Below are positions 1 to 64,000 of a stretch of DNA of 64,000 nucleotides, piece by piece (position 1 is the first letter of the stretch; the number at the start of each line of letters is the position of its first letter). Under the pieces are notes generated by a model. That model did no database searches. It saw nothing but the letters and a program-made list of their open reading frames with translations, and had not been told where the DNA came from. Made by a program: the position numbers and the translations under genes. The DNA comes from Haladaptatus paucihalophilus DX253 (GTDB taxonomy: Archaea; Halobacteriota; Halobacteria; Halobacteriales; Haladaptataceae): positions 2,381,734 to 2,445,733 of the forward strand of contig NZ_AQXI01000001.1 of assembly GCF_000376445.1 (NCBI RefSeq), in the 5' to 3' direction.

Positions 1-410
1 CGCGGCAGAACCTCGGTTCGTCGGGCTACGGCGGCGTCTTCGTCGACTGCCGCGACGGTGCCGATGGCCTGCCCGAGTACGCACCGTTCGACCGCATCCT
101 CGTCGAGGCGGCGGCCATCGAACCGCCGCGCACCCTCGTCGAACAGCTGACAGCGGACGGCCGGTTGGTGATTCCGCTGGGCGGAGGGATACAGCGGTTG
201 ACCGCCGTCGAACGCGCTTCGGACGGAACTCCCGACATCGGACGTGAGTTCGGCACCGTCGCGTTCGCCCCGCTCCTCGTCGATGGCGAGCAGTCGGACA
301 CCATCGAGCGCAACCGCACTACTCGGGAGGACCGCGAGTTCGCGGACCGCAACGCCCAAGCCCGCCACGGTTGGGAACACGAGTGGATCGACTGGGACGG
401 ATACAGCTAA
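1..410 (+). CDS. Protein-L-isoaspartate O-methyltransferase, C-terminal part (cut by window edge)
   Basis: The open frame enters from the left edge (first full codon at base 3) and ends at TAA 408-410. The visible residues read like the C-terminal half of a Pcm-family SAM-dependent methyltransferase: YAPFDRILVEAAAIEPPR matches the family segment that follows the SAM site, and RLVIPLGGG matches the usual 'G-RLV-P-G' strand. Known family members methylate age-damaged isoaspartyl residues so that proteins can be repaired in the cytoplasm. The acidic tail ending in WIDWDGYS is typical of haloarchaea. The catalytic N-terminal half lies outside the window, so activity cannot be judged. Confidence 0.8.
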   Translation, partial: RQNLGSSGYGGVFVDCRDGADGLPEYAPFDRILVEAAAIEPPRTLVEQLTADGRLVIPLGGGIQRLTAVERASDGTPDIGREFGTVAFAPLLVDGEQSDTIERNRTTREDREFADRNAQARHGWEHEWIDWDGYS

Positions 411-413
411 TTC

Positions 414-899
414 TTAGTCGGCAACGACCAGTATTTGCGTGTTCGCTCGCTTGTCCGCAAACTCGCTCCCAGCGGGTGGTTTGATGTCTATTTCGAGCGT
501 TCCGTCCTCCTGATTCGGCCCCAGTTCGGGGTCGAGTGAGAGCGTCGCACCTCCGTTCTTTCCGGTCGTCGCCGTCTGGATGTGTTCCAACGTGGCGGAG
601 TCCCCTTTCACGACGACGGTCGCCCCCGACACCGGTTTGCCGTCCGAATCGATGACGGAGATATCGACCGACTGGTGGCCCGGTTGAACTACTTCCGGGG
701 TCGGTTTCGCGTCGAGTTCGCTCACCGCCAATCCGTTGAGTCCCGACAGCATGTTCATCATGACACTTAAACTGGCGACCCCCACGACGAGCGCGATGAC
801 CAGCCGAATCGGCAGTCCTTCGATGGCTCGGTCGTCCGACCGGAACAGTTGCAGTTTGCGGTTGGTTCGCCTCGTCCGAAGCCGTTGACGCACAGACAT
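414..899 (-). CDS. Small membrane protein with pilin-like N-terminal helix and Ig-like/carboxypeptidase-regulatory domain
   Basis: This is a 161-residue protein. A basic N-terminus is followed by one hydrophobic helix (roughly residues 28-52, starting GLPIRLVIALVVG). A beta-rich exported part contains VIDSDGKPVSGATVVV, which resembles carboxypeptidase-regulatory/Ig-like repeats. The hydrophobic segment preceded by charged residues and Gly recalls archaeal type IV pilin-like N-termini, but I see no certain prepilin peptidase site. ATG 899 is chosen because a TATA-like box lies about 28 bases upstream, implying a leaderless transcript. It is divergent from the HerA-like ATPase gene and shares its 76-base promoter, which suggests a joint function. 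I recognise only a conserved haloarchaeal family, so function is unknown. Confidence 0.65.
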   Translation of the reverse strand: MSVRQRLRTRRTNRKLQLFRSDDRAIEGLPIRLVIALVVGVASLSVMMNMLSGLNGLAVSELDAKPTPEVVQPGHQSVDISVIDSDGKPVSGATVVVKGDSATLEHIQTATTGKNGGATLSLDPELGPNQEDGTLEIDIKPPAGSEFADKRANTQILVVAD

Positions 900-923
900 G
901 GCCCGGAGTGGTTCTGGTTTCGA

Positions 924-951
924 ATATAAACCTTCGTCCGAGGGTTTATAT
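924..951. promoter_or_regulatory. Symmetric divergent leaderless promoter
   Basis: A perfect 9-base inverted repeat (ATATAAACC at 924-932, GGTTTATAT at 943-951) places one TATA box about 27-28 bases before each of two opposite ATG codons (899 on minus, 976 on plus). Both genes would therefore give leaderless transcripts from one compact, mirror-image promoter. Confidence 0.7.
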
Positions 952-975
952 CGGAAGTCGGGACCAGCACCCCAC

Positions 976-2004
976 ATGACGGACGTTCTGGGTCGGACGG
1001 GCGACGGCGGCGTTTCGGGTGCACTCGGAACCTACCGGGCACGCGACGGCAGCGCGGGTGCACCTGTTCGAATCGATTTGGACGGCCCGCACGCCGCGTT
1101 GGTGGTTGGCAAACGCGGCTACGGGAAATCCTACACTCTCGGCGTGCTGGTCGAAGAACTCGCACGCGCGGACGGCGTTTCTCCCGTCGTCGCCGACCCG
1201 ATGGGCGCGTTTCGGATGTTCGCGGACGTTCCGGGATTCTCGGTTATCGAGGAGCCGCGCGTCTCCGCGAACGCGCTTTCGCCGCGAGCGTGGTGCGAAC
1301 TCCTCGGTCTCGACCACGAGAGTGCCGTCGGGTCGCTGGTGTGGCAGGCGGCCGCGAAGACGGAAACGCTCGCGGCGATGGACGAGTACGTCTGGAACGC
1401 CGACGTGGCGCGGGCGACCCGCCGGGCGGCCCGAAATCACCTCGTACTCGCGGATTCGTGGGACGTGTTTTCCCCCGACGGACTCACCGCCGCGGACAGG
1501 CAGTCCGCGGCGACGATACTGGACTGTTCGGGCTACGACGCCGCACCGATGAACGCCGTCGTTCGGGCGGTTGCGGAAGACCTGTATCGCGCTCGGGTCA
1601 CGGAATCCGTGGCGACGCTTCCGTGGCTCGTCGTGGACGAAGCGCACGCCTTCTTCGACGGAATCGCCGGACCGGCGCTTCGAACCATCGTGACGCGCGG
1701 ACGGCGGCCGGGCGTCAGTTTCGTCGCCGCAACACAGCGCCCGGCCGCTCTCCCCGACGTGGCGGTTTCACAGTCCGACCTACTCGTTTCCCACCGTCTG
1801 ACCTCGCGGGCCGACCGTGAAGCCCTCGCCCGCGCTCGCCCGACGTACATGCACGGGTCGTTCGCCGACCGAATGCCCGAGACGCCCGGTTCGGCGCTGG
1901 TCGTTGACGACGCGACCGAAAGCGTCCACGCGGTGCAGGTTCGAACGCGGCGCGTCGAACACGGCGGCGGCAGTCCGAGCGCGAGCGAACTGGCAGACGG
2001 GTGA
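976..2004 (+). CDS. HerA/VirB4-like P-loop ATPase (DUF87 type)
   Basis: This is a 342-residue ATPase of the HerA/VirB4/TraG-like superfamily. Walker A is GKRGYGKSYT (Lys51). Walker B is WLVVDEAHAFFDG, followed by RRPGVSFVAATQRPAALP, the usual sensor segment of HerA-type ATPases. The short basic/Gly-rich N-terminus has no membrane segment, so the protein is probably cytoplasmic or a peripheral ring ATPase. ATG 976 is preferred over an in-frame ATG at 898 because the TATA box at 943-951 sits at -27. Relatives pump DNA or drive secretion and pilus assembly. The divergent pilin-like partner makes a membrane-linked role possible, but the substrate is unknown. Confidence 0.75.
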   Translation: MTDVLGRTGDGGVSGALGTYRARDGSAGAPVRIDLDGPHAALVVGKRGYGKSYTLGVLVEELARADGVSPVVADPMGAFRMFADVPGFSVIEEPRVSANALSPRAWCELLGLDHESAVGSLVWQAAAKTETLAAMDEYVWNADVARATRRAARNHLVLADSWDVFSPDGLTAADRQSAATILDCSGYDAAPMNAVVRAVAEDLYRARVTESVATLPWLVVDEAHAFFDGIAGPALRTIVTRGRRPGVSFVAATQRPAALPDVAVSQSDLLVSHRLTSRADREALARARPTYMHGSFADRMPETPGSALVVDDATESVHAVQVRTRRVEHGGGSPSASELADG

Positions 2005-2113
2005 CCGCCGGCAGACGATACCCATCGAGCAACCGAGAATCGTCGAGTAGTCGGTGACTGCCGGGTCGTTTCGAGTCCGTTAAGTGCGTTCGATAAGGAG
2101 TACCGGACTAACT

Positions 2114-2168
2114 GGGCGATGGAGTCCGCCTTCCCCAACCGCCGAACGCGTCGGCTGATGACTCCTTT
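2114..2168 (+). promoter_or_regulatory. Fluoride riboswitch (crcB motif)
   Basis: The RNA matches the crcB/fluoride aptamer. GGCG (2115-2118) pairs with CGCC (2127-2130). GGAGTC (2121-2126) pairs over long range with GACTCC (2160-2165). A short CCGCC-GAACGC-GTCGG hairpin and the hallmark CTGATGACTCC follow. It ends about 15 bases before the crcB start codon and is followed by TTTT. Family knowledge: fluoride binding turns on downstream fluoride exporters. The short distance to the ATG would allow either translation control or transcription attenuation; the sequence does not decide between them. Confidence 0.9.
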
Positions 2169-2183
2169 TCGAGAGCGACAGAT

Positions 2184-2576
2184 ATGGGAAGCAAACATCC
2201 ACTCCACACGATAGAAGTCCTGCTGCTAATCGGCGTCGGCGGATTCGCGGGGTCGAACCTCCGGTACTTCGTCAGCCTCGTCGAACCCGGGTTGACGGGG
2301 ACGCTCATCGCCAACGTCGCGGGTTGTTTCGCGCTCGGCTTCATCCTGTACGAAGCCATCTACATGGGCTACCTCGCCGACCAAACGCACTTCGTCGTCG
2401 GCACAGGATTCCTCTCCTCGTTTACGACGTACAGCACGTTCGCCGTTCAGACGACGCAGGCGGCGTCGCCGCTGTGGATGGTCGGAAACGTCGTGGCCAA
2501 CTACGGCCTCGGGTTTCTGGGCGTCATGCTCGGCCGCTCGCTCGCCCGCTTCGTCAACGGGGGAGTGAGCGAATGA
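2184..2576 (+). CDS. crcB: CrcB/Fluc fluoride channel subunit 1
   Basis: This 130-residue protein has four membrane segments. Family motifs are visible: GVGGFAGSNLRYFV at the N-terminus, NVAGCFALGF in helix 2, and GFLSSFTTYSTFAVQT, whose Phe/Thr/Ser track lines the fluoride pore in Fluc channels. Known CrcB/Fluc proteins are dual-topology dimers exporting fluoride; tandem pairs like this one usually form heterodimers of opposite orientation. The gene lies directly behind a fluoride riboswitch and overlaps the second crcB by four bases (ATGA), so the two are translationally coupled. Confidence 0.93.
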   Translation: MGSKHPLHTIEVLLLIGVGGFAGSNLRYFVSLVEPGLTGTLIANVAGCFALGFILYEAIYMGYLADQTHFVVGTGFLSSFTTYSTFAVQTTQAASPLWMVGNVVANYGLGFLGVMLGRSLARFVNGGVSE

Positions 2577-2935
2577 CCTCGCTCGACCCCGCGCACATCG
2601 TCGGGACCGGTGGCGCAATCGGGGCGCTCTGTCGCCATTTCGTCAGCGAACGGGTCGATGCCGACGAATTCCCAATCGGGACGTTCACGGTGAACGTCGC
2701 GGGGAGTTTCGTCCTCGGACTCCTCACGTTCCTCTCCATCGACAACCAACTGGCGCTGCTGCTCGGGACCGGCGCGTGCGGGTCGTTTACGACCTTCTCG
2801 TCGTTCTCCTTCGAGACCTTCCGGTTGTGGGAGACCGGCGAACGGTTGCGCGCGACCGTCAACGCCTTCGGCAACCTCGCCGGTGCCGGAATCGCCATCG
2901 CGGTGGCGTGGGGCGTCGTCCAACTCCTCGGCTAG
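2573..2935 (+). CDS. crcB: CrcB/Fluc fluoride channel subunit 2
   Basis: This 120-residue second Fluc subunit has four membrane helices and the motifs GTGGAIGALCRHFV, NVAGSFVLGLL and GACGSFTTFSSFSFET. The start is the ATG overlapping the stop codon of the upstream crcB. A longer upstream open frame exists but runs through the first crcB in another frame and is not credible. Together with subunit 1 it should form the heterodimeric fluoride exporter controlled by the riboswitch at 2114-2168. Confidence 0.93.
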   Translation: MTSLDPAHIVGTGGAIGALCRHFVSERVDADEFPIGTFTVNVAGSFVLGLLTFLSIDNQLALLLGTGACGSFTTFSSFSFETFRLWETGERLRATVNAFGNLAGAGIAIAVAWGVVQLLG

Positions 2936-3007
2936 TTGAGTGCGGACCCTTCGTTTCCCACCTGTTGTCAGTCTCCCGTTGGTTGCTGATTCCCCGCAGA
3001 TTGCCGC

Positions 3008-3439
3008 TCACGCCGTCACGCGAACGACCAGTATCGGCAGGGTCGAATTGCGGATGACCTTCTCGGTGACGCTTCCGTTCAGGAAGTGTTCGACCCCGCT
3101 TCGGCCGTGCGTTCCCATCACCACGACTTCGATGCCGTTCTCGTCTGCGTAGTCGAGGATTTCCTCGTGAGGAATCCCTCGCAGGAGTTCGGTTTCGACC
3201 GGAACGCCCCGTTCGTCCGCCCGCTTTCGAACGTCCGCAATCGCGCTCTCGCCTCGTTCGGTTCGGTCGCGTTCGATGGTGAGCCACTTGGCATCCGACA
3301 AGGTGCTGTACTCGCGCGTATCGACGACGGACACCGCGTGTATCCGCCCGCCCGTGGACGCCGCGAGGTCGAGCGCCTCCGCGATGGCGTCTTCGATTTC
3401 GGGACTGCCATCGGTCGGAACGAGTATCTCGCCGTACAT
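3008..3439 (-). CDS. UspA-family universal stress protein
   Basis: This is a 143-residue single-domain UspA protein. It begins MYGEILVPTDGSPEIEDAI and ends with the nucleotide-binding signature GTHGRSGVEHFLNGSVTEKV (G-2x-G-9x-GS/T) and the terminal strand LPILVVRV. The start at 3439 is chosen because the family begins just before the ILVPTDGS strand. ATP-binding Usp proteins are cytoplasmic stress factors with diffuse roles. The gene lies 68 bases downstream of the RND exporter on the same strand and could be read through from it. Confidence 0.88.
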   Translation of the reverse strand: MYGEILVPTDGSPEIEDAIAEALDLAASTGGRIHAVSVVDTREYSTLSDAKWLTIERDRTERGESAIADVRKRADERGVPVETELLRGIPHEEILDYADENGIEVVVMGTHGRSGVEHFLNGSVTEKVIRNSTLPILVVRVTA

Positions 3440-3507
3440 CTCCCGCACGTTCGGTGGGCATCGGAATAACTGTACTGCAGCCACGGCGTTCGAAGGGAAG
3501 GTGGATG

Positions 3508-5958
3508 TTACTCGAAATACCGCTCCCACACGACGATGACGGAGGGGGTCAACAGGACCGCCGTGAGATACGAGTAAAAGATGCTCAGGGCGGTCACGAG
3601 TCCGAACTGGCCGAGAACGGGGGTGATGGCGAGGACGAGGACGCCCGTCCCGGCGACCGTGGTGAGCATGCTGCCGGTTAGCGCGCCCCCGGTTCCGCGG
3701 ACGGTGCGCGTAAGGGCGGCGAACACGTCCGTCTCGTGTTCGAATTCGTCGGTGAATCGGTGAACGACGTGGGCGGAGTAGTCGGTCCCGAGCCCGAGCG
3801 CGATGGCGAGCACTGTCGCCGTCAGCGCGTTGAACGGGATGCCGAGTAACCGCATCGTCCCGGCGAGGAGTGAGACCGCGACGACGATTGGAAAGAGGTT
3901 GATGACGCCGAACGCGGCCCGGCCGACGAGGACGCGATAGACGAACGCGAGAAAGATGGCCGTGGCGAGGAGTGCAGTGGCGAGGCTTCGAAGCGCGGAC
4001 GCGAAGATGATGGCCGCGATGGACTGGAAGACGACCGTTTCGCCGGTGGCAGTCGCGTCGAGACGGTAGCGGTCGGCCACCTGCTGGGCGTCGCGGGTGA
4101 TGGCGTTCTGCGACGCGCCGCTTTTCATCGTGTAGACGACCTGTGTACTCCGCTGATCCTCCGTGATGTACTGGAGTGCCTGCCCGCGAGCGGGGGACGA
4201 GAGCAACCGGTCGTAAATCTGTCCGAGGTTATCGTCGGGAACGCCGTCGCCGTCGATGTCGTTTCGTTCGACGAGTTGTCGGAACTCGTCCGACTGACGG
4301 CTGTAATTTTGGATGACGGTGATGATGCTTTCGGACTCCGCCCGTCTGTCCGCTTGAGCGAAGGACTTCGGCGGATTTCGGTTGGCGTGCTGAATCGATT
4401 CGAGCGCGTAATCCTCGCGGAGCGGCCCCTGCACGTATATCGTCACTGTATCCCCCTGTACGGCGGCGAACTTCTCGTCGAGGAAGTTCGTCGTCTCGGT
4501 GACGGTGTACGTTCCCGGCGCGAACGGTTCGGGAAGCGATTGGAGATAGCTCGGCGTCTGCTCCGGCGGAAGGAAATCCTCGTTCGAAAACGACGTGTCG
4601 ATGCCGGTCGCGTAGTAGCCCGAAACGACCGTCAGGACGAGCGCGGCGGCGAGAACGACCGGCGCGCCCCGGCGGGCGAGCGTGACGCTCCCCTGCAGGA
4701 GTCGTCCCAAGGCGGACCCCTCCTCGCCGAGCGGTCGAAGCCCGAACACGGGAAGCCCGACACGGTCCCGGAACCGGTCAGCCGTGACCTTTGCCGCGGG
4801 GAGGAAGATGCCGAAGATGAGGGCCGTGACCACGATGCCAATCGCAGCGACCAACCCGAACTCGCGAATCGGTTGGAGGCGACTCGTCAGGTTCGACGCG
4901 AAGCCCAACGTGGTTGTTCCCGTGACGATGAAGAACGCGACGAGCAGCTGGTCGGTCGTCCGACGCATCGAAGGGCTGATGTCCAACCCGGTGACGCGTT
5001 CTTCCCGGTAGCGGTTGATGGCGTGGATACCGTAGTCGATACCGACCGCGAGGAGCAGGGGCGGCACGGCGACGAGCAGTTGCGTGAACGGAATGCCGAT
5101 CCACCCCATGAACCCCAACGTCCAGATGATGGTCATCACCAGCGAGACAACGCCCAGGAGGAGGTCGAGCGGGTCGCGGTAGGCGAAGAGGAGAAAGACG
5201 AGTATCAGCACCGCGGCGGCGGGTGTGACGATGATGAGCGAGTCGAAGGTGACGTTCGATAGTTCCGACGAGATGATGCCGCTCCCGAACACCCGAATGT
5301 CGCTATCGACGCTTCCGACGACCGATTCGGACCGAACCTGAATCCGGGTCAGCGGGTCGTCGCCGCTCGATTCGGCACCCGCCTGCTGTGCCAACCCGCG
5401 CGGAATCTCGTGCTCGACGATGCCGATGGTCGCCGACGCGGAAGCCGACCGACGGTTGAAATCCTTGCTCAACAGGGCGCGGAAGCCGGGGTTCGTCGCC
5501 GCCCGCCGAACCGCGGTTTCGACCTCGGTCGGGGTCGCACGCCGCACAGTTCGAATCTGCGCTTCGAGCGTCGTCGCGTTCGGGTTGAGCGTCCCGGCGA
5601 CGATTCTCGCCGCGCTCGTCGTCGAGGAAACGCGGAATTCGGTGCGGCGTTCGAGGCGATACTGCGCCTTCAACATCGCCAGCAGTTCGGGTTTCGAGAG
5701 CACGTTCCGTCCGGTCTGGATGAGCTGGGTGCTCCCGTTCTCCGCCGCGAACGGCGGCGTGAACTCGCGGTTTACGGCGTCGAACGCCTCCTGTGCCGGG
5801 CTGTCCTCGGTGAACTGGCTCGTCCCGGATTCGGTCGAAACGCGAACGAGCCCGGTACCGAGGACGACCGTCAGCACGAGAAAGACGAGTATCACCCTCT
5901 TCGATCGGTCGGCTATCCACACGTCGAGCCAATCGATGACGCGTTGATAGTCCACCAT
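3508..5958 (-). CDS. RND-superfamily (MMPL/HAE3-type) exporter
   Basis: This 816-residue membrane protein has the RND layout. A first helix near residues 22-40 is followed by a large exported loop, a block of five to six helices with GIDYGIHAINRYREE, a second exported loop, and a final block containing GLGTDYSAHVVHRFTDEFE. The paired GxDY/H-R segments are the RND proton-relay regions. Its length fits archaeal HAE3-type exporters, which are half the size of bacterial tripartite pumps and may move lipids or hydrophobic compounds. It follows by 6 bases a gene for an exported CARDB-like protein, which probably acts as its extracellular partner. The substrate is unknown. Confidence 0.85.
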   Translation of the reverse strand: MVDYQRVIDWLDVWIADRSKRVILVFLVLTVVLGTGLVRVSTESGTSQFTEDSPAQEAFDAVNREFTPPFAAENGSTQLIQTGRNVLSKPELLAMLKAQYRLERRTEFRVSSTTSAARIVAGTLNPNATTLEAQIRTVRRATPTEVETAVRRAATNPGFRALLSKDFNRRSASASATIGIVEHEIPRGLAQQAGAESSGDDPLTRIQVRSESVVGSVDSDIRVFGSGIISSELSNVTFDSLIIVTPAAAVLILVFLLFAYRDPLDLLLGVVSLVMTIIWTLGFMGWIGIPFTQLLVAVPPLLLAVGIDYGIHAINRYREERVTGLDISPSMRRTTDQLLVAFFIVTGTTTLGFASNLTSRLQPIREFGLVAAIGIVVTALIFGIFLPAAKVTADRFRDRVGLPVFGLRPLGEEGSALGRLLQGSVTLARRGAPVVLAAALVLTVVSGYYATGIDTSFSNEDFLPPEQTPSYLQSLPEPFAPGTYTVTETTNFLDEKFAAVQGDTVTIYVQGPLREDYALESIQHANRNPPKSFAQADRRAESESIITVIQNYSRQSDEFRQLVERNDIDGDGVPDDNLGQIYDRLLSSPARGQALQYITEDQRSTQVVYTMKSGASQNAITRDAQQVADRYRLDATATGETVVFQSIAAIIFASALRSLATALLATAIFLAFVYRVLVGRAAFGVINLFPIVVAVSLLAGTMRLLGIPFNALTATVLAIALGLGTDYSAHVVHRFTDEFEHETDVFAALTRTVRGTGGALTGSMLTTVAGTGVLVLAITPVLGQFGLVTALSIFYSYLTAVLLTPSVIVVWERYFE

Positions 5959-5964
5959 CGGAAC

Positions 5965-7548
5965 TCACCGCCGTCGAATGACGAAGACGGCGACGAGGAC
6001 GAGCAGGACGGCAAGCACGACGATGGCGACGAGTCCCCCGGTTCCGCTCGAAAACGACAGCACACCCTCCTGCCTCGGGGCCGTCACCCGAATCGGAACC
6101 TCGTACGTGTCGGTGAGTTTCGTCTCCCCGTCCGGCGTGTCGTACTGGAAGTCCACCGACATCGGATACGCGTTCGGGAGCGTCCCCCCGTCGGCGCTCA
6201 CGTCGAACCTGATGGTCGCCGATTCGTTCGGTTCCAGTTTCTCGATGAACGCACCGTTGTCGTTGATGGTCAACGGACTGTCCACGAACGCCTGCGCGTC
6301 GATGTTCCGCACCGTTCGGTCGTCGTTGTTCGTGACGACGAGCGAAACCGTCGCCGTCGATCCCGCCTCGACCGAGGCGCGTTTCGCGTCGATTCGGAAC
6401 TCGTCCCGTCGCGGGCCGACCGGAACCCGCGCGTCGAGCGGATTGCTCTGTCGCGGGTCGCCGTCCTGATTCTGATATCGAACGACGAACGAAAGCTGTC
6501 GCGGGCCGCGGTCGGCGCTGTCGCTCACGTCGATTCGGTACTCGAACGGCGTCGATTCGCCCGCATCGAGCGACCCGAGCGCGTACTCCGTCTCCTTCGG
6601 CGAGAGGTTCTCCCCCTGCGACGTGAGGACGAGGACGGCGTTGGGCGCGCGCTGTGGTCCCTCGTTGGTCACGGTCCCGGACACGGTTCCCTCCTGTCCC
6701 ACGCGCAACGTGCTGGTCACGGTATCGAACGAGAACGACTGCTCCGGGTCGGGAATGATGCCGATGAGATGCGGCTCCGTCTGATTCCTGGTCCCCTCCT
6801 CCCGGTACGAAATCGAGAGGCTGAACGGGTAGCTCCCGCCGACCGTATCGTTCTTCGCCGTCACCCGATACTGGAACGTCTGCCGTTCGTTCGACGACCA
6901 CTCGTTCACGAACTGGCTGGCGTTGGGCGACCGGCCGAGCGTGAGTTGCTCGTTCGCGGACCGAAGCGACACGATGGCGTCGTTCACGTCCCGCCCCGTG
7001 TTCTCCACGGTCACCGATATCACTCCCGTATCGCCCGCCTGCACGTTCGAGGAGATGGACGTCACCTCGAACCGCTCCAGTCGAATCCGCTCGCTCGGTT
7101 GTACGCCGAACGTGTACGGTCCCGCCCGCCTCTGTGAGCCGTCCCCCGCCGTGAACGAGATGTTCGCCTCGAACGGGTAGTTCTCGACTTCGGCGAACTC
7201 CTCCGCGAGGAGGCTGTATTTCACCGTCCGTCGCTCGCCCGCCGCCCAGTTTCCGACCTGCTTTCGGGCGGTCTGTGATGGTCCGAACCGAACGCTCTCG
7301 TTCGGTGACCGAACCGAGATGCTCGCGTTCGAAACGTCCTCCCCGGTGTTCTCGAACGTGATGGAGAGGTTCCCGGTCCCGTTTATCGGTACGTTCGAGG
7401 CGACCGATACGATTCTGAATTGACCCGTCGGTGCCTGTGCTTCCTGTTCGATAGCCGCCCCGCTCGTCGGATTTGCGGTTCCCATCCACAGTCCCCCGTG
7501 GACGACCAGCAGCAGGAGTCCTATCGAAATGACGGCTCGACCGTTCAT
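5965..7548 (-). CDS. Exported CARDB/S-layer-like repeat protein (COG1361 type)
   Basis: This is a 527-residue protein with an N-terminal signal helix (ISIGLLLLVVHGG). Four or five tandem beta-sandwich repeats follow, each with phrases such as ITFENTGEDVSNASISVRSP and VTVENTGRDVNDAIVSLRSA. A single C-terminal helix (LVAIVVLAVLLVLVAVFVIRRR begins near residue 505) ends in an arginine anchor. The repeats are of CARDB/NEW3 adhesion-like type. The topology puts the repeats outside the cell. It is the first gene of a tight operon with the RND exporter. In family terms such proteins often accompany MMPL exporters, perhaps as cell-surface accessory subunits. Confidence 0.82.
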   Translation of the reverse strand: MNGRAVISIGLLLLVVHGGLWMGTANPTSGAAIEQEAQAPTGQFRIVSVASNVPINGTGNLSITFENTGEDVSNASISVRSPNESVRFGPSQTARKQVGNWAAGERRTVKYSLLAEEFAEVENYPFEANISFTAGDGSQRRAGPYTFGVQPSERIRLERFEVTSISSNVQAGDTGVISVTVENTGRDVNDAIVSLRSANEQLTLGRSPNASQFVNEWSSNERQTFQYRVTAKNDTVGGSYPFSLSISYREEGTRNQTEPHLIGIIPDPEQSFSFDTVTSTLRVGQEGTVSGTVTNEGPQRAPNAVLVLTSQGENLSPKETEYALGSLDAGESTPFEYRIDVSDSADRGPRQLSFVVRYQNQDGDPRQSNPLDARVPVGPRRDEFRIDAKRASVEAGSTATVSLVVTNNDDRTVRNIDAQAFVDSPLTINDNGAFIEKLEPNESATIRFDVSADGGTLPNAYPMSVDFQYDTPDGETKLTDTYEVPIRVTAPRQEGVLSFSSGTGGLVAIVVLAVLLVLVAVFVIRRR

Positions 7549-7855
7549 CCGTCACGTCCCGTCGAACCCGTCTCCCCCATTTGCGCCATTCGTTTCCCCC
7601 GCTCTCTTGTCACGTCGTCATGATTCCTATAGGTTTGGCCCGTCGAACGATGCCGGGTGGTCAGTTCGACGGGGATGTGTCTCGGTCGTTCACAAAATGT
7701 GGCCTTGTAGAAATCCCCCCGCGGTGATGAGATTCAGTGATCCTGCTGGATACGGGCGCGTATCTATCATGACATCCGATTATTTGTGTCCCCTTCTCAC
7801 TTTCAGATTCCGTATCGACCCCAAATGGTTCGTAGCTTCGATATGAACTGTAAAT
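7549..7855. other. Intergenic region, no gene seen
   Basis: The 307 bases lie between the divergent CARDB-like gene (minus) and the small membrane protein gene (plus) and presumably hold both promoters. An A+T-richer stretch around 7775-7815 is the only visible feature. I see no convincing short gene or repeat. Confidence 0.5.
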
Positions 7856-8263
7856 ATGGGAACTGCCGAGCGAGGATTGGTCTCGTGGGTATCAGCGACC
7901 GTTGATTTCCTTCTGGCAGTGTTCGGGTTCATAATTGTGCTGTATCCGATGGTCTCGCTCGGAAACGCAGTTTTCGGGTCGCCGGCTTCGGCCTCGACAG
8001 TCGGCTTGGTTATCGGTGTGCTGGCGGTCGGTGGAGCGTATCCCATGGTTGCGGGCGATTGGTCGCTCGGACAGCTCGGTGAATACGTGTTCGTCCTTAC
8101 CGTCGCCACATTCGGGTGGGGACTCCTCGGGATGATAGTGATACTCGTCTCGGGGCTTTCGTTAGCCGGGAGTAACCCGGTTCCACGAGCGATAGTCTGG
8201 GTCGCGGCCTCTCTGACCGCCTATATCGTCGTCTACCGAACCCGGTTGACGGTTCTCGACTAA
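7856..8263 (+). CDS. Four-helix membrane protein, unknown function
   Basis: This is a 135-residue hydrophobic protein with four predicted membrane helices (about residues 12-40, 46-66, 75-100 and 108-128), a short cytoplasmic N-terminus and no catalytic motif. Base composition matches the core genome. It stands alone, convergent with the tRNA-Asp/endonuclease segment. I do not recognise a named family; it resembles the many small conserved membrane proteins of haloarchaea. Confidence 0.6.
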   Translation: MGTAERGLVSWVSATVDFLLAVFGFIIVLYPMVSLGNAVFGSPASASTVGLVIGVLAVGGAYPMVAGDWSLGQLGEYVFVLTVATFGWGLLGMIVILVSGLSLAGSNPVPRAIVWVAASLTAYIVVYRTRLTVLD

Positions 8264-8318
8264 CTCCGATTTGCAGGGTTCAAATCTTCTCGACCGATAG
8301 AAACTGAGACAGAGCAAT

Positions 8319-8434
8319 CGCTCGTGAATCGTTGTTTCGTTAGAAAGCGCCCGAGGCGGGATTTGAACCCGCGTCACAACCGTGACAGGGTTGTATGATG
8401 GGCCACTACACCACCCGGGCCTTCGACGCATCTT
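8319..8434. repeat. Left copy of 116-bp direct repeat containing tRNA-Asp
   Basis: This segment matches 9189-9304 at 115 of 116 positions; the only mismatch is at 8337/9207. It covers the whole tRNA-Asp gene plus 29 bases on its 3' side and 14 bases on its 5' side. Identity stops sharply at both edges, so the duplication is recent or kept uniform by gene conversion. The repeat period is 870 bp. Confidence 0.93.
8348..8420 (-). tRNA. tRNA-Asp (GTC), downstream copy
   Basis: This 73-base gene on the minus strand has acceptor stem GCCCGGG/CTCGGGC, anticodon loop CTGTCAC within a CAACC/GGTTG stem (anticodon GTC, Asp), and T-arm CGGGTTCAAATCCCG. The discriminator base is G, as expected for tRNA-Asp. 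CCA is not encoded. A TATA-like CTTAATAAG lies about 30 bases upstream. It is identical to the copy at 9218-9290. Confidence 0.97.
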
Positions 8435-8504
8435 CTTCTTTCCCCCGGACTTATTAAGGGGTGTCGATTTCGTCGTCCTTTGGTACCCGTTATCTCGGGT
8501 TCCG

Positions 8505-8969
8505 TTACGATCCACTTTTCGGAGGGATTTCTCCGTCGAACTCGTACTCTTCTGCCCAGTTGATCGACGGATGGTCTATTTTCCCTTCGAAGCGAAGTTC
8601 CATCTTTTGCTCGGTTGCCTCGTCGATCGCTATCCAATAGGTTTTCTTGTTTCCAGGGTACCGAACAACAAACGCATCTATCTCTCCATCATACGTGTTC
8701 TCGTGATAGTTCCCACCCTTTGTCGTTTGGGTGTGAGTGTTGAACCGCATCGTTTTCTTTTTGTTCTGCCATGCGGTTTTACATTGAACTCGATATAAAT
8801 CTCCCATATCGTCTATTATCAAATCGTATTTGTCGTTGTCACCGAACGGAATTGAAACGCTATATCCATAGGATATCATCTCGTGGATTATCTTCGCCTC
8901 TGTTTTATCACCTCTATCTTTCGTGTTACCTCTCTCTTCTGACATCCGTTGAAATAGACTCGATTCCAT
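8505..8969 (-). CDS. PD-(D/E)XK endonuclease-like protein (group I intron-associated type)
   Basis: This 154-residue protein has the motif layout of small PD-(D/E)XK nucleases: an early KTEAKIIHEMISYGYSV helix, then YDLIIDD (catalytic Asp) and YRVQCKTA (Q-x-K variant). The closest family I recognise is the 'group I intron-associated PD-(D/E)XK' proteins, including the tRNA-intron enzyme I-Ssp6803I. Codon use is strikingly A+T-rich against its neighbours, a sign of transfer. ATG 8969 has a TATA-like TAATATATC about 25-30 bases upstream, so a leaderless start is likely. It sits between two identical tRNA-Asp genes in the same orientation. No intron is visible in either tRNA. It is likely a selfish nuclease, though its DNA target is unknown. 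Confidence 0.78.
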   Translation of the reverse strand: MESSLFQRMSEERGNTKDRGDKTEAKIIHEMISYGYSVSIPFGDNDKYDLIIDDMGDLYRVQCKTAWQNKKKTMRFNTHTQTTKGGNYHENTYDGEIDAFVVRYPGNKKTYWIAIDEATEQKMELRFEGKIDHPSINWAEEYEFDGEIPPKSGS

Positions 8970-9050
8970 CTTATTGACTATTTCGGTGCGTGATATATTA
9001 CTGGATCTTAATTGTATGATTGACTCGGATCGCTAATCGGCATTCAGCCA

Positions 9051-9071
9051 AGAAACGCCCGAGACAGAATT
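9051..9071 (-). repeat. Possible decayed tRNA-Asp 3' end
   Basis: AGAAACGCCCGAGACAGAAT resembles the repeat edge AGAAAGCGCCCGAGGCGGGAT, with scattered changes and no continuing tRNA structure. It may be a relic of an earlier tRNA-Asp duplication inside the element. The match is short and could be chance. Confidence 0.3.
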
Positions 9072-9188
9072 CGGCTTCCATCGAGGTTGAGAGATGGACC
9101 CACCACACACGAACTATTGTTCTATCTGGTAGTGTTCAAGGCCGAATCCAAATTCCCGTTTGCACAAAGACGGAAATAGCGGGTGCAC

Positions 9189-9304
9189 CGCTCGTGAATC
9201 GTTGTTCCGTTAGAAAGCGCCCGAGGCGGGATTTGAACCCGCGTCACAACCGTGACAGGGTTGTATGATGGGCCACTACACCACCCGGGCCTTCGACGCA
9301 TCTT
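9189..9304. repeat. Right copy of 116-bp direct repeat containing tRNA-Asp
   Basis: This is the partner of 8319-8434, differing at one base. The 754 bp between the two copies carry only the endonuclease gene and the short tRNA-like relic, so one repeat plus spacer forms an 870-bp unit. Confidence 0.93.
9218..9290 (-). tRNA. tRNA-Asp (GTC), upstream copy
   Basis: This has the same 73-base sequence as 8348-8420 and anticodon GTC. Its promoter side (9305 onward) differs from that of the other copy but still has a TTAAG element about 35 bases upstream. In the direction of transcription it comes first, followed by the endonuclease gene and the second tRNA-Asp. Confidence 0.97.
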
Positions 9305-9579
9305 TTCCTTTCTGGCTTGTACTCTTAAGGCTTTCCAAAGCCGTCCCGTGTGGGGGTTCGTACCGAGGGATGCTAACACATCCCGGTTGCCCAAACCATT
9401 TATACCAGAACGAAGTAGATACAGGTGTTCAGTTGGGAACTTCCGTCCATTTGTACGGGGGTTCGGGATAGCCGAGCGTGTGCGAACCGACTTAGCAAGT
9501 CTTAAATGAGTGCTGCGTGTAATACCCTGTAGTATCTCGTGATAGCCATTTCTCCCGCTAGCCGGAAACTCGCGCACAC
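9305..9579 (+). promoter_or_regulatory. Leader/promoter region of the RNA polymerase operon
   Basis: A TATA-like CATTTATACC at 9397-9406 would start transcription near 9428 and give a leader of about 150 bases before rpoH. A second candidate, CTTAAATGAG, lies at 9501-9510. Both are sequence inferences. The region also holds the divergent tRNA-Asp promoter. No open frame is convincing here. Confidence 0.45.
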
Positions 9580-9807
9580 ATGGTAGACGTAAGCCAACAC
9601 AAAATGGTTCCGGAGCACTCAATCGTCGATTCGGACGAAATCGACGAGGTGCTCGCGGAATACGACATCAAGAGTACAGACCTGCCGAAAATCAAGCGGA
9701 CCGACCCCGCGCTGCCGGACGACGCAGAGCCGGGTGACGTCATCAAAATCGTCCGCAACTCCCGAACGACGGAGAACGCCGTCGTGTATCGACTCGTGGT
9801 GGAATAA
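9580..9807 (+). CDS. rpoH: DNA-directed RNA polymerase subunit H (Rpo5)
   Basis: This 75-residue protein matches archaeal Rpo5/RpoH, the equivalent of the C-terminal domain of eukaryotic Rpb5. It has [19 protein letters not shown] at the N-terminus and [20 protein letters not shown] before the closing VIKIVRNS...VVYRLVV strands. It contacts DNA entering the polymerase jaw. It is the first gene of the rpo operon and its TAA overlaps the next ATG by one base. Confidence 0.97.
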
Positions 9808-11363
9808 TGCAACAGGAAGATCGACGCACACTATCGAGGGAGTATTTCTCGAAAGAACGACTCGCGGAGCATCACTATCGCTCGTTTAACGCCTTCCTGA
9901 ATCGCGGCATGCAGGAAGTCGTAACCGAGAAGGGAATAATCGACACGGACATCGGTGACAAGGAGGGCGAAGAACCGGTGTTCGTCGAACTCGGCGACAT
10001 TCGCGTGGTCACCCCGCGCGTACGTGAGGCGGACGGAAGCGAAGAGCTCCTGTATCCACAGGAAGCGCGCCTCCGCAACATCACGTACGCCGCACCGGTT
10101 TTCATGGAGATGACCATCGTCAAAGGAGAGGGCGACGACAAGCGCGTCGTCGACTCCACCGAGACGAAAGTCGGTCGGATGCCGATCATGGTCGGCTCTG
10201 AGAAGTGTAACATCGCCAACTTCGACAAGGAGGACCTGGTGGAGATCGGTGAGGACCCCGCCGACCCCGGCGGCTACTTCATCGTCAACGGCTCGGAGCG
10301 CGTGCTGATGACCTCCGAGGACCTCGCCCCGAACAAGATTCTCGCCGAGTACGACACGAAGTACGGCGACGAGATTCAGGTCGCAAAGACGTTCAGCCAA
10401 CGCCGCGGCTACCGCGCGCTGGTTCTCGTCGAGCGCTCGCGCGACGGCCTGCTCGAAGTGTCGTTCCCGTCGGTGTCCGGACGCGTGAACTTCGTCACGC
10501 TCGTTCGCGCGCTGGGACTCGAATCCGACGAGGAGATCGTCCACCGCGTCTCCGACGACCCGGAGATCGTGAAGTTCATGCTCGAAAACCTGGAGGCCGC
10601 CGAAGTCCAGACCCAAGAGGAGGCCATCGAAACCCTCGGGAAGCGGGTCGCCTCCGGACAGGGCAAGAACTACCAGCTGAAGCGTGCGAACTACGTCATC
10701 GACCGCTATCTCCTGCCGCACCTCCACGAGGACGGTGTCGAGGAAGAGGAAGTGCGCATCAACAAGGCGTACTACCTCGCGCGGATGGCCGAGGCGTGTT
10801 TCGAACTCGCGCTGGGACGCCGCGACTCCGACGACAAGGACCACTACGCCAACAAGCGGCTGAAGGTCTCCGGCGACCTCATGAAGGACCTGTTCCGCAC
10901 GGCGTTGAACAAACTGGCGCGCGACGTGAAGTACCAGCTCGAACGCGCGAACATGCGCAACCGGCAGTTGTCCGTGAACACGGTGGTTCGATCCGACGTT
11001 CTCACCGAACGTCTCGAACACCCGATTGCGACCGGGAACTGGGTTGGTGGCCGTTCCGGCGTCTCGCAGTTGGTCGACCGGACGGACTTCATGGGTGTGC
11101 TGTCACACCTTCGCCGTCTCCGCAGTCCGCTGTCGCGGAGCCAGCCTCACTTCGAGGCCCGTGACCTGCACGCGACCCAGTGGGGTCGTATCTGCCCGTC
11201 CGAGACGCCTGAGGGACCGAACTGTGGTCTGGTGAAGAACTTCGCGCAGGCGATGGAGCTGAGCCAGAACATCGAGGACGAACAGGAACTCAAACAGGAA
11301 CTGTCGTCGATGGGAGTCGAGGGGATTCCCGGAATCGAGAGCATCGAAGGGAGCGCAGACTGA
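9807..11363 (+). CDS. rpoB2: DNA-directed RNA polymerase subunit B'' (Rpo2 N-terminal)
   Basis: This 518-residue protein corresponds to the N-terminal half of bacterial beta/eukaryotic Rpb2: protrusion, lobe and part of the fork. Segments [37 protein letters not shown] and [17 protein letters not shown] are family hallmarks. In halophiles rpoB is split; the rest is the next gene, joined through a TGATG overlap, giving tight coupling of the two halves. Confidence 0.98.
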
Positions 11364-13189
11364 TGAGTCAGGGACGAGAAGCGAAAGTATACGTCAACGG
11401 CAGTTTGGTCGGGACGCACCCCGACCCCGAACAGCTCGCAAATCAGGTACGAGAGGCACGTCGGCGCGGCGACGTGAGCGAGATGGTGAACGTCTCGGTC
11501 AAGGGACGGACCAGCGAAGTCATCATCAACGCGGACGCGGGTCGTGCCCGCCGTCCGCTGCTCGTGGTCGAAGACGGCGAGACTCGTATCACGGACGAGG
11601 AAGTCGAGGCGCTCAACCAGGGCGACCTCTCGTTCGACGAACTCGTCGAGCGCGGTAAGATCGAGTTCATCGACGCCGAGGAAGAAGAGGACATCTACGT
11701 CGCGGTCGACGACGACGAGTTGAACGAGGACCACACGCACCTCGAAATCGACCCGCAGCTCATCTTCGGTATCGGTGCCGGGATGATTCCGTACCCGGAA
11801 CACAACGCCAGCCCGCGCATTACGATGGGTGCGGGGATGATGAAGCAGTCCATCGGGTTGCCGTCGGCGAACTATCGAATTCGCCCGGACACGCGCCAGC
11901 ACCTCTTCCACTATCCGCAGCTCTCCATGGTGAAGACGCAGACGACGGAGCAGATCGGGTTCGACGACCGACCCGCCGCCCAGAACTTCACCGTCGCGGT
12001 CATGAGCTACGAAGGGTTCAACATCGAGGACGCGCTCGTCATGAACAAAGGCTCGGTCGAACGCGCGCTCGCTCGTTCGCACTTCTTCCGGACCTACGAG
12101 GGTGAAGAACGTCGCTACCCCGGTGGACAGGAGGACCGCTTCGAGATTCCGAGCGACGACGTTCGCGGTGCCCGTGGCGAGGACGCGTACACGCACCTCG
12201 ACGAGGACGGACTGGTCAACCCCGAGACGCGCGTGGACGAAAACAGCGTTCTGCTCGGCAAGACGAGTCCGCCCCGGTTCCTCGAAGAACCGGACGACAT
12301 GGGCGGACTGTCGCCGCAGAAACGCCGCGAGACGAGCGTTACGATGCGCTCGGGCGAATCAGGCGTCGTGGACACCGTGACGCTGATGGAGGGTGAGGAC
12401 GGCTCGAAGCTCTCCAAGGTGTCGGTGCGCGACGAGCGAATTCCCGAACTCGGGGACAAATTCGCGTCGCGGCACGGACAGAAAGGTGTCGTCGGCCACA
12501 TCGCGCCGCAGGAGGACATGCCCTTCACGCAGGAGGGCGTCGTTCCCGACCTCATCGTTAACCCGCACGCGTTGCCGTCGCGCATGACGGTCGGTCACGT
12601 GCTGGAGATGATCGGCGGAAAGGTCGGTGCGATGGAAGGTCGCCGAGTCGACGGGACGGCCTTCTCCGGCGAAGACAAAGAAGAACTCCGCTCGGCGCTG
12701 CAAGAGCGCGGCTACAAGTCGTCCGGCAAGGAGATAATGTACTCCGGCGTGACGGGCGAGAAGATCGAGGCGGAGATTTTCGTCGGCACCATTCTCTATC
12801 ACAAGCTCTACCACATGGTGTCGAACAAACTCCACGCCCGGTCGCGCGGCCCGGTGCAGGTGCTGACGCGCCAGCCGACGGAAGGTCGTGCCCGCGAAGG
12901 TGGTCTCCGTATCGGGACCATGGAGCGTGACTGTTTCGTCGGACACGGCGCGGCACTGGCGCTCAAAGAACGGCTTCTCGACTCCTCCGACCGCGAGTGG
13001 ATCTACGTCTGCGGTCAGTGTGGCATGAGCGCGGTCGAGAACATCGACCAGAACCGCGTTTACTGCCCGAACTGCGAGGAGGAAACGGACATTCACGAAA
13101 TCGATATGAGCTACGCTTTCAAGCTCCTGCTCGACGAGATGAAAGCCCTCGGCATCGCGCCGCGACTCGAACTGGAGGATACAGTCTAA
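11363..13189 (+). CDS. rpoB1: DNA-directed RNA polymerase subunit B' (Rpo2 C-terminal)
   Basis: This 608-residue protein holds the catalytic hybrid-binding part of Rpb2, including [32 protein letters not shown] and the C-terminal zinc site CGQCGM...CPNC. It completes the split beta-like subunit begun by rpoB2, directs RNA-DNA hybrid contacts and clamps onto A'. Two bases separate it from rpoA1. Confidence 0.98.
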
Positions 13190-13190
13190 A

Positions 13191-16121
13191 ATGTCAACGA
13201 ATCAAACTCCCAAGGAGATCGGTTCCGTCAGCTTCGGCCTGATGGACCCGGAGGAGTACCGAGAAATGTCGGCGACGAAAATCATCACCGCCGACACCTA
13301 CGACGACGACGGATTCCCCATCGACATGGGGCTAATGGACCCGCGATTGGGCGTCATCGACCCCGGTCTGGAGTGTAAGACGTGCGGGCAACACTCAGGC
13401 TCGTGTAACGGCCACTTCGGTCACATCGAACTGGCTGCCCCCGTCATCCACGTCGGATTCACGAAACTCATCCGTCGTCTCCTTCGCGGTACCTGCCGCG
13501 ACTGTTCCCGACTCCTCCTGACCGAGGAGGAAAAGGAGAAGTACCGCGGCATGCTCACGCGGACGAAGGAACTCGGCAACGACATCACTGATGTGACGAA
13601 GGCGGCGATTCGAGAGGCGCGGAAGAAGGACCGGTGTCCGCACTGTGGTGAGGTTCAGTACGACATCAACCACGAAAAGCCGACGACCTACTACGAGGTC
13701 CAGCAGGTGCTCACGAGCGAATACTCGGAGCGCATCGCGTCCCGGATGCAGGGTCGAAACGAGGAGGGCGACGAGGACGAAGACCTCGAACCCGTCTCGC
13801 CACAGGAGTTGGCGGACAAGACGGACATCGACCTCTCGCGCATCAACCAGATAATCTCCGGCGAATTCCGTCCGCGCGAGGCGGACCGGAAGGCCATCGA
13901 GAAGGCGCTTTCCATCGACCTGACGACCGAGGACATGAACAAGCTGATGCCCTCGGACATCCGCGACTGGTTCGAAGACATCCCGGACCAGGACATCGAA
14001 GCGCTCGGTATCGATTCGAGTCGCTCGCGCCCCGAGTGGATGATTCTGACCGTCCTGCCGGTGCCGCCGGTGACGGCTCGTCCGTCTATCACGCTGGACA
14101 ACGGCCAGCGCTCCGAGGACGACCTGACCCACAAGCTGGTGGACATCATCCGCATCAACCAGCGGTTCATGGAGAACCGTGAGGCCGGTGCGCCACAGCT
14201 CATCATCGAGGACCTGTGGGAACTGCTCCAGTACCACGTCACGACGTTCATGGACAACGAGATTTCGGGCACGCCGCCCGCCCGTCACCGCTCCGGGCGT
14301 CCGCTGAAGACGCTCTCCCAGCGGTTGAAGGGGAAGGAAGGTCGCTTCCGTGGCTCGCTGTCCGGGAAACGCGTGAACTTCTCGGCACGGACCGTCATCT
14401 CGCCGGACCCGACGCTCTCGCTGAACGAGGTCGGCGTCCCGCGACGGGTCGCCCGCGAGATGACCCAGACGATGAACGTCACGCCGCGAAGCATCGAGGA
14501 GGCCCGACGCTACGTTCGAAACGGACCGGAGGGTCACCCCGGCGCGAACTACGTCAAGCGGCCGGACGGACGACGATTGAAGGTCACCGAGAAGAACTGC
14601 GAGGAACTCGCGGAGAAGGTCGAACCGGGATGGGAGGTCAACCGACACCTCATCGACGGCGACATCGTTATCTTCAACCGACAGCCGTCGTTGCACCGGA
14701 TGTCCATCATGGCCCACGAAGTGGTCGTGATGCCGTACAAGACGTTCCGGCTGAACACCGTCGTTTGTCCGCCGTACAACGCCGACTTCGACGGGGACGA
14801 GATGAACATGCACGCGCTCCAGAACGAGGAAGCACGCGCGGAGGCGCGCGTGCTCATGCGCGTGCAGGAACAAATCATCTCCCCGCGCTTCGGTGAGAAC
14901 ATCATCGGCGCGATTCAGGACCACATCTCGGGAACGTATCTCCTCACCCACCACAATCCGCACTTCAACGAGACGCAGGCGCTCGACCTGCTCCGTGCGA
15001 CGCGGATCGACGAACTGCCGGAAGAGGACGGGACGGAGGAGGACGGAACCCCGTACTGGACGGGACAGACGCTGTTCTCGGAACTCCTGCCGAACGGCAT
15101 CGAACTCGAGTTCACGAGCTCGACGGGCGACACCGTGGTCATCGAAAACGGTCAGCTCATCGAAGGGACGATAGACGAGGACGCGGTCGGCGCGTTCGGC
15201 GGGGAGATCGTCGATACCATCTGTAAGGAGTACGGCGAAACCCGTGCCCGTCACTTCATCAACGAAGTCGCGACGCTGGCGATGCGTGCCATCATGCACT
15301 TCGGGTTCTCCATCGGTATCGACGACGAGACGATTCCGGTGGGCGCACAGGAGCAGATCGACGAAGCCATCGACAACGCCTACGAACGCGTTCAGGACCT
15401 CATCCAAACGTACGAGAACGGCGATCTGGAATCGCTTCCGGGTCGAACCGTCGACGAGACGTTGGAGATGAAGATCATGCAGACGCTCGGCAAGGCGCGT
15501 GACTCCGCCGGTGACATCGCGGAGGACCACTTCGCCAGCGACAACCCGGCGGTCATCATGGCCGACTCCGGTGCGCGTGGGTCGCTGCTCAACCTGACCC
15601 AGATGGCCGGCTGTGTCGGCCAGCAGGCAGTTCGGGGCGAGCGCATCAACCGCGGATACGAGGACCGAACGCTCTCGCACTATCAGGCCGACGACCTGTC
15701 TGCCGACGCCCACGGCTTCGTGGAACACTCCTACACCGGCGGTCTGACGCCGCTCGAGTTCTTCTTCCACGCGATGGGTGGTCGTGAGGGGCTGGTGGAC
15801 ACGGCAGTTCGGACGTCCAAGTCCGGCTACCTCCAGCGCCGCCTCATCAACGCCTTGTCCGAACTCGAAACCCAGTACGACGGAACGGTGCGCGACAGCA
15901 GCGACACCATCGTCCAATTCGAATTCGGCGAGGACGGTACCTCGCCGACGCAGGTCTCCTCGGACGAGGAGAACCCGATAGACGTCGCAGGAATCGCGGA
16001 CCAGATTCTCGAAGAGGAGTTCGACAGCGAGGACCGCAAACTCGAATTCCTCGGCGAACGGCAGCCGCCGACGAATCTGTCCGAACACGCAGACACACGG
16101 CAGGTGGAATCAGATGACTAA
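13191..16121 (+). CDS. rpoA1: DNA-directed RNA polymerase subunit A' (Rpo1 N-terminal)
   Basis: This is the 976-residue largest subunit, N-terminal part. It shows the clamp zinc site [20 protein letters not shown], the magnesium-binding catalytic loop [12 protein letters not shown], the bridge-helix region ([20 protein letters not shown]), and rudder/funnel segments. Length fits haloarchaeal RpoA1. Its 3' end overlaps rpoA2 by eight bases, so the two halves of the largest subunit are translationally coupled. Confidence 0.98.
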
Positions 16122-17295
16122 GATAACTGACGACATCGAAGCGATCGTCGAGGATACGGAACTTCCCCGACGACTCAAGGACGAAGTGTACGAGACCATC
16201 GAATCGCGCGATGGTATCTCGCTCGAACAGGTGACGGACATCGCCAAAGCGGTCGAACACCGCTACCTCGACACGCGGGTCGACCCGCTCGACCCCGTGG
16301 GAACGGTGAGCGCACAGTCGATCGGCGAACCGGGAACGCAGATGACGATGAACACGTTCCACTACGCGGGCGTGGCGGAGATGGACGTGACGCAGGGGCT
16401 TCCGCGCCTCATCGAACTCGTGGACGCACGGAAGACGCCCGACACGCCCATCATGACCGTCTATCTGGAAGACGAGTACGCGGAAAACCGCGAGAAGGCA
16501 CACGAAGTCGTCTGGAACATCGAGGCGACGAAAATCCTCGCGCTCGGTGACATCTCGACGAACGTCGCCGACATGATCGTGTCCATCAACCTGAACGAGG
16601 ACACGCTCGAAGAGCGGATGATAACCATCGACGAGGTTGCATCCATCATCGAGGACAGTCTGGGCGTCCAGACGACACAACAGGGGTCGGTCATCGAGTT
16701 CGGTCCCGACCAGCCGAGTTACCGCAAACTCCTGCAGTTGGTCGAGGAACTCCGCGAAATCGTCTTCAAGGGTATCGAGGAGATCTCCCGCGTCGTCATT
16801 CGCCGCGAATCGCTCGACGACGGCGAGGAGTTCGTCCTCTACACCGAGGGGTCGGCGTTCAGCGACACGCTCGAAATCGAGGGCGTCGATGCCTCCCGGA
16901 CGACGTGTAACAACATCCACGAGATTTACCGAACGCTCGGCGTCGAGGCGGCCCGCGAATCCATCATCGAGGAGACGATGGACACGCTGGAAGAACAGGG
17001 TCTCGGCGACGTGAACGTTCGGCACCTGATGCTCGTGGCCGACATCATGACCAACCGTGGTACTATCGAATCCATCGGCCGACACGGTATCTCCGGCAGC
17101 AAGGAGTCCGTCCTCGCACGTGCGGCGTTCGAGGTGACGGTGAACCACCTGCTCGATGCCGCCATTCACGGCGAAGTCGATGACCTGAACGGCGTTATCG
17201 AGAACGTCATCGTCGGTAAACCGATCAAACTCGGAACGGGCGACGTGAACCTCCGGATGGGTTCGGTTAGTCGCGGTGCGGAACCGTCCGACTGA
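16114..17295 (+). CDS. rpoA2: DNA-directed RNA polymerase subunit A'' (Rpo1 C-terminal)
   Basis: This 393-residue protein is the C-terminal part of the largest polymerase subunit. [20 protein letters not shown] and [18 protein letters not shown] mark the trigger-loop region, and [20 protein letters not shown] marks the cleft/jaw end. It works with A' to form the active site. Its stop and the nusA start share one base. Confidence 0.98.
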
Positions 17296-17723
17296 TGACG
17301 GTAACGCTCACCGACACGGCGCGACAGTACATCGCCCTCTTCGAGGACGAGACGGGTGCGACCGCCCGTGATTGTGTCGTCCTCGGTGACGACGACAAGC
17401 GTGTCATCTTCGTCGTCAAACCCGGCGAGATGGGACAGGCCATCGGACCGGGCGGAAAACACGTTCGGAGCGTTGAGGAGCAACTCGGTGCGGACGTGGA
17501 ACTCGTCGAAGACGCGGACGAACCTGATCGATTCGTGGTCAACGCGTTGGCACCGGCGGAGGTCCGTCACGTCACCATCAGCGAAAACGACGATACCGTC
17601 GCCTACGCCGAGGTGGCACAGCAGGACACCGGCGTCGCCATCGGGACGGACGGGCGCAACATCGAAGCCGCGAAACTGCTGGTGTCGCGCCACTTCGACG
17701 TGGACGACATCCAGTTGACCTAA
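17295..17723 (+). CDS. nusA: NusA-like transcription termination factor (KH domains)
   Basis: This 142-residue protein is made mainly of two KH RNA-binding domains: VVKPGEMGQAIGPGGKHVRS and GVAIGTDGRNIEAAKLLV carry the GxxG-type loops. It is shorter than bacterial NusA because archaeal versions lack the polymerase-binding and S1 domains. It is the last gene of the rpo operon; a strong hairpin follows about 25 bases after the stop. Confidence 0.95.
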   Translation: MTVTLTDTARQYIALFEDETGATARDCVVLGDDDKRVIFVVKPGEMGQAIGPGGKHVRSVEEQLGADVELVEDADEPDRFVVNALAPAEVRHVTISENDDTVAYAEVAQQDTGVAIGTDGRNIEAAKLLVSRHFDVDDIQLT

Positions 17724-17746
17724 CCCACCTTTTTCTGCGGTCGTGA

Positions 17747-17775
17747 GCAGAGCGCGAGTTGCGCTCGCGCTCTGC
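17747..17775. terminator. 12-bp hairpin after the rpo operon
   Basis: GCAGAGCGCGAG and CTCGCGCTCTGC form a perfect stem around a five-base loop. The preceding CCACCTTTTTCTG (about 17725-17737) supplies a T-rich run typical of archaeal termination, although it lies before rather than after the stem. The same hairpin-then-element layout recurs at 52868-52936. Confidence 0.5.
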
Positions 17776-17820
17776 CTTACTCCCTCGAAAGAGCGGGACC
17801 AAAAGCCAGCGCTCCTCCCG
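17776..17820. repeat. Intergenic element copy A
   Basis: The pattern CTCCCT-NN-AAAG-N-GA-Y-CAAAAGC-N-GCTCCTCC is shared with 27707-27747 and 52901-52936. Here the core reads GGGACCAAAAGC, followed four bases later by GCTCCTCC. It sits between nusA and a membrane-protein gene. A run of TCGCTCACTGCG-like inverted bits follows to about 17890. Confidence 0.55.
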
Positions 17821-18017
17821 TCGCTCACTGCGTTCGCTTTGGTCGTCGCTCGGCCCGCTCGCCGGTCGCTCCGCTCCCGCTCGCGGTGGGTGGTCGTCAT
17901 TCGCGGCGGCGACACGGATTACTGATTTTTCGGGACGTTCGGACGACCTGCACATCGACACGTTCTCGGAGCGTCGGGGATGGTCGGCACAACCGCCGAG
18001 AGTAACGCGCGTGTCAA

Positions 18018-18027
18018 GATTTATCTT
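18018..18027 (+). promoter_or_regulatory. TATA-like box for the membrane protein gene
   Basis: GATTTATCTT is centred 27 bases before ATG 18049, which decides the start against in-frame codons upstream and implies a leaderless transcript. Confidence 0.6.
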
Positions 18028-18048
18028 AGCGAATCACCATTTTTGAGT

Positions 18049-18618
18049 ATGAATCTCCGCTCCCTCGTCCGCTCCCAGCGGGCGCTCGCTTTTCCGTTCG
18101 TCGCCGTTCTGTACCCGCTCCTCTGGTTCATCATACGTGATGCGGACATCGCGGCGGCGTACGGTGACTCCGGCGTCGTTCCGCGGGCACTCGGATTCAC
18201 CGCGGGTGCCGTGGTCGTGAGCTACGTCGTCGCCGTCGCGGTCGTCGAAGTGGTCGATGGAGATTCGGATTCGGCTTCGGCGTGGAGGCGCTGGCTGTTC
18301 GCCCCCTCGAATCGCGCACTCGCGCTGTTCGCGGTCGTTTCGTTGCTGCTCGGGGTTCAACTACTCGACGTGACGCCGACGCCGGTGTGGCTTCGTGACG
18401 TCGAGCGACTGCTCGGTGTCGCCGTCGGGTGGCCCCTCATTGTGACGTACCTCGGTGGGTTCGGCCTGAGCGTGCTTCTCGGAGAATCGCTCGGCGTCCA
18501 ATTCGTTGCCGTGGCCGTCGGCGTTTCGCTGTCGGTGGCGTGGTTGTTCGTCCTGTTCGGATGGTTTACGGACGCCGTTTCGCGGGCGTCGGGGATGGGA
18601 ACCCTGCTGAACCGATGA
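18049..18618 (+). CDS. Multi-pass membrane protein, unknown function
   Basis: This 189-residue protein has about five or six hydrophobic segments: LAFPFVAVLYPLLWFII, AVVVSYVVAVAVVEVV, ALALFAVVSLLLGVQLL, VAVGWPLIVTYLGGFGLSVL and a final FVAVAVGVSLSVAWLFVLF. Charged linkers separate them. There is no catalytic motif. It has its own leaderless promoter and separates the rpo genes from rpsL, where many haloarchaea have little or nothing. I do not recognise a characterised family. Confidence 0.65.
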   Translation: MNLRSLVRSQRALAFPFVAVLYPLLWFIIRDADIAAAYGDSGVVPRALGFTAGAVVVSYVVAVAVVEVVDGDSDSASAWRRWLFAPSNRALALFAVVSLLLGVQLLDVTPTPVWLRDVERLLGVAVGWPLIVTYLGGFGLSVLLGESLGVQFVAVAVGVSLSVAWLFVLFGWFTDAVSRASGMGTLLNR

Positions 18619-18736
18619 TGCGGTCCGGTTTGAACGAACCCGTTGGCTCGGCTTAGAATCATTGAAACGGTCTCAAATCGCTTTATCGGCCCCTTTCGAG
18701 CGACCTGCGGGCGTTTCGCCGCTTCCAAAAGGGGAC

Positions 18737-18746
18737 GCTTAAGTAC
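18737..18746 (+). promoter_or_regulatory. TATA-like box for rpsL-rpsG
   Basis: GCTTAAGTAC is centred 28 bases before the rpsL ATG, the usual spacing for a leaderless archaeal transcript. It shows that the ribosomal pair has its own promoter rather than depending only on read-through from rpo genes. Confidence 0.6.
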
Positions 18747-18769
18747 CTTCGTCGGATAGTCCACTGCAT

Positions 18770-19198
18770 ATGGCGAACGGCAAGTACGCAGCTCGTAAGC
18801 TGAAGAAGGACCGCCAGAAGCATCGGTGGTCTGACTCCGATTACGCCCGACGCGAGCGCGGTCTCGGGGAGAAATCCGACCCCCTCGAAGGCGCGCCGCA
18901 GGGCCGAGGTATCGTGCTGGAGAAAGTGGGCATTGAGGCGAAACAGCCCAACTCCGCAATCCGAAAGTGTGTCCGTGTTCAGCTCATCAAGAACGGAAAG
19001 CAAGTCTCCGCGTTCTGTCCCGGTGACGGTGCGATTTCGTTCATCGACGAGCACGACGAGGTTACCATCGCCGGTATCGGTGGTGCGAAGGGTCGTGCGA
19101 TGGGTGACATCTCGGGTGTCAACTACAAGGTCGAGAAGGTCAACGGCGTGAGCCTGAAAGAACTGGTTCGCGGAAACGCGGAGAAACCGGTCCGATAA
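18770..19198 (+). CDS. rpsL: 30S ribosomal protein S12
   Basis: This 142-residue archaeal uS12 has the conserved [20 protein letters not shown] segment and the decoding-centre loop. It forms part of the ribosomal A-site, where it monitors codon-anticodon pairing. It is the first gene of a two-gene unit, with rpsG starting 2 bases after its stop. Confidence 0.97.
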
Positions 19199-19200
19199 CC

Positions 19201-19818
19201 ATGAGTGCAGACGAAGAACAACCAGAGCCGGAACAGGAAGTCGGCACCGAAGGCGAGGAGATGGCCGCGAAGCTGTTCGGAACGTGGGACGTCTCGGAGA
19301 TCGAGTTCAACGACCCGAGCACCGAGCGCTACATCAACATCACGCCCGTCGCTCACACGATGGGCCGCCACGCCTCCAAGCAGTTCCAGAAGAGCGAAAT
19401 CAGCATCGTCGAGCGCCTCATCAACCGTCTCATGCAGACGGAAGAGAACACGGGCAAGAAACAGCAGACGATGAAGATCGTCCGCAGCGCGTTCGACATC
19501 GTTCACGAGCGCACCGAGGAGAACCCGGTTCAGGTTCTCGTCCGCGCGGTCGAGAACGCCGCCCCGCGTGAAGAGACGGTTCGCCTGAAATACGGTGGTA
19601 TCTCCGTCCCCAAGGCAGTCGACGTCGCGCCCCAGCGCCGCGTCGACCAGTCCCTGAAGTTCATCGCGGAGGGTGCCCACGGCGCGTCGTTCAAGACCTC
19701 GACCGACGCTGAAGAGGCGCTTGCCTCCCAGCTCATCGGTGCCGCGGACTACGACGTCCAGACCTACGCTGTCAACCAGAAAGAAGAGAAAGAGCGCGTC
19801 GCCGCCGCGGCCCGTTAA
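19201..19818 (+). CDS. rpsG: 30S ribosomal protein S7
   Basis: This 205-residue archaeal uS7 has an acidic N-terminal extension (DEEQPEPEQEVGTEGEE) characteristic of halophiles, then the core with HTMGRHASKQFQKSEI and APRRRVDQ-type RNA-binding helices (here APQRRVDQSLKFI). It binds the 3' domain of 16S rRNA in the small-subunit head. Confidence 0.97.
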   Translation: MSADEEQPEPEQEVGTEGEEMAAKLFGTWDVSEIEFNDPSTERYINITPVAHTMGRHASKQFQKSEISIVERLINRLMQTEENTGKKQQTMKIVRSAFDIVHERTEENPVQVLVRAVENAAPREETVRLKYGGISVPKAVDVAPQRRVDQSLKFIAEGAHGASFKTSTDAEEALASQLIGAADYDVQTYAVNQKEEKERVAAAAR

Positions 19819-19871
19819 ATTCTCTCGTACTTCTCTCGTTTATCGTTCGTCGTGAGTCTCAACTCTGTGTT

Positions 19872-20633
19872 TCAGTCCGCCGCTTGCGTGCGCTCACCGT
19901 CGCCGTTCCCGAGGACGTACTCGCGCGCGGTGTCCACGAGGGCCTTTCTGTATTCGCTCTCGGTCGGGTCGTCGGTCAGCGAGAGGAATCGGTATTTGAA
20001 TCCCTGCACGTCGACGGTGGGCGCATCTCGGGCGGCGGTGCGGGCGAGGTCGTAGAGGCGGTGGTCGCGCGGAACGAGGTCGTGACGCTCGACCATGGCG
20101 AGTGCAAACGCGGCGTTGACGGCGGTCATCTCCGGGTCTGACGTGGCGGTCAGTCGCCGTCCGCGAACCTCGGCGGGGCGGTCCGCGACCGCCGCCGCGA
20201 GTTCCGATTCGAGGAAGGTGACGAGTTTGTCGCTCGGACCGACTCGGAGCGTGATGTCGTCGGCGTAGATGTCCTTCATGTGGTTCGCGATTTGATAGCA
20301 GTGGGTGAGCTTCCGCCGCTCGACCGACTGTCCGGCGAACGCGAGGAACAGCACCTCCGGGGTTGATTGGGTGTGCGAGGGGTGAGACTGCTCGTTGCGC
20401 GCCATGTGGGAATACTCGTGGAGCGCGAGCTCGCGGGCCATGACGCTGGTCGCGGCCTGCCGCGAGATGTTGAGCACGTGGTGGTCCTCGGGGTGGGCGG
20501 TCCACGTCCGCTCGTCGGGGTCGTCGCGGACGCGCACGTGGACCGGTCGTTCGAGGTCGAGTTCGGTTTCGAAGATGTCGGAGGCGCTGAGAAACGGGCT
20601 CGGGGACGTCAAACCGTGCACTCGGATATCCAT
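19872..20633 (-). CDS. DUF5781-family protein with HExxH motif (putative metallopeptidase)
   Basis: This 253-residue cytoplasmic protein has no signal or membrane helix. Residues 72-76 read HEYSH within LALHEYSHMARN, the HExxH arrangement of zinc metallopeptidases, followed by conserved histidines (HPSHT). The family is, as I recall, the haloarchaeal DUF5781 group, named without function. ATG 20633 gives MDIRVHGL and is preferred to an in-frame start 15 bases upstream. It is divergent from fusA and lies between rpsG and fusA, a place conserved in many halophiles as far as I know. Peptidase activity is inference from the motif alone. Confidence 0.7.
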   Translation of the reverse strand: MDIRVHGLTSPSPFLSASDIFETELDLERPVHVRVRDDPDERTWTAHPEDHHVLNISRQAATSVMARELALHEYSHMARNEQSHPSHTQSTPEVLFLAFAGQSVERRKLTHCYQIANHMKDIYADDITLRVGPSDKLVTFLESELAAAVADRPAEVRGRRLTATSDPEMTAVNAAFALAMVERHDLVPRDHRLYDLARTAARDAPTVDVQGFKYRFLSLTDDPTESEYRKALVDTAREYVLGNGDGERTQAAD

Positions 20634-20740
20634 GCGTGTCGTTGGCACGGTCTACACCGCCATTACTCTTGTGCCATATGTGACTGTTTAGCAGGGAAAT
20701 GGCCCGTTTCCGGCCGTTTTACGGGCGGGAAAACACTACG

Positions 20741-20750
20741 CTTTTCAACC
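20741..20750 (+). promoter_or_regulatory. TATA-like box for fusA
   Basis: CTTTTCAACC is centred about 30 bases before the fusA ATG. A short inverted pair, GCCCGT (about 20703-20708) and ACGGGC (20721-20726), lies just upstream and could be a regulator site, though this is speculative. Confidence 0.45.
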
Positions 20751-20774
20751 TCGTACAGGTAGGGATACCCATAT

Positions 20775-22961
20775 ATGGGTAGACGAAAGAAGATCGTCGA
20801 ACAGTGTGAGCGGCTCATGGACAAACCGGAACAGATCCGGAATATCGCCATCGCCGCCCACGTCGACCACGGTAAAACGACGCTGACGGACAACCTTCTC
20901 GCTGGTGCGGGCATGATCGCCGACCAAGGCGAAGCCACCCAGTTGATGATGGACACGGAGGAGGACGAACAGGAACGCGGTATCACCATCGACGCGGCGA
21001 ACGTCTCGATGACCCACGAGTACGAGGGTGAAGACCACCTCATCAACCTCATCGACACGCCGGGCCACGTCGACTTCGGTGGCGACGTGACTCGTGCGAT
21101 GCGCGCCGTCGACGGTGCGCTCGTCGTCGTGGACGCGGTCGAAGGCGCGATGCCGCAGACGGAGACCGTCGTCCGACAGGCACTCCGCGAAGGTGTTAAG
21201 CCGACCCTGTTCATCAACAAGGTGGACCGACTCATCTCGGAACTCCAAGAGGGTCCCGAGGAGATGCAACGCCGCCTGCTCAACGTCATCGACGACGTGA
21301 ACGAGCTGATTCGCGGCATGACCGAGGACATGGACGACGTGGACGACTGGACCGTCTCCGTCGAAGACGGAACCGTCGGATTCGGGTCGGCACTCTACAA
21401 GTGGGGTGTCTCCATGCCGTCGATGCAGGCGACGGGCATGGACTTCGGGGACATCATGGAACTCGAACGCAACGACAATCGCCAAGAGCTTCACGAGAAG
21501 ACGCCGCTGTCGGACGTCATCCTCGACATGGTCTGTGAGCACTTCCCGGACCCCATCGAGGCGCAGCCCCGTCGTATCCCGCGCGTCTGGCGTGGTGATG
21601 ACGACTCGGAACTCGCCGAACAGATGCGTCTCGTGGACCCGGACGGCGAAGTCGTCCTGATGGTCACCGACATCGGTATCGACCCGCACGCTGGCGAAAT
21701 CTCCGCCGGTCGTGTCTTCTCCGGTACGCTGGAGAAAGGCCAAGACCTCTACATCTCCGGGACTGTCGGAACGAACCGCGTCCAGAGCGTCGGTATCTAC
21801 ATGGGTGGCGAACGCGAGGAAGTGGAGCGCGTCCCTGCCGGGAACATCGCGGCCGTCACCGGTCTGAAAGACGCTATCGCCGGTTCCACGGTATCGAGCG
21901 TGGAGATGACGCCGTTCGAGTCCATCGAGCACATCAGCGAACCCGTCATCACGAAGTCCGTCGAGGCAAAGAGCATGGACGACCTGCCGAAACTCATCGA
22001 GACGCTCCGACAGGTCTCCAAGGAAGACCCGACCATCCAGATCGACATCAACGAGGACACGGGTGAACACCTCATCTCCGGACAGGGTGAACTCCACCTC
22101 GAAGTCATTACCCAGCGTATCGAGCGCAACCAGGGTATCCCGGTGACGACTGGTGAGCCTATCGTCGTCTTCCGCGAGCAAGTTCAGGGGGCGACCACCG
22201 AAGTCGAAGGTATCTCCCCGAACCGCCACAACCGGTTCTACATCACGGTCGAACCGCTTGGCGATGAAATCGTCGAGAAGGTTCGACTCGGCGACGTGTC
22301 GATGGACATGCCCGAGCAGGACCGCCGTGAGGTCCTGCAGGAAGCCGGTATGGACAAGGACACCAGCCAGAACGTGGAGCACATCCACGGGACGAACATC
22401 CTCATCGACGACACGAAGGGTATCCAGCACCTGAACGAGACGATGGAACTCGTCATCGAAGGGCTGGAAGAGGCGCTCGATAACGGTCCGCTCGCGGCCG
22501 AACCCGTTCAGGGGACGCTCATCAAACTTCACGACGCGCGTCTCCACGAGGACACCATCCACCGTGGTCCGGCACAGGTCATCCCTGCGGTCCGACAGGC
22601 AGTGCACAACGCACTCATCCACGGTCACATCAAACTCCTCGAGCCGATTCAGAACGTCCGCATCGACGTTCCGAACGAGCACATGGGTGCCGCGTCCGGC
22701 GAGATTCAGGGTCGCCGTGGCCGCGTGGACGACATGTACCAAGAGGGCGACCTCATGGTCGTCGAAGGTATCGCGCCCGTTGACGAGATGATCGGGTTCT
22801 CCTCGGACATCCGCAGTGCGACGGAAGGTCGTGCGTCGTGGAACACCGAGAACGCCGGGTTCCGCGTCATGGCGGACAACCTCCAACCCGAGACAATCAT
22901 GGAAATCCGAGAGCGCAAGGGGATGAAGTTGGAACTCCCGCAGGCCGTCGATTACTTCTAA
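20775..22961 (+). CDS. fusA: Elongation factor EF-2
   Basis: This 728-residue translocation GTPase has G1 [10 protein letters not shown]3 DTPGHVDF and G4 NKVD. The C-terminal domain includes [12 protein letters not shown], where His596 is the expected diphthamide site of archaeal and eukaryotic EF-2. It drives tRNA-mRNA movement on the ribosome. It is a single gene with its own promoter and a core-genome codon pattern. Confidence 0.98.
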
Positions 22962-22985
22962 TCGACGCTCACCGCTTTCGAACCG

Positions 22986-23114
22986 CTATCTTTTGAGTCT
23001 CTCCCGAGTCAGGAACTCGATTTCGCTCGTCACGTCGCCGTCCGCGCGATATCGTTTTTCACGTGCCATCGCCACCAACCAGCGCTCGCTCTTTCGCGGC
23101 GAGATGCGTCTCAC
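22986..23114 (-). pseudogene. Short coding-like frame, possibly the tail of a broken gene
   Basis: The minus-strand frame reads VRRISPRKSERWLVAMAREK and continues with an acidic, haloarchaeal-looking tail ending LTRERLKR, 42 residues from a GTG. Upstream, the frame stays open for about 20 more codons with CGARCGRFYADD before meeting stop codons, with no ATG in frame. This could be a real GTG-started mini-protein, or the 3' end of a gene broken by a frameshift or deletion. It lies just downstream of the zinc-ribbon gene on the same strand. Confidence 0.35.
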
Positions 23115-23210
23115 GGGGTCGTCGGCGTAGAATCGTCCGCATCGCGCACCGCATGGTTTTCGACGTCACTACGTCAGAATGGGCGTCTCGTTCCGAGTAC
23201 GACTGCGCAG

Positions 23211-23357
23211 CTATCGGTCACCCCGGATGACGATCTCCGCGTCGCATACCGGGCACACGCGGTCACGGCTATCGAAGGCCGTCTGGCAGAACGCACACAC
23301 GTGGTCTTCATTCGTACTGGTACTGCTCGCACCGACCGCGTCGGTAAATCGCATCAT
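23211..23357 (-). CDS. 48-residue zinc-ribbon mini-protein
   Basis: This short minus-strand gene encodes a protein with a 20-residue polar leader and one zinc ribbon: CAFC (residues 21-24) and CPVC (35-38), separated by ten residues, closing with DAEIVIRGDR. Two ATG codons are adjacent at 23357 and 23354. Haloarchaea are rich in such 'CPxCG-type' proteins, some of which affect biofilm and swarming. Coding evidence is the intact paired Cys pattern and G/C-ending codons. Its partner is unknown. Confidence 0.7.
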   Translation of the reverse strand: MMRFTDAVGASSTSTNEDHVCAFCQTAFDSRDRVCPVCDAEIVIRGDR

Positions 23358-23508
23358 CTATCACCGATTCACCCGTTCACGGTCCACGGGTATTACTACG
23401 ACCCCGTTAACGCATGACATAGGCTGTGACTAACGCCGGTTTCACACCGTTTTTCTCCGTTGCATCCCGTTGCCGTCCTTCGATTGGAGAATTTTGCGAC
23501 CGACTCAA

Positions 23509-23518
23509 GGCTTATTGC
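23509..23518 (+). promoter_or_regulatory. TATA-like box for the ACT-hom operon
   Basis: GGCTTATTGC is centred about 29 bases before ATG 23543. It sets the start of the ACT-domain gene against longer in-frame possibilities and implies a leaderless transcript. Confidence 0.55.
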
Positions 23519-23542
23519 CTCCCGCCCCCCAATCCTGTCATC

Positions 23543-24082
23543 ATGAGCGACCACGGCGGCGGCCCGGTACAAGCGTACACGGTTCGTTTGGAACTCTCGG
23601 ACGAACCGGGTGAACTGCTCCGGGCTCTCGAACCGATTGCCGACTACGGTGGCAATCTACTCAGTGTCTTTCACGAACGCGGCTCACTCACTCCTCGCGG
23701 CAACATCCCGGTTGAAGTCGATTTCGAGTGTCATCCCAACCGGTTCGAAACTATCGTTTCCGCGCTTCGCACAGCGAGCATCAACGTCATCCGCGCGGGT
23801 GCGGAGCGATACGACGAGGAAGTGACCGTCATCCTCACGGGTCATATCATCGACACGAACGTCTCGGATACGCTCTCGCGGATCACCGCCGAATCGAACG
23901 CGTCCGTCGTCGATATCTCCCTGTCGGCCCCCGCAGGGACGAGCGACGTATCGAGCGCGCGCCTCCGTCTCGCCACGGACTCCGCCGATACGAGCGACGT
24001 TCTCGAAACCGTCGAAACGGTCGCGGACGACAAGGATTTGCGCTTCATCGCGCCGTTGACCGACGGGGAGGGGGTCGCATGA
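23543..24082 (+). CDS. ACT-domain amino-acid-binding regulatory protein
   Basis: This 179-residue protein has an N-terminal ACT domain (YTVRLELSDEPGELLRALEP, then GGNLLSVFHERG) and a second ACT-like half (VTVILTGHIIDTNVSDTL...VVDISLS). ACT pairs bind amino acids and transmit feedback. It overlaps the homoserine dehydrogenase gene by four bases (ATGA). In bacteria an ACT domain is fused to the C-terminus of Hom; here the regulator is probably a separate subunit sensing threonine or methionine. The ligand is inference. Confidence 0.82.
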   Translation: MSDHGGGPVQAYTVRLELSDEPGELLRALEPIADYGGNLLSVFHERGSLTPRGNIPVEVDFECHPNRFETIVSALRTASINVIRAGAERYDEEVTVILTGHIIDTNVSDTLSRITAESNASVVDISLSAPAGTSDVSSARLRLATDSADTSDVLETVETVADDKDLRFIAPLTDGEGVA

Positions 24083-25029
24083 AACTCGCCGTGTTCGGTG
24101 CCGGTGCCGTCGGTCGGTCCGTCGTCGAGCTAGCGGGGGAGTACGGCCACACCGTGACGGCGCTGGCGGACTCGTCGGGTGCGGTCGTGGATTCGAGCGG
24201 CATCGACGTGGCCGCGACGCTCGAACGCAAGGCCAGCGACGGGACCGTCGGGGACGGAGACCCGCAAACCGCGCTCGAAAGCGAATACGACGTGCTGGTC
24301 GAGGCGACGCCGACGACGCTCGGCGACGCGCAACCCGGATTCGGCCACGCACGCGAGGCGTTCGCGCGCGACCGTGACGTCGTGTTGGCGAACAAGGGGC
24401 CGGTCGCGGAACGCTACGACGAGTTGCGCGCGCTCGAACGCGAGAGCGAGGGAAGCCTGCTGTTCGAGGCGACGGTCGGCGGCGCGATTCCCGTCCTCTC
24501 GACCATCACCGACGTCGGGACCGAAAACGTCACCGCGGTTCGCGGCGTCCTCAACGGGACGGCCAACTTCGTCCTCTCGCGGATGGCGACCGAGGGGCTG
24601 AGCTACGAGCACGTCCTCGCCGAAGCACAGGACCTCGGCGTCGCGGAGGCCGACCCTTCGTTCGACGTGGACGGAACCGACGCCGCGCTGAAATGCGCGA
24701 TTCTCGCCAACGTGCTGTTCGACGGCGGCTACACGCTCGCGGACGCGGACGTTTCGGGTATCCGTGACCTGCCGGGAAGCGCCCTCGAACTGGCGGCCGA
24801 GGACGGGTGGACGATTCGGCTGGTCGGCGAAGTGTCCCCGAACGGCGTCAGCGCCGCGCCGCGGTTGATACCCGAAAACGGGACGCTCGCCGTCTCGGGG
24901 ACGCGGAACATCGTCCAGTTCGAGACGCAACACGCGGGGCAACTGAACATCAGCGGACGCGGTGCGGGCGGCGACGAAACGGCGACGGCGGTTCTGGCGG
25001 ATGTGAGTCGCCTCGAACGGGAAATGTGA
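24079..25029 (+). CDS. hom: Homoserine dehydrogenase
   Basis: This 316-residue enzyme begins MKLAVFGAGAVGRSVVELAG, the NAD(P)-binding Rossmann loop. Catalytic-domain hallmarks include FEATVGGAIPVLSTI, RGVLNGTANFVLSRM and EAQDLGVAEADPSFDVDGTD. It reduces aspartate semialdehyde to homoserine, on the way to threonine and methionine. It lacks the C-terminal ACT domain, matching the separate ACT protein directly upstream. The start is fixed by the overlap and the Rossmann motif. Confidence 0.95.
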   Translation: MKLAVFGAGAVGRSVVELAGEYGHTVTALADSSGAVVDSSGIDVAATLERKASDGTVGDGDPQTALESEYDVLVEATPTTLGDAQPGFGHAREAFARDRDVVLANKGPVAERYDELRALERESEGSLLFEATVGGAIPVLSTITDVGTENVTAVRGVLNGTANFVLSRMATEGLSYEHVLAEAQDLGVAEADPSFDVDGTDAALKCAILANVLFDGGYTLADADVSGIRDLPGSALELAAEDGWTIRLVGEVSPNGVSAAPRLIPENGTLAVSGTRNIVQFETQHAGQLNISGRGAGGDETATAVLADVSRLEREM

Positions 25030-25115
25030 CCGGCGTCCGTGCCGCAACTAACCATGGCATCTGTTGCCATTAACCGCCAGACGGCGGCGAGATGGCCTGC
25101 ATAGCGTATCGAAAT

Positions 25116-25125
25116 GGTTTTAACC
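25116..25125 (+). promoter_or_regulatory. TATA-like element for tuf-rpsJ
   Basis: GGTTTTAACC, itself a palindrome, lies about 55 bases before the tuf ATG, so transcription would begin about 25-30 bases into the gap and leave a short leader. A CAAATAATT at about 25134 is a second candidate. Confidence 0.4.
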
Positions 25126-25174
25126 GCTTCTGCCAAATAATTCCTCCAGAGCGCATCTGCGCGTGAGATATACA

Positions 25175-26440
25175 ATGAGCGACAAACCACACCAGAACTT
25201 GGCCGTTATCGGCCACGTCGACCACGGTAAGAGTACGATGGTCGGGCGACTCCTCTTCGAGACAGGGAGCGTCCCGGAGCACGTTATCGAACAGCACCGC
25301 GAAGAAGCGGAAGAGAAGGGTAAGGGCGGCTTCGAGTTCGCCTACGTGATGGACAACCTCGCAGAGGAGCGAGAGCGTGGTGTAACCATCGACATCGCCC
25401 ACCAGGAATTCGACACCGACGAGTACTACTTCACCATCGTCGACTGTCCGGGCCACCGTGACTTCGTGAAGAATATGATCACGGGCGCATCGCAGGCAGA
25501 CAACGCGGTCCTCGTCGTCGCCGCAGACGACGGTGTCGCGCCCCAGACCCAGGAGCACGTCTTCCTCTCGAAGACGCTCGGTATCAACGAACTCATCATC
25601 GCGGTCAACAAGATGGACGTCGTTGATTACAGCGAGGACAAGTACGAAGCAGTCAAGGACGAAGTTTCCAAGCTCCTGAAGCAGGTCAACTTCAAGTCCG
25701 ACGACGCGACGTTCGTCCCCACCTCGGCGTTCGAGGGCGACAACGTTTCCGAGCAATCGGACAACACGCCGTGGTACGACGGCCCGACGCTGCTCGAGGC
25801 CCTCAACGACCTCGAAGCACCCGAGCCACCGACGGACGCGGACCTCCGTCTCCCCATCCAGGACGTGTACACTATCTCCGGTATCGGTACGGTTCCGGTC
25901 GGACGTGTCGAGACCGGTACGCTCAACGTGGGCGACAACGTGTCGTTCCAGCCGAGCGACGTCGGCGGCGAAGTGAAGACCGTCGAGATGCACCACGAAG
26001 AAGTTCCGAAAGCGGAACCCGGTGACAACGTTGGTTTCAACGTCCGCGGCATCGGCAAGGACGACATCCGTCGCGGTGACGTGTGTGGCCCGGCCGACAA
26101 CCCGCCGAAAGTGGCCGACACGTTCACGGCCCGCATCGTCGTGATGCAGCACCCGAGCGTCATCACGGCCGGTTACACGCCGGTCTTCCACGCCCACACG
26201 GCGCAGGTCGCGTGTACCATCGAGTCCATCGACGCGAAGATCAACCCGTCCACCGGTGAAGTCGCCGAGGAGAACCCGGACTTCATCAAGTCCGGCGATG
26301 CGGCAAAGGTCACGGTCCGACCGCAGAAGCCACTCAGCATCGAACCGGCAGGCGAAATCCCGGAACTCGGTTCCTTCGCTATCCGTGACATGGGCCAGAC
26401 CGTCGCGGCCGGTCAAGTCCTCGAAGTCAACGAGAAGTAA
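25175..26440 (+). CDS. tuf: Elongation factor EF-1 alpha
   Basis: This 421-residue GTPase delivers aminoacyl-tRNA to the ribosome. Visible motifs are G1 [16 protein letters not shown]3 [13 protein letters not shown]4 NKMDV, and the domain 2/3 segments [10 protein letters not shown] and [12 protein letters not shown] 25175 ([13 protein letters not shown]) is preferred to a GTG 12 bases upstream. It is followed after three bases by rpsJ, the typical archaeal tuf-S10 pairing. Confidence 0.97.
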
Positions 26441-26443
26441 ACG

Positions 26444-26752
26444 ATGCAGCAAGCACGAGTCCGACTCGCAGGAGCCAACCCCTCGGACCTCGACGACATC
26501 TGCGACGATGTTCGTGAAATCGCCGAGAAAACCGGCGTCTCCCTGAGCGGTCCGATTCCGCTCCCGACGAAGACGCTGGAGATTCCGACGCGCAAGTCGC
26601 CCGACGGAGAGGGCACTGCGACGTGGGAACACTGGGAGATGCGCGTCCACAAGCGCCTCATCGACCTCGACGCCGATGAACGCGCGCTTCGACAGCTGAT
26701 GCGCATCCAGGTTCCGAACGACGTAAGCATCGAAATCGTCCTCGAAGACTAA
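26444..26752 (+). CDS. rpsJ: 30S ribosomal protein S10
   Basis: This 102-residue archaeal uS10 has the conserved [20 protein letters not shown] loop and the closing [12 protein letters not shown]. It is co-transcribed with tuf. A hairpin starts directly after the TAA, consistent with the end of the transcript. Confidence 0.97.
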
Positions 26753-26769
26753 GGGATACCCCGTATCCC
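26753..26769 (+). terminator. Hairpin after rpsJ
   Basis: GGGATAC and GTATCCC form a seven-base-pair stem around CCC immediately after the rpsJ stop. A T-rich TCTTCTTTCGTTTTT follows about 20 bases later, which is the part archaeal polymerase would use to terminate. Confidence 0.5.
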
Positions 26770-26869
26770 GCTCAGTTCGAGGCCCGCGCAATCTTCTTTC
26801 GTTTTTCACCCATCGACCAGCGGGCGCACCGTGTGGTCGTTTTTTGTGCTCTCGGTGATGAGTAGGAGT

Positions 26870-27487
26870 ATGCGTCTCTCCCGCTCGCCGACGATACAGA
26901 CGCTCGTCGCCTTCGCCGTCGTGTTCGTCCTCCAAACCGTGGTCGGGTTCATCAGGCCGTTTTGGGCGGTGAGCCTGTTCGCCCTCGCGCCGCCCGTGTC
27001 GGTTCACCCGTGGACGCTCCCGTTGAGCGTGTACTCCCACGCCAACTTCGGGCACCTGTTCTCCAACGCCGTTGCACTGGTGCTCGCCGGACTCATCGTC
27101 GAGCGGGTGACGACGACGGCACGCTTCCACGCCTTCTTCATCACGGTCGGGATGCTCTCCGGCCTCGTGCAGGTGTGGGTCGGCGGCCTGTTCTCCCCGA
27201 CCGCCCCCGCCGTCCTCGGAGCCAGCGGCGCGGTCCTCGGCCTGTACGGCTACCTCCTCGCCGGAAACCCGGTCTCGGACGCCGTGTTCGGACGGCTTCG
27301 CCTCTCGCGCCGCGCACAGGCCGTCATCGTCGTCGCGTTCACCACCCTCATCACCCTGATGACGGCCGCGCCCGGCGTGGCGCTCCTCGCCCACTTCACC
27401 GGCTTCGCCGTCGGCCTAATCGCGGGACGGCTTCACATACTCCGCGTCGAAACACAAGCTACAAGTAACGACCGGGCGGTACAATAA
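26870..27487 (+). CDS. Rhomboid-family intramembrane serine protease
   Basis: This 205-residue protein has six membrane helices. The catalytic serine is in GASGAVLGLYGY and the catalytic histidine in HFTGFAVGLIAG; a family SHANFGHLFSNAVAL segment (helix 2 H/N region) is present too. Rhomboids cleave substrates within the membrane. The start is uncertain: ATG 26858 and GTG 26831 are in frame upstream; ATG 26870 gives the usual short N-terminus. The tRNA-Ala gene begins 5 bases after its stop. Confidence 0.85.
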   Translation: MRLSRSPTIQTLVAFAVVFVLQTVVGFIRPFWAVSLFALAPPVSVHPWTLPLSVYSHANFGHLFSNAVALVLAGLIVERVTTTARFHAFFITVGMLSGLVQVWVGGLFSPTAPAVLGASGAVLGLYGYLLAGNPVSDAVFGRLRLSRRAQAVIVVAFTTLITLMTAAPGVALLAHFTGFAVGLIAGRLHILRVETQATSNDRAVQ

Positions 27488-27492
27488 GTCGA

Positions 27493-27564
27493 GGGCTCGT
27501 AGATCAGTGGCAGATCGCTTCCTTCGCAAGGAAGAGGCCCCGGGTTCAAATCCCGGCGAGTCCA
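27493..27564 (+). tRNA. tRNA-Ala (CGC)
   Basis: This 72-base gene has acceptor stem GGGCTCG/CGAGTCC with the G3-U70 wobble pair that defines alanine identity, anticodon stem CTTCC/GGAAG with loop TTCGCAA (anticodon CGC), T-arm CGGGTTCAAATCCCG and discriminator A. It has no intron. It borders the A+T-rich accessory island. Confidence 0.97.
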
Positions 27565-27647
27565 CTTCTCTCACTCCACTTCGTTCCGTTCGATCAGTGG
27601 ACTCGCCGTAGTCCCCCTCGCTTCGCTCGCGGGACTCCCGGCGAGTC
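27551..27647. repeat. tRNA-Ala 3' end echoed twice downstream
   Basis: TCCCGGCGAGTC (27551-27562, inside the tRNA) recurs directly at 27636-27647. CGGCGAGTCCAC (27554-27565) recurs inverted at 27597-27608 as GTGGACTCGCCG. The second direct copy is part of a GTCCC...GGGAC hairpin. This may be a remnant of att-type recombination at the tRNA or simply a structured 3' trailer. Confidence 0.6.
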
Positions 27648-27952
27648 TATTCAACCATTTACGACGGTCGCATGCAGGATTGACGGCTGTCGTTGCCACT
27701 CCTGCTGGCTCCCTGTAAAAGGTTGATCAAAAGCACGCCGCTCCTCCGTCGGTCGTCGCTTGCCTCGCTCGCTTCGGAAGAGCTTCGCTCTTCCGTGCTC
27801 TCGTTCACGAGAACTTCGCTCGCGGAAGAAGGGGAAAAGGATGGACTCGCTATTCATGGTAAATCATCTATGTCATTGCTAGTGAGTCCACTGCTATGTT
27901 TTGTGAATACTTGATCAACAATTGTATTATCTCTGACCGCCGATGGTAGGTC
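27648..27952. repeat. Intergenic element copy B and hairpins
   Basis: The element at 27707-27747 (GGCTCCCTGTAAAAG then GATCAAAAGC and CCGCTCCTCC) matches copies at 17776 and 52901. A perfect hairpin CGGAAGAGC-TTC-GCTCTTCCG lies at 27775-27795. The remaining bases turn A+T-rich toward the island gene. No credible open frame is seen in this 305-base gap. Confidence 0.55.
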
Positions 27953-28780
27953 CTACAGATTTAGGTCCCGTTCAATCTTTCTCAGTATTGGAGACAGTCT
28001 CTGGTACATAGCTTCTGCTTGAGCACCATTTAGTTCGTTGTTAGGTACATCTGGCTTATCCCATTTGATTTCCTTAGTTCCAGATTGAAGAATGTTCGTC
28101 GTGAAGTCATCTCCCTTCTTACCACGGAGCGCCAGTATCTCTGTTTTATTGGCTGCCTCGTCAAACATTCCTAAACCCTTCAAATTCTTACTACCACGGA
28201 ATTCTTGACTTGACACGGTTTCGGCAAGCTCATTTAGAGCTTTTCCAAACTCGTCACCTTCCTCTAATTCTTCGTCAGAAGCGCCGAACCTGAACAATGT
28301 AATATCGTCCCACTTTTCATAGAACTCAAACATTGTCCTTTGTGAAAATGCAATTTCTGGCTGAGATTTTATTTCCGTACCAGTTCTTTTCCCGATATAC
28401 TGAGGAATCCATGCTTTTGCCAGTCCTTGTTGACTCTCATACGCGTATAATCCATTATCAAAATAAAACACACGCGGTCGAACTGGCGATCTGTCAGATG
28501 TTGGGACTAGCTCATCACTATCTTCTTGCCTCTCTACCCGACTCCTCTCTTTTTCCGAGACATAGGTGAAGTAACAGAAGTCGCGTTCTCCACGCCCATT
28601 GCTAAGGTAGGAATTCATTCCCTTTTCGTCCAATGATATCGGGTCTTCTCCTTCTACAACAACCTTTGTACTTCTCTCTCGAAACTGGTTGTCTATATTA
28701 TTATGGAGAACCTCTGGACTAGGGAGATTTGCGTTATCAACTTCAATACGTCCGAATCTGAACCGTGCTGTTTCTGCCAT
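27953..28780 (-). CDS. A+T-rich island protein, unrecognised
   Basis: This 275-residue soluble, acidic protein begins MAETARFRFGRIEVDNANLP. A middle part, FCYFTYVSEKERSRVERQ and VFYFDNGLYAYESQQGLAKA, reads like alternating strands and helices; the C-terminal part is helical. I recognise no family motif and no catalytic residues. The DNA is clearly more A+T-rich than all core neighbours and shows different codon choice, signs of recent transfer. A TATA-like ATATATACT sits about 25 bases upstream of the ATG (leaderless). It is next to tRNA-Ala and followed upstream by two regulator genes. A defence, phage or plasmid function is possible but not shown. Confidence 0.7.
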   Translation of the reverse strand: MAETARFRFGRIEVDNANLPSPEVLHNNIDNQFRERSTKVVVEGEDPISLDEKGMNSYLSNGRGERDFCYFTYVSEKERSRVERQEDSDELVPTSDRSPVRPRVFYFDNGLYAYESQQGLAKAWIPQYIGKRTGTEIKSQPEIAFSQRTMFEFYEKWDDITLFRFGASDEELEEGDEFGKALNELAETVSSQEFRGSKNLKGLGMFDEAANKTEILALRGKKGDDFTTNILQSGTKEIKWDKPDVPNNELNGAQAEAMYQRLSPILRKIERDLNL

Positions 28781-28956
28781 TGGTTCGTCAAGTATATATG
28801 ATATCTAATGACTTAAATGTTTACACAGCAGAGTGAAAGTGAAATCGAAAGGAGGGATACGGGTGAGAAAATCCAAATGAATATGTGTTTTATTGATACC
28901 TGCAGTATCCATATCAGCAGCTTCTCAATCAAATTTTATTCTCTGTCGTGTAGTTT

Positions 28957-29214
28957 CTAGTCTTTCTCTAATTCACTCGCATCCAACTCGCTAGCGAGAT
29001 ACTGCTCCCCTGTCTCCGAAATTTCGTATTTTCCTCGCTCAACTCGGACTACGAGACCGTATTCTACCAATTCGTTCAAGCGTCGGTTCACACCTTCACG
29101 TCTCAAATCGAGATTGAACGCGATGATAGAGGGAGAAAGGATGATACCCGCGGATTGTAGCAACTCCAGAACACAGTCGTCCATCGGAGTCATCCACTCT
29201 GCCCGCAGGCGCAT
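28957..29214 (-). CDS. Small winged-helix regulator (phiH1-repressor-like) 2
   Basis: This 85-residue winged-helix DNA-binding protein has N-terminal EWMTPMDDCVLELLQSAG, recognition region LRREGVNRRLNELVEYGLV, wing VRVERGKYEISETGEQYLAS and an acidic tail. The layout matches small haloviral/plasmid repressor-like regulators common in haloarchaea. It is a clear paralogue of the gene 5 bases upstream and forms an operon with it. Confidence 0.78.
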   Translation of the reverse strand: MRLRAEWMTPMDDCVLELLQSAGIILSPSIIAFNLDLRREGVNRRLNELVEYGLVVRVERGKYEISETGEQYLASELDASELEKD

Positions 29215-29219
29215 GGTAA

Positions 29220-29501
29220 CTACTTCTCGTCTCGCTCCAAGTCACTCGCCGCAAGCTCACCAGCAAGGTACTGCTTGCCTTTCTCGGTGATACAGTAGAT
29301 CCCCCTGTCCTCGTCGTAGTACTCGACCAGCCCTGCCGAATGAAGTTCACGGAGGCGACTCCGTATGTGGGAGATTTGATAATCGATGTTGGCCTGAACC
29401 ACTGCCGGATTCGCGTTGATCGGCTTGTTACCCTCGTTTAGTAGAAACTCCAAAATAACGTTGTCTGCCCGCGTCATCCATTCTACCCGAGGGCGTCGCA
29501 T
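29220..29501 (-). CDS. Small winged-helix regulator (phiH1-repressor-like) 1
   Basis: This 93-residue paralogue of the next gene has EWMTRADNVILEFLLNEGN, IRSRLRELHSAGLVEYYDED and GIYCITEKGKQYLAGELAASDL. It has the usual winged-helix arrangement, with the wing at the YYDEDRGIYC hairpin. Such regulators often mark integrated virus or plasmid remnants. It is the first gene of the pair and has an A+T-rich upstream region (29502-29600) that likely holds the promoter. Its target genes are unknown. Confidence 0.78.
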   Translation of the reverse strand: MRRPRVEWMTRADNVILEFLLNEGNKPINANPAVVQANIDYQISHIRSRLRELHSAGLVEYYDEDRGIYCITEKGKQYLAGELAASDLERDEK

Positions 29502-29733
29502 CCGGTTGTAACCAAACCAATTCGTATGTTAATTTGATTGATTCCAATTTCTCACCATCTCTATCGAGACACTGAGTGTATGGTTTGATACGCTAGTGTT
29601 AAGTGACTGCTCGAAGATGTCATCATACGGAAGTCAATGACGGACTACCTCATCGCCAACCCAGCCCCATTTTGGCGAGTCGAAGCGTCAGGAATCGAGT
29701 CCGTGTGGCTTCCGTACACGCCTGTGAGAAACT

Positions 29734-29907
29734 ATGTGCTCCGAGAATTCGTCGGACGAGAATTCGGAATCCGTGTCGGTCCCCGACTGTCCCGTCTGTG
29801 GCGCGCCCGTTCTGCTGGTCGTGACGCGCGGGCCGGACACCCACGAGTGTCGGCCCTGTGGCTGTTCGGTCGGGTTGGAAACCGCGCGTGATTTCTTCGA
29901 GCGGTGA
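29734..29907 (+). CDS. 57-residue zinc-ribbon mini-protein
   Basis: This small plus-strand gene starts MCSENSSDENSESVSVPD and contains CPVCGAPVLLVV, then ECRPCGCSVGLETARDFFER. Two Cys pairs 19 residues apart make a rubredoxin-like zinc ribbon with an acidic, Ser-rich leader. It belongs to the abundant haloarchaeal zinc-finger mini-proteins. An internal 9-base direct repeat, GAGAATTCG, encodes part of the leader. It is next to the accessory island but has core-like composition. Function unknown. Confidence 0.7.
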   Translation: MCSENSSDENSESVSVPDCPVCGAPVLLVVTRGPDTHECRPCGCSVGLETARDFFER

Positions 29908-30338
29908 GAAAATCCCTGCCTCTCGCGAGATTTTCGAATGATTCGCACGTCCCCCCGTTCACCGACGTGTCGGGGAGTTGTTTTTCGTCCGTCAATTTCC
30001 TCCGGGCGGACCACCGTTTCACGGCGGATTCCGGCGGTACGACCGGTTTACGATGGTGATTCGCCCACATCGCCCGATTCTGTTCTCCTAACTGTTTCAC
30101 CGAGTTCGCGCCCGTCGCACCCCGCTTAGCCGGGATATAATAAAGCCGATAGCGGTATTCGTGTGAAATACGCCCGAAGCCCGGGTGTACTCTCAGGCAA
30201 GCGTTCGACGGTGCCGGAGGCGCTGGTGGCGAGCTGGCCTCTCGCCGTGTTTCGGCCATGCCTCCCACGAAAGTTTGTCATCTCGAACGCCTGCCGACTT
30301 TTTCAGGACCGAAACCGAGTACCGAGGTTACCAGAACA
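29908..30338. other. 431-base intergenic region
   Basis: This lies between the zinc-ribbon gene and the Lrp-type regulator. A TATA-like GGATATAATAAAG at about 30132-30144 could start a transcript with a leader of nearly 200 bases for the regulator. I see no convincing small gene on either strand; a long minus-strand open frame here has no upstream signal and unusual composition. Confidence 0.45.
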
Positions 30339-30815
30339 ATGAGCCACGACACACTCGACGAGGTTGACCGCGGCATCCTTCACCTGCTCCAGCAGGACGC
30401 ACGCAACGTGACGACGACCGAAATCGGCGACGCCGTGGGCGTCTCCGCCAGCACCGTCGGCAATCGACTCCGAGAACTTCGGGAGAAGGGAGTCATCGAC
30501 GGTTACTATCCTCAAATCGACTACCACGACGCCGGGTTTCCGCTCCGCGTCCTCTTCATCTGCACCGCGCCGATACCCGACCGCGAGGACCTCGCCGAAC
30601 GCGCGCTCGACGCGCCGGGCGTGGTCACCGTCAGGGAGATCATGGCCGGTGTCGAAAACCTCCACGTCGAAGCGGTTGCGACGACCCGCGACGACGTGGC
30701 CGACGTCGCGCGGAAACTCGACGAACTCGGGGTGGAAGTCGTCGAGGAAGTGCTGGTGAAGAACGAGCACGTGCAACCGTTCGACCACTTCGGTGGCGAT
30801 ACCGTCTCGGAGTGA
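30339..30815 (+). CDS. Lrp/AsnC-family transcriptional regulator
   Basis: This 158-residue protein begins MSHDTLDEVDRGILHLLQQD, the typical Lrp helix-turn-helix (TTTEIGDAVGVSASTVGNRL as the recognition part). A C-terminal RAM-like domain follows, with VVTVREIMAGVENLHVEAVA. Lrp-type proteins sense amino acids or other small ligands and form octamers on DNA. ATG 30339 is chosen because it precedes the conserved LDEVDRGIL helix. Its target is unknown; the HalOD1 gene lies downstream, separated by about 108 bases. Confidence 0.88.
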   Translation: MSHDTLDEVDRGILHLLQQDARNVTTTEIGDAVGVSASTVGNRLRELREKGVIDGYYPQIDYHDAGFPLRVLFICTAPIPDREDLAERALDAPGVVTVREIMAGVENLHVEAVATTRDDVADVARKLDELGVEVVEEVLVKNEHVQPFDHFGGDTVSE

Positions 30816-30923
30816 CTCGCGCGGGATTATTTCGAAATTCGGAAAATACTATCTTCAGAATCGAATTCACACAGATTTTTCCGACATACTTATCCATTGA
30901 CGAATCATAGGGGGTGTACCGGA

Positions 30924-31229
30924 ATGGAACATACTCCCTACCGTGTGCAGGACGGTGAGCGTCCCAGTACCGCCGTCGTCAATGCGATTGCGGACTACGA
31001 AGATGCCTCCCCGGATGATATCGGACCGCGCCTGTACGACGTTATCGACCCCGACGCGCTGGATTCGCTGTTCCGACCGCGGGTCGACGGCGCAGCCAGG
31101 GACGGGGGCAAAGCGGTGTTCCGCTATCGCGACTACGAAATTACGTACGAGAGCGACGGATGGATCCACATCACCGATGACGCGAACCCCCCGGCCGACG
31201 CGTCCGGAACTGCACCCGCAGACGAGTGA
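30924..31229 (+). CDS. HalOD1 output-domain protein
   Basis: This 101-residue protein matches the haloarchaeal HalOD1 output domain: STAVVNAIADYEDASPDDIG, then LYDVIDPDALDSLF and the strands VFRYRDYEITYESDGWIHI. Such domains occur alone or after response-regulator domains, and their molecular job is not known. The start is the ATG preceding EHTPYRVQDG. A TATA-like ACATACTTATCC lies about 30 bases upstream. Confidence 0.8.
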   Translation: MEHTPYRVQDGERPSTAVVNAIADYEDASPDDIGPRLYDVIDPDALDSLFRPRVDGAARDGGKAVFRYRDYEITYESDGWIHITDDANPPADASGTAPADE

Positions 31230-31238
31230 GAAGACGAG

Positions 31239-31847
31239 TCAGACGAGTGCCGCGAGCTTTGACTCGATGGCAGCGACGTACTCCGATCGGTCGTAGCCGA
31301 GCCTCTCTCGCCAGACATTCTCGTAGGATGGGTGGAGGAGCGGCAACAGTACCACGCCGAGGCGTTCGCACTCCACCGGCGACAGCACCCGGTCGAGAAA
31401 CCCCTCCATCGGTATCGATTCGAAATCGAGTAGAATTTTCGTGGCGTGTTTCCCCGTCGAGACGACGACGGTCGGGTCCACCGTCGCTAGCTCCGTTCTG
31501 AGGTGGTCGAAACAGTTGTCGAGTTCTTCCGCCCGTGGCTCTCGATTCGACCCGTCCTCGCCCTCTGGAAAGCACTTCACGGCGTTCGTGAAGTACGCGT
31601 CGTACCCGAGGTCGGAAAACAGCGACCTGATTTTTCGCCCCGAGTGGCGCGTGGTGTAGGCCATGCCCGTCCAGTTGCCGCCCCGCCACTGCTCCGCGTC
31701 CGGTGCCCCCGCGCCGGGAGCCTCGCCGACGACCATCACGTCGGCCGAACGCGGCCCGGTCCCCCACGAGATGCGGTTTCGGCACTCGACGAGTTCGGGA
31801 CACCGCGAGCAGTCGGGTTCGAGGACGGTGCGCGAGTCTGGAAACAT
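31239..31847 (-). CDS. Uracil-DNA glycosylase, family 4-like (Fe-S)
   Basis: This 202-residue protein shows the type 4 UDG pattern: Cys13 and Cys16 in DCSRCPELVEC, then VMVVGEAPGAGAPDAEQW (catalytic loop), later Cys92 and Cys112, which would complete a 4Fe-4S site, and LHPSYENV near the end. The enzyme removes uracil from DNA during base excision repair. ATG 31847 is preferred to longer in-frame starts that would run into the RNase gene. It lies 28 bases downstream of the RNase gene and is probably co-transcribed with it. Confidence 0.87.
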   Translation of the reverse strand: MFPDSRTVLEPDCSRCPELVECRNRISWGTGPRSADVMVVGEAPGAGAPDAEQWRGGNWTGMAYTTRHSGRKIRSLFSDLGYDAYFTNAVKCFPEGEDGSNREPRAEELDNCFDHLRTELATVDPTVVVSTGKHATKILLDFESIPMEGFLDRVLSPVECERLGVVLLPLLHPSYENVWRERLGYDRSEYVAAIESKLAALV

Positions 31848-31875
31848 GGCTGGAAAATCGTCCGTTCGACCGCGT

Positions 31876-33159
31876 TCAGTCGTCGTCTTCGACGACTTCG
31901 ATGCCGCGGTTGTTGACCGCGTTGGGGTCGAGTCCGACTTCTTCGAGGAACTGTTTGTACTCGCGTTCGCAGGCCTCCGCGTCGGCCTGCTTGTCGCTGG
32001 CGCGGTCACAGAGCGCCACGAGGTCCTCGGGCACGTCGTTCGTGTAGACGATCCAGTGGTTGATGAGGTCCGACAGCCGCCGAATCGGGCTGGTGAAGTG
32101 ACCGTAGATCTCGAAGTTGAGCGCGTGGTGGCCGCCGAACGGGTCGCTCATGTAGCGAGCGCGGGGCATCACCTTCATCACGGCCCACTGGATTTTGTCG
32201 AGCTGTCTGCCCGGTGCATCCTCCAGCGTGGCGTTGACAGCCTTCCGCGGGTCGTCCCACGTGCTGCCCGGAATCGAGACGCCGTTCAGGTCCTGAATTT
32301 CCTGTAGCGCCTTCCCCCACTCGTCAGGCGTCGGCTGGGGGTGGACGCGGTACATCGCCTCGACGCCGCGGCCCCACATCAGTTCGTGCGTGACCGCCTT
32401 GTTCGCCTTCAGCATCGACTCCTCGATGATGGTGTGCGCGCGGTCGCGCCGCGGGTTCAGGACGAGGCTGCCGTCCTCCTTTCGCTGCTCGTGCATCCGG
32501 TCTGCGAGTTCGAACGAGAGCTTACACTCCTCGTGTAGCGGCGCGTCCTCGTCGTCGATTCGCTCCTCGGCTTGCGAGTAGGTGAGTCGCTCGTCGCTTT
32601 GGATAACCGATTTGTAGATGTCGATGGTTTCGTAGGAGAGGTTCTCCTTGTCGAGGTGCATCTCGACGGTGTGCGCGAGGCGGTCCTCGTTCGGTACGAG
32701 CGAACAGACCGTCTCCGCCAGCATCGGCGGGAGCATGTGAATCGTGTAGCCGGGGAGATACACCGTGTTCCCGCGTTTGACCGCCTCTTCCCACATGTTC
32801 GATTCCGGGTGGACGTAGTGGGTCACGTCGGCGATGTGGACCCAGAGGACGTACTCGTCCTCGCGCTCCTCGACGGAGATGGCGTCGTCGAAGTCCTGCG
32901 CGTCGATGGGGTCCGTCGTCCACGTCGTCATATCGCGCAGGTCTGTCCGCTCTTCGGCCTCGTCCTGAATCTCCTGCTGGATGTTCTCGGTTCGCTTTTC
33001 GGCCTCGGTCATCACGGCCTGTGGAAATCCGTCCCTGATTTCGAACTTCTCGAACAGCTTTTCGCGCTTGCTGTCGAGTCGCTCGGCGAGGTCTTCGGAG
33101 ATTTCGACCGGCCCTTGGCCTTCGGCGGTTCCCGCCTCGGCCTGTGCGTCGCTCGTCAT
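31876..33159 (-). CDS. RNB-domain exoribonuclease (RNase R/II type)
   Basis: This 427-residue protein carries the RNB catalytic core, DPIDAQDFDDAISVEEREDE, with the metal-binding Asp cluster at about residues 83, 89, 91 and 92. Later LWVHIADVTHYVHP and HFTSPIRRLSDLINHW match the family. N-terminal cold-shock and C-terminal S1 domains of bacterial RNase R are absent, as is usual in haloarchaea. It degrades RNA 3' to 5'. It is followed by the UDG gene in an apparent operon. Confidence 0.9.
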   Translation of the reverse strand: MTSDAQAEAGTAEGQGPVEISEDLAERLDSKREKLFEKFEIRDGFPQAVMTEAEKRTENIQQEIQDEAEERTDLRDMTTWTTDPIDAQDFDDAISVEEREDEYVLWVHIADVTHYVHPESNMWEEAVKRGNTVYLPGYTIHMLPPMLAETVCSLVPNEDRLAHTVEMHLDKENLSYETIDIYKSVIQSDERLTYSQAEERIDDEDAPLHEECKLSFELADRMHEQRKEDGSLVLNPRRDRAHTIIEESMLKANKAVTHELMWGRGVEAMYRVHPQPTPDEWGKALQEIQDLNGVSIPGSTWDDPRKAVNATLEDAPGRQLDKIQWAVMKVMPRARYMSDPFGGHHALNFEIYGHFTSPIRRLSDLINHWIVYTNDVPEDLVALCDRASDKQADAEACEREYKQFLEEVGLDPNAVNNRGIEVVEDDD

Positions 33160-33201
33160 GGCCGCTGGTAAGGGTGTTGGGAAGTTAGGCGTATCGACTG
33201 A

Positions 33202-33504
33202 CTACCCTTCGCGTTCCTCCAACGGGCCATAACGGTCTTGAACCGCCCTTTCGTACCGGGTCAAAAACTCAATCTGATCGACACGTCCGGCGTCGATGTC
33301 CACCAACAGCGCCTCCAGTTCGTCGCGCGGTTGATGGCATAGCTCACGGTGACACGCCTTACAGAGGTGCTCGAACGTCTTTCCGTTTCGCTCCCAGCGG
33401 TTCCCTTCCTTATCGTATTCGCGGGCCGCGGAGCGGCGAACGGCGTCGCCACACGCGATGCAGATGACTGACTTTTTCTCCCGGTTCCGCCGGGAACCCC
33501 ACAT
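33202..33504 (-). CDS. Zinc-finger protein (HNH-like Cys/His arrangement), unknown
   Basis: This 100-residue basic protein has CIACGDAVRRSAAREYD and, about 20 residues later, HLCKACHRELCHQPRDELE. The two Cys pairs plus His residues resemble a treble-clef/HNH-like zinc site, but no full HNH active-site motif is obvious. It belongs to a conserved haloarchaeal unknown family. It precedes the RNase gene in transcription, 42 bases upstream, and may be part of the same operon. Confidence 0.68.
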   Translation of the reverse strand: MWGSRRNREKKSVICIACGDAVRRSAAREYDKEGNRWERNGKTFEHLCKACHRELCHQPRDELEALLVDIDAGRVDQIEFLTRYERAVQDRYGPLEEREG

Positions 33505-33551
33505 ACTAGCTCCTTCGACGCCCCCCCACTTCCCCTTTTTGCCGCCGCGAA

Positions 33552-34031
33552 TCAGACCACGAACTCGTAGAGGTCGTCGCCGACGAAGTGAACCGATTCG
33601 ACGACCTTCCCGGAGTCGCCGACCATCTCGTCGCCGGTCGTTTTCGCGCGCCCGACGGCGAGGACCTTCCCGTGGGTTTCCTCCGCGATGGCGACCAGGT
33701 CGCCTGCTTCGATGTCGTCGCTCGCTTCCACGATACCGGGGCGCATCACGTCCGCGCCGTCGCTGACGAACGAGACGGCACCCGCGTCGACGGTGACGAC
33801 CCGCTTCGTCGGCGGGTAGGCGTTCGCGCCCTGCACGGTGAGAAACGGTTCGTCGTCGATGTAGACGACCATCGGGTCCCCGTTGACGAGCACGATGTCG
33901 AACTTCGAATCCTCCAACTCCACCAGTTCGTAGGTGTCGGCGTCCAGTTCGACGCCGAGCGCGTCTTCGAGCGAGGTTTCTATCTCTCGAACCTCGTCGC
34001 TTCGGAGATGATGGCGAGACTTGACTTCCAT
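33552..34031 (-). CDS. PUA-domain RNA-binding protein
   Basis: This 159-residue protein has an N-terminal pre-PUA alpha/beta part (MEVKSRHHLRSDEVREIE) and a C-terminal PUA domain (TVDAGAVSFVSDGADVMRPG, then GDLVAIAEETHGKVLAVGRA). It resembles the MCT-1/Tma20-like archaeal group, proteins linked to tRNA/translation initiation. ATG 34031 is preferred to ATG 34058 (MHETNARR) because a TATA-like GGTTTATGC sits about 28-30 bases upstream. It is a cytoplasmic, probably housekeeping gene. Confidence 0.85.
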   Translation of the reverse strand: MEVKSRHHLRSDEVREIETSLEDALGVELDADTYELVELEDSKFDIVLVNGDPMVVYIDDEPFLTVQGANAYPPTKRVVTVDAGAVSFVSDGADVMRPGIVEASDDIEAGDLVAIAEETHGKVLAVGRAKTTGDEMVGDSGKVVESVHFVGDDLYEFVV

Positions 34032-34104
34032 AATCCGACGTGCGTTCGTCTCGTGCATAAACCCACCCGTTTGAACCGACACGGGGCGGATACCGACGAT
34101 TCGA

Positions 34105-34175
34105 CAGCCGAACCGACGCCGAATCGACAGCCGAATCGACAGCCGAATCGACAGCCGAATCGACCGCCGGTCCGA
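34105..34175. repeat. 12-bp tandem repeat
   Basis: The unit CAGCCGAATCGA occurs exactly three times at 34128-34163, flanked by degenerate copies at 34105, 34117 and 34164, about six units in all. It lies between the DUF1028 gene and the PUA gene, both on the minus strand, so it sits in the 3' region of one and upstream of the other. Confidence 0.85.
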
Positions 34176-34182
34176 AGTCGAA

Positions 34183-34881
34183 TTACGAGTCGGCTTCGTC
34201 CCGCGCCGCTTCGTAGCGTTCGACGGCCGCGGCGAAGCCGTCCCCGGCGAGTTCGTAGGCCTCCCGCAAATCCAGAATCGGCGTCTCGGTCGCGTCCACG
34301 CGCAAGTCGTTGTAGTACGGCTCCGTCTCGTCCGCCTCCGTCGTCTCGACGAGCAGCGCCGCGCTTTGGACGTGCAGTTCCTCGCGCTTGTCTCCGCCCT
34401 CCGCGTAACCCGCCGCCAGCGCGTCGATGAGTCGCTCGGCCAGCGGTCGGTCGTCGTCCTCGTTCTCCCGGTACTCGCGGGCGGTTTCGGTCACGACCGA
34501 CTCGCCGGTCAGCAGGTTTCCGGCGACGGTGTAGTTCTCGCCGCTCTCGTGGCCGTACCAGCCGTTGCACTCGTCGCCGGAGAAGGTGAACGTTCCGTCG
34601 GCGTCGACGCCGTGCAGTTGGCGGTTCTCGACTCCGTCGTCCGCGTTGAGGAGCGCGTGGAGGGCGTCCTCGATGGCGAGTCCGTCGTCCACGTACTCGA
34701 TACCTTTCCGTCCGAGTTCGACGTTGACGAGGCTTTGGGTGGCTATCGCCCCGTTCTCGCTGGCGAACGGGCACAGCGTTCCGACCCCCGGTAAGCGCGT
34801 CGTGACCGCGACGCCGAACCGCGTTTGGTCGTCCCCCTCCTCATCAGTGTACCGCTCCCGGACGCAGATACTGAACGTCAT
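34183..34881 (-). CDS. DUF1028-family protein (Ntn-hydrolase-like)
   Basis: This 232-residue protein begins MTFSICVRERYTDEEGDDQT. It has the DUF1028 features FGVAVTTRLPGVGTLCPFAS, IATQSLVNVELGRKGIEY and RQLHGVDADGTFTFSGDEC, followed by YTVAGNLLTGESV. The fold resembles Ntn hydrolases, but substrates are unknown in this family. ATG 34881 precedes the conserved FSICVR strand. Its 3' end abuts the tandem repeats. Confidence 0.85.
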   Translation of the reverse strand: MTFSICVRERYTDEEGDDQTRFGVAVTTRLPGVGTLCPFASENGAIATQSLVNVELGRKGIEYVDDGLAIEDALHALLNADDGVENRQLHGVDADGTFTFSGDECNGWYGHESGENYTVAGNLLTGESVVTETAREYRENEDDDRPLAERLIDALAAGYAEGGDKREELHVQSAALLVETTEADETEPYYNDLRVDATETPILDLREAYELAGDGFAAAVERYEAARDEADS

Positions 34882-34938
34882 GAACCGGGTAACACAGCGT
34901 GCGAGCAAAAAAGTCGGTTTTCCGGCGAAGCGTTCGGC

Positions 34939-36411
34939 TCAGTTCGTCGTCTCGCCCTTCGGCGTGGGGATGATTCCGCCGCCGTCCGTCGGCATCCAGA
35001 AGAATCCCGGCGCGTAAACGGTGTCTCCGTCGCTGGCCTCCACGACCGCTCGGAAGGTGTATCCCTCGCCGTCGGTCGGCGTGTAGACCGTCTTCGTCAC
35101 GGTGTCCGGGCCGCTGATGGTCGTCGATGGCGTCGTGTACGGGAAGAGCTCTTGGTCCTTCTGGGGCCCCCATTCGAAGTGGACGGTCGCGGAATTCGCG
35201 CCGCCGAGATCGCTTACTTCGACGCTCATTTCCGCCGACTGCGTTTCGGCATCGACGTTCACCGGTCCCGTCGTCGCTATCGGGTCCTTGTCCAAGTCGA
35301 TGCCCGCCGTCGCGGCCTCCACGTCGAGGAGACCGTAGCCCTGTTCGTCGGAGCTAAGGCCGATGTCCTCCGCGGTGTTGCGGAGGCGGATGCGGGCATC
35401 GGCCGCCGAAAAGCCGTTCACCATTAGGATACCCGCCGCGCCCGCGACGTGCGGGGTCGCCATCGACGTGCCCGAGAGCGTCTCGTAGGTCCCTCCCTTG
35501 TACGTCGAGTAGATGCTGCTGCCGGGCGCGGCGAGTTCGATGTCCGCCCCTTGCGAGGAGGTGTAGGCGAGCGAATCGCTCGACGTGGTTGATGAAACGG
35601 CGACGACTTCGCTGTACGCCGCGGGATAGCCCACGCAGTCGGTACAGGGTCCCTCGTTTCCGGCCGCTGCGACGAGGAACACGCCGTTGTCGCTCGCGTA
35701 CCGACACGCGTCCTGTACCGTGGACGAGGGTGACGACGCGCCCAGACTCATGCTGCCGACGTCCCAACCTTGGTCGGCGACGTGTTCCAGTCCCGCGGCG
35801 AGGTCGGACCACGACCCAGACCCGCTCGAATCCAAGACCTTGACCGCGTGGAGTCTGGCGTTGGTCGTCACGCCGACCACGCCCCACGAGTTGTCCGCTG
35901 CACCGGCGATACCGGCACAGTGCGTCCCGTGCCCGTTGTCGTCCTCCCAACTGGACCCGACGAACGATTCACCCGACGAGACGTTCCCGCTGAGGTCCGG
36001 ATGGTCGGAGTCGATACCGGTGTCGAGGATGGCGATGTCGGCGGCCCGACCCGTTCCGCCCTCCGGGTGAATCACGTCCGCGTCCACGCGGTCGACACCC
36101 CACGGAAGGGTCTGTCCGCTGGCGTGAACCGTGCCGTTCTCCTCGACGTATCGAATGGCCGGGTGGGACTGGAGTCGTTCCGCGGCGCGGGCGGGGAGTT
36201 CCATCGTCATCGCCGAGAACGAGAACTCGCGGACGACGGTATCGGCGGCGTCCCTCGCCATCGCCTTCCCCGTGGCGTTCTCGAACCCGACGTTCACTTC
36301 TACGGTGTCTCCGGGACTCGCGCTTGCGAATCCGGTTCCGAACACGACGAGGGAACCGGTCGTCGCTTTCAGTGCTGTTCGACGCGAGATGGTTTCGTTT
36401 TTATGAGCCAT
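34939..36411 (-). CDS. Secreted subtilisin-like serine protease (halolysin type, S8)
   Basis: This 490-residue exported protease has an N-terminal twin-arginine signal (ISRRTALKATTG, then hydrophobic GSLVVFGTGFASA), a propeptide (about residues 36-100), and a catalytic domain with D130 (ILDTGIDSDHPDL), H161 (GHGTHCAG), N252 (AAAGNEG) and S316 (SGTSMATPHVAGAA). After the domain comes a C-terminal extension with an FEWG module (VHFEWGPQKDQELFPY...YTFRAVVEASDGDTVYAPG), similar to the two small exported proteins next door. Halolysins degrade extracellular protein and mature in high salt. The start is ATG 36411; a TTG 3 bases earlier is less likely. Confidence 0.93.
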   Translation of the reverse strand: MAHKNETISRRTALKATTGSLVVFGTGFASASPGDTVEVNVGFENATGKAMARDAADTVVREFSFSAMTMELPARAAERLQSHPAIRYVEENGTVHASGQTLPWGVDRVDADVIHPEGGTGRAADIAILDTGIDSDHPDLSGNVSSGESFVGSSWEDDNGHGTHCAGIAGAADNSWGVVGVTTNARLHAVKVLDSSGSGSWSDLAAGLEHVADQGWDVGSMSLGASSPSSTVQDACRYASDNGVFLVAAAGNEGPCTDCVGYPAAYSEVVAVSSTTSSDSLAYTSSQGADIELAAPGSSIYSTYKGGTYETLSGTSMATPHVAGAAGILMVNGFSAADARIRLRNTAEDIGLSSDEQGYGLLDVEAATAGIDLDKDPIATTGPVNVDAETQSAEMSVEVSDLGGANSATVHFEWGPQKDQELFPYTTPSTTISGPDTVTKTVYTPTDGEGYTFRAVVEASDGDTVYAPGFFWMPTDGGGIIPTPKGETTN

Positions 36412-36595
36412 CAAACAAGTACTGTCTTATCAATTATTAACTATATTTGTACAGGCGTAGAGTGCCGGAAAATTGGCTCTCGTAGGTCGTTCTCCGGAGA
36501 ACGAGTGTTCGAGTCGGTAACTGTCCAAACCGCAACCGATACCGTTCGAGGGTCTCGAACGGAAAATCAGCGTTCCCGTTGAAGCGAGGTTCCGC

Positions 36596-37033
36596 CTAGA
36601 AGGAGAACGTCCTCGTTGCGCCTTCGGTTCTCCCGTAGTCGTTGTACGCAACCGCGCGATATTCGTAGGTGATGCCGCTTTCTTCACCGACCGGATGGCC
36701 GGTAAAACTCGCGTTATCGTCGATTAGGCGAAGTTCGGTATCGTACGGGAACCCGTCGCCTTCCGGACCCCACTCGAACCACGCCTCGACGTCGGTGCCG
36801 TACGCCCAGCCGGTGAGCTCTACCTCGCCGTTGTCTACGGTGTACGGTCCCGTTTGTGGTGTCGGAGGTGGACTGCCGCTCCCGCTTCCACCGCCACCGC
36901 CGCCGTCACAACCCGTACACGGAACCCTCGCGGCTACCGTGCCCGTCATCGAGATGCCGATTGCCGCTCCGATACCGACGCCGGTCAGTTCGAGCACGTC
37001 GCGGCGCGATGTATGCTTGTCTTCATCTGTCAT
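36596..37033 (-). CDS. Exported FEWG-module protein 1
   Basis: This 145-residue protein has a twin-arginine signal (HTSRRDVLELTGVGIG, hydrophobic to AA). After the signal comes VPCTGCDGGGGGGSGSG, a CxxC followed by a Gly/Ser-rich spacer. A single beta-module contains VELTGWAYGTDVEAWFEWGP, FTGHPVGEESGITYEYRAVA and NDYGRTEGATRTFSF. The layout looks fibronectin-III-like. It is a tandem paralogue of the next gene, and its module resembles the C-terminal extension of the adjacent halolysin. Function unknown: inhibitor, adhesin or substrate-presenting partner are all possible. Confidence 0.72.
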   Translation of the reverse strand: MTDEDKHTSRRDVLELTGVGIGAAIGISMTGTVAARVPCTGCDGGGGGGSGSGSPPPTPQTGPYTVDNGEVELTGWAYGTDVEAWFEWGPEGDGFPYDTELRLIDDNASFTGHPVGEESGITYEYRAVAYNDYGRTEGATRTFSF

Positions 37034-37230
37034 GCACGGTAGATTACTCTGCCCTAGTATATATTTTTTCTGAGAATACAGAATATAATATTGCTTCCGT
37101 CGGTACCCTCGCGTTAATCCATTTTCGGGCGATAAACTGTTTCTCCACGACCCCACCGATTTCCGTCCCGTTCCCTGTCTCTTTTCGCTCTCGGTTTCTG
37201 TTCGCTGCCGGAAAAGCCCGACCGGCGGCG

Positions 37231-37692
37231 TCAGACGATAAACGTCTTCGGCATGCCGACCGAACTGCCGTAGTCGTTGACCACGATGGCTCGGTACACG
37301 TAGGAGACACCGCTCTCCACGCCGACCGGGTGACCGGTGAACACGTCGTACGAATCGACGTATCGGAGCTCCGTATCGTTCGGGAGGCTCTGGTCGGGCA
37401 ACCCGTCTTCCTGAGTGCCCTCGCCCCACTCGAACCACGCTCGTCCGCCGTCCTCGTTCGTCCAGCCCGTTAGTTCCACTTCGCCGTCGCTGACGGTGTA
37501 ATTACTCGTCCGCGGTGCCGCGGGTGGACTGCCGCCGCCACCGCCGCCACCGCCGCCGCCGCCGCCACAATCGGGACACGAGACGTTCGCGTCCGCCGTT
37601 CCCATCATCGAAACGCCGGTCAGCGCCGCGAGACCGACGCCGGATCGCCTGAGTACGTCACGCCGTGACGTATGGTTGTCTTTGTCTACCAT
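37231..37692 (-). CDS. Exported FEWG-module protein 2
   Basis: This 153-residue paralogue of FEWG protein 1 has twin-arginine signal HTSRRDVLRRSGVGLAAL, then VSCPDC, an uninterrupted run of about 12 glycines, SPPAAPRT and one module with VELTGWTNEDGGRAWFEWG, TGHPVGVESGVSYVYRAIVV and NDYGSSVG. The glycine run is encoded by a near-perfect CCG/CCA microsatellite (minus-strand GGC/GGT codons), so its length may vary between strains without frameshift. A TATA-like ATTATATAG lies upstream, in an A+T-rich gap. The gene pair plus halolysin appear to be one locus of secreted proteins. Confidence 0.72.
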   Translation of the reverse strand: MVDKDNHTSRRDVLRRSGVGLAALTGVSMMGTADANVSCPDCGGGGGGGGGGGGSPPAAPRTSNYTVSDGEVELTGWTNEDGGRAWFEWGEGTQEDGLPDQSLPNDTELRYVDSYDVFTGHPVGVESGVSYVYRAIVVNDYGSSVGMPKTFIV

Positions 37693-37844
37693 ACGATTAG
37701 AATTACTATCTAATAGTACATAATATTCATCTATATAATTTATCGAAACCATCTCACGATAGAACCATTCTGTTCCTCGCCGCCACGTTCCCGCACGCTT
37801 CGTCTGACGTAAGAACTATACTCGTTCGATGGCCCCGTAGTTCT

Positions 37845-38204
37845 ATGGGATTCATGGATAAAATTCTCGGCGAGACTCCATCCGGGAGTGCCGGGGATTA
37901 TGTCGAGCTCGATTTGGACGACTTCGATGCTGCACCCGACGAATCGCAAACCAGCGTCCATATCGCCGAAATTCAGGGCCAACAGGACGTCATCGCCATC
38001 AAGGACGCCGTGTACGACGGCGACATCGTTATCGCTGACATCACACGACTTCGAACGCAGGATACCACCGTCGAACGAATCACGGACGAACTACAACAGG
38101 TCGCCCGCGAAGTCAACGGCGATATCGTTCAGAAAGGCGACGACCAACTCATCGTGACGCCCACTAGCGTCAGTATCAGCCGAACAAAACTCGGTCGGGA
38201 TTAG
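37845..38204 (+). CDS. sepF: Cell division protein SepF
   Basis: This 119-residue protein has an amphipathic N-terminus (MGFMDKILG) that anchors to the membrane, an acidic linker and the SepF core (SVHIAEIQGQQDVIAIKDAV, DIVIADITRL, VNGDIVQKGDDQLIVTP). In archaea SepF tethers FtsZ1/FtsZ2 to the membrane at the division site. ATG 37845 has a TATA-like CTATA at -27 (leaderless). Its stop overlaps the convergent DUF5611 gene by four bases. Confidence 0.93.
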   Translation: MGFMDKILGETPSGSAGDYVELDLDDFDAAPDESQTSVHIAEIQGQQDVIAIKDAVYDGDIVIADITRLRTQDTTVERITDELQQVAREVNGDIVQKGDDQLIVTPTSVSISRTKLGRD

Positions 38205-38593
38205 ACGTTATCCGGCGCATCCGCATCGTCCTCGACGGTTCGCTTCAGCGAATCGCGGCGTGCTTTCGCGTCGCGGCCGGTCGCTTCGAGGAGGAATTCG
38301 TTTTTCTTGCTTACCGCGTCGGCAGCAGCGTCAGCGTTTCCTTCCGCGATGACGTCCTCGGCCGGTCGCTCTTCGAAGTGAACGGCGAGTTTGTCTTTCT
38401 TGCCGCTGTACGATGCCGCACCGGCGACGATCCGCTCGAACACCGGATTGTCGGGTTCCTCGACCACGTAGAGTTCGTGCCCGTTGAACTCCTCCGTCCC
38501 CGTTACGGGACCGAAGTAGTCCTCGATGCTCGCTTTCAGGTCGGGCATTCGGTCTTCGAGATGCTCACCGCGTCGCATTTTGTATTCTTTCAT
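38201..38593 (-). CDS. DUF5611-family protein
   Basis: This 130-residue acidic soluble protein begins MKEYKMRRGEHLEDRMPDLK and contains ELYVVEEPDNPVFERIVAGA and KDKLAVHFEERPAEDVIAEG. It is a conserved haloarchaeal unknown family with no catalytic motif visible. It is convergent and overlapping with sepF. A role in cell division is only a guess from location. Confidence 0.75.
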   Translation of the reverse strand: MKEYKMRRGEHLEDRMPDLKASIEDYFGPVTGTEEFNGHELYVVEEPDNPVFERIVAGAASYSGKKDKLAVHFEERPAEDVIAEGNADAAADAVSKKNEFLLEATGRDAKARRDSLKRTVEDDADAPDNV

Positions 38594-38643
38594 GAGTTGG
38601 CCCCAGATTGGAGGGGTGGATGTTTACCCTTTTCGCGTCGCGC

Positions 38644-39489
38644 TTACTCTTGCTCGCTTAGGTATCCCTTTCGACACTCGGGACAGATGTCCCCCGCTCG
38701 AAGCGAGGACCCCGACGCTACCCCACCGAACTGGCCGCATTCGGGGCAGACGAGTTCCGCGTCGACGCTCGACTCCGAGGCTTGGTCCGGCTTCGGCGCT
38801 TCCCGCGCCCGCGTGAAACCGGTGTCCGTCTGCGGGTCGGGTCGCGTGGTTCGCACGAATCCCGTCTCCTCGCGCGGTTCGGCCTCCACGAACTCCGTCT
38901 CGTCGTCCATCTTCGGCGCGCTCTCGGGTGTCAAACTCCCGCCGAAGCTCACCTCGGCGTCGCTTCCGTCGCTGACCTGTGCATCGAACCCTTCGTCTTC
39001 CATCCCCGTGTCGGGCCACTCCATCGGTTCCCGCTCCGCGTCGCCCACGTTCGTATCTTCCGCCTCGGGCCACTCGCCGTGGCCGCGTTCGCCCTCGTCG
39101 GCTTCCTCGTCGTCCTCGTCTTCGAGGATGACGCCATCGTCTTCCTCCGCGCTCTCCGGCGGCTCGAAGTCGTCGTCGTTGAAGCTCACCGGCTCCGGGT
39201 TCGATTCAGGACCCGGCTCCGTGGTGGGTGAGGAGTCGATGATCTCCGTCTCGGACGGTGGTTCGACCTGTCGGTCCGCCGCCTTGCTCTCGATGGGTTC
39301 CGGCGTGGGTTCCGGTTCCTCTATCGCCGTCACCTCCTTGTTCTCGCTGACCACCTTCTCGTTTCCACAGCGTTGACACTCCTCGAACTCCCGGACCGTC
39401 ACGACGACTTCGTTACCCTGCTCTTCGCGCTCGCGCTCTATTTCGGACTCACCGTAGTCATGCCCTATCAGCGAACATCTGAGACCCAT
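38644..39489 (-). CDS. Acidic protein with two zinc-binding ends (DUF7093-like)
   Basis: This 281-residue protein starts MGLRCSLIGHDYGESEIE with FEECQRCGNEKVV, a first zinc pair. A long, very acidic Pro/Glu-rich, probably disordered middle follows, then a C-terminal zinc ribbon LVCPECGQFGGVASG...GDICPECRKGYLSEQE. The arrangement suggests a DNA/RNA- or protein-binding adaptor, but nothing identifies the partner. Its family is widespread in haloarchaea, as far as I know. Confidence 0.7.
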   Translation of the reverse strand: MGLRCSLIGHDYGESEIEREREEQGNEVVVTVREFEECQRCGNEKVVSENKEVTAIEEPEPTPEPIESKAADRQVEPPSETEIIDSSPTTEPGPESNPEPVSFNDDDFEPPESAEEDDGVILEDEDDEEADEGERGHGEWPEAEDTNVGDAEREPMEWPDTGMEDEGFDAQVSDGSDAEVSFGGSLTPESAPKMDDETEFVEAEPREETGFVRTTRPDPQTDTGFTRAREAPKPDQASESSVDAELVCPECGQFGGVASGSSLRAGDICPECRKGYLSEQE

Positions 39490-39541
39490 TGAGTGAGGGT
39501 TATTTTCACGGTGTGATAAAAGGGTATTGTTTTTTCCAACG

Positions 39542-40180
39542 TTAGCCGAAGTTTTCCGTTTTCGCCTCGTCCGGGTCGTGTCCGGTCGCTGCCAGAACGT
39601 CGAGAGCGTCCGAGAGGAAGTCGGCGAACCCGTACACGAACGACCGTCCGTCCGCGCGAGAGAGGACGGTCCGTACTTCCTCGCTCTCGCTCACCGCCTC
39701 CTCCGTCAGGACGACCGTCGCACCGTCGGCTTCCAACTCTCGAAGTCGGTCCTCGTGGGCGGGTTCGTCGTCCCGATACACGATTGTCGCGTCGTTTCCG
39801 TCCGCCAACGCGCGCTCCCCGATTCCGACGGCCGGACCGATGCCCGGCCCACCCGCGAGGACGATGACGCGGGCTTCGCCCTCGTAGTACGACCGACCGA
39901 AGGGACCCGCGATGGACACCGTGTCTCCGGCCTCGCGCTCCGCGAGCCACGGACTGAGGTCCCCGTCCGGGTCGATTCCCACCGTAATTTCGAACGTCTC
40001 CGTCGCGGTCGGCGACGAGAGCGTGTAGTGGCGCGTGATTTCCTCACCGTCTACGATTCCAGCGACCTGGAGGAACTGTCCGGGACGGGCGTCGAATCCC
40101 GGCGGTGACTCGATCTCCAGCGCAATCGTCCCTGCTCCGACATTTCTCACCGATTTCACTTCGACTTCGGTTCCATCCAT
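39542..40180 (-). CDS. FAD-binding oxidoreductase (ferredoxin-NADP reductase fold)
   Basis: This 212-residue protein has the two-domain FNR layout: FAD barrel FDARPGQFLQVAGIV and ITRHYTLSSPTATETFEITV (RxYS/T-type FAD motif), then the nucleotide-binding domain VIVLAGGPGIGPAVGIGE (GGxGIxP motif) and a C-terminal VYGFADFLSDAL. It lacks an iron-sulphur domain, so electrons must pass to or from a separate partner such as a ferredoxin. ATG 40180 is chosen because the family starts just before VEVKSVRNVG. Divergent from korA, which produces reduced ferredoxin. Confidence 0.83.
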   Translation of the reverse strand: MDGTEVEVKSVRNVGAGTIALEIESPPGFDARPGQFLQVAGIVDGEEITRHYTLSSPTATETFEITVGIDPDGDLSPWLAEREAGDTVSIAGPFGRSYYEGEARVIVLAGGPGIGPAVGIGERALADGNDATIVYRDDEPAHEDRLRELEADGATVVLTEEAVSESEEVRTVLSRADGRSFVYGFADFLSDALDVLAATGHDPDEAKTENFG

Positions 40181-40240
40181 GGTGGGACGTTTGGCCGTAA
40201 GAACCAAATTCCTTCCCACTTCGCCGACTCTGCTTCAGAA

Positions 40241-40250
40241 GGCTTTTGAT
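40241..40250 (+). promoter_or_regulatory. TATA-like box for korAB
   Basis: GGCTTTTGAT is centred about 29 bases before ATG 40275, consistent with a leaderless korA mRNA and with the internal start rather than an in-frame start 240 bases upstream. Confidence 0.55.
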
Positions 40251-40274
40251 TTGCCACCGGGTAACGTAGCAGTG

Positions 40275-42029
40275 ATGCAAGACCTGAACTGGGCCATCGG
40301 CGGCGAAGCCGGCGATGGAATCGATTCGACCGGGAAAATCTTTGCGCAGGCACTCTCCCGAGCGGGCCGACATGTCTTCACGTCGAAGGATTTCGCGTCC
40401 CGTATTCGAGGGGGCTACACCGCGTACAAGATCCGGTCGTCTACCGACCGAGTCGAGAGCGTCGTCGACCGACTGGACATCCTCGTGGCACTGACCCAGC
40501 GGACCATCGACGAGAACCTCGACGAACTTCACGAGGACAGCGTGATCATCTACGACGGGGAACGGACGGAGATGGAGGACGTCGACATCCCCGAGGAGAT
40601 GATCGGATTGGCCGTTCCGCTCCGCAGTCTGGCGAAGGACGCGGGTGGAACCATCATGCAGAACACCGTCGCGCTCGGTGCGGCGTGTGAAGTGGCGAAC
40701 TTCCCCATCGAGAACCTCGACAGCGCGCTCGACAAGAAGTTCGGCGCGAAGGGTGAGGCCATCGTCGAGAACAACAAGGAAGCCGCCCGTCTCGGACAGG
40801 AGTACGTCCAGGAGGAGTACGACTACGACTTCGAGTACGACGTGGAAACGACGGACAACGACTACGTCCTGCTCAACGGTGACGAGGCCATCGGCATGGG
40901 TGCTATCGCCGCTGGCTGTCGCTTCTACTCCGGCTACCCCATCACGCCCGCGACGAACGTCATGGAGTATCTCACGGGCCGAATCGAGCACTTCGGCGGC
41001 ACGGTGATGCAGGCCGAGGACGAACTGTCGGCCATCAACATGGCGCTCGGCGCGGCGCGCGCTGGCGCACGCTCGATGACGGCGACGTCCGGTCCGGGTA
41101 TCGACCTGATGACCGAGACGTTCGGTCTCATCGCACAGAGCGAGACGCCGCTCGTCATCTGCGACGTGATGCGCTCCGGTCCCTCGACCGGGATGCCGAC
41201 GAAACAGGAACAGGGCGACCTGAACATGACGCTGTACGGCGGCCACGGCGAGATTCCGCGGTTCGTCGTCGCGCCGACGAACGTCGCCGAGTGTTTCCAC
41301 AAGACCGTCGAGGCGTTCAACTTCGCCGAGAAGTACCAGACCCCCGTCTTCCTGCTCGCCGACCTCGCCATGGCCGTCACCGAGCAGACGTTCTCGCCCG
41401 AGGAGTTCGACATGGATTCCGTCGAAATCGAGCGCGGAAACATCGTGGACGAGGACGACATCGAGGCGTGGACGGACGAGAAGGACCGGTTCCAGCCCCA
41501 CTTCCCGACCGCTGACGGCATCAGCCCGCGCGCGTTCCCCGGAACGAAGGGCGGTGCCCACATGTCCACCGGTCTCGAACACAATGCGCTCGGTCGGCGG
41601 ACCGAGGACACCGAAATCCGCGTCGAGCAGGTCGACAAGCGAAACCGCAAGGTCGAGACGGCACAGGAAGAAGAAGACTGGAGTCCGCGCGAGTTCGGCG
41701 ACGAAGACGCCGACACGCTCGTCATCTCGTGGGGGTCGAACGAAGGGCCGATGCGCGAAGCCCTCGACTTCCTCGAAGAGGACGACGTGAGCGTTCGGTT
41801 CCTCTCGGTTCCGTACATCTTCCCCCGCCCCGACCTCACCGAGGACATCGAGTCCGCGGACACCGTCATCGTGGTCGAGTGTAACGAAACCGGGCAGTTC
41901 GCCAACGTTCTCGAACACGACGCGCTCACTCGTGTCGAGCGGATAAACAAGTACAACGGTATTCGATTCAAGGCCGACGAGTTGGCCGACGACATCAAAG
42001 CGAAACTCGGACAGGAGGTAGAAGCATGA
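40275..42029 (+). CDS. korA: 2-oxoacid:ferredoxin oxidoreductase, alpha (gamma-alpha fusion) subunit
   Basis: This 584-residue subunit begins with the gamma domain (AIGGEAGDGIDSTGKIFAQA, DFASRIRGGYTAYKIR) fused to the alpha domain (YPITPATNVMEYL; ATSGPGIDLMTETFGL; PSTGMPTKQEQGDL). The enzyme oxidises a 2-oxoacid (pyruvate or 2-oxoglutarate) with CoA to acyl-CoA, giving reduced ferredoxin. Halophiles have two such enzymes; which substrate this one uses is unclear from sequence. It is coupled to korB by an ATGA overlap. Confidence 0.94.
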   Translation: MQDLNWAIGGEAGDGIDSTGKIFAQALSRAGRHVFTSKDFASRIRGGYTAYKIRSSTDRVESVVDRLDILVALTQRTIDENLDELHEDSVIIYDGERTEMEDVDIPEEMIGLAVPLRSLAKDAGGTIMQNTVALGAACEVANFPIENLDSALDKKFGAKGEAIVENNKEAARLGQEYVQEEYDYDFEYDVETTDNDYVLLNGDEAIGMGAIAAGCRFYSGYPITPATNVMEYLTGRIEHFGGTVMQAEDELSAINMALGAARAGARSMTATSGPGIDLMTETFGLIAQSETPLVICDVMRSGPSTGMPTKQEQGDLNMTLYGGHGEIPRFVVAPTNVAECFHKTVEAFNFAEKYQTPVFLLADLAMAVTEQTFSPEEFDMDSVEIERGNIVDEDDIEAWTDEKDRFQPHFPTADGISPRAFPGTKGGAHMSTGLEHNALGRRTEDTEIRVEQVDKRNRKVETAQEEEDWSPREFGDEDADTLVISWGSNEGPMREALDFLEEDDVSVRFLSVPYIFPRPDLTEDIESADTVIVVECNETGQFANVLEHDALTRVERINKYNGIRFKADELADDIKAKLGQEVEA

Positions 42030-42889
42030 GTTCAGAGGTTCGATTCACCGACTTCAAGTCGGACAAGCAACCGACGTGGTGTCCCGGATGCGGCGACTTC
42101 GGGACGATGAACGGGATGATGAAGGCACTCGCCGAAACCGGCAACAGCCCGGACGACACGTTCGTCGTCGCGGGTATCGGCTGTTCCGGAAAAATCGGGA
42201 CGTTCATGCACTCCTACGCGATTCACGGCGTGCACGGGCGTGCGCTTCCCGTCGGCACCGGCGTCAAACTCGCCAACCCCGACCTCGAAGTGATGGTCGC
42301 GGGCGGCGACGGTGACGGCTACTCCATCGGTGTGGGTCACTTTATCCACGCCGTGCGCCGGAACGTGGACATGTCCTACGTCGTCATGGACAACCGCATC
42401 TACGGGCTGACGAAGGGACAGGCCTCGCCGACCAGCCGCGAGGACTTCGAGACGAGTACGACGCCGGAAGGCCCGCAACAGCCCCCGGTCAACCCGCTCG
42501 CCCTCGCCCTCTCGGCGGGTGCGACGTTCATCGCACAGTCCTTCTCGACCGACGCACAGCGACACGCCGAAATCGTCCAGAAGGCCATCGAGCACGACGG
42601 CTTCGGCTTCGTGAACGTCTTCTCGCCCTGCGTCACGTTCAACGACGTGGACACGTACGACTACTTCCGCGACTCCATCGTCGACCTCGCGGACGAGGGT
42701 CACGACCCGCACGACTACGAGGCGGCCAAAGAGAAGATTCTCGACGCCAGCAAGGAGTATCAGGGCGTCATCTACCAGGACGAAGATAGCGTTCCGTACA
42801 GCGAACTCCACGGCATCGAGGGCAACATGTCCGAGATTCCCGACGGCGCACCCGAGGACGCGATGGACCTCGTGCGCGAGTTCTACTGA
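42026..42889 (+). CDS. korB: 2-oxoacid:ferredoxin oxidoreductase, beta subunit
   Basis: This 287-residue TPP-binding subunit has PTWCPGCGDFGTMNGMMKAL, GIGCSGKIGTFMHSYAIHG, and the TPP site AGGDGDGYSIGVGHFIHAVR, then MDNRIYGLTKGQASPTS. It carries the thiamine diphosphate and part of the Fe-S chain in this simple two-subunit enzyme. Translationally coupled to korA. Confidence 0.95.
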   Translation: MSSEVRFTDFKSDKQPTWCPGCGDFGTMNGMMKALAETGNSPDDTFVVAGIGCSGKIGTFMHSYAIHGVHGRALPVGTGVKLANPDLEVMVAGGDGDGYSIGVGHFIHAVRRNVDMSYVVMDNRIYGLTKGQASPTSREDFETSTTPEGPQQPPVNPLALALSAGATFIAQSFSTDAQRHAEIVQKAIEHDGFGFVNVFSPCVTFNDVDTYDYFRDSIVDLADEGHDPHDYEAAKEKILDASKEYQGVIYQDEDSVPYSELHGIEGNMSEIPDGAPEDAMDLVREFY

Positions 42890-43042
42890 CCCGGCACCCG
42901 TTTTCGACGGCTCGGTTTCCTTTTGTTTTACTCGCCTGCCAACGACCGGTTTCTCGTTCCACCTCGATTGCTCTCGACGTCTCCGGTTCAACTTCTGACC
43001 CACGACGTACGACTAAATCCGTTTCTCGCGGCCGTTTGCGTC

Positions 43043-43052
43043 TGTTTTTTAT
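43043..43052 (+). promoter_or_regulatory. TATA-like box upstream of the geranylgeranyl reductase locus
   Basis: TTTTTTATGATATG lies around 43043-43056, about 27-30 bases before ATG 43079, not before the reductase ATG at 43273. A transcript starting there would be leaderless for a small frame beginning at 43079. Confidence 0.5.
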
Positions 43053-43078
43053 GATATGACCGGCAAGAACGGATAGAG

Positions 43079-43276
43079 ATGACTGCGGAGATACGCGCTG
43101 TCGTCTGCGGTGCTGGGTGTCCCCCCGCCGCGGCGACCGTTTTACTCGATTCCCCCGACACTGGCCGACTTTGCGACGCTATCGGCGGCCGTTCGACCGT
43201 CGACGCGTCGTCAGTTCGAGCACCCGGCACAGAGGAGCGAACACCGTCCCCGTATCGGACGAAGGTGGCGGTATGA
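43079..43276 (+). CDS. Possible 65-residue small protein upstream of the reductase
   Basis: The frame MTAEIRAVVCGAGCPPAAAT continues through a Ser/Arg/Pro-rich tail to TGA, overlapping the reductase start by four bases (ATGA), the coupling used elsewhere in this window. A TATA-like box sits at the right distance for a leaderless start. Against it: no recognised family, and codon use is only moderately haloarchaeal. It could instead be a leader of the reductase mRNA. Confidence 0.4.
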   Translation: MTAEIRAVVCGAGCPPAAATVLLDSPDTGRLCDAIGGRSTVDASSVRAPGTEERTPSPYRTKVAV

Positions 43277-44505
43277 GCGACCATTTCGACGTTATCATCG
43301 CGGGCGCTGGCCCGGCCGGTGCACAGTGTGCCCGGGATTTGGCCCAACGGGGCTACGATGTCGTCGTCCTCGAAGCCGAAAAGGAAGACACGTTCCCGCG
43401 CCAGAGCAACAAGTCCACGGCCGGGACGTTCTCGTCCATGATGGCGGCGTTCGGCATCCCGGACGACGTGGTGATGAACTTCACCGACAACGTGGTCCTC
43501 GAATCGCCGAACGAACACTTCGTCCAGGCACAACCCGGTGCCGTCCTCGAATTCGCCGATTTCAAGCGGTTTTTGGTGGCGGACGGTCGGGACGAGGGTG
43601 CCGAATACTGGTTCGACGCCCGCGTCTCGAAGCCCATCATGAGCGGCAACGAAATCGTCGGCGTCCGCTACGCCGGGGACCAAGAGGTGTACGGCGACAT
43701 CATCATCGACGCGACCGGTCCGAGCGCGCCGCTCGCAAAGAGTCTCGGCGTGACCAACCTGAAGCGCGAGAATCAGGCCATCGGCGTCGAGTTCGAGATG
43801 AAAGGCGTCGATGTGGACGCCGACGGCTATGCGGACCTCACCGACGCGATGATGCTTCGACTCGACCACGACCTCGCGCCGGGCGGCTACTCGTGGATTT
43901 TCCACACCGGAGAGGACACCGCGAAGGTCGGCCTCTGTTACATCCAAAACGAGAGCCACCACGACTACGCCAAGGAGGGAATGGGTATCGACGATTACCT
44001 CCAACACTGGTTGGACACCGACCCGCGGTTCGAGAACGCGGAACGGATGGAAGGCAAACAACACCGCGGGTCCGCCCACATCCAGATGCCCGGCGGCCTC
44101 TCCACGGACAACTTCATGGCCATCGGCGACACCGTGCCGACCATCGACCCGCTCTGGGGTGAGGGGATTCACACCGGCATGAAATCCGCGCGAGCGGCGG
44201 CGATAACCGCTGATCGCTGTTTCATGACCAGCGCATCGGACACCTCCGCGGAGAAGATGTCGATATACGACAATCTCTGGCACGGCGACGTCGCGCCGCA
44301 GATGCGGACGCGACTGCTGATGACGCAACTGCTCTATCTCGCCGAGAACGAGCGCTACGACACGCTGATTCGTGACCTCAAGCAACTCAGCCACGAGATG
44401 CGTGCGAACGCGAACAACGGGAAACTTCGCGGCATCATGAAGCTCCTCCACTGGGAGGACATCCCGCTCCTCAAGCGATTCGCCAGAGAACGGCTCCCGA
44501 TGTAA
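43273..44505 (+). CDS. Geranylgeranyl reductase-family FAD oxidoreductase
   Basis: This 410-residue flavoprotein has an N-terminal FAD-binding Rossmann motif (DVIIAGAGPAGAQCARDLAQ). Midway, MPGGLSTDNFMAIGDTVPTI matches the second FAD-contact GD motif, followed by PLWGEGIHTGMKSARAAA. The family saturates the geranylgeranyl chains of archaeal ether lipids. Start: ATG 43273 lies immediately before the Rossmann strand. It complements GGGP synthase at 52080-52802 in lipid synthesis. Whether it is the main digeranylgeranylglycerophospholipid reductase or a paralogue is uncertain. Confidence 0.87.
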   Translation: MSDHFDVIIAGAGPAGAQCARDLAQRGYDVVVLEAEKEDTFPRQSNKSTAGTFSSMMAAFGIPDDVVMNFTDNVVLESPNEHFVQAQPGAVLEFADFKRFLVADGRDEGAEYWFDARVSKPIMSGNEIVGVRYAGDQEVYGDIIIDATGPSAPLAKSLGVTNLKRENQAIGVEFEMKGVDVDADGYADLTDAMMLRLDHDLAPGGYSWIFHTGEDTAKVGLCYIQNESHHDYAKEGMGIDDYLQHWLDTDPRFENAERMEGKQHRGSAHIQMPGGLSTDNFMAIGDTVPTIDPLWGEGIHTGMKSARAAAITADRCFMTSASDTSAEKMSIYDNLWHGDVAPQMRTRLLMTQLLYLAENERYDTLIRDLKQLSHEMRANANNGKLRGIMKLLHWEDIPLLKRFARERLPM

Positions 44506-44516
44506 CGTCTCCGACG

Positions 44517-44825
44517 CTATTTTTCGGCCGAACTCGCGGTTCCCGTCTCTCGAATCCGGCGGCGATACTTTTCGAGCGCGTCGTCCAACGCGGCTCCGGC
44601 GTCCACGTCGAGTGCGTTCGCCACCGCGAGCAACGAGAACAGCGCGTCGCCGAGTTCGTCTTCCGTCACGTCGAGCGCCGCCGGGTCGTCACCCCATCCC
44701 GTGGATTTCGTCGCGTCGGCCGCGATTTCCCCGACCTCCGCGGCCAAATCGAGAATTCGATACGCGGGGTCGCTCTCCAGGTCGTGCTCCGCCACGAACG
44801 CGGCAACCGCCTCTTGTTCGTCCAT
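44517..44825 (-). CDS. MazG-like nucleotide pyrophosphohydrolase
   Basis: This 102-residue all-helical protein has the MazG/dUTPase-like metal site: YRILDLAAEVGEIAADATKS (ExxE) followed by DELGDALFSLLAVANALDVD (ExxD). It hydrolyses (d)NTPs, cleaning non-canonical nucleotides, or in some lineages limits stress signalling. It is convergent with the geranylgeranyl reductase gene. ATG 44825 is preferred over an upstream extension without family similarity. Confidence 0.85.
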   Translation of the reverse strand: MDEQEAVAAFVAEHDLESDPAYRILDLAAEVGEIAADATKSTGWGDDPAALDVTEDELGDALFSLLAVANALDVDAGAALDDALEKYRRRIRETGTASSAEK

Positions 44826-45230
44826 ACTCACTTTGAGCAGACATGTCGGAGTAAACTGTTCCGGTTCGCCTCGCTGCCTTCCGGTACGCAACGTGTGGTG
44901 GTCGAACTATCCCGCTCGGCGCGCGCTGACGGCGGCTCCGGACATCCGTGTCACCGACCGCGAGTACGGAAATGACGACTCCTACCGTCTCGTGTTGGGG
45001 TACTGATTATTACGGCAAATTACTGAACTCATATTTGTGACACTAAATTTCACTGAATTCTACTATAATATACTGTTTTCTACTATACTCCCACCACTTT
45101 CCCCACCGCCTTCCTTCCCTTCCTCTCCCACCGCCGCAAACCGAGGTCGCTCCGTTTCGGAGCGTCCTCGTCGAAATCATCCGCGAACTAATATGTCCTC
45201 GGAACGCGATTGACGTGATTGAACGTTCGG
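44826..45230. promoter_or_regulatory. A+T-rich intergenic region with phased direct repeats
   Basis: TTCTACTATA occurs at 45058-45067 and again at 45078-45087, exactly 20 bases (about two helical turns) apart, amid related TTACTGAA and TTCACTGAAT boxes at about 45019-45058. This could be a regulator binding site upstream of the exported hydrolase. A plus-strand frame ending REYGNDDSYRLVLGY at 45006 may be a gene remnant but has no start. Confidence 0.45.
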
Positions 45231-46382
45231 ATGTGGGAGGGGAATCCGACGCGGCGAGGAGTACTTCGATTCGGCGCGGTAGCGGCCGGTGTCGGCGTGG
45301 CGGGGAGTTCCGGCCGACGAACCGAGAGCGACGTTGATTGTCTGTCCGGGGACCGCGGGACGAACGGCGAAGCGGACGCTCCGGTCGACGTTCGCGGAGC
45401 CATCTACTTCCCGTCCAGAGCGTACAACACGTTCCAGATGTGGCACGGCTACGACCCCGACGTCATCGAACGCGACCTCTGCTATGCGAGTCGGATTAAC
45501 CTGAACGCGCTGCGGGTGTGGCTGAGTTTCGAAACGTGGCGGCGCGAGCCGTTGCGGTTCGGACTCCGACTCGAACACTTCCTGACGACGGCGGCGAACC
45601 ACGGCCTCCGGGTCCTGCTCGGCATCTTCGAAGGTATCGGGTTGAATCCCACGGAACGCCAACTGCAAAACACCGACCCGCTCACCGCTCGGCCGGTGTT
45701 CTCGCCGTCGCGGGAGATCATGGAACAGCGAGCGCGCTGGCACCTGCCGCGACGGTTCATCCGGTGGTTCATGGAACGCCACCGCGACGATTCGCGCCTG
45801 CTGGCCATCGAACTGATGAACGAACCCGGCTGGAAGCCGTGGAAGATGCGGTTCGCGCGGGCGATGTTCCGAACGCTCGCCGACCAGCGCGGACGCGTCC
45901 CGCTGTCGGTCGGTTCGACGAACATCCCGAACAACCGGGACTACCGAACGTGGGGGAGCGAAGTGTACCAGTGCCACAAGAACTTCGCCCACACCGAAGG
46001 GCAGTACCGTCGGTTGCTTCGCCGTATCAACGCGACCGAGCGTCGGACCGGTCGCCCCGTCTGGCTGACGGAGTGGCAGCGACTCGCACCGCCCCGAAAG
46101 GGAACCGGAACACATCCGCCGAACTACGCGTCGCTCGCTCCCTTGATTCGGCGGGCGGGCGTCGGCAACTTCTTCTGGTCGCTCATGGTCAAACCCGCGT
46201 ATCAGGTCTATCGCCGAGAACAGGGATTGATAAGCGGAATATTCCACGAGGACGGCACGGTCTGGAGCGCGGACGATGCCCGGGCCATCAAAGCGATGTC
46301 GGGCGACCCCACTTTTTCGGGCGAGGAACGCCCCGAATGGCCGTCGTGGGCCGAGTCCGTTCGGAACGCCGTCACCGACTAG
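45231..46382 (+). CDS. Exported GH5-like glycoside hydrolase
   Basis: This 383-residue protein has a twin-arginine signal (NPTRRGVLRFGAVAAGVGVA). The catalytic barrel has acid/base E198 in LAIELMNEPGW and probable nucleophile E281 in VWLTEWQR, with NALRVWLSFETW and SVGSTNIPNN fitting GH5/clan A barrels. The likely substrate is a beta-linked glycan outside the cell, such as cellulose or mannan; specificity cannot be read. ATG 45231 follows a TTG by 12 bases; the ATG keeps the RR near the N-terminus. It ends overlapping the convergent CoA gene by four bases. Confidence 0.8.
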   Translation: MWEGNPTRRGVLRFGAVAAGVGVAGSSGRRTESDVDCLSGDRGTNGEADAPVDVRGAIYFPSRAYNTFQMWHGYDPDVIERDLCYASRINLNALRVWLSFETWRREPLRFGLRLEHFLTTAANHGLRVLLGIFEGIGLNPTERQLQNTDPLTARPVFSPSREIMEQRARWHLPRRFIRWFMERHRDDSRLLAIELMNEPGWKPWKMRFARAMFRTLADQRGRVPLSVGSTNIPNNRDYRTWGSEVYQCHKNFAHTEGQYRRLLRRINATERRTGRPVWLTEWQRLAPPRKGTGTHPPNYASLAPLIRRAGVGNFFWSLMVKPAYQVYRREQGLISGIFHEDGTVWSADDARAIKAMSGDPTFSGEERPEWPSWAESVRNAVTD

Positions 46383-47122
46383 ACGTCCCGTATCGCTCGT
46401 TCAGCGTCGTCGAGGACCGCTTCGCGGTCGAAGTCGGCGACGATAGCTTCCAGTTCGTCGCGGGACGCGTCCGCGAGGTCGCGGGCGTGCTCCGTTACGT
46501 TCGGCACCGCGCGGATGATGTTGTCGATTATCGGAATCGCGGCGGTTCGCGGCGAGCGCGAGAGCGGATTCAGGTCGATGACGATCTCCGTCTTTCCCAT
46601 CTCGCCGAGCGCTTCGGCCCGGTCGCCGTCCTCCAGCGGGACGAGGACGACATCCGCATCGTAAATCCCGTCTTCGTCCACCTTCCCCCGCTCGTGTTCC
46701 AGTCCGGGAATGCGAGCGTCCGCGGCGAGTCCCTTCACGTTCGTCGCGCCGTGTTCACGGAGGTGGTCGGCGATGGCCCGCATGCGTTCTTCCGTCCGTC
46801 CGAACAGGTTCACCTCGATGTCCGCGCCGGTCGCCTCGGCGAGGGCGACGGTTTCGCCCGGCACGAGCGCCGCTACGTTTCCGTTCACCGAGAGCACCGC
46901 GTGCTCCGCGAGGAGCAGTTGCGCCGCGGCCGCCCGCTCCGCCGCGTCGGCGCTCGGGAGGGTTTCCTCGCCGAGCAGGTAGTCGAACGACTCGCCGCGA
47001 CCTTCGGCGATGAGTCCTTGTTTGCTCGTGATACCCTTCTCGACGCCCTCCTCGATTCGGTGGCGCGTGAGAAGCGACTGGTATCGCGGATGGTCCTCGG
47101 GAATCTCCACCTCGTCGGTCAT
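46379..47122 (-). CDS. 4-phosphopantoate--beta-alanine ligase
   Basis: This 247-residue protein matches the archaeal phosphopantothenate synthetase (PPS). It has HPRYQSLLTRHRIEEGVEKG, the conserved LLLAEHAVLSVNGNVAAL, EVNLFGRTEERMRAIA and VIDLNPLSRSPRTA. It condenses 4-phosphopantoate and beta-alanine, the archaeal-specific branch of CoA synthesis that replaces bacterial PanC/PanK. It lies 53 bases downstream of pantoate kinase, which makes its substrate. Confidence 0.95.
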   Translation of the reverse strand: MTDEVEIPEDHPRYQSLLTRHRIEEGVEKGITSKQGLIAEGRGESFDYLLGEETLPSADAAERAAAAQLLLAEHAVLSVNGNVAALVPGETVALAEATGADIEVNLFGRTEERMRAIADHLREHGATNVKGLAADARIPGLEHERGKVDEDGIYDADVVLVPLEDGDRAEALGEMGKTEIVIDLNPLSRSPRTAAIPIIDNIIRAVPNVTEHARDLADASRDELEAIVADFDREAVLDDAERAIRDV

Positions 47123-47175
47123 ACCCGGTTCTCCGAAGCGGGGGGAGAAAACAGCCGTGATTCGATTCCGAACGC

Positions 47176-48009
47176 CTATTCGAGCACCGTCGCTCCGGCG
47201 TGGTGCGTTTTGCAGGCGCGTGCGTCGTACCCCGCATCGGAGAGGCCCGTATCGAGCGCGAAGACGGTTTCACCCAGCATCGCCATCGAGGCGTACCCAC
47301 CCGCCGCGTGAACGTCGTCGATGACCGCCCGAACCTCGTCGGTGAGCAGGCCGGTCCGTTCCGCGAAGGCGTTCGATTCTGCCATGAACGTCTGCAGCGT
47401 CGGTTGGTTCACCAACGCGACGAGCGCGTCCACGCCCGCCCGCGAGAGTCGGTTCGTGCTCCCCGAGAGCACCTCGGCGGTGGACAGTTCACCGAGCGAG
47501 AGATACTCGACGGTCGCCCGCGTCGGCACGCCGTCGAGACGGTTGTGTTCGGGTCCGCCGGGTTCGAGTCGGATGGGGATTCCGCCGCGCGCCTGTGCCA
47601 CCACGTCGCCGAGTCCGGTTCCCGCTGCGACCTCCGCCTTGTGCGCGAGCGTCACGAGTTCGTTCTCGGAGCGTCCGTCGCCGAAGACGTCGTTCGCGGC
47701 GTACGCGGTTCCGAGCGCGACCGCGCCCGAGACGCCGAACCCCGAACCGAGCGGGAGGGTCGTCTCGGCCGAGATGCGTGCCGTCTCGTCCAGTTCGTCC
47801 AACACGCGTCGCCCGGATTCGACGGCCGCGAACTCGCCGTTCAGTTCGATACTCGTCTCCGCGGCCGGTTCGACGGTCACGGTGACTCCCTCCGAAAGCG
47901 TCAGCCCCGCCCCGCGAGACCCCGCCCGTTCGGGGTCGTCGGCCTCGTGAATGCTGAAAAACCCCGTGATGTGGCCGGGAACGAACGCGCGACCAACCTC
48001 GTCGCTCAT
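47176..48009 (-). CDS. Pantoate kinase (GHMP superfamily)
   Basis: This 277-residue GHMP kinase has the ATP-binding loop TLPLGSGFGVSGAVALGTAY and N-terminal AFVPGHITGFFSIHE, typical of archaeal pantoate kinase. It phosphorylates pantoate to 4-phosphopantoate, the step before the ligase gene downstream. ATG 48009 is chosen: the frame extends upstream without conserved sequence. The pair forms an archaeal CoA operon. Confidence 0.93.
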   Translation of the reverse strand: MSDEVGRAFVPGHITGFFSIHEADDPERAGSRGAGLTLSEGVTVTVEPAAETSIELNGEFAAVESGRRVLDELDETARISAETTLPLGSGFGVSGAVALGTAYAANDVFGDGRSENELVTLAHKAEVAAGTGLGDVVAQARGGIPIRLEPGGPEHNRLDGVPTRATVEYLSLGELSTAEVLSGSTNRLSRAGVDALVALVNQPTLQTFMAESNAFAERTGLLTDEVRAVIDDVHAAGGYASMAMLGETVFALDTGLSDAGYDARACKTHHAGATVLE

Positions 48010-48185
48010 ACCCCCGCTTTCGGGCGACAGCGTATAACGGTTAAAATTCGTCGTCGTCATTCGGCGGTTTTGTTCGCGCGAAGATGCCGTCCACGATTCT
48101 GCTCGAAGACGGTGGCAATCTCGCGGGAACTGAGTCGTTCCACTTCGCTTCACTCCTCGCTCCCACTCGAAAACAGCGGTTTCGT

Positions 48186-49484
48186 CTACGGACTCAACCG
48201 CTGTCTATCTCGTGGGAACAGAACAGCCTCTCGAATGTTGTCCAACCCGAGCATCGTCATGATGAGACGCTCGCCGCCGAGACCCCACCCGGCGTGCGGC
48301 GGCATGCCGTACTTGAACATCTTCGTGTAGTAGTCGAACGCCTCGGGGTCCAGTCCCTGCTGTTCGAACCCTTCGACGAGGCGGTCGTAGCGGTGTTCAC
48401 GCTGCCCGCCGGAGACGAGTTCCATGCGCGGATGCATCATGTCGAAACCGGTCGAAAGCTCCTCGTCGTCGTCGTGGTCCTTGATGTAGAACGGCTTGAT
48501 TTCGCTGGGCCAGTCGGTGATGAAGTAGTGGGTGCCCACGTCCTCGCCGAGCGCCTTCTCGCCCTCGGTCGGCAGGTCGTCGCCCCAGACGAGCATCTCG
48601 TCGAGTTCGCCGGTGGCGTTGATGCGCTCGATGGCCTCCTCGTAGGTAAGTCGCGGGAAGTCGCCCTCGGGCACTTCGAAGTCGATGTCGAGCGCGTCGA
48701 GTTCGTCCTGACAGTTCTCGGCGACGCCCTCGTAGGCGGCCTTGACGACCGCTTCACAGGCGTCCATCGCCTCGTTATGGTCGTAAAACGCGCTCTCGAA
48801 GTCGATGCTGGTCGCTTCGTTCAGGTGGCGCGGCGTGTTGTGCTCTTCCGCGCGGAATATGGGACCGATTTCGAAGACGCGTTCGAGACCCGAACCGACC
48901 ATGAGCTGTTTGAACAGCTGCGGCGACTGGTTCATGAACGCCTCCTCGCCGAAGTAGGTGATGGGGAACAGTTCCGTTCCGCCCTCCGTCCCCGTCGCCA
49001 CGATTTTCGGCGTGTTGATTTCGCTGCAACCGAGGTCGCGGAACGTCTCGCGCACTGCGCGGAGCACTTCGCCGCGAATCTTGAACACGGCCTCGACATC
49101 TTCTTTGCGCGCGTCGAGCGTTCGGTTGTCGAGACGCGTCGAGAGGTCGGCATCGACCTTGCCGCTGGGGTCGAGCGGGAGTTCCGGTTCGGCCTCCGCG
49201 ATGACCGCCACGTCCGTCGGGACGATTTCGACGTCCGTCGGCGCGCGCGGTTCTTCTTTCACGTCGCCCGTGATTTCGACGACGCTCTCGCGGTTGACGC
49301 CGAGGCCGGTCTCGACGAGCTCCTCGTCCATGTCGTCTTTCTCGAACTTGACCTGAATCTTCCCCGTCGTGTCGCGGACGATGAGGAACGCGATACCGCC
49401 GAGGTCGCGGATTTCGTGGACCCAGCCAGCGACCGTGACGGTCTCGCCGGGTTCGGCATCCGCGGTGTAGGTTCGGTTCTGCAT
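48186..49484 (-). CDS. aspS: Aspartyl-tRNA synthetase, likely non-discriminating
   Basis: This 432-residue archaeal-type class II synthetase has an N-terminal OB anticodon-binding domain ([20 protein letters not shown]), motif 2 [19 protein letters not shown] and motif 3 [14 protein letters not shown]. Position 23 is His and position 82 is Pro; as I recall, archaeal enzymes with Trp/Lys there discriminate against tRNA-Asn, whereas His/Pro forms charge both. This agrees with gatB in the window. ATG 49484 is preferred to an in-frame codon nine bases upstream. Confidence 0.95.
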
Positions 49485-49509
49485 ACGGCCCAATTCTCCC
49501 GGGACGTGC

Positions 49510-50139
49510 TTAAACGCGTTCGTTTTCCCCCGTCGGGCGCGTCAACCCGGCGGCGACCGTCTCGACGAACGTGTCGCGCATGACCGGGTAGTATTCCTCG
49601 CCGAGCTGTTCCCGGTACGCCGTGAGGAATTTCACCGACCCCATCACGCCCACGATGGCGGCCGGGTCGCCGTCGCGGACGCTCCCCTCGGCCTGCCACG
49701 CTTCGACGTACGGGAGGAGGTGGGCGAACGACGCGGCACGCATCGATTCGTACTCCTCCTTTGAGATGCCGTCCATCGTCCGCAAGACGGTTTCCCACTC
49801 GTCGCCCGCGACCAACCGCTCGAACAGCGGGTTCTCCTCCATCTCATCGGCCAACAGCGTCATGAATCGCCGAATCGCGCGCTCGGGGTCGTCTTCCGTC
49901 TCGAACGAGTTGGCGATGAGGTCGTCGGCCGTCTCGTGCCCCTCGCGTTGCAGAATTTCGAAGTAGAGCGCCTCCTTGGAGTCGAAAAACCGATAAAACG
50001 TCCCGTTGGCGATTCCGACCGGATCCGTGAGGTCGGAGATGGTGGTCTTTTTCACCCCGTACCGTGCGAACAGGTCGGTCCCCGTCTCCATCAGCTGGTC
50101 CCGTATCCGCTCGCGCTCAGCGTCGTCAAATCCCTTCAT
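49510..50139 (-). CDS. TetR/AcrR-family regulator of the ABC exporter operon
   Basis: This 209-residue protein has an N-terminal TetR helix-turn-helix ([52 protein letters not shown]). The ligand domain is helical. It is the third gene of an ABC-2 operon, its ATG overlapping the permease stop by four bases, so it is probably autoregulated. Palindromic sites in the operon promoter (51891-51925) are candidate operators. Inducer unknown. Confidence 0.88.
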
Positions 50140-50939
50140 GCGATGTCTTTCCGTTGGAAGATGACGAGGCTCACGGACACCAACGCCGCGATTCCGACGA
50201 GCAGGATTCCCGCCCCCGTCCAGTCGTAGGACCCGGAGACGAGGATGGCGGTCGGGTCGTAGTAGTGCATCGGGCTGAGGGCTCCGAGCCAGCCCATATC
50301 CGCCGATTCGCCGACGGAGTTGAGCAGGAACAGCGCGAACACCGCCCCGAGTCCCCCGCGCTGGGCGATGTCCTCACGGTCGAACAGCACCGACAGCAAG
50401 AGTCCGATGCCGCCACAGGCGAGCAGGTAGGGAATCGAGAGTAGGTGCACGACGGCCAAATCGCTCACCGACACCGACTCGCCGACGGCGACGACGCTCC
50501 CGTACACTACGATGCCCACGATGACGTTGAGGATGACGAGCGTGGGGAGCAACGAGGCGAACTTCTCGACCAGCACCTTCGAACGCGAGACGGGAGTGGC
50601 GAGGAGCACGTCCATCCGGTCGCGCTCCACGTCACCGGCGATGAGGCTCCCGGCGAGGTACGCCACGTAGACGCCGAGCAGGAGCAACCAGAAGAACTGG
50701 TACAGTTCGACGGCGAGGAATCCCTCCATCGTCGTCAGCGAGAACCCCGCTCCCGACGCGCCGAAGGCCGCCTTCATCGCCGGTGGGAGGTTGTTCCAGT
50801 ACGCGTCGATGTTCGCCCCCGAGGACTTGATGGACGGGAACAGGGCGACGAACAGTATCGACATCACGCCGAGGAGCACCGCCAACGCGACCGCTCCCTT
50901 GACCCGCCGCGAGGACTCGTAGCGCGCGATTTCAAGCAT
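50136..50939 (-). CDS. ABC-2 type transporter permease
   Basis: This 267-residue membrane protein begins MLEIARYESSRRVKGAVALA. It has six hydrophobic segments, including VALAVLLGVMSILFVALFP, FFWLLLLGVYVAYLAGSLIA and a final GAGILLVGIAALVSVSLVIF. SLIAGDVERDRMDVLLATPV is the typical ABC-2 cytoplasmic coupling loop. It probably exports a drug or lipid-like compound. ATG 50939 is preferred to an in-frame codon 33 bases upstream that would overlap further into the ATPase gene. Confidence 0.87.
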   Translation of the reverse strand: MLEIARYESSRRVKGAVALAVLLGVMSILFVALFPSIKSSGANIDAYWNNLPPAMKAAFGASGAGFSLTTMEGFLAVELYQFFWLLLLGVYVAYLAGSLIAGDVERDRMDVLLATPVSRSKVLVEKFASLLPTLVILNVIVGIVVYGSVVAVGESVSVSDLAVVHLLSIPYLLACGGIGLLLSVLFDREDIAQRGGLGAVFALFLLNSVGESADMGWLGALSPMHYYDPTAILVSGSYDWTGAGILLVGIAALVSVSLVIFQRKDIA

Positions 50940-51864
50940 CGACTTCACCTCCCTCGCTCGCGGAAACTTCACCCGCCTCGTCGGTGCTCGCTTCGCCGCC
51001 GTAGAACCGCATGAACACCTCGTCGAGCGGTGCCTCTTCGATATCGACGTCTACGACGTGATAGTCGGAGAGACGGTCCAAGAGCACGTCGTACTCCCCC
51101 GTGTAGGTGAACTGCACCGCGCCGTCGAGCACGAGGTCGTGGACGCCCGCGAACTCGAACTCCTCGCGGGCCACCGGTTCGTTCGTTCGAAGCCGCACGC
51201 GCTTGCCGTTCCGGTCGAGGAGCGTCTCCACGTCCTCGGTCGTGACGAGCTTTCCGTCGCGGATGATGCCCACGCGGTCACAGACCTTCCGAACCTCGCT
51301 CAAGATGTGACTCGAAAAGAAGAACGTCACGCCGCGCTCCTGCTCGTCTTCGAGGAAGTCGTAGAACCGCTCTTGCATCAGCGGGTCGAGTCCCGAGGTC
51401 GGTTCGTCCATGATAACGAGGTCGGGGTCGTGCATGAACGCCGAGACGATGGCGAGCTTCTGTTTGTTCCCCCGCGAGTACTCCTCGATAGCCCGCTCGA
51501 CGGGGGCGTCGAAGAGTTCGAGTAATTCCTCCCGTCGGTCGTCGCCCTTCAGCGACGCTTGGTAGTCCAGAAACTGCGTTCCGGTCGCGCCTTCGTCGAA
51601 TCCGGGGTCGCTCGGCAGGTAGCCGATGCGTTTTTTCGCTTCGATGAGCGCACGTTCGTCGCGCACGTCGTACCCGAGCACCGTCGCCTCCCCGTCCGTC
51701 GGGGCGATGAATCCGAGCAGCGTCCGAATCGTCGTCGTCTTCCCGGCTCCGTTCGGGCCGAGGTAGCCGAACACCTCGCCCGATTCGACGGAGAGCGTCA
51801 GGTCTTCGATACCCCGCGTCTCTCCGTAGTACTTCGTCAGACCGACCGTTTCGAGTGCGGACAT
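50932..51864 (-). CDS. ABC transporter ATP-binding protein
   Basis: This 310-residue ATPase has Walker A LGPNGAGKTTTIRTLLG, signature YSRGNKQKLAIVSAFMHDPD (a relaxed LSGGQ common in ABC-2 exporters), Walker B LVIMDEPTSGLDP and H-loop FSSHILSEV. The C-terminal extension, about residues 220-310, fits drug-resistance-type ABC-2 ATPases. It is the first gene of the three-gene operon, overlapping the permease by eight bases. Confidence 0.93.
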   Translation of the reverse strand: MSALETVGLTKYYGETRGIEDLTLSVESGEVFGYLGPNGAGKTTTIRTLLGFIAPTDGEATVLGYDVRDERALIEAKKRIGYLPSDPGFDEGATGTQFLDYQASLKGDDRREELLELFDAPVERAIEEYSRGNKQKLAIVSAFMHDPDLVIMDEPTSGLDPLMQERFYDFLEDEQERGVTFFFSSHILSEVRKVCDRVGIIRDGKLVTTEDVETLLDRNGKRVRLRTNEPVAREEFEFAGVHDLVLDGAVQFTYTGEYDVLLDRLSDYHVVDVDIEEAPLDEVFMRFYGGEASTDEAGEVSASEGGEVDA

Positions 51865-51889
51865 GTGTATCCCGACCGTATATCCGCAC

Positions 51890-51925
51890 CATGAATATAT
51901 GAATATTCCGTTCATGAATATTCGA
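51890..51925. promoter_or_regulatory. Palindromic operator over the ABC operon promoter
   Basis: The self-complementary GAATATTC occurs at 51901-51908 and 51916-51923, with a related ATGAATAT at 51891-51898. The cluster overlaps the TATA-like ATATATTCAT of the minus-strand operon, about 28-35 bases before ATG 51864. Placement suits repression by the TetR protein encoded at the end of the operon. Confidence 0.55.
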
Positions 51926-52079
51926 ATCTCTTATTCACGTCCGTCAGCGCTTTTTTGGGTTATTTGCGTCGTTTCCACTCACAATCACCGTCTCTACTCA
52001 CAATTGGCGGCGCTTTACCCCAGCGTCGCCACTACTCCGAATGACCGACGGAAAACGAACTCTCGTACGTCGAAGCTCC

Positions 52080-52802
52080 TTACGCCGATTCCGCGCGCGC
52101 CTTCTTCGCGTCTTTCGCACCTTCGACCGTCTCGCGGACGGCCTCGACGCCCTCGTCGTGCACGAGGTCGCCGACGACCACGATATCGGCGTGCGCCGCC
52201 ATCGTGTTCGCCGATTCGTAGTCGCGGATGCCGCCGCCGTAGAACAGCGTCGCCTCGTCCAACGCTTCCTGTGCCATCTTCACGGTTTTCGGGTCGCCGA
52301 ACGTACCCGAGCACTCGATGTAAATTATCTGCTGGCCGAGCATCTTCTCCGCGAGTTCGGCGTAGGCCGCCACGTCCTCCGGCGTCTGGTCACAATCGGC
52401 GTCGGCGTATTCCGCGACGCTCGCCTCGGGGTTCAGGATGATGTAGCCCTCCGTGTGCGTCTCCGACCAGTCCACGTCCGCCATCCGAATCCACTCCTTG
52501 TGGAGTCCGGCTATCCACGCCACGTCTCGCGTGTTCAGCACGGTCGGGACGAGATAGCCGTCCAGCGCGTCGCTCTCCACGACCACGGCCGGGTTACTCG
52601 GCTCTTGATAGAGCGGCACGTCGTACTCGGCACAGGCGTCGATGACCCGCTGCATCTTATCCTGCGTCATATCCAGCGTGCCACCGATTTCGAGCGCGTC
52701 CGTCCCCGTCGCGCACACGTCGGCGAACGTATCGCCATCCGCGAGGCTCTTGTCCGGATCGAGTTTAGTTATATGGTCCCAGTCGTCCCATGGCGCAGTC
52801 AT
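52080..52802 (-). CDS. Phosphoglycerol geranylgeranyltransferase (GGGP synthase)
   Basis: This 240-residue TIM-barrel enzyme of the PcrB/GGGPS family has [20 protein letters not shown] at the N-terminus, [31 protein letters not shown], the [11 protein letters not shown] segment and [20 protein letters not shown] closing the phosphate site. It joins geranylgeranyl diphosphate to sn-glycerol-1-phosphate, the first ether bond in archaeal lipids. ATG 52802 gives the family-length N-terminus; longer frames run into the repeat region. Confidence 0.95.
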
Positions 52803-53149
52803 AGGGTTCCTTTCAAAACTCCCGGCTAAAACAGCTTCGAAACGACCTTTTACGACGCTCGCGGGTCGGCGGGACGACAACCGCTGTCGTCCCGCCAACC
52901 GGCTCCCTGTAAAAGCTCGACCAAAAGCACTCCTCCTTCATTTCGAGGGCCGACACGTGTCGGCCCTCTCCATTCAGTCGTCGGCCCGGAAAATCGAAGA
53001 TTTTCCGGAAAGAAGACTGGTCTCCGCGGTTTTTCATCGGCTGTTTCCGGCGGTTGTGAAAATGCGAGTTACTGGTGGTTGTGTCACTGCTGATTCTGGC
53101 ATAATGCGGACGCCGTGCACGATTTGTGATGTAGATGAGGGGGGACGAA
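52803..53149. repeat. Hairpin array with intergenic element copy C
   Basis: Three perfect inverted repeats occur here: GGCGGGACGACA/TGTCGTCCCGCC at 52868-52896 (five-base loop), a 24-base palindrome centred on CACGTG at 52945-52968, and CCGGAAAATC/GATTTTCCGG at 52986-53008. Between the first two lies the shared element GGCTCCCTGTAAAAGC...GACCAAAAGC...CTCCTCC (52901-52936). No gene is visible in these 347 bases. Confidence 0.7.
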
Positions 53150-55726
53150 TCAGTCCGCTTTCGCCTGCCAGTTTCGCAATCTATCTTCGCTGACGCCGTT
53201 GACCTGCTCGGCAACCGTCTCGGCCTCGGCGTCTTTCAGGTCGTCGATGGTGTCGATACCGGCCTCGGCGAGCTTTTCGGCGGTCTTCGCACCGATGCCG
53301 TCGATGACTTCGAGCCCGCTCTTGCGTTCGCGCTGTTTGAACTCCTCGTAGTTGCAGATGGGACAGCCGAGTTCCCACGGTTCGTCCCCGTCATCGGACT
53401 CGTCCGATTGGCCAGCCGAGCTTTGCTCGGTGTCGTTGTGGATGACGAGTTCCGGGAGGTCGTGTTCCTCGCACCGCTCGTCGGTCACTTCGATTTCGCC
53501 CCGGCGGGGGAGCGGCAGCGAGTAGTCACAGTCGGGATAGCGCGTACAGCCGACGAGTCGGGAACCGGTCTGGAGCTTTTTGATGGCGAGTTCGCCGCCG
53601 TGTTCTTCGGCGGTTTCACCGCCTTCGTCTCGCTGGCTCTCCGACCCAGCGCCTTCCCCACACTGGGGACACTCCCCGATGATCCGGTCTTCGGCTTCCT
53701 CGGCCTCCTCCGCCTTGCAGAGCGGACAGCCGTGGACGAAGGTGCTTCGTCCGGCGAGTATCTTCACCTCGCGGAGGTCGTGGTCTTCGCACGTCTCGTC
53801 CAGGATGAGCGGTTTGCCCTTGTTCGGCAGCGGGAGCGTGTAGGTGCAGTCGGGATACCCGTCACAGCCGACGAAGTACGACCCGCGTCTGCTCTGGCGC
53901 ACGAGCAGGTCCTCTCCGCACTCGGGACACGGCCCCAGCGTCTTGTCCTCCTTCAGCGACTGTTGGAGCTGTTTGCCGATCTCCTCGCGCGACTCCTCCA
54001 AGTCGTCGAACACCGTTGCGAGGATTTCGCGCGACGAATCGGCCACGTCCTCCAAGTCCGCCTCGCCTTCCGCGATGGCGGTCATGTCCTCTTCGAGTTC
54101 GCGGGTCATCGTCTCGCTCACCACGAGGTCGGCGTAATCCTCCGCGGCCTTCACGACCGCCTGCGCGAGGCGGGTCGGCCGCGGCGGGTCGCTTTCGAGG
54201 TAACCTCGGTCGTAGAGCTTCTGGATGGTGTTGTGGCGGGTCGATTTCGTCCCGATTCCCATCTTCTCCATCTTCTCGATGAGCCGCGACTGACCGTACC
54301 GGCGCGGCGGTTGGGTCTGTTTGTCCTCGATTCGCGTGTCGATGATGGACAGGTCTTCCCCTTCCTCCACGTTCGGCACGTAGTTCTCGCTGGTGTTGAA
54401 GTACGGGTAGACGGCGTGGTAGCCCTCTTTGAGGAGGCGCTTTCCGTTGGCCTTGAGGGTCAGGTCGTCCACCGTGGAGACCACCTTGAGGTGTTCCCAC
54501 TTCGCCGACTCGGCGACGGTGGCGAAGAAGCGTCGAACCACGAGTTCGTACACGTCCCACTCGTCGTCGCCCAACTCGCCCTTCGTCGGGATGTCCTCGG
54601 TCGGGTGAATCGGCGGGTGGTCGGTCGTCTCCTCGTCGCCCTCGGTCGGTTCGATGTCGTCTTGTTCGAGCAGGCCGTCCGCGTCGTCGCCGAAGTGGTA
54701 GTTTCCGACGAACGTATCGAGCAGTTCCTCTGGGTCCAAATCGTCCGGGTAGACGGTGTTGTCGGTCCGCGGGTACGTGATGTATCCGGCGGTGTAGAGG
54801 TCTTCCGCGATGCTCATCGCGCGCTGGGCGGAGTAGCCGAGGCTGCCCGCCGCGCGGATGAACTGCGTCGTGTTGAACGGCGCGGGCGGGGTGTCGGTTC
54901 GCGTCCGCCGCGAGACGCTATCGACGGTCGCCTGCGTGGCCGATTCGAGGGTTTCGTACGCTTTCTCGGCCGTCTCCTCGTCCCAGACGCGTTCCGCCTC
55001 GTTGCCGTCCTCGTCGCGGTAGAAGTACTGCGATTCGAACGCCTCGTCGTCCTTCTGCAGGTCGGCGAACATCTCCCAGTACTCCTCGGGGTCGAACGCC
55101 TGAATCTCGCGTTCCCGGTCCACGATGAGCTTCAGCGTGGGACTCTGGACGCGCCCGACGCTGATGAAGTCGTTGCCGAGTTGTCGCGCCGAGAGCGAGA
55201 GGAATCGCGTCAGTGCGGCCCCCCAGATGAGGTCGATTATCTGGCGGGCTTCGCCCGCGGCCGCCAGATCGAAATCGAGTTCGTCCGGGTTCTCGAAGGC
55301 CGAAGAGACCTCGTTTTTCGTAATCGACGAGAATCGAACGCGTTGGATGGGCACGTCCTCGTTCACCTCGCGGACGAGTTCCCACGCTTCCTTCCCGATG
55401 AGTTCGCCCTCGCGGTCGTAGTCCGTCGCAATCGTCACCCGACTCGCATCACGCGCGAGCAGGCGGAGCGTCCGAACGATGTTCTCCTTCGTCGGCTGTT
55501 TCTCGACGCTCGCGTCGATGAGTTCTACCGGTTCCACGTCGCGCCAGTCGTTGTACTCGGGTGGAAAATCCACTCCGACGACGTGGCCCGACAAACCGAT
55601 GCAGCGCTTCCCGCCCCACTTGTAGACGTTGACGCCGTTCTGTCGGTCGGCCTCCGCACTCTCGCCGGAAAGTATGTCGGCGATTCGACGTGCGGCGTTG
55701 TCCTTCTCGGTGATGATGAGTTCCAC
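53150..55726 (-). CDS. topA: DNA topoisomerase I
   Basis: This 858-residue type IA topoisomerase has a toprim domain (MELIITEKDNAARRIADIL), the catalytic tyrosine in GYITYPRTDNTVYPDDL, and MGIGTKSTRHNTIQKLYDRG. C-terminal zinc fingers follow: LGPCPECGEDLLVRQSRRG...CDGYPDCTYTLPLP, ECPQCGEG...CTRYPDCDYSLPLP and a last CPICNY. A closing helix-hairpin-helix (GIGAKTAEKLAEAGIDTI) is a haloarchaeal addition. It relaxes negative supercoils. Divergent from the histidine kinase gene. Confidence 0.96.
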   Translation of the reverse strand: MELIITEKDNAARRIADILSGESAEADRQNGVNVYKWGGKRCIGLSGHVVGVDFPPEYNDWRDVEPVELIDASVEKQPTKENIVRTLRLLARDASRVTIATDYDREGELIGKEAWELVREVNEDVPIQRVRFSSITKNEVSSAFENPDELDFDLAAAGEARQIIDLIWGAALTRFLSLSARQLGNDFISVGRVQSPTLKLIVDREREIQAFDPEEYWEMFADLQKDDEAFESQYFYRDEDGNEAERVWDEETAEKAYETLESATQATVDSVSRRTRTDTPPAPFNTTQFIRAAGSLGYSAQRAMSIAEDLYTAGYITYPRTDNTVYPDDLDPEELLDTFVGNYHFGDDADGLLEQDDIEPTEGDEETTDHPPIHPTEDIPTKGELGDDEWDVYELVVRRFFATVAESAKWEHLKVVSTVDDLTLKANGKRLLKEGYHAVYPYFNTSENYVPNVEEGEDLSIIDTRIEDKQTQPPRRYGQSRLIEKMEKMGIGTKSTRHNTIQKLYDRGYLESDPPRPTRLAQAVVKAAEDYADLVVSETMTRELEEDMTAIAEGEADLEDVADSSREILATVFDDLEESREEIGKQLQQSLKEDKTLGPCPECGEDLLVRQSRRGSYFVGCDGYPDCTYTLPLPNKGKPLILDETCEDHDLREVKILAGRSTFVHGCPLCKAEEAEEAEDRIIGECPQCGEGAGSESQRDEGGETAEEHGGELAIKKLQTGSRLVGCTRYPDCDYSLPLPRRGEIEVTDERCEEHDLPELVIHNDTEQSSAGQSDESDDGDEPWELGCPICNYEEFKQRERKSGLEVIDGIGAKTAEKLAEAGIDTIDDLKDAEAETVAEQVNGVSEDRLRNWQAKAD

Positions 55727-55908
55727 TTACGCACCACCCCGGTTCGCGTCGGTCATCGCCCTCGGCTACGGCCATGGCGCTGGTAAACGTTTCGCCAACG
55801 AAAGAAAGTAGGATTCCACGGGAACCCCCGACGTCCCCCCCGATTATCTGGGGTGATAATGGAAGAAACTGCTATGTGTCGAAGACCTGTACAAAAACAT
55901 GCTCTGAT

Positions 55909-58125
55909 ATGTTCGGTTCGATAACGTTCGGTGGCGGTGTCGTCCTCACTGGTACCGCCCTCGGTGGCGGTGTCGGCTTCGTCCTCGCGCGACACGCGTG
56001 GTCGAATCGGGACGTTCCCGGGGCGACGCTCTTTTCCTCGCTCATCCTCGCCGTCGCCGGGTGGTGCGTTTTTTCCCTCCTCCTACTGACGAGTACGTCG
56101 CTCGCTCGCGCCCGTCTCTGGACGACGCTCATCGGGGTTTGCGTCACCGCCATCCCCGTCCTCTGGTTGACCTTCGCGCTCGAATACACCGGTCGGGACG
56201 ATTGGGTCTCGCGCAAGACGTTGCCGCTCATTTGGGCGGAACCGGTCCTCTACACCGTCGGTTCGTTATCGAGCCCCCACCACGGCTTTGCGAACGACAG
56301 CGCCGCGCTGGTGACGAGCGACGGTCTCACCGCCCTGTCGGTCGTCCACACGCCGTCGTTCTACTTCCACCTCGTCTATCTGTTCGTCGTCCTCGTCACC
56401 GGATTCGGATTTTTCACCGCGTTCTTGGTCCAAGCCGACCGACTCTATCGAAAACAGACGGTCGCCATCATCCTCGCGGGACTGCTCCCCCTCGTCGGGA
56501 CCGCCGTTTTCTCCTTCGTCGACCTGAACATCGCGTTCGGCTTGGCCCCCGTTTTCTTCGCCGCCAGCGCCATCTTGGACTGTCTCGCTCTCTTTCGGTA
56601 CGACTTTCTGAACGTCGCGCCGCTCGCCTCCGAGGTCGTCCTGTCCGAGATGGACGACCCCGTTATCGTCGTCGCGGACGAGCGAATCGTCGAGTACAAC
56701 CCGGCGGCGAAGCCGTTGTTCGACGGCGACACCATCGTCGGCCGTGACCTCGAATCGGTCGTTCCGGGGCTGTTGGACGCCGTTTCGAGCGACGAACCGT
56801 TTTCCCCGCCTTCGGTGCTGGCGGACGGCGGTTCCGTCGGGGAAACGCCCATCTACGACCCTCGCTCGACACCGATACGCGACCACCACGACGCACATCG
56901 CGGCGACATATTCGTCCTCCGCGAGATAACGAGCCAGAAACGGCGGGAAGAGACGCTCCGCGCGCTTCAATCCGCGACCCGGCGATTCATGAACGCGGAG
57001 CGACCGGAGGAGATCGCCGAAATCGCGGTGCAAACCGCCGACGAGGTGTTGGACCACCCCTATTCGTCCATCTTCTTCCCGGAAGACGACGGGGCGGTCC
57101 TTCGGTCGGTTGCGATGACCGACCTCATGCGAGACGGTCTCGACGGTGAACTGACGTTCTCGCGCGATGCCGAACCGATGTGGTCGGTGTTCGAATCCGG
57201 AACGCCGGTCGTGTACGAATCGGTCGAGCAACTCTCGAAGCCGCCGTACGGGTATCTCCCCCTCGGATGTCTGTTGTCGCTGCCGCTCGGCGAACACGGC
57301 GTCCTCGCGGTCGGAAGCGACACCCGAAAACGGACGTTCACCGAGAACGACCGCCGATTCGCCCGTATCCTGGCGAGCACGACGGAGACGGCCCTCGACC
57401 GCGCACAACGCGAACGCGACCTTCGGGAGAGTCAAGCGATGGTCGAAGAACGAACCGAGCAGATAGAGTTCTTCAACGGCGTCTTGCGTCACGATATTCT
57501 GAACGGCATTACGGTCGTCAACGGCAATCTCGAACTCCTCGAACCTCACGTCGCGGCGACCGGGGAGTCGTATTTCGAGACGGTCCGTAACTGGAGCGAG
57601 GATATCGGGCAACTGACGGAGAAGGTGCGGTCCGTCAGTCAGACCGTTACGGACTCCGAGTCGGTATCGTTGGAATCCGTGTCCCTTTCCGACGCGCTGT
57701 CGAGGCGGGTGACGAAGGTCCGGAACACGTACCCGAACGTGAGTATCGACGCCGACATCGAGGACGGATTGGCCGTCTCCGGCAACGAACTGCTCGGCGA
57801 GGTCGTCGAAAACGTGCTCCTGAACGCCATCGAACATCACGACCGCGACGACCCGTCGCTCGTGATTCGGACACGGCGGTCGGAGGAGACTGTCCGCGTC
57901 GAAATCGAGGACGACGGACCGGGAATTTCGGAGGAGATGAAAACGCGGGTCTTCGACCGCAACGTTACGTCCGAATCGACCGGTTCCATCGGGTTCGGTC
58001 TCTACTTCGTCTCGGTGATGATGGAGCAGTACGACGGTTCGGTGTGGTTCGAAGACGCGAACCCGTGCGGCACGGTGGCCATCCTCTCGTTCCCGCAACT
58101 GTCAGCGGACGCTCCACTCACATGA
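55909..58125 (+). CDS. 7TM-PAS-GAF sensor histidine kinase
   Basis: This 738-residue protein has an N-terminal seven-helix sensory region (about residues 5-225; 7TM-HisKA type), a PAS-like segment (DDPVIVVADERIVEYNPAAK), a GAF domain (RRFMNAERPEEIAEIAVQTA ... LAVGSDTRKRTFTENDRRFA), a HisKA domain with FFNGVLRHDILNGITVVNGN (phospho-acceptor His), and HATPase boxes including VVENVLLNAIEHHD and DDGPGISEEMKTRVF. It senses an unknown membrane or cytosolic signal. It is followed by a response regulator 100 bases downstream, its probable partner. Confidence 0.92.
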   Translation: MFGSITFGGGVVLTGTALGGGVGFVLARHAWSNRDVPGATLFSSLILAVAGWCVFSLLLLTSTSLARARLWTTLIGVCVTAIPVLWLTFALEYTGRDDWVSRKTLPLIWAEPVLYTVGSLSSPHHGFANDSAALVTSDGLTALSVVHTPSFYFHLVYLFVVLVTGFGFFTAFLVQADRLYRKQTVAIILAGLLPLVGTAVFSFVDLNIAFGLAPVFFAASAILDCLALFRYDFLNVAPLASEVVLSEMDDPVIVVADERIVEYNPAAKPLFDGDTIVGRDLESVVPGLLDAVSSDEPFSPPSVLADGGSVGETPIYDPRSTPIRDHHDAHRGDIFVLREITSQKRREETLRALQSATRRFMNAERPEEIAEIAVQTADEVLDHPYSSIFFPEDDGAVLRSVAMTDLMRDGLDGELTFSRDAEPMWSVFESGTPVVYESVEQLSKPPYGYLPLGCLLSLPLGEHGVLAVGSDTRKRTFTENDRRFARILASTTETALDRAQRERDLRESQAMVEERTEQIEFFNGVLRHDILNGITVVNGNLELLEPHVAATGESYFETVRNWSEDIGQLTEKVRSVSQTVTDSESVSLESVSLSDALSRRVTKVRNTYPNVSIDADIEDGLAVSGNELLGEVVENVLLNAIEHHDRDDPSLVIRTRRSEETVRVEIEDDGPGISEEMKTRVFDRNVTSESTGSIGFGLYFVSVMMEQYDGSVWFEDANPCGTVAILSFPQLSADAPLT

Positions 58126-58225
58126 ACGATCACTTCGCTTTTGGGAATGTTCCAGAGCTGTAATCTAAGAAACCAAAGATATATGTGCATCTGATTGATT
58201 ATCTCTACCACCACACGGTTAGAAT

Positions 58226-58798
58226 ATGAATGCAGATGGGAATATCGGTGTGCTAATCGTGGACGATGAGGTGGAGGTAACCACGCTCTACGAGGAGTGG
58301 CTCGCCGCGCATCGGACACACGTTGCACACGATGGACAGGAGGCCCTTACAGTGCTCGACCGGCGAGGAGAGGAGATCGATGTGGTTCTTCTCGACCGGA
58401 AAATGCCGACGTTGAGCGGCTCCAAAGTCCTCGAACGCATTCGTGCACAAGCGTACGACTGTCGCGTCGCCATGATCACCGCGGTGGCACCCGACTACGA
58501 TATCATCGACATGTCGTTCGACGAGTACATCACGAAACCAGTCGATGGCGATACCATTCGACGGACGGTCGAGGCGCTGTACAGTCGGGCACAGTACGCG
58601 GAGACGTTGACCCACTACTATTCGCTCGTTTCGACGCACGCCAACCTCTTGGCGGAACATTCCTACGACGACCTGCAAGAGAACGACGAGTTCGTTTCGC
58701 TCGAAACGGAAATCGAGTCCGTCCGCCGCAGTCTCGACTCGTCCCTCGAAGTCGACGACCACCGCGAGTTTCAACACGTCCTCCGCGAGATTCAGTAG
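58226..58798 (+). CDS. Response regulator with HalX domain
   Basis: This 190-residue protein has an N-terminal receiver (VLIVDDEVEVTTLYEEWLAA; phospho-acceptor Asp in VVLLDRKMPTLSGSKVLERI; Lys in EYITKPVDGDTIRRTV) followed by a helical HalX domain (LVSTHANLLAEHSYDDLQEN). HalX lacks an obvious DNA-binding motif; its action is not known in detail. It probably takes phosphate from the kinase encoded upstream. Confidence 0.9.
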   Translation: MNADGNIGVLIVDDEVEVTTLYEEWLAAHRTHVAHDGQEALTVLDRRGEEIDVVLLDRKMPTLSGSKVLERIRAQAYDCRVAMITAVAPDYDIIDMSFDEYITKPVDGDTIRRTVEALYSRAQYAETLTHYYSLVSTHANLLAEHSYDDLQENDEFVSLETEIESVRRSLDSSLEVDDHREFQHVLREIQ

Positions 58799-58850
58799 TC
58801 TGTACTCACGAGAAACCGGCAGAGAGCGGACGGGATACGTTCGTTTAAGA

Positions 58851-58860
58851 ACCGTTCGAC
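58851..58860 (+). promoter_or_regulatory. TATA-like box for the MATE gene
   Basis: TCGTTTAAGA is centred about 24 bases before ATG 58879, supporting that start over an in-frame ATG at 58909. Confidence 0.45.
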
Positions 58861-58878
58861 CGTTGCTCTGAAACGTTT

Positions 58879-60309
58879 ATGTCCGGGCGACCTACAGGAC
58901 GCGTCGATATGACCGACGGTGCCATCACGCCGAAACTGGTGACGCTGGCGTGGCCCCTGGTCGTCGGTAACCTCCTCCAGACGTTTTACAACCTCGCGGA
59001 CATGTTCTGGGTCGGCCGGGTCGGCACCAACGCGGTCGCGGCCGTCTCGCTCATGTTCCCGACCTCGTGGCTGTTCGTCTCGCTCGCGATGGGACTCACC
59101 GCGTCGTCGGTCGCGCTGGTGTCACAGCATATCGGCGCCGGTGACGACCGGGCCGCGGACAACGTGGTCGCACAGACGACCCTCCTCACCGTCCTCGCCG
59201 GGGTCGTCCTCGCCGCGTTCGGCTACGCGTTTCGCTCGCAACTCCTCACGCTCGTCGGTGCGGAAGGGCCGGTCTACGTGCAGGCGCTCCAGTACATCGA
59301 AGTCCTGTTCATCTCCATCCCGTTCACGTTCCTGTTTTTCGTCTTCAGGGCGGTTCTCCGCGGCGCTGGCGACACTCGAACCGCGATGTGGTTGATGGTT
59401 ATCTCCGCTGGGATGAACGTCGTCCTCGACCCGATACTCATCCTCGGCTACGGCCCGTTCGACCCCATGGGAACGCAAGGTGCGGCGGTCGCCACGCTCG
59501 TCGCTCGCGTGTTCGCCGCCGTCGTCGGCGTGTACGTCCTCCTGCAGGGGGACTGGGGAATCCGACTTCGACTCGACGACCTCCGCCCCGACTGGCCGGT
59601 GCTGAAACGGCTCGTTACGGTCGGCTATCCCGCGACCATCGACGGTGCGGCGCGGAGTTTCGCCGCCGTGGCGATGGCCGCGTTGGTCGCTCGGTTCGGA
59701 CCGGTGCCGACCGCCGCCTACGGCGTCGGCGTTCGAATGATGTCCGTTTCGTGGACGGTTTCGGGGGCGGTCGGACAGGCCGCCGCGACCGGCGTCGGTC
59801 AGAACCTCGGTGCGGAGACGCCCGACCGCGCAGCCGAGGTGACGCGGAAGGCGACCATCGGAACGTTAGTGGTGCTGTTCGGCGCTGGCGGATTGATGGT
59901 GCTCTTTCCCGACGTCGCCATCAGCGTGTTCACGGACGACCCAGAGGTGGTCCGCGTCGGCACTCACTTCCTCGAAGTCATCGGGCCGTTTCTCGCCTTC
60001 TTCGGCGGGCTGATGGTGATTCAGGGCGGGTTCCGCGGCGCGGGGAACACCGGAGTCGCGATGGCGCTCTCGTTCCTCTCGCGCTGGATGCTTCGGATTC
60101 CCGTCGCGATACTGCTCGCCTACCAGTGGACGCTGCAACTCGGTCCGCTCACCCTCTCCGGGCTCGCGTGGGGCGTCAACGGTCTCTGGTGGGCGTGGTC
60201 GATTTCGGCCATCGGGTCGTTCGTCATCGGCGTCCTCTGGTTCAGCCTCGGCACGTGGCGACAGGGCGTGTTGGGGGACGAGGAACGACAACCGACGACC
60301 GCGGACTGA
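58879..60309 (+). CDS. MATE-family multidrug/toxin exporter
   Basis: This 476-residue protein has twelve membrane helices in two MATE halves. The first half begins PKLVTLAWPLVVGNLLQTFY and includes NLADMFWVGRVGTNAVAAVS; the second includes VRMMSVSWTVSGAVGQAAATG and GQNLGAETPDRAAEVTRKA. MATE proteins export cationic drugs or metabolites using Na+ or H+; halophiles typically use Na+. It is monocistronic. Confidence 0.93.
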   Translation: MSGRPTGRVDMTDGAITPKLVTLAWPLVVGNLLQTFYNLADMFWVGRVGTNAVAAVSLMFPTSWLFVSLAMGLTASSVALVSQHIGAGDDRAADNVVAQTTLLTVLAGVVLAAFGYAFRSQLLTLVGAEGPVYVQALQYIEVLFISIPFTFLFFVFRAVLRGAGDTRTAMWLMVISAGMNVVLDPILILGYGPFDPMGTQGAAVATLVARVFAAVVGVYVLLQGDWGIRLRLDDLRPDWPVLKRLVTVGYPATIDGAARSFAAVAMAALVARFGPVPTAAYGVGVRMMSVSWTVSGAVGQAAATGVGQNLGAETPDRAAEVTRKATIGTLVVLFGAGGLMVLFPDVAISVFTDDPEVVRVGTHFLEVIGPFLAFFGGLMVIQGGFRGAGNTGVAMALSFLSRWMLRIPVAILLAYQWTLQLGPLTLSGLAWGVNGLWWAWSISAIGSFVIGVLWFSLGTWRQGVLGDEERQPTTAD

Positions 60310-60362
60310 GCGGTCGGAACGTCGGCACGGTCAACAAAAAACGGGCACGGTGCTTCGAATCC

Positions 60363-61076
60363 TCACGCGTCGGTGAGATACCGCTCGACCGACCAGCCCC
60401 ACACGCCTCGGTCGAGCCAGTGGACGCCCCACCACGTGTAGCCGCCTTTGTCCGTCGGACCGTTCATGATTTCGCCGACCTCGCCGGGTGAGATGGTTGC
60501 GACGATTGGCTGACCGGTTCCCGGCTGCTCCCGCGTGTTCAGATCGACCGTCGGCGTTACTCGGTCGCCATCGACGAATTTGTCACCGCCACTGCCGCCG
60601 CCGTAGGTGTCGCGGTAGTACGCCGCGGCGTCCTTCACGTCGCTGACGTACGACCAGCTGTGGTTGTAGGCGTAGAGCGCGCTGTCCCAGTCGCCGGGCG
60701 CGCCGCTGTCGGTCAGGTAGTAGGCGGCGGCCGGAATCGCGTCCTGATAGTCACAGATGTCGGCCACGCCGTCGCCGTTCCCGTCGATGCCGTAGTAGTC
60801 CCACGTCGAGGGCATGAACTGCATCGGGCCTTTCGCCCCGGCGGACGAGGTGTCACATCCCGCCTCGTACTGGCCGTGTTGGGTCTCGATCCAGCCGACG
60901 CCAGCGAGATACGTCCAGTCGATTCCGTAGTCGCTTCCCGTCTGCTGGTACTCGGTCAGATAGTTCGACGGGATGGAACCGGGCGTCGCCGCCGCGGACC
61001 CCGAGAGGCCGCTAATGGTCACCGCCGCCGTTCCCGTCGCACCGACTTTCTTTAGTATGTTGCGTCTGGATGGCAT
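60363..61076 (-). CDS. Exported MltB-type lytic transglycosylase-like protein with SH3-like domain
   Basis: This 237-residue protein has a twin-arginine signal (PSRRNILKKVGATGTAAVTI), then an SLT/MltB-like domain: AGVGWIETQHGQYEAGCDTS with the catalytic Glu at residue 64, then AGAKGPMQFMPSTWDYYGID, DGNGDGVADICDYQDAIPAAAYYL and YNHSWSYVSDV. A C-terminal SH3b-like domain (VDLNTREQPGTGQPIVATI ... WWGVHWLDRGVWGWSVERYL) follows. Bacterial relatives cut peptidoglycan, which halophiles lack. It was probably acquired from bacteria; use against bacterial neighbours is inference. ATG 61076 is preferred to a TTG six bases upstream. Confidence 0.88.
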   Translation of the reverse strand: MPSRRNILKKVGATGTAAVTISGLSGSAAATPGSIPSNYLTEYQQTGSDYGIDWTYLAGVGWIETQHGQYEAGCDTSSAGAKGPMQFMPSTWDYYGIDGNGDGVADICDYQDAIPAAAYYLTDSGAPGDWDSALYAYNHSWSYVSDVKDAAAYYRDTYGGGSGGDKFVDGDRVTPTVDLNTREQPGTGQPIVATISPGEVGEIMNGPTDKGGYTWWGVHWLDRGVWGWSVERYLTDA

Positions 61077-61210
61077 CTGCAATTATCTGGCGAGTCTACA
61101 GAGAAATATATTTTTCTCCAAATTCCAGAAATAAAATGGCCAGGACGGAGTATCCGACCGTCCTCGGCGGTGCTTCCGGCCGGACAAAAGCGGGCGAATC
61201 GGGCGCGCCT

Positions 61211-61888
61211 TCACCGTTGTGAGGCGATTTCTCGGATGAGGTGTTCACGAGCAAGCCAGACGCCCGCGGTTCCAACCGCGAGGACGACGCCGATGCCCGC
61301 GATGACGGCCCAGTTTCCTCCGATTCCCTCGATATACGGCGTGACCGTGGTCGAAATCGTCGTGACTGCCCAGTCGAGCGGTGAGGTTTCCCCGGACCCC
61401 TCGTAGACGAGGTACGTGAGAAACACGTTGAACACCAGCGAACCGCTCGCGGAGTAGACGGTGAAGGTTCGCACGTCCATCTCGGCGATTCCGGCCGGAA
61501 TCGAGATGATGGCGCGCATCAACGGAAGCATCCGACCCCAGAGAACGGAACTCCGGCCCCACCGTCGGAACCAGCGTTGGCTTCGCTCCAAATCCGACTC
61601 GGAGACGTGAAGGATGTGTCCGTACCGGTCGAGCGCCGCCTTGCCGTTCCTCCCGAACGCGTAGTACCCGAGGAGGCTCCCGGCGGTCGCTCCGGCGGTG
61701 GAAACCGCGACGAAGAACCCGAATGACATCGGGTCGTGGACGAGTTGCGTGGCCGCGAACGGGACGACGATTTCGCTCGGCGCGAAGTGGAGGATGAACG
61801 CCGTTTCGAGCGTCAAATAGATGAAGACTGCCAAATACCCGTATTTCACGACGAACGAGAGAATGGTATTGGCTAGCCAATCGAACAT
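61211..61888 (-). CDS. DedA-family membrane protein
   Basis: This 225-residue protein has DedA/VTT hallmarks: VKYGYLAVFIYLTLETAFIL, FAPSEIVVPFAATQLV (the E-x-x-x-P loop), YYAFGRNGKAALDRYG and FRRWGRSSVLWGRMLPLMRA with IISIPAGIAEM. The family flips or scrambles lipids or affects membrane homeostasis. ATG 61888 follows a stretch without conservation. Its downstream neighbour on the minus strand is the lytic transglycosylase, 134 bases away. Confidence 0.9.
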   Translation of the reverse strand: MFDWLANTILSFVVKYGYLAVFIYLTLETAFILHFAPSEIVVPFAATQLVHDPMSFGFFVAVSTAGATAGSLLGYYAFGRNGKAALDRYGHILHVSESDLERSQRWFRRWGRSSVLWGRMLPLMRAIISIPAGIAEMDVRTFTVYSASGSLVFNVFLTYLVYEGSGETSPLDWAVTTISTTVTPYIEGIGGNWAVIAGIGVVLAVGTAGVWLAREHLIREIASQR

Positions 61889-62130
61889 TCGATAACCCCT
61901 TCTTCGTTCTCCATAATTAATTTTTTCATGGCGGGTAATCTCAATATTATTGTTGTCGAACAATACCGTTCCGTAGCGAACCCATGTGATAACGTCTCGT
62001 ACTTTATCGCCGACGCGCCACGCTCGGCTGTCATCGCCAACGGCACGATGAACAGCGGCAATTCGCCCGGAATCGCGTATTCAAGCGAATAGACGACGAA
62101 CGTCGCGACGAAAACGCCCAGGCCGGTCAC
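61873..62130 (-). CDS. Uncertain small hydrophobic open frame
   Basis: An 85-residue frame from a GTG reads MTGLGVFVATFVVYSLEYAI then PGELPLFIVPLAM, a hydrophobic hairpin. A charged tail follows (KYETLSHGFATERYCSTT). It overlaps the DedA start by 16 bases in another frame. The first half looks like a membrane hairpin; the second half is A+T-rich and looks less coding. It could be a degraded gene or an upstream coupling ORF. Confidence 0.3.
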   Translation of the reverse strand: MTGLGVFVATFVVYSLEYAIPGELPLFIVPLAMTAERGASAIKYETLSHGFATERYCSTTIILRLPAMKKLIMENEEGVIECSIG

Positions 62131-62276
62131 GAATCATATGTCTTGCTCCGAGAACCACACGTAGGTTTAAATCGAAAGAAGAGACCAACCGCCGACATGC
62201 CGTAGCCGATTGCCGCGAAGGGGTCGAGGCGGGTGTGCGACGCTCCCCTCGCGGTCGTTTCCACGTCGCCTGTTCG

Positions 62277-63794
62277 TTACTCGTCCAGTCGTTCGCGGAG
62301 CATGCCGTTCACGCTTCCGGGGTCGGCGCTGCCGCCGGTCTTCTGCATAACCTGTCCGACGAGGAAGTTGATAGCGCCACCTTCCCCGGCGTGGTAATCC
62401 TCCACCGTGTCCGGGTTCTCCTCGATGGCTTCCGTTACGGCCTGTTCGACTTCGCCCGAGTCGGCCTTGCCGAGTCCCTCGCGGTCGATGATGGTCTCCG
62501 GGTCGTCGCCATCGTCCAGCATCTCTCGGAGAACCGTCTCTTCCGCGTTCTTGGCCGTAATCTCGTCCTCGGCCACCAGTCGAATGAGGTTCTTGAACTC
62601 CCCGAGGCGTTCCTCGACGTCCGTGATCTCCATGTCGCGGTAGTTGAGTTCCCCGAGAAGGCTGTCGGCGACCCACGCCGCGGCGAGGTCGGGGTCGAAC
62701 GCTTCGGCCACGTCTTCGTAGAAGTCAGCGACCTGCTTGCTCGACGTGAGCTTGCTCGCGGCCTCCTTGTTCAGGCCGTACTCCTCGCGGAACCGCTCGC
62801 GGCGGGCGTCCGGCAGTTCCGGGATTTCGAGCTTTTGCTTCCAGTCGCTCACTTGGAGCGGCGGTAGATCTTCTTCGCGGAAGTAGCGGTAGTCCTTCTC
62901 TGCTTCCTTCGAGCGCATCGAAACCGTGGAACCGTGCGTTTCGTTGAAGTGGCGCGTTTCCTGTTCGATGGCCTTTCCGCGGCGGATGAGGTTCTTCTGT
63001 CGGCTCTCCTCGTAGGCCAGCGCGCTTTCGGCCCCTTTGTGGCTCGAGATGTTCTTGACTTCGGTCCGGTTCGCCTCCGCGAGAACGTCCTCGGGAATCG
63101 ACCCGTCGTCCGCAACGTCCTCCTCGGGAATGATGGACAGGTTGGCGTCGATGCGCAGGCTACCGTCCCGCGTCGAGTCGAAGACGCCGAGGTATTCGAG
63201 CACTTCCTCCAACTTTTCGAGGAAGGAGACGACTTCGCCGGGTTCACGGAAGTCGGGTTCGGTGACGATCTCCATCAGCGGCGTCCCGGCGCGGTTGTAG
63301 TTGACGAGGGTGTAGTCGGCACGGTCGATACCGACGGTCCGGGTTTCGATGTCGCCCGTTCCGTCCCGAACGTGCCGGAGACTGCCGGGGTCCTCTTCGA
63401 GATGCGCGCGGTGGATGCCGACCGTTCGAGTTTCACCCTCGAAGCTGAACTCAAGTTCGCCGTCCTGACAGATGGGCGCGTCGTACTGGGTTATCTGGAA
63501 TCCCTTCGGAAGGTCGGGATAGAAGTAGTTCTTCCGGTGGAAGGTCGTCTCCTCGGGGATGTCGGCGTCGATGGCTTTGCCGACCTTGACAGCGTACTCC
63601 ACGGCCGCCTCGTTCAGTACCGGGAGCGCCCCCGGCAATCCGAGACAGACCGGACAGGTGTAGGTGTTTGGTTCGGCGTCGTCTTGGTCGGTCGAACACC
63701 CGCAGAAGATCTTCGTGTCCGTTTCCAATTGGACGTGGATTTCGAGGCCGATAACGGCCACGAGTTCGCCCTCTTGGACAGCCTGAGCAGTCAT
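62277..63794 (-). CDS. gatB: Aspartyl/glutamyl-tRNA amidotransferase subunit B
   Basis: This 505-residue protein has the GatB start VAVIGLEIHVQLETDTKIFC, then CVCLGLPG-like CPVCLGLPGALPVLNEAAVE, the metal/catalytic region KNYFYPDLPKGFQITQYD, and RAGTPLMEIVTEPDF. The C-terminal tail (YqeY-like helices) carries FLVGQVMQKTGGSADPGSVN. GatB works with GatA and GatC to amidate Asp-tRNA(Asn), or Glu-tRNA(Gln) in some archaea. GatD/GatE would be the alternative for Gln, so Asn formation is likely here. Confidence 0.95.
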   Translation of the reverse strand: MTAQAVQEGELVAVIGLEIHVQLETDTKIFCGCSTDQDDAEPNTYTCPVCLGLPGALPVLNEAAVEYAVKVGKAIDADIPEETTFHRKNYFYPDLPKGFQITQYDAPICQDGELEFSFEGETRTVGIHRAHLEEDPGSLRHVRDGTGDIETRTVGIDRADYTLVNYNRAGTPLMEIVTEPDFREPGEVVSFLEKLEEVLEYLGVFDSTRDGSLRIDANLSIIPEEDVADDGSIPEDVLAEANRTEVKNISSHKGAESALAYEESRQKNLIRRGKAIEQETRHFNETHGSTVSMRSKEAEKDYRYFREEDLPPLQVSDWKQKLEIPELPDARRERFREEYGLNKEAASKLTSSKQVADFYEDVAEAFDPDLAAAWVADSLLGELNYRDMEITDVEERLGEFKNLIRLVAEDEITAKNAEETVLREMLDDGDDPETIIDREGLGKADSGEVEQAVTEAIEENPDTVEDYHAGEGGAINFLVGQVMQKTGGSADPGSVNGMLRERLDE

Positions 63795-63982
63795 TACAGA
63801 CTGGTTGGTCGGGTGAGTGTTAAAAGCCTACGGGACGCTTCCAACGACGCCTCTCACGAACGGAACGAGCTAATCGGTCCCGCTTCGGTTTCCGTGAGCA
63901 TTCGCCGTCGATACGTTGTCGGTGCTCGACCTACTGTCCTATTGGTTGTGACGGAGCGATTTACTTCACAGGAGTCTGCCAC

Positions 63983-64000
63983 ATGTCTGACGCACATTTA
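63983..64000 (+). CDS. Possible gene start cut by window edge
   Basis: ATG at 63983 opens MSDAHL to the end of the window. GGAG stands 8 bases upstream as a possible ribosome site and a TATA-like GATTTACTT lies about 23 bases before the ATG. Too short to identify. Confidence 0.25.

Follow-up and report, generated by a model that had tools for sequence, protein, structure and literature searches.

The crcB gene pair of Haladaptatus paucihalophilus DX253 is preceded by a fluoride riboswitch, which probably lies in a leader of about 75 nt and acts as an ON switch, whereby translation would be controlled by masking of the crcB start site, a mechanism that is taken from the haloarchaeal group. Within the stretch of 64,000 nucleotides that was analyzed as a whole (here called the window), comparison with the Rfam covariance model confirmed, as far as sequence criteria reach, that the element is a genuine fluoride riboswitch and thus a new locus of an already known class. 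For the haloarchaea class-wide, we lean, with a little less assurance, towards a translational switch that works without a Shine-Dalgarno site and uses lineage-specific complementary segments, together with a C41 subfamily in the Natrialbaceae that is missed by the Rfam threshold.

The Aptamer and Its Gene Context

The search with RF01734 (fluoride riboswitch) yielded a match directly upstream of crcB, with an E-value of 6.4e-10 when the whole window was searched and of 1.0e-11 when the whole genome was searched (Table 1). In the RF01734 alignment, all pairs of P1, P3, and the six-pair pseudoknot are standard and none is missing. Both helices and the CTGATGACTCC core of the crcB aptamer are therefore present as given in the preliminary description, and the Infernal search that it had proposed gave a score above the gathering score. 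We take A2119, U2120, and G2121 to be A6-U7-G8 of the fluoride site in crystal-structure numbering, and positions 2158-2160 and 2166 presumably correspond to A40-U41-G42 and U48; with this assignment, all of these ion-site core bases are kept at the window. By analogy with the family, the aptamer would be expected to bind fluoride. The spacer between the last conserved base (2166) and the crcB ATG (2184) comprises 17 nt, and the 15 bases stated previously are obtained when counting starts from 2168. The probability that the element is a chance resemblance or an Rfam false positive is practically negligible: the match is full length and lies 13 bits over the Rfam threshold, crcB follows directly downstream of the aptamer, and the covariation among relatives (see below) completes a set of observations by which this explanation is already refuted.

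The aptamer sits in the presumed 5' leader of two genes that both match PF02537, as expected from the CrcB pair described before, and the start of crcB2 overlaps the stop of crcB1 (ATGA). The haloarchaeal host that had been proposed from the letters alone is borne out by crcB1, which is 95% identical to crcB1 of Haladaptatus sp. DYF46. A second aptamer of the same genome (L002; contig C5, 59579-59647; 39.1 bits) likewise precedes a crcB gene and also has CUCCUUUUC after its core; the 115-kb contig on which it is located is possibly a plasmid. As a separate observation, the window contains two tRNA genes (8348-8420 and 9218-9290 (-)), which are about 870 bases apart and have the same Rfam score and identical sequence.

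Table 1. Features of the crcB leader and genes in the window, and loci of the C41 variant in relatives.
Feature	Position	Strand	Basis or detail
TATA-like element TTAAGT, presumed core promoter	2080..2085	+	about 30 nt upstream of aptamer; from the A+T peak
Expected transcription start region	2106..2111	+	about 25 nt past TTAAGT
Fluoride riboswitch aptamer	2106..2174	+	RF01734 (Rfam covariance model), 47.1 bits, gathering score 34
P1 hairpin	2115..2130 (2115-2118 with 2127-2130)	+	RF01734 alignment
Pseudoknot 5' strand	2121..2126 (partner 2160-2165)	+	six standard pairs
P3 hairpin	2141..2155 (2141-2145 with 2151-2155)	+	RF01734 alignment; helix 3 of the covariation set
Conserved 3' core CUGAUGACUCCU	2155..2166	+	presumed A40 = 2158, U41 = 2159, U48 = 2166; pseudoknot 3' strand 2160-2165
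Candidate fluoride-free hairpin, exclusive with P3	2150..2179 (2150-2153/2176-2179, 2155-2156/2174-2175, 2159-2161/2169-2171)	+	local fold, weak
crcB1, fluoride channel subunit, 130 aa	2184..2576	+	Pfam PF02537, 1e-18
crcB2, fluoride channel subunit, 120 aa	2573..2935	+	Pfam PF02537, 5.6e-26; NCBIfam TIGR00494 above cut-off
C41 variant aptamers (CUGACGGUCCC), Natrialbaceae crcB leaders	L035-L069 and L105-L131		

Promoter and Leader

When 47 non-redundant haloarchaeal upstream regions were aligned at the aptamer, their A+T content peaked at -36 to -30 relative to it. An archaeal TATA element with a transcription start 5-10 nt before P1 would fit such a peak. This promoter-like signal points upstream of the aptamer and not to a start inside or after it, so that the most likely transcription start is located a few bases ahead of the aptamer. 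Since the A+T peak lies at a fixed distance before the aptamer, the crcB mRNA would carry a leader of about 75 nt, and the TATA-like signal at this distance in the 47 relatives lends support to the leader of at least 70 nt that the preliminary description had called for. A 34-nt block around TTAAGT is identical in Haladaptatus sp. DYF46, and the DNA farther upstream differs.

Distribution and Covariation in Haloarchaea

RF01734 matches at E<=1e-3 were obtained in 66 of the 391 haloarchaeal genomes, with 34 over the Rfam threshold. A model built on 37 haloarchaeal aptamers matched 112 of the 391 genomes at E<=1e-4, whereby the weakest of these matches may be chance or decayed copies. The named relatives with an aptamer include Halogeometricum, Haloprofundus, Halococcus, Halalkalicoccus, Halorussus, Halarchaeum, Haloarcula, and many Natrialbaceae. 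Among the searched members of the same family, a congener and eight others had no aptamer, and the distribution is therefore patchy. Decaying aptamers were seen in front of intact crcB genes at six loci (L104, L157, L166, L120, L124, and L125), which suggests, at the sequence level, a loss of the riboswitch in several lineages.

For the analysis of covariation, 37 distinct haloarchaeal aptamers were used and long P3 loops were trimmed. Standard pairs occur in 98.6% of the cells of this set, compared to 92.5% in shuffles and 31-59% in slid controls. The pseudoknot is paired in 100% of the cells and includes two pairs with two-sided compensatory changes; pair 10-54 is seen as GC, AU, GU, and CG, and pair 12-52 as CG and UA. 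Furthermore, pair 4 of P1 co-varies between G-C and A-U among relatives. The covariation over these 37 aptamers shows, on comparative grounds, that selection maintains the pseudoknotted aptamer in haloarchaea.

The C41 Variant of the Natrialbaceae

In 32 of the 66 segmented loci, nearly all of them from Natrialbaceae (genera Natrinema, Natronorubrum, Natrialba, Natronococcus, and Halopiger), U41 is replaced by C. The C41 type has the pseudoknot GGGGCC/GGUCCC and P3 insertions of up to several tens of nt, and most of these aptamers score below the Rfam threshold, typically at 25-31 bits. In the Bacillus cereus switch, a U41A exchange abolishes the response (PMC11077080). C41 was present in none of the 26 methanogen-type loci of the same phylum whose printed sequences were read; an automatic C41 call in L255 was rejected as a mis-registered match, the core of which reads TAATGA. 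Several methanogen-type genomes were seen to carry 3-8 copies of the fluoride aptamer.

Proposed Masking of the Start Site in the Haloarchaeal Group

Our model for the output step starts from the 3' part of the aptamer. Without fluoride, the 3' strand of P3 together with CUGAUGA would cover the crcB start site by pairing with the nucleotides directly upstream of the AUG. With rising fluoride, in the presence of Mg2+, the pseudoknotted aptamer would close, and by keeping P3, the pseudoknot, and the A40-U48 pair in place, fluoride would free the start site. Expression of crcB at high fluoride would make this a translational ON switch.

The predicted pairing of the last 6 nt before the ATG with the 3' 17 nt of the aptamer has a mean energy of -5.76 kcal/mol, compared to -2.96 kcal/mol for 31 haloarchaeal crcB genes that lack the riboswitch (p 1.2e-7, n=31), whereby the energy model applies to 37 C and ordinary (low) salt and does not represent molar KCl, and the p-values serve as guides, as the loci are related by descent (those of the C41 type share ancestry) and the non-redundant counts are not fully independent. 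The pairing signal peaks close to the ATG. Watson-Crick runs of at least 5 were present in 42% of the riboswitch loci, compared to 9% of the controls and 8% of the shuffles, and eight held-out non-redundant loci gave p 0.004 versus controls and p 0.008 versus shuffles. The complementary segments vary by lineage and comprise GGCUGAUG/CAUCAGCC (a clear case; L003, and L179 from Halorussus aquaticus), GAUGAC/GUCAUC with the compensated form GACGAC/GUCGUC in a congener (L019, L046), GACUC/GAGUC (L005), and GGCUG/CAGCC. Among C41-type loci, 25 of 31 have CAGC[CT] before the crcB ATG, versus 1 of 98 starts of other long ORFs in that DNA. The aptamer segments that are most used for pairing with the pre-ATG bases are the P3 3' strand and CUGA, and therefore the predicted pairing excludes P3 as well as the A40-U48 linchpin. 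A full-leader ensemble pairing test over all loci was borderline (p 0.05). When linkers were exchanged among the loci to test for specificity, no signal was obtained (mean p 0.51), and none is expected because the 3' strand of the aptamer hardly varies. From these comparisons we infer translational ON control by start-site masking for the haloarchaea as a group.

The linkers themselves bear on two other ways in which the output could be achieved. The distance from C47, the last base of the pseudoknot, to the ATG is 11-21 nt in 37 of the 39 non-redundant loci, which leaves no room for a terminator. Control at the level of transcription, whereby polymerase would stop without fluoride at the U-rich CUCCUUUUC (2162-2170) in an archaeal style that needs no classical hairpin, and fluoride would prevent this stop, is nevertheless only rather unlikely: CUCCUUUU follows straight after the pseudoknot in the window, in the C5 copy, and in a few relatives, and for many family members an overlap between the motif and a predicted terminator is described (PMC2864571). 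However, a U4 tract was found in just 5 of the 39 non-redundant loci, the C41 type has CCCUG in place of the U tract, and a hairpin with a U-run does not fit into the space before the ATG. At the window the U4 is present, but there is no terminator hairpin outside the aptamer.

Masking of a Shine-Dalgarno site, as hinted by non-halophilic archaeal members of the family, we consider very improbable here. A Shine-Dalgarno-like 5-mer occurs in 1 of the 39 non-redundant haloarchaeal linkers, near the shuffled rate of 1.1%, so that there is no Shine-Dalgarno site to mask; the window linker TTTTCGAGAGCGACAGAT is devoid of such a site, and no GGAGGUGA-like site was found between 2166 and 2184. What speaks for this kind of masking comes from elsewhere, namely from AAGGUGGAGGUC at an extra upstream riboswitch in Halogeometricum pallidum-type loci (L032, L033) and from the methanogen-type loci L245, L249, L256, L264, and L266, where GGAGGUG-like stretches about 10-15 nt past the aptamer suggest Shine-Dalgarno masking outside the haloarchaea. 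On the basis of the 39 non-redundant linkers, U-tract termination and Shine-Dalgarno masking were both set aside for the group.

In Halogeometricum pallidum (L032 ~1510-1802; L033; L167 ~503-560), the extra upstream fluoride riboswitch, which carries the Shine-Dalgarno-like site, is followed by a protein of 68 aa that appears to have two hydrophobic segments and gave no Pfam match, and a second riboswitch then precedes crcB.

The Output Step at the Window

The same analyses gave no signal for the window's own copy. The duplex between the pre-ATG bases and the aptamer yielded p 0.18, the predicted pre-ATG pairing fell below that of the shuffles, and the whole-leader fold had no excess stability (z +0.9). 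A window-specific OFF hairpin (2150-2179) was considered and rejected, including its apparent conservation in DYF46: it is no better than chance, as 82% of the linkers in the shuffled set fold equally well or better, and its conservation is uninformative because 24 of 42 single substitutions preserve the hairpin. By prediction, P3 (-6.1) is also the more stable of the two compared to this candidate (-4.8). As the masking test fails at the window, the mechanism is carried over from the group, and a masking helix at this copy is assumed only by analogy. The question of how such a switch works in haloarchaea, which had been left open in the preliminary description, receives a comparative answer for the class as regards the lack of Shine-Dalgarno sites, and this answer is not firm for the window copy.

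It might also be that the aptamer is a relic, which folds but controls nothing at the window. Decayed copies do exist among relatives (L104, L157, L166), and a switching helix of the window's own is not detectable. Against this, every conserved position of the aptamer is intact, a comparison of the window with Haladaptatus sp. DYF46 shows hardly any change in promoter, aptamer, and linker although the DNA farther upstream is different, and the genome holds two intact copies, so we regard a relic as clearly unlikely. Start-site masking, taken over from the group, is the reading that we prefer for the window.

Relation to Known Systems and Implications

The window element shares P1, P3, the pseudoknot, A6-U7-G8, A40, U41, G42, U48, and the position before crcB with the RF01734 class, whereas it differs by a short spacer without terminator, an archaeal promoter, and the lack of a Shine-Dalgarno site. 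With the crcB riboswitch of B. cereus it has in common the aptamer, the pseudoknot, and the A40-U48 linchpin pair (PMC11077080). The B. cereus switch acts through an intrinsic terminator, by which the pseudoknot is disrupted (PMC11077080); unlike this, the competing segment proposed for haloarchaea lies next to the AUG, and its main partners would be the P3 3' strand and CUGA.

A study of 2010 already described the motif from both bacteria and archaea (PMC2864571), and a fluoride riboswitch of Thermococcus kodakarensis has already been tested (Speed et al., 2018, as cited in PMC8241225 and PMC11077080). As far as these citing accounts go, the earlier remark that the class is mostly studied in bacteria has to be qualified. 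In 2021, the Thermococcus riboswitch was the sole natural archaeal one that had been tested experimentally (PMC8241225). It resembles the window element in being archaeal and tied to fluoride export and is reported in the citing papers to be translational (PMC8241225, PMC11077080); the two differ in that T. kodakarensis is a hyperthermophile and in that the window element lacks a Shine-Dalgarno site. For haloarchaea, many leaderless mRNAs are described and Shine-Dalgarno sites are not strictly needed (PMC8241225). No paper on a haloarchaeal fluoride riboswitch was found in the open literature, which is weak evidence of absence, as subscription papers were mostly outside the scope of the search.

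The switch class itself is well known, and the interest lies in the Shine-Dalgarno-free output at the level of the group and in the C41 subfamily. The latter presents a test of how much change the fluoride site tolerates without loss of function. The riboswitch family, with its occurrence in about one quarter of the searched haloarchaeal genomes, offers a ready test of how an RNA switch controls translation when a Shine-Dalgarno site is lacking and KCl is at molar concentration, and the riboswitch would provide an inducible element for haloarchaeal genetics.

Follow-up and report, generated by a model that had tools for sequence, protein, structure and literature searches.

Archaeal peptidoglycan hydrolases have been described before. 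Strock et al. (PMC12352652, 2025) reported two secreted haloarchaeal hydrolases, Woldo (M23) and Danwoldo (glucosaminidase) of Halogranum salarium B-1, that kill a halophilic bacterium; a sequence-only reading of the DNA studied here had pointed to such reports. That work left undecided whether the enzymes serve competition, predation or scavenging, and found a peptide uptake pathway enriched in genomes with such hydrolases. Its definition of hydrolases demanded a Pfam binding domain, and neither Haladaptatus nor any SH3 enzyme or haloarchaeal transglycosylase is named in its main text. A second related system is the muropeptide rescue of Bacillus subtilis, where amiE, nagZ and ybbC are adjacent in the cluster murQ-murR-murP-amiE-nagZ-ybbC (PMC5061867). 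In a 2011 survey of haloarchaea a GH3 N-acetylhexosaminidase was noted in the context of chitin. We found no report in the open-access literature of archaeal AnmK, NamZ or muropeptide use, nor of a hydrolase set with a shared SH3 domain or a catabolic locus of the type described below. Within this literature, archaeal peptidoglycan hydrolases are already known, while three things appear to be new: a lytic transglycosylase (LT) among them, a set with a shared domain, and the catabolic locus.

The LT gene lies in a stretch of 64,000 nucleotides of the Haladaptatus paucihalophilus DX253 genome that was analyzed as a whole (the window). Like Woldo and Danwoldo, the Haladaptatus set consists of predicted Tat-secreted two-domain peptidoglycan hydrolases, with several catalytic types and one kind of binding domain per genome. 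However, Woldo and Danwoldo carry tandem PG_binding_1 domains whereas the Haladaptatus enzymes carry an SH3-like domain, and the Haladaptatus set includes an amidase and a lytic transglycosylase at a stable chromosomal site. Furthermore, a muropeptide-type catabolic locus is present in the Haladaptatus genome. The M23 partner of the LT scored 195 bits against an NCBIfam peptidoglycan hydrolase model whose name (HSB1) suggests Halogranum, which is under the cut-off of 500. The features of the LT gene are as follows:

60363..61076, minus strand: LT gene, 237 amino acids plus stop, SH3-like domain at the C-terminus (translation, Pfam, orthologue alignment)
60984..61076, minus strand: Tat-type signal peptide, approximately residues 1–31, MPSRRNILKK...AAAT (TIGR01409 above cut-off, RR invariant in 16 orthologues)
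60597..60980, minus strand: catalytic transglycosylase domain, residues 33–160 (Pfam SLT_2/SLT, model pLDDT ∼80–97 for most of it, PDB fold matches)
60885..60887, minus strand: codon of the candidate catalytic Glu64 (invariant in both alignments)
60369..60578, minus strand: SH3-like domain, residues 167–236, also found in an amidase and an M23 peptidase encoded on another contig (paralogue comparison, fold; presumed wall binding)
61104..61115, minus strand: TATA-like box 5′ of the LT start, putative promoter (sequence; similar AAAAATATAT element in orthologues)

The sequence-only reading had proposed an exported lytic transglycosylase at 60363–61076, and these coordinates are exact. The reading frame runs on the minus strand from ATG to stop over 237 residues; a plus-strand reading was ruled out by two stops. 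A Tat signal is followed by the transglycosylase domain, a short Gly-rich linker and the SH3-like domain, and an AT-rich element similar to AAAAATATAT is found at about equal distance from the LT start across the orthologues compared. Pfam yielded matches to SLT_2 (7e-12, 45.6 bits, cut-off 24.3) and SLT (8e-7, 29.1 bits, cut-off 21.3); as both are above cut-off, the match is not due to chance. Glu64, which had been named as the catalytic residue, lies in the segment GWIETQHG and is unchanged in 16 haloarchaeal orthologues as well as in a 37-sequence alignment with 24 actinobacterial members, so the close homologues have kept the residue whose loss would have told against the proposed activity. 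A G-P-M-Q-F motif is also conserved in the LT family alignments. The proposed twin-arginine signal is likewise borne out: the motif SRRNILK is present, TIGR01409 (TAT_signal_seq) scores 18.3 bits with a cut-off of 16.7, and the RR pair is invariant in the 16 orthologues. Beyond the signal the protein is strongly acidic (29 D/E versus 9 K/R), which fits a protein that functions in brine. Taken from its sequence, the gene most likely encodes a Tat-exported lytic transglycosylase, for which formation of 1,6-anhydroMurNAc is predicted.

A first structure model of the LT, based on haloarchaeal sequences alone, was poor (pLDDT 63); a second model with bacterial relatives added reached a pLDDT of 76 with a good catalytic domain. 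The model and its PDB matches, which have modest TM-scores, give the catalytic domain a lysozyme-like fold. With the whole protein as query, the top matches were mostly lytic transglycosylases (Slt35/MltB, SltB, Slt70 and MltF, again at modest TM-scores), and a phage T7 core protein was also among the best. The C-terminus matched SH3 folds in the PDB and is a beta-barrel in both predicted models. Its paralogues match Pfam SH3_3, although the Pfam search of the LT itself gave no binding-domain match for this region; the SH3-like domain seen in the earlier reading is thus upheld by fold and by paralogues. The label ‘MltB-like’ holds in part. The LT shares the SLT_2 core motif and the lysozyme-like fold with MltB/Slt35, but it is shorter, aligns over only ∼60 residues and reaches 31–37 bits with MltB models whose cut-offs are 248–449, which rules out membership in that family. 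Its nearest relatives are Gram-positive SLT transglycosylases (Actinomycetota, Bacillota plasmids) that have the same Glu and GPMQF motif and whose catalytic domains are 50–57% identical to that of the LT. However, these bacterial relatives do not carry the SH3 domain of the LT, and for most of the closest ones on plasmids the annotation combines LT with NlpC/P60 or M23.

Identities of ∼50–57% in the catalytic domain are found with many Actinomycetota enzymes, and the matches listed span the catalytic part and seldom extend far past it. An enzyme on a plasmid of a fish-sauce Virgibacillus is 53% identical over the same domain. In a tree whose bootstrap is not fully settled, the haloarchaeal LTs form one clade (98/98) amid bacterial relatives, consistent with a single transfer from Gram-positive bacteria. 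A phage origin was ruled out, as neither the whole LT nor its SH3 domain had a match in 50,697 phage records; among 72,556 plasmid records the SH3 domain matched only one, of Halocatena. The LT is present at full length in 8 of 9 Haladaptatus genomes, in 4 of 18 genomes of the sister genus that includes Halorussus, in Halocatena and in one further genome; in an even sample of haloarchaea it occurs in 7 of 391 genomes. The protein is 93% identical to its relative in Haladaptatus sp. DYF46. Five other Haladaptatus records share the gene order GatB-LT-MATE-response regulator-histidine kinase, and GatB, LT and MATE are retained in two Halorussus genomes. This synteny indicates that the LT is an inherited chromosomal gene in this family and rules out a recent mobile island.

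Several other features were observed in the window. A fluoride riboswitch aptamer lies at 2106–2174 on the plus strand (47.1 bits, cut-off 34). Two tRNA-Asp(gtc) genes ∼870 bases apart are found at 8347–9290 on the minus strand, in a region of lower GC content (0.515 in 8001–10000). Directly after a tRNA-Ala(cgc) gene, a low-GC patch at 27493–29500 (0.476 in 28001–30000) holds a 275-aa and a regulator-like 93-aa open reading frame and looks like a small island.

A search of the genome with the LT protein yielded two further genes via the SH3 domain, which adjoin each other on a 317-kb contig and were identified by genome search and domain match:

L007:9182-10045, plus strand: Tat amidase_2 protein with SH3 domain
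L007:10148-10918, minus strand: Tat M23 peptidase with the SH3 domain at its N-terminus

Their SH3 domains are 90% (amidase) and 81% (M23) identical to that of the LT. Six of the nine Haladaptatus genomes contain LT, amidase and M23 peptidase, each bearing this domain. In Halocatena marina the LT, M23 and amidase genes stand in a row (L083), in genome G230 the row is GH73, M23 and amidase with a GH73 glucosaminidase in place of the LT (L086), and in Halocatena salina and pleomorpha the LT adjoins M23 (L084, L085). GH73, present in relatives, was not found in the genome of the window itself. The SH3 domains that share 55% or more identity with that of the LT number 57, and every one is part of a protein that also has an LT, GH73, amidase or M23 domain. 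The amidase His, His and Asp/Cys residues and the M23 HxxxD and HxH motifs, which we take to form the metal sites, are kept almost throughout the alignments, apart from a few gaps or substitutions in divergent members. Judged by their catalytic families, LT, amidase and M23 peptidase together would cut three kinds of murein bond. Two further architectures were also observed: genome G342 encodes a 397-aa LT-SH3-M23 fusion (L088:5503-6696), in which two wall-cutting enzymes surround a single SH3 domain, and G204 encodes an 855-aa protein (L087:6699-9266) composed of a DUF900 alpha/beta-hydrolase-like part, an amidase and four SH3 domains, which could act on both lipid and wall.

Within one Haladaptatus genome the SH3 domains of LT and amidase are 90–97% identical. 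In Halocatena and G230 the nearest relative of an SH3 domain belongs to another enzyme encoded in that genome, whereas in Haladaptatus it is usually found on the same enzyme in a sister species (13 versus 26 cases). The simplest reading is that the domain has been swapped or homogenized so that the enzymes have a common target, but homogenization among the enzymes, as far as these patterns suggest it, is supported only in part.

The catabolic locus is encoded on another contig of the genome:

L144:99-19856 (C2:192000-211900 on the 492-kb contig): catabolic locus, conserved across haloarchaeal families, outside the window

Its genes code for a Tat GH18, a creatininase-like protein, GH3, NamZ, a 391-aa protein, a beta-lactamase-fold protein and HAD, followed by AnmK, SDR, SBP_bac_5, DppB, DppC, DppD, DppF and MR_MLE. 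The order is the same in three other Haladaptatus genomes, and the locus is found partly rearranged in other haloarchaeal families. NagZ-type GH3, NamZ and an AnmK-family kinase thus occur together in one locus. The GH3 passes the PRK05337 N-acetylhexosaminidase (NagZ-type) model and has the loop KHFPGHGDTAVDSH (KH-PGHG-DSH). NamZ is the exo-N-acetylmuramidase family; 1,6-anhydroMurNAc is the characteristic product of a lytic transglycosylase, and AnmK is its kinase family. AnmK is above the Pfam cut-off in all nine Haladaptatus genomes, although the gene is seemingly broken or partial in two. A signal peptide is present on the GH18 and absent from the trimming enzymes of the locus. As AmiE has a beta-lactamase fold and YbbC is NamZ, the archaeal locus resembles the B. 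subtilis cluster in grouping a NagZ-type GH3, NamZ and a beta-lactamase-fold protein. What sets it apart is its AnmK-family kinase and its importer of the peptide ABC type; murQ and murP were not found in the archaeon, whose own cells are without murein. For the MR_MLE protein beside the importer, a role as L-Ala-D/L-Glu epimerase was weighed; NCBIfam, however, favors other members of the enolase superfamily.

No MurQ was found above cut-off in the nine Haladaptatus genomes; weaker matches were discounted as they lie in open frames mostly of at least 600 aa and probably represent SIS domains from other enzymes. Either the lactyl ether is cut by an unfamiliar protein encoded in the locus, or the sugar is used otherwise. 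The 391-aa protein (L144:5352-6524, minus strand) might supply the missing lactyl-ether or sugar step; it has no match in Pfam or NCBIfam and occurs in all the AnmK/NamZ loci examined.

Taking the secreted LT, its partners and the catabolic locus together, we consider it probable that the archaeon uses bacterial walls as food, likely harming or killing the bacteria in doing so. The genes, their domains and conserved active sites, the shared SH3 domain, the syntenic locus and the co-occurrence of its parts are read from the sequence; from these we infer export, cutting, wall targeting, import, trimming and nutrient use. The SH3-like domain of the LT would bind bacterial peptidoglycan, and the LT would cut MurNAc-GlcNAc bonds, leaving 1,6-anhydroMurNAc ends. 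Alongside it, the secreted amidase would cut the MurNAc-L-Ala bond and the secreted M23 endopeptidase peptide bonds. The peptide-type ABC importer would then take up wall fragments, which the NagZ-type GH3, NamZ and the beta-lactamase-fold protein, perhaps acting like AmiE, would trim in the cytoplasm before the AnmK-family kinase would phosphorylate anhydroMurNAc.

The distribution of these genes bears on whether cutting and catabolism belong together. AnmK is found in 15 and NamZ in 16 of 391 haloarchaeal genomes, and all 15 are among the 16; this complete co-occurrence argues for a muramic acid substrate of the kinase. In sequence, however, the kinase is nearer to fungal levoglucosan kinase than to solved AnmKs, which makes anhydroMurNAc a candidate substrate only. 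Genomes with AnmK have SH3-type hydrolases more often than the others do (odds ratio 10, p = 6e-5), and the enrichment persists in counts by genus (p = 0.0017), which handle kinship only coarsely. Tat amidases were found in or beside the catabolic locus in two genomes, G027 (L154) and G099 (L161), and a Tat GH73-SH3 enzyme in Halocatena marina (L152). However, 4 of the 7 LT genomes of the class sample are without AnmK and 7 of the 15 AnmK genomes are without SH3-type hydrolases, so that the two parts are separable. In the genome studied here, three separate contigs carry the LT, the amidase/M23 pair and the catabolic locus, respectively. The enzymes could be weapons only, with which LT and partners lyse competing halophilic Gram-positive bacteria while the locus serves another use or clears up. 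Two secreted haloarchaeal hydrolases of related design do kill Halalkalibacterium halodurans (PMC12352652), the LT occurs without AnmK in G013, G342, G357 and G380, and the amidase/M23 pair is on the separate 317-kb contig. Nevertheless we regard this explanation as unlikely, given that the LT is stably inherited at one chromosomal site in the genus, unlike the patchy pattern reported for such weapons, that all nine Haladaptatus genomes have AnmK, and that three genomes have secreted hydrolases within or next to the catabolic locus.

The locus might instead serve chitin or levoglucosan-type anhydrosugars, with GH18 and GH3 releasing GlcNAc, the kinase acting as a levoglucosan kinase and the wall hydrolases being unrelated. 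The Tat GH18 within the locus and the lack of a MurQ above cut-off in nine Haladaptatus genomes would fit, as would the nearest solved structure of the kinase, a levoglucosan kinase (281 bits for the fungal enzyme, ∼201 bits for solved AnmKs). However, the kinase passes the AnmK equivalog model, NamZ is present in all 15 genomes that have the kinase, three genomes have murein amidase or GH73 genes within or next to the locus, and GH18 was not found in most other locus copies examined, which makes this explanation quite improbable; GH18 and GH3 of the locus could still serve chitin as well. It is most improbable that the SH3 domain binds an archaeal envelope, the enzymes remodeling its glycans or serving antagonism among archaea: more distant SH3 relatives on a GH18 and an alpha/beta hydrolase, and the lack of a bacterial SH3 of this kind in plasmid or phage records, mean that the domain need not bind murein, but the close SH3 clade comprises four unrelated murein-type catalytic families, the LT occurs in just 7 of 391 haloarchaeal genomes, and haloarchaea, as is well established, are without murein.

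Feeding on bacterial walls remains our preferred explanation. The sequence-only reading had offered a weapon against bacteria or a means to feed on them, which was the right pair of options: the weapon half stands by analogy with the hydrolases of PMC12352652, whereas the feeding half has gained genomic support from the SH3 partner hydrolases and the conserved muropeptide-type locus. More tentatively, and with somewhat less confidence than an even chance, we suggest a complete wall-eating system in an archaeal lineage that, to our knowledge, has no murein of its own, comprising enzymes for three bonds, one lineage-specific targeting domain, an ABC importer and a MurQ-free anhydroMurNAc pathway. 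The shared SH3 domain provides a probe for further enzymes that surveys based on Pfam binding domains may miss. Haladaptatus, with its matched set of predicted enzymes against three types of bond and a putative pathway for the LT product, offers a concrete case for the question of whether such archaea kill or eat. If our explanation is true, this archaeon feeds on a polymer not of its own making, across the boundary between archaea and bacteria.
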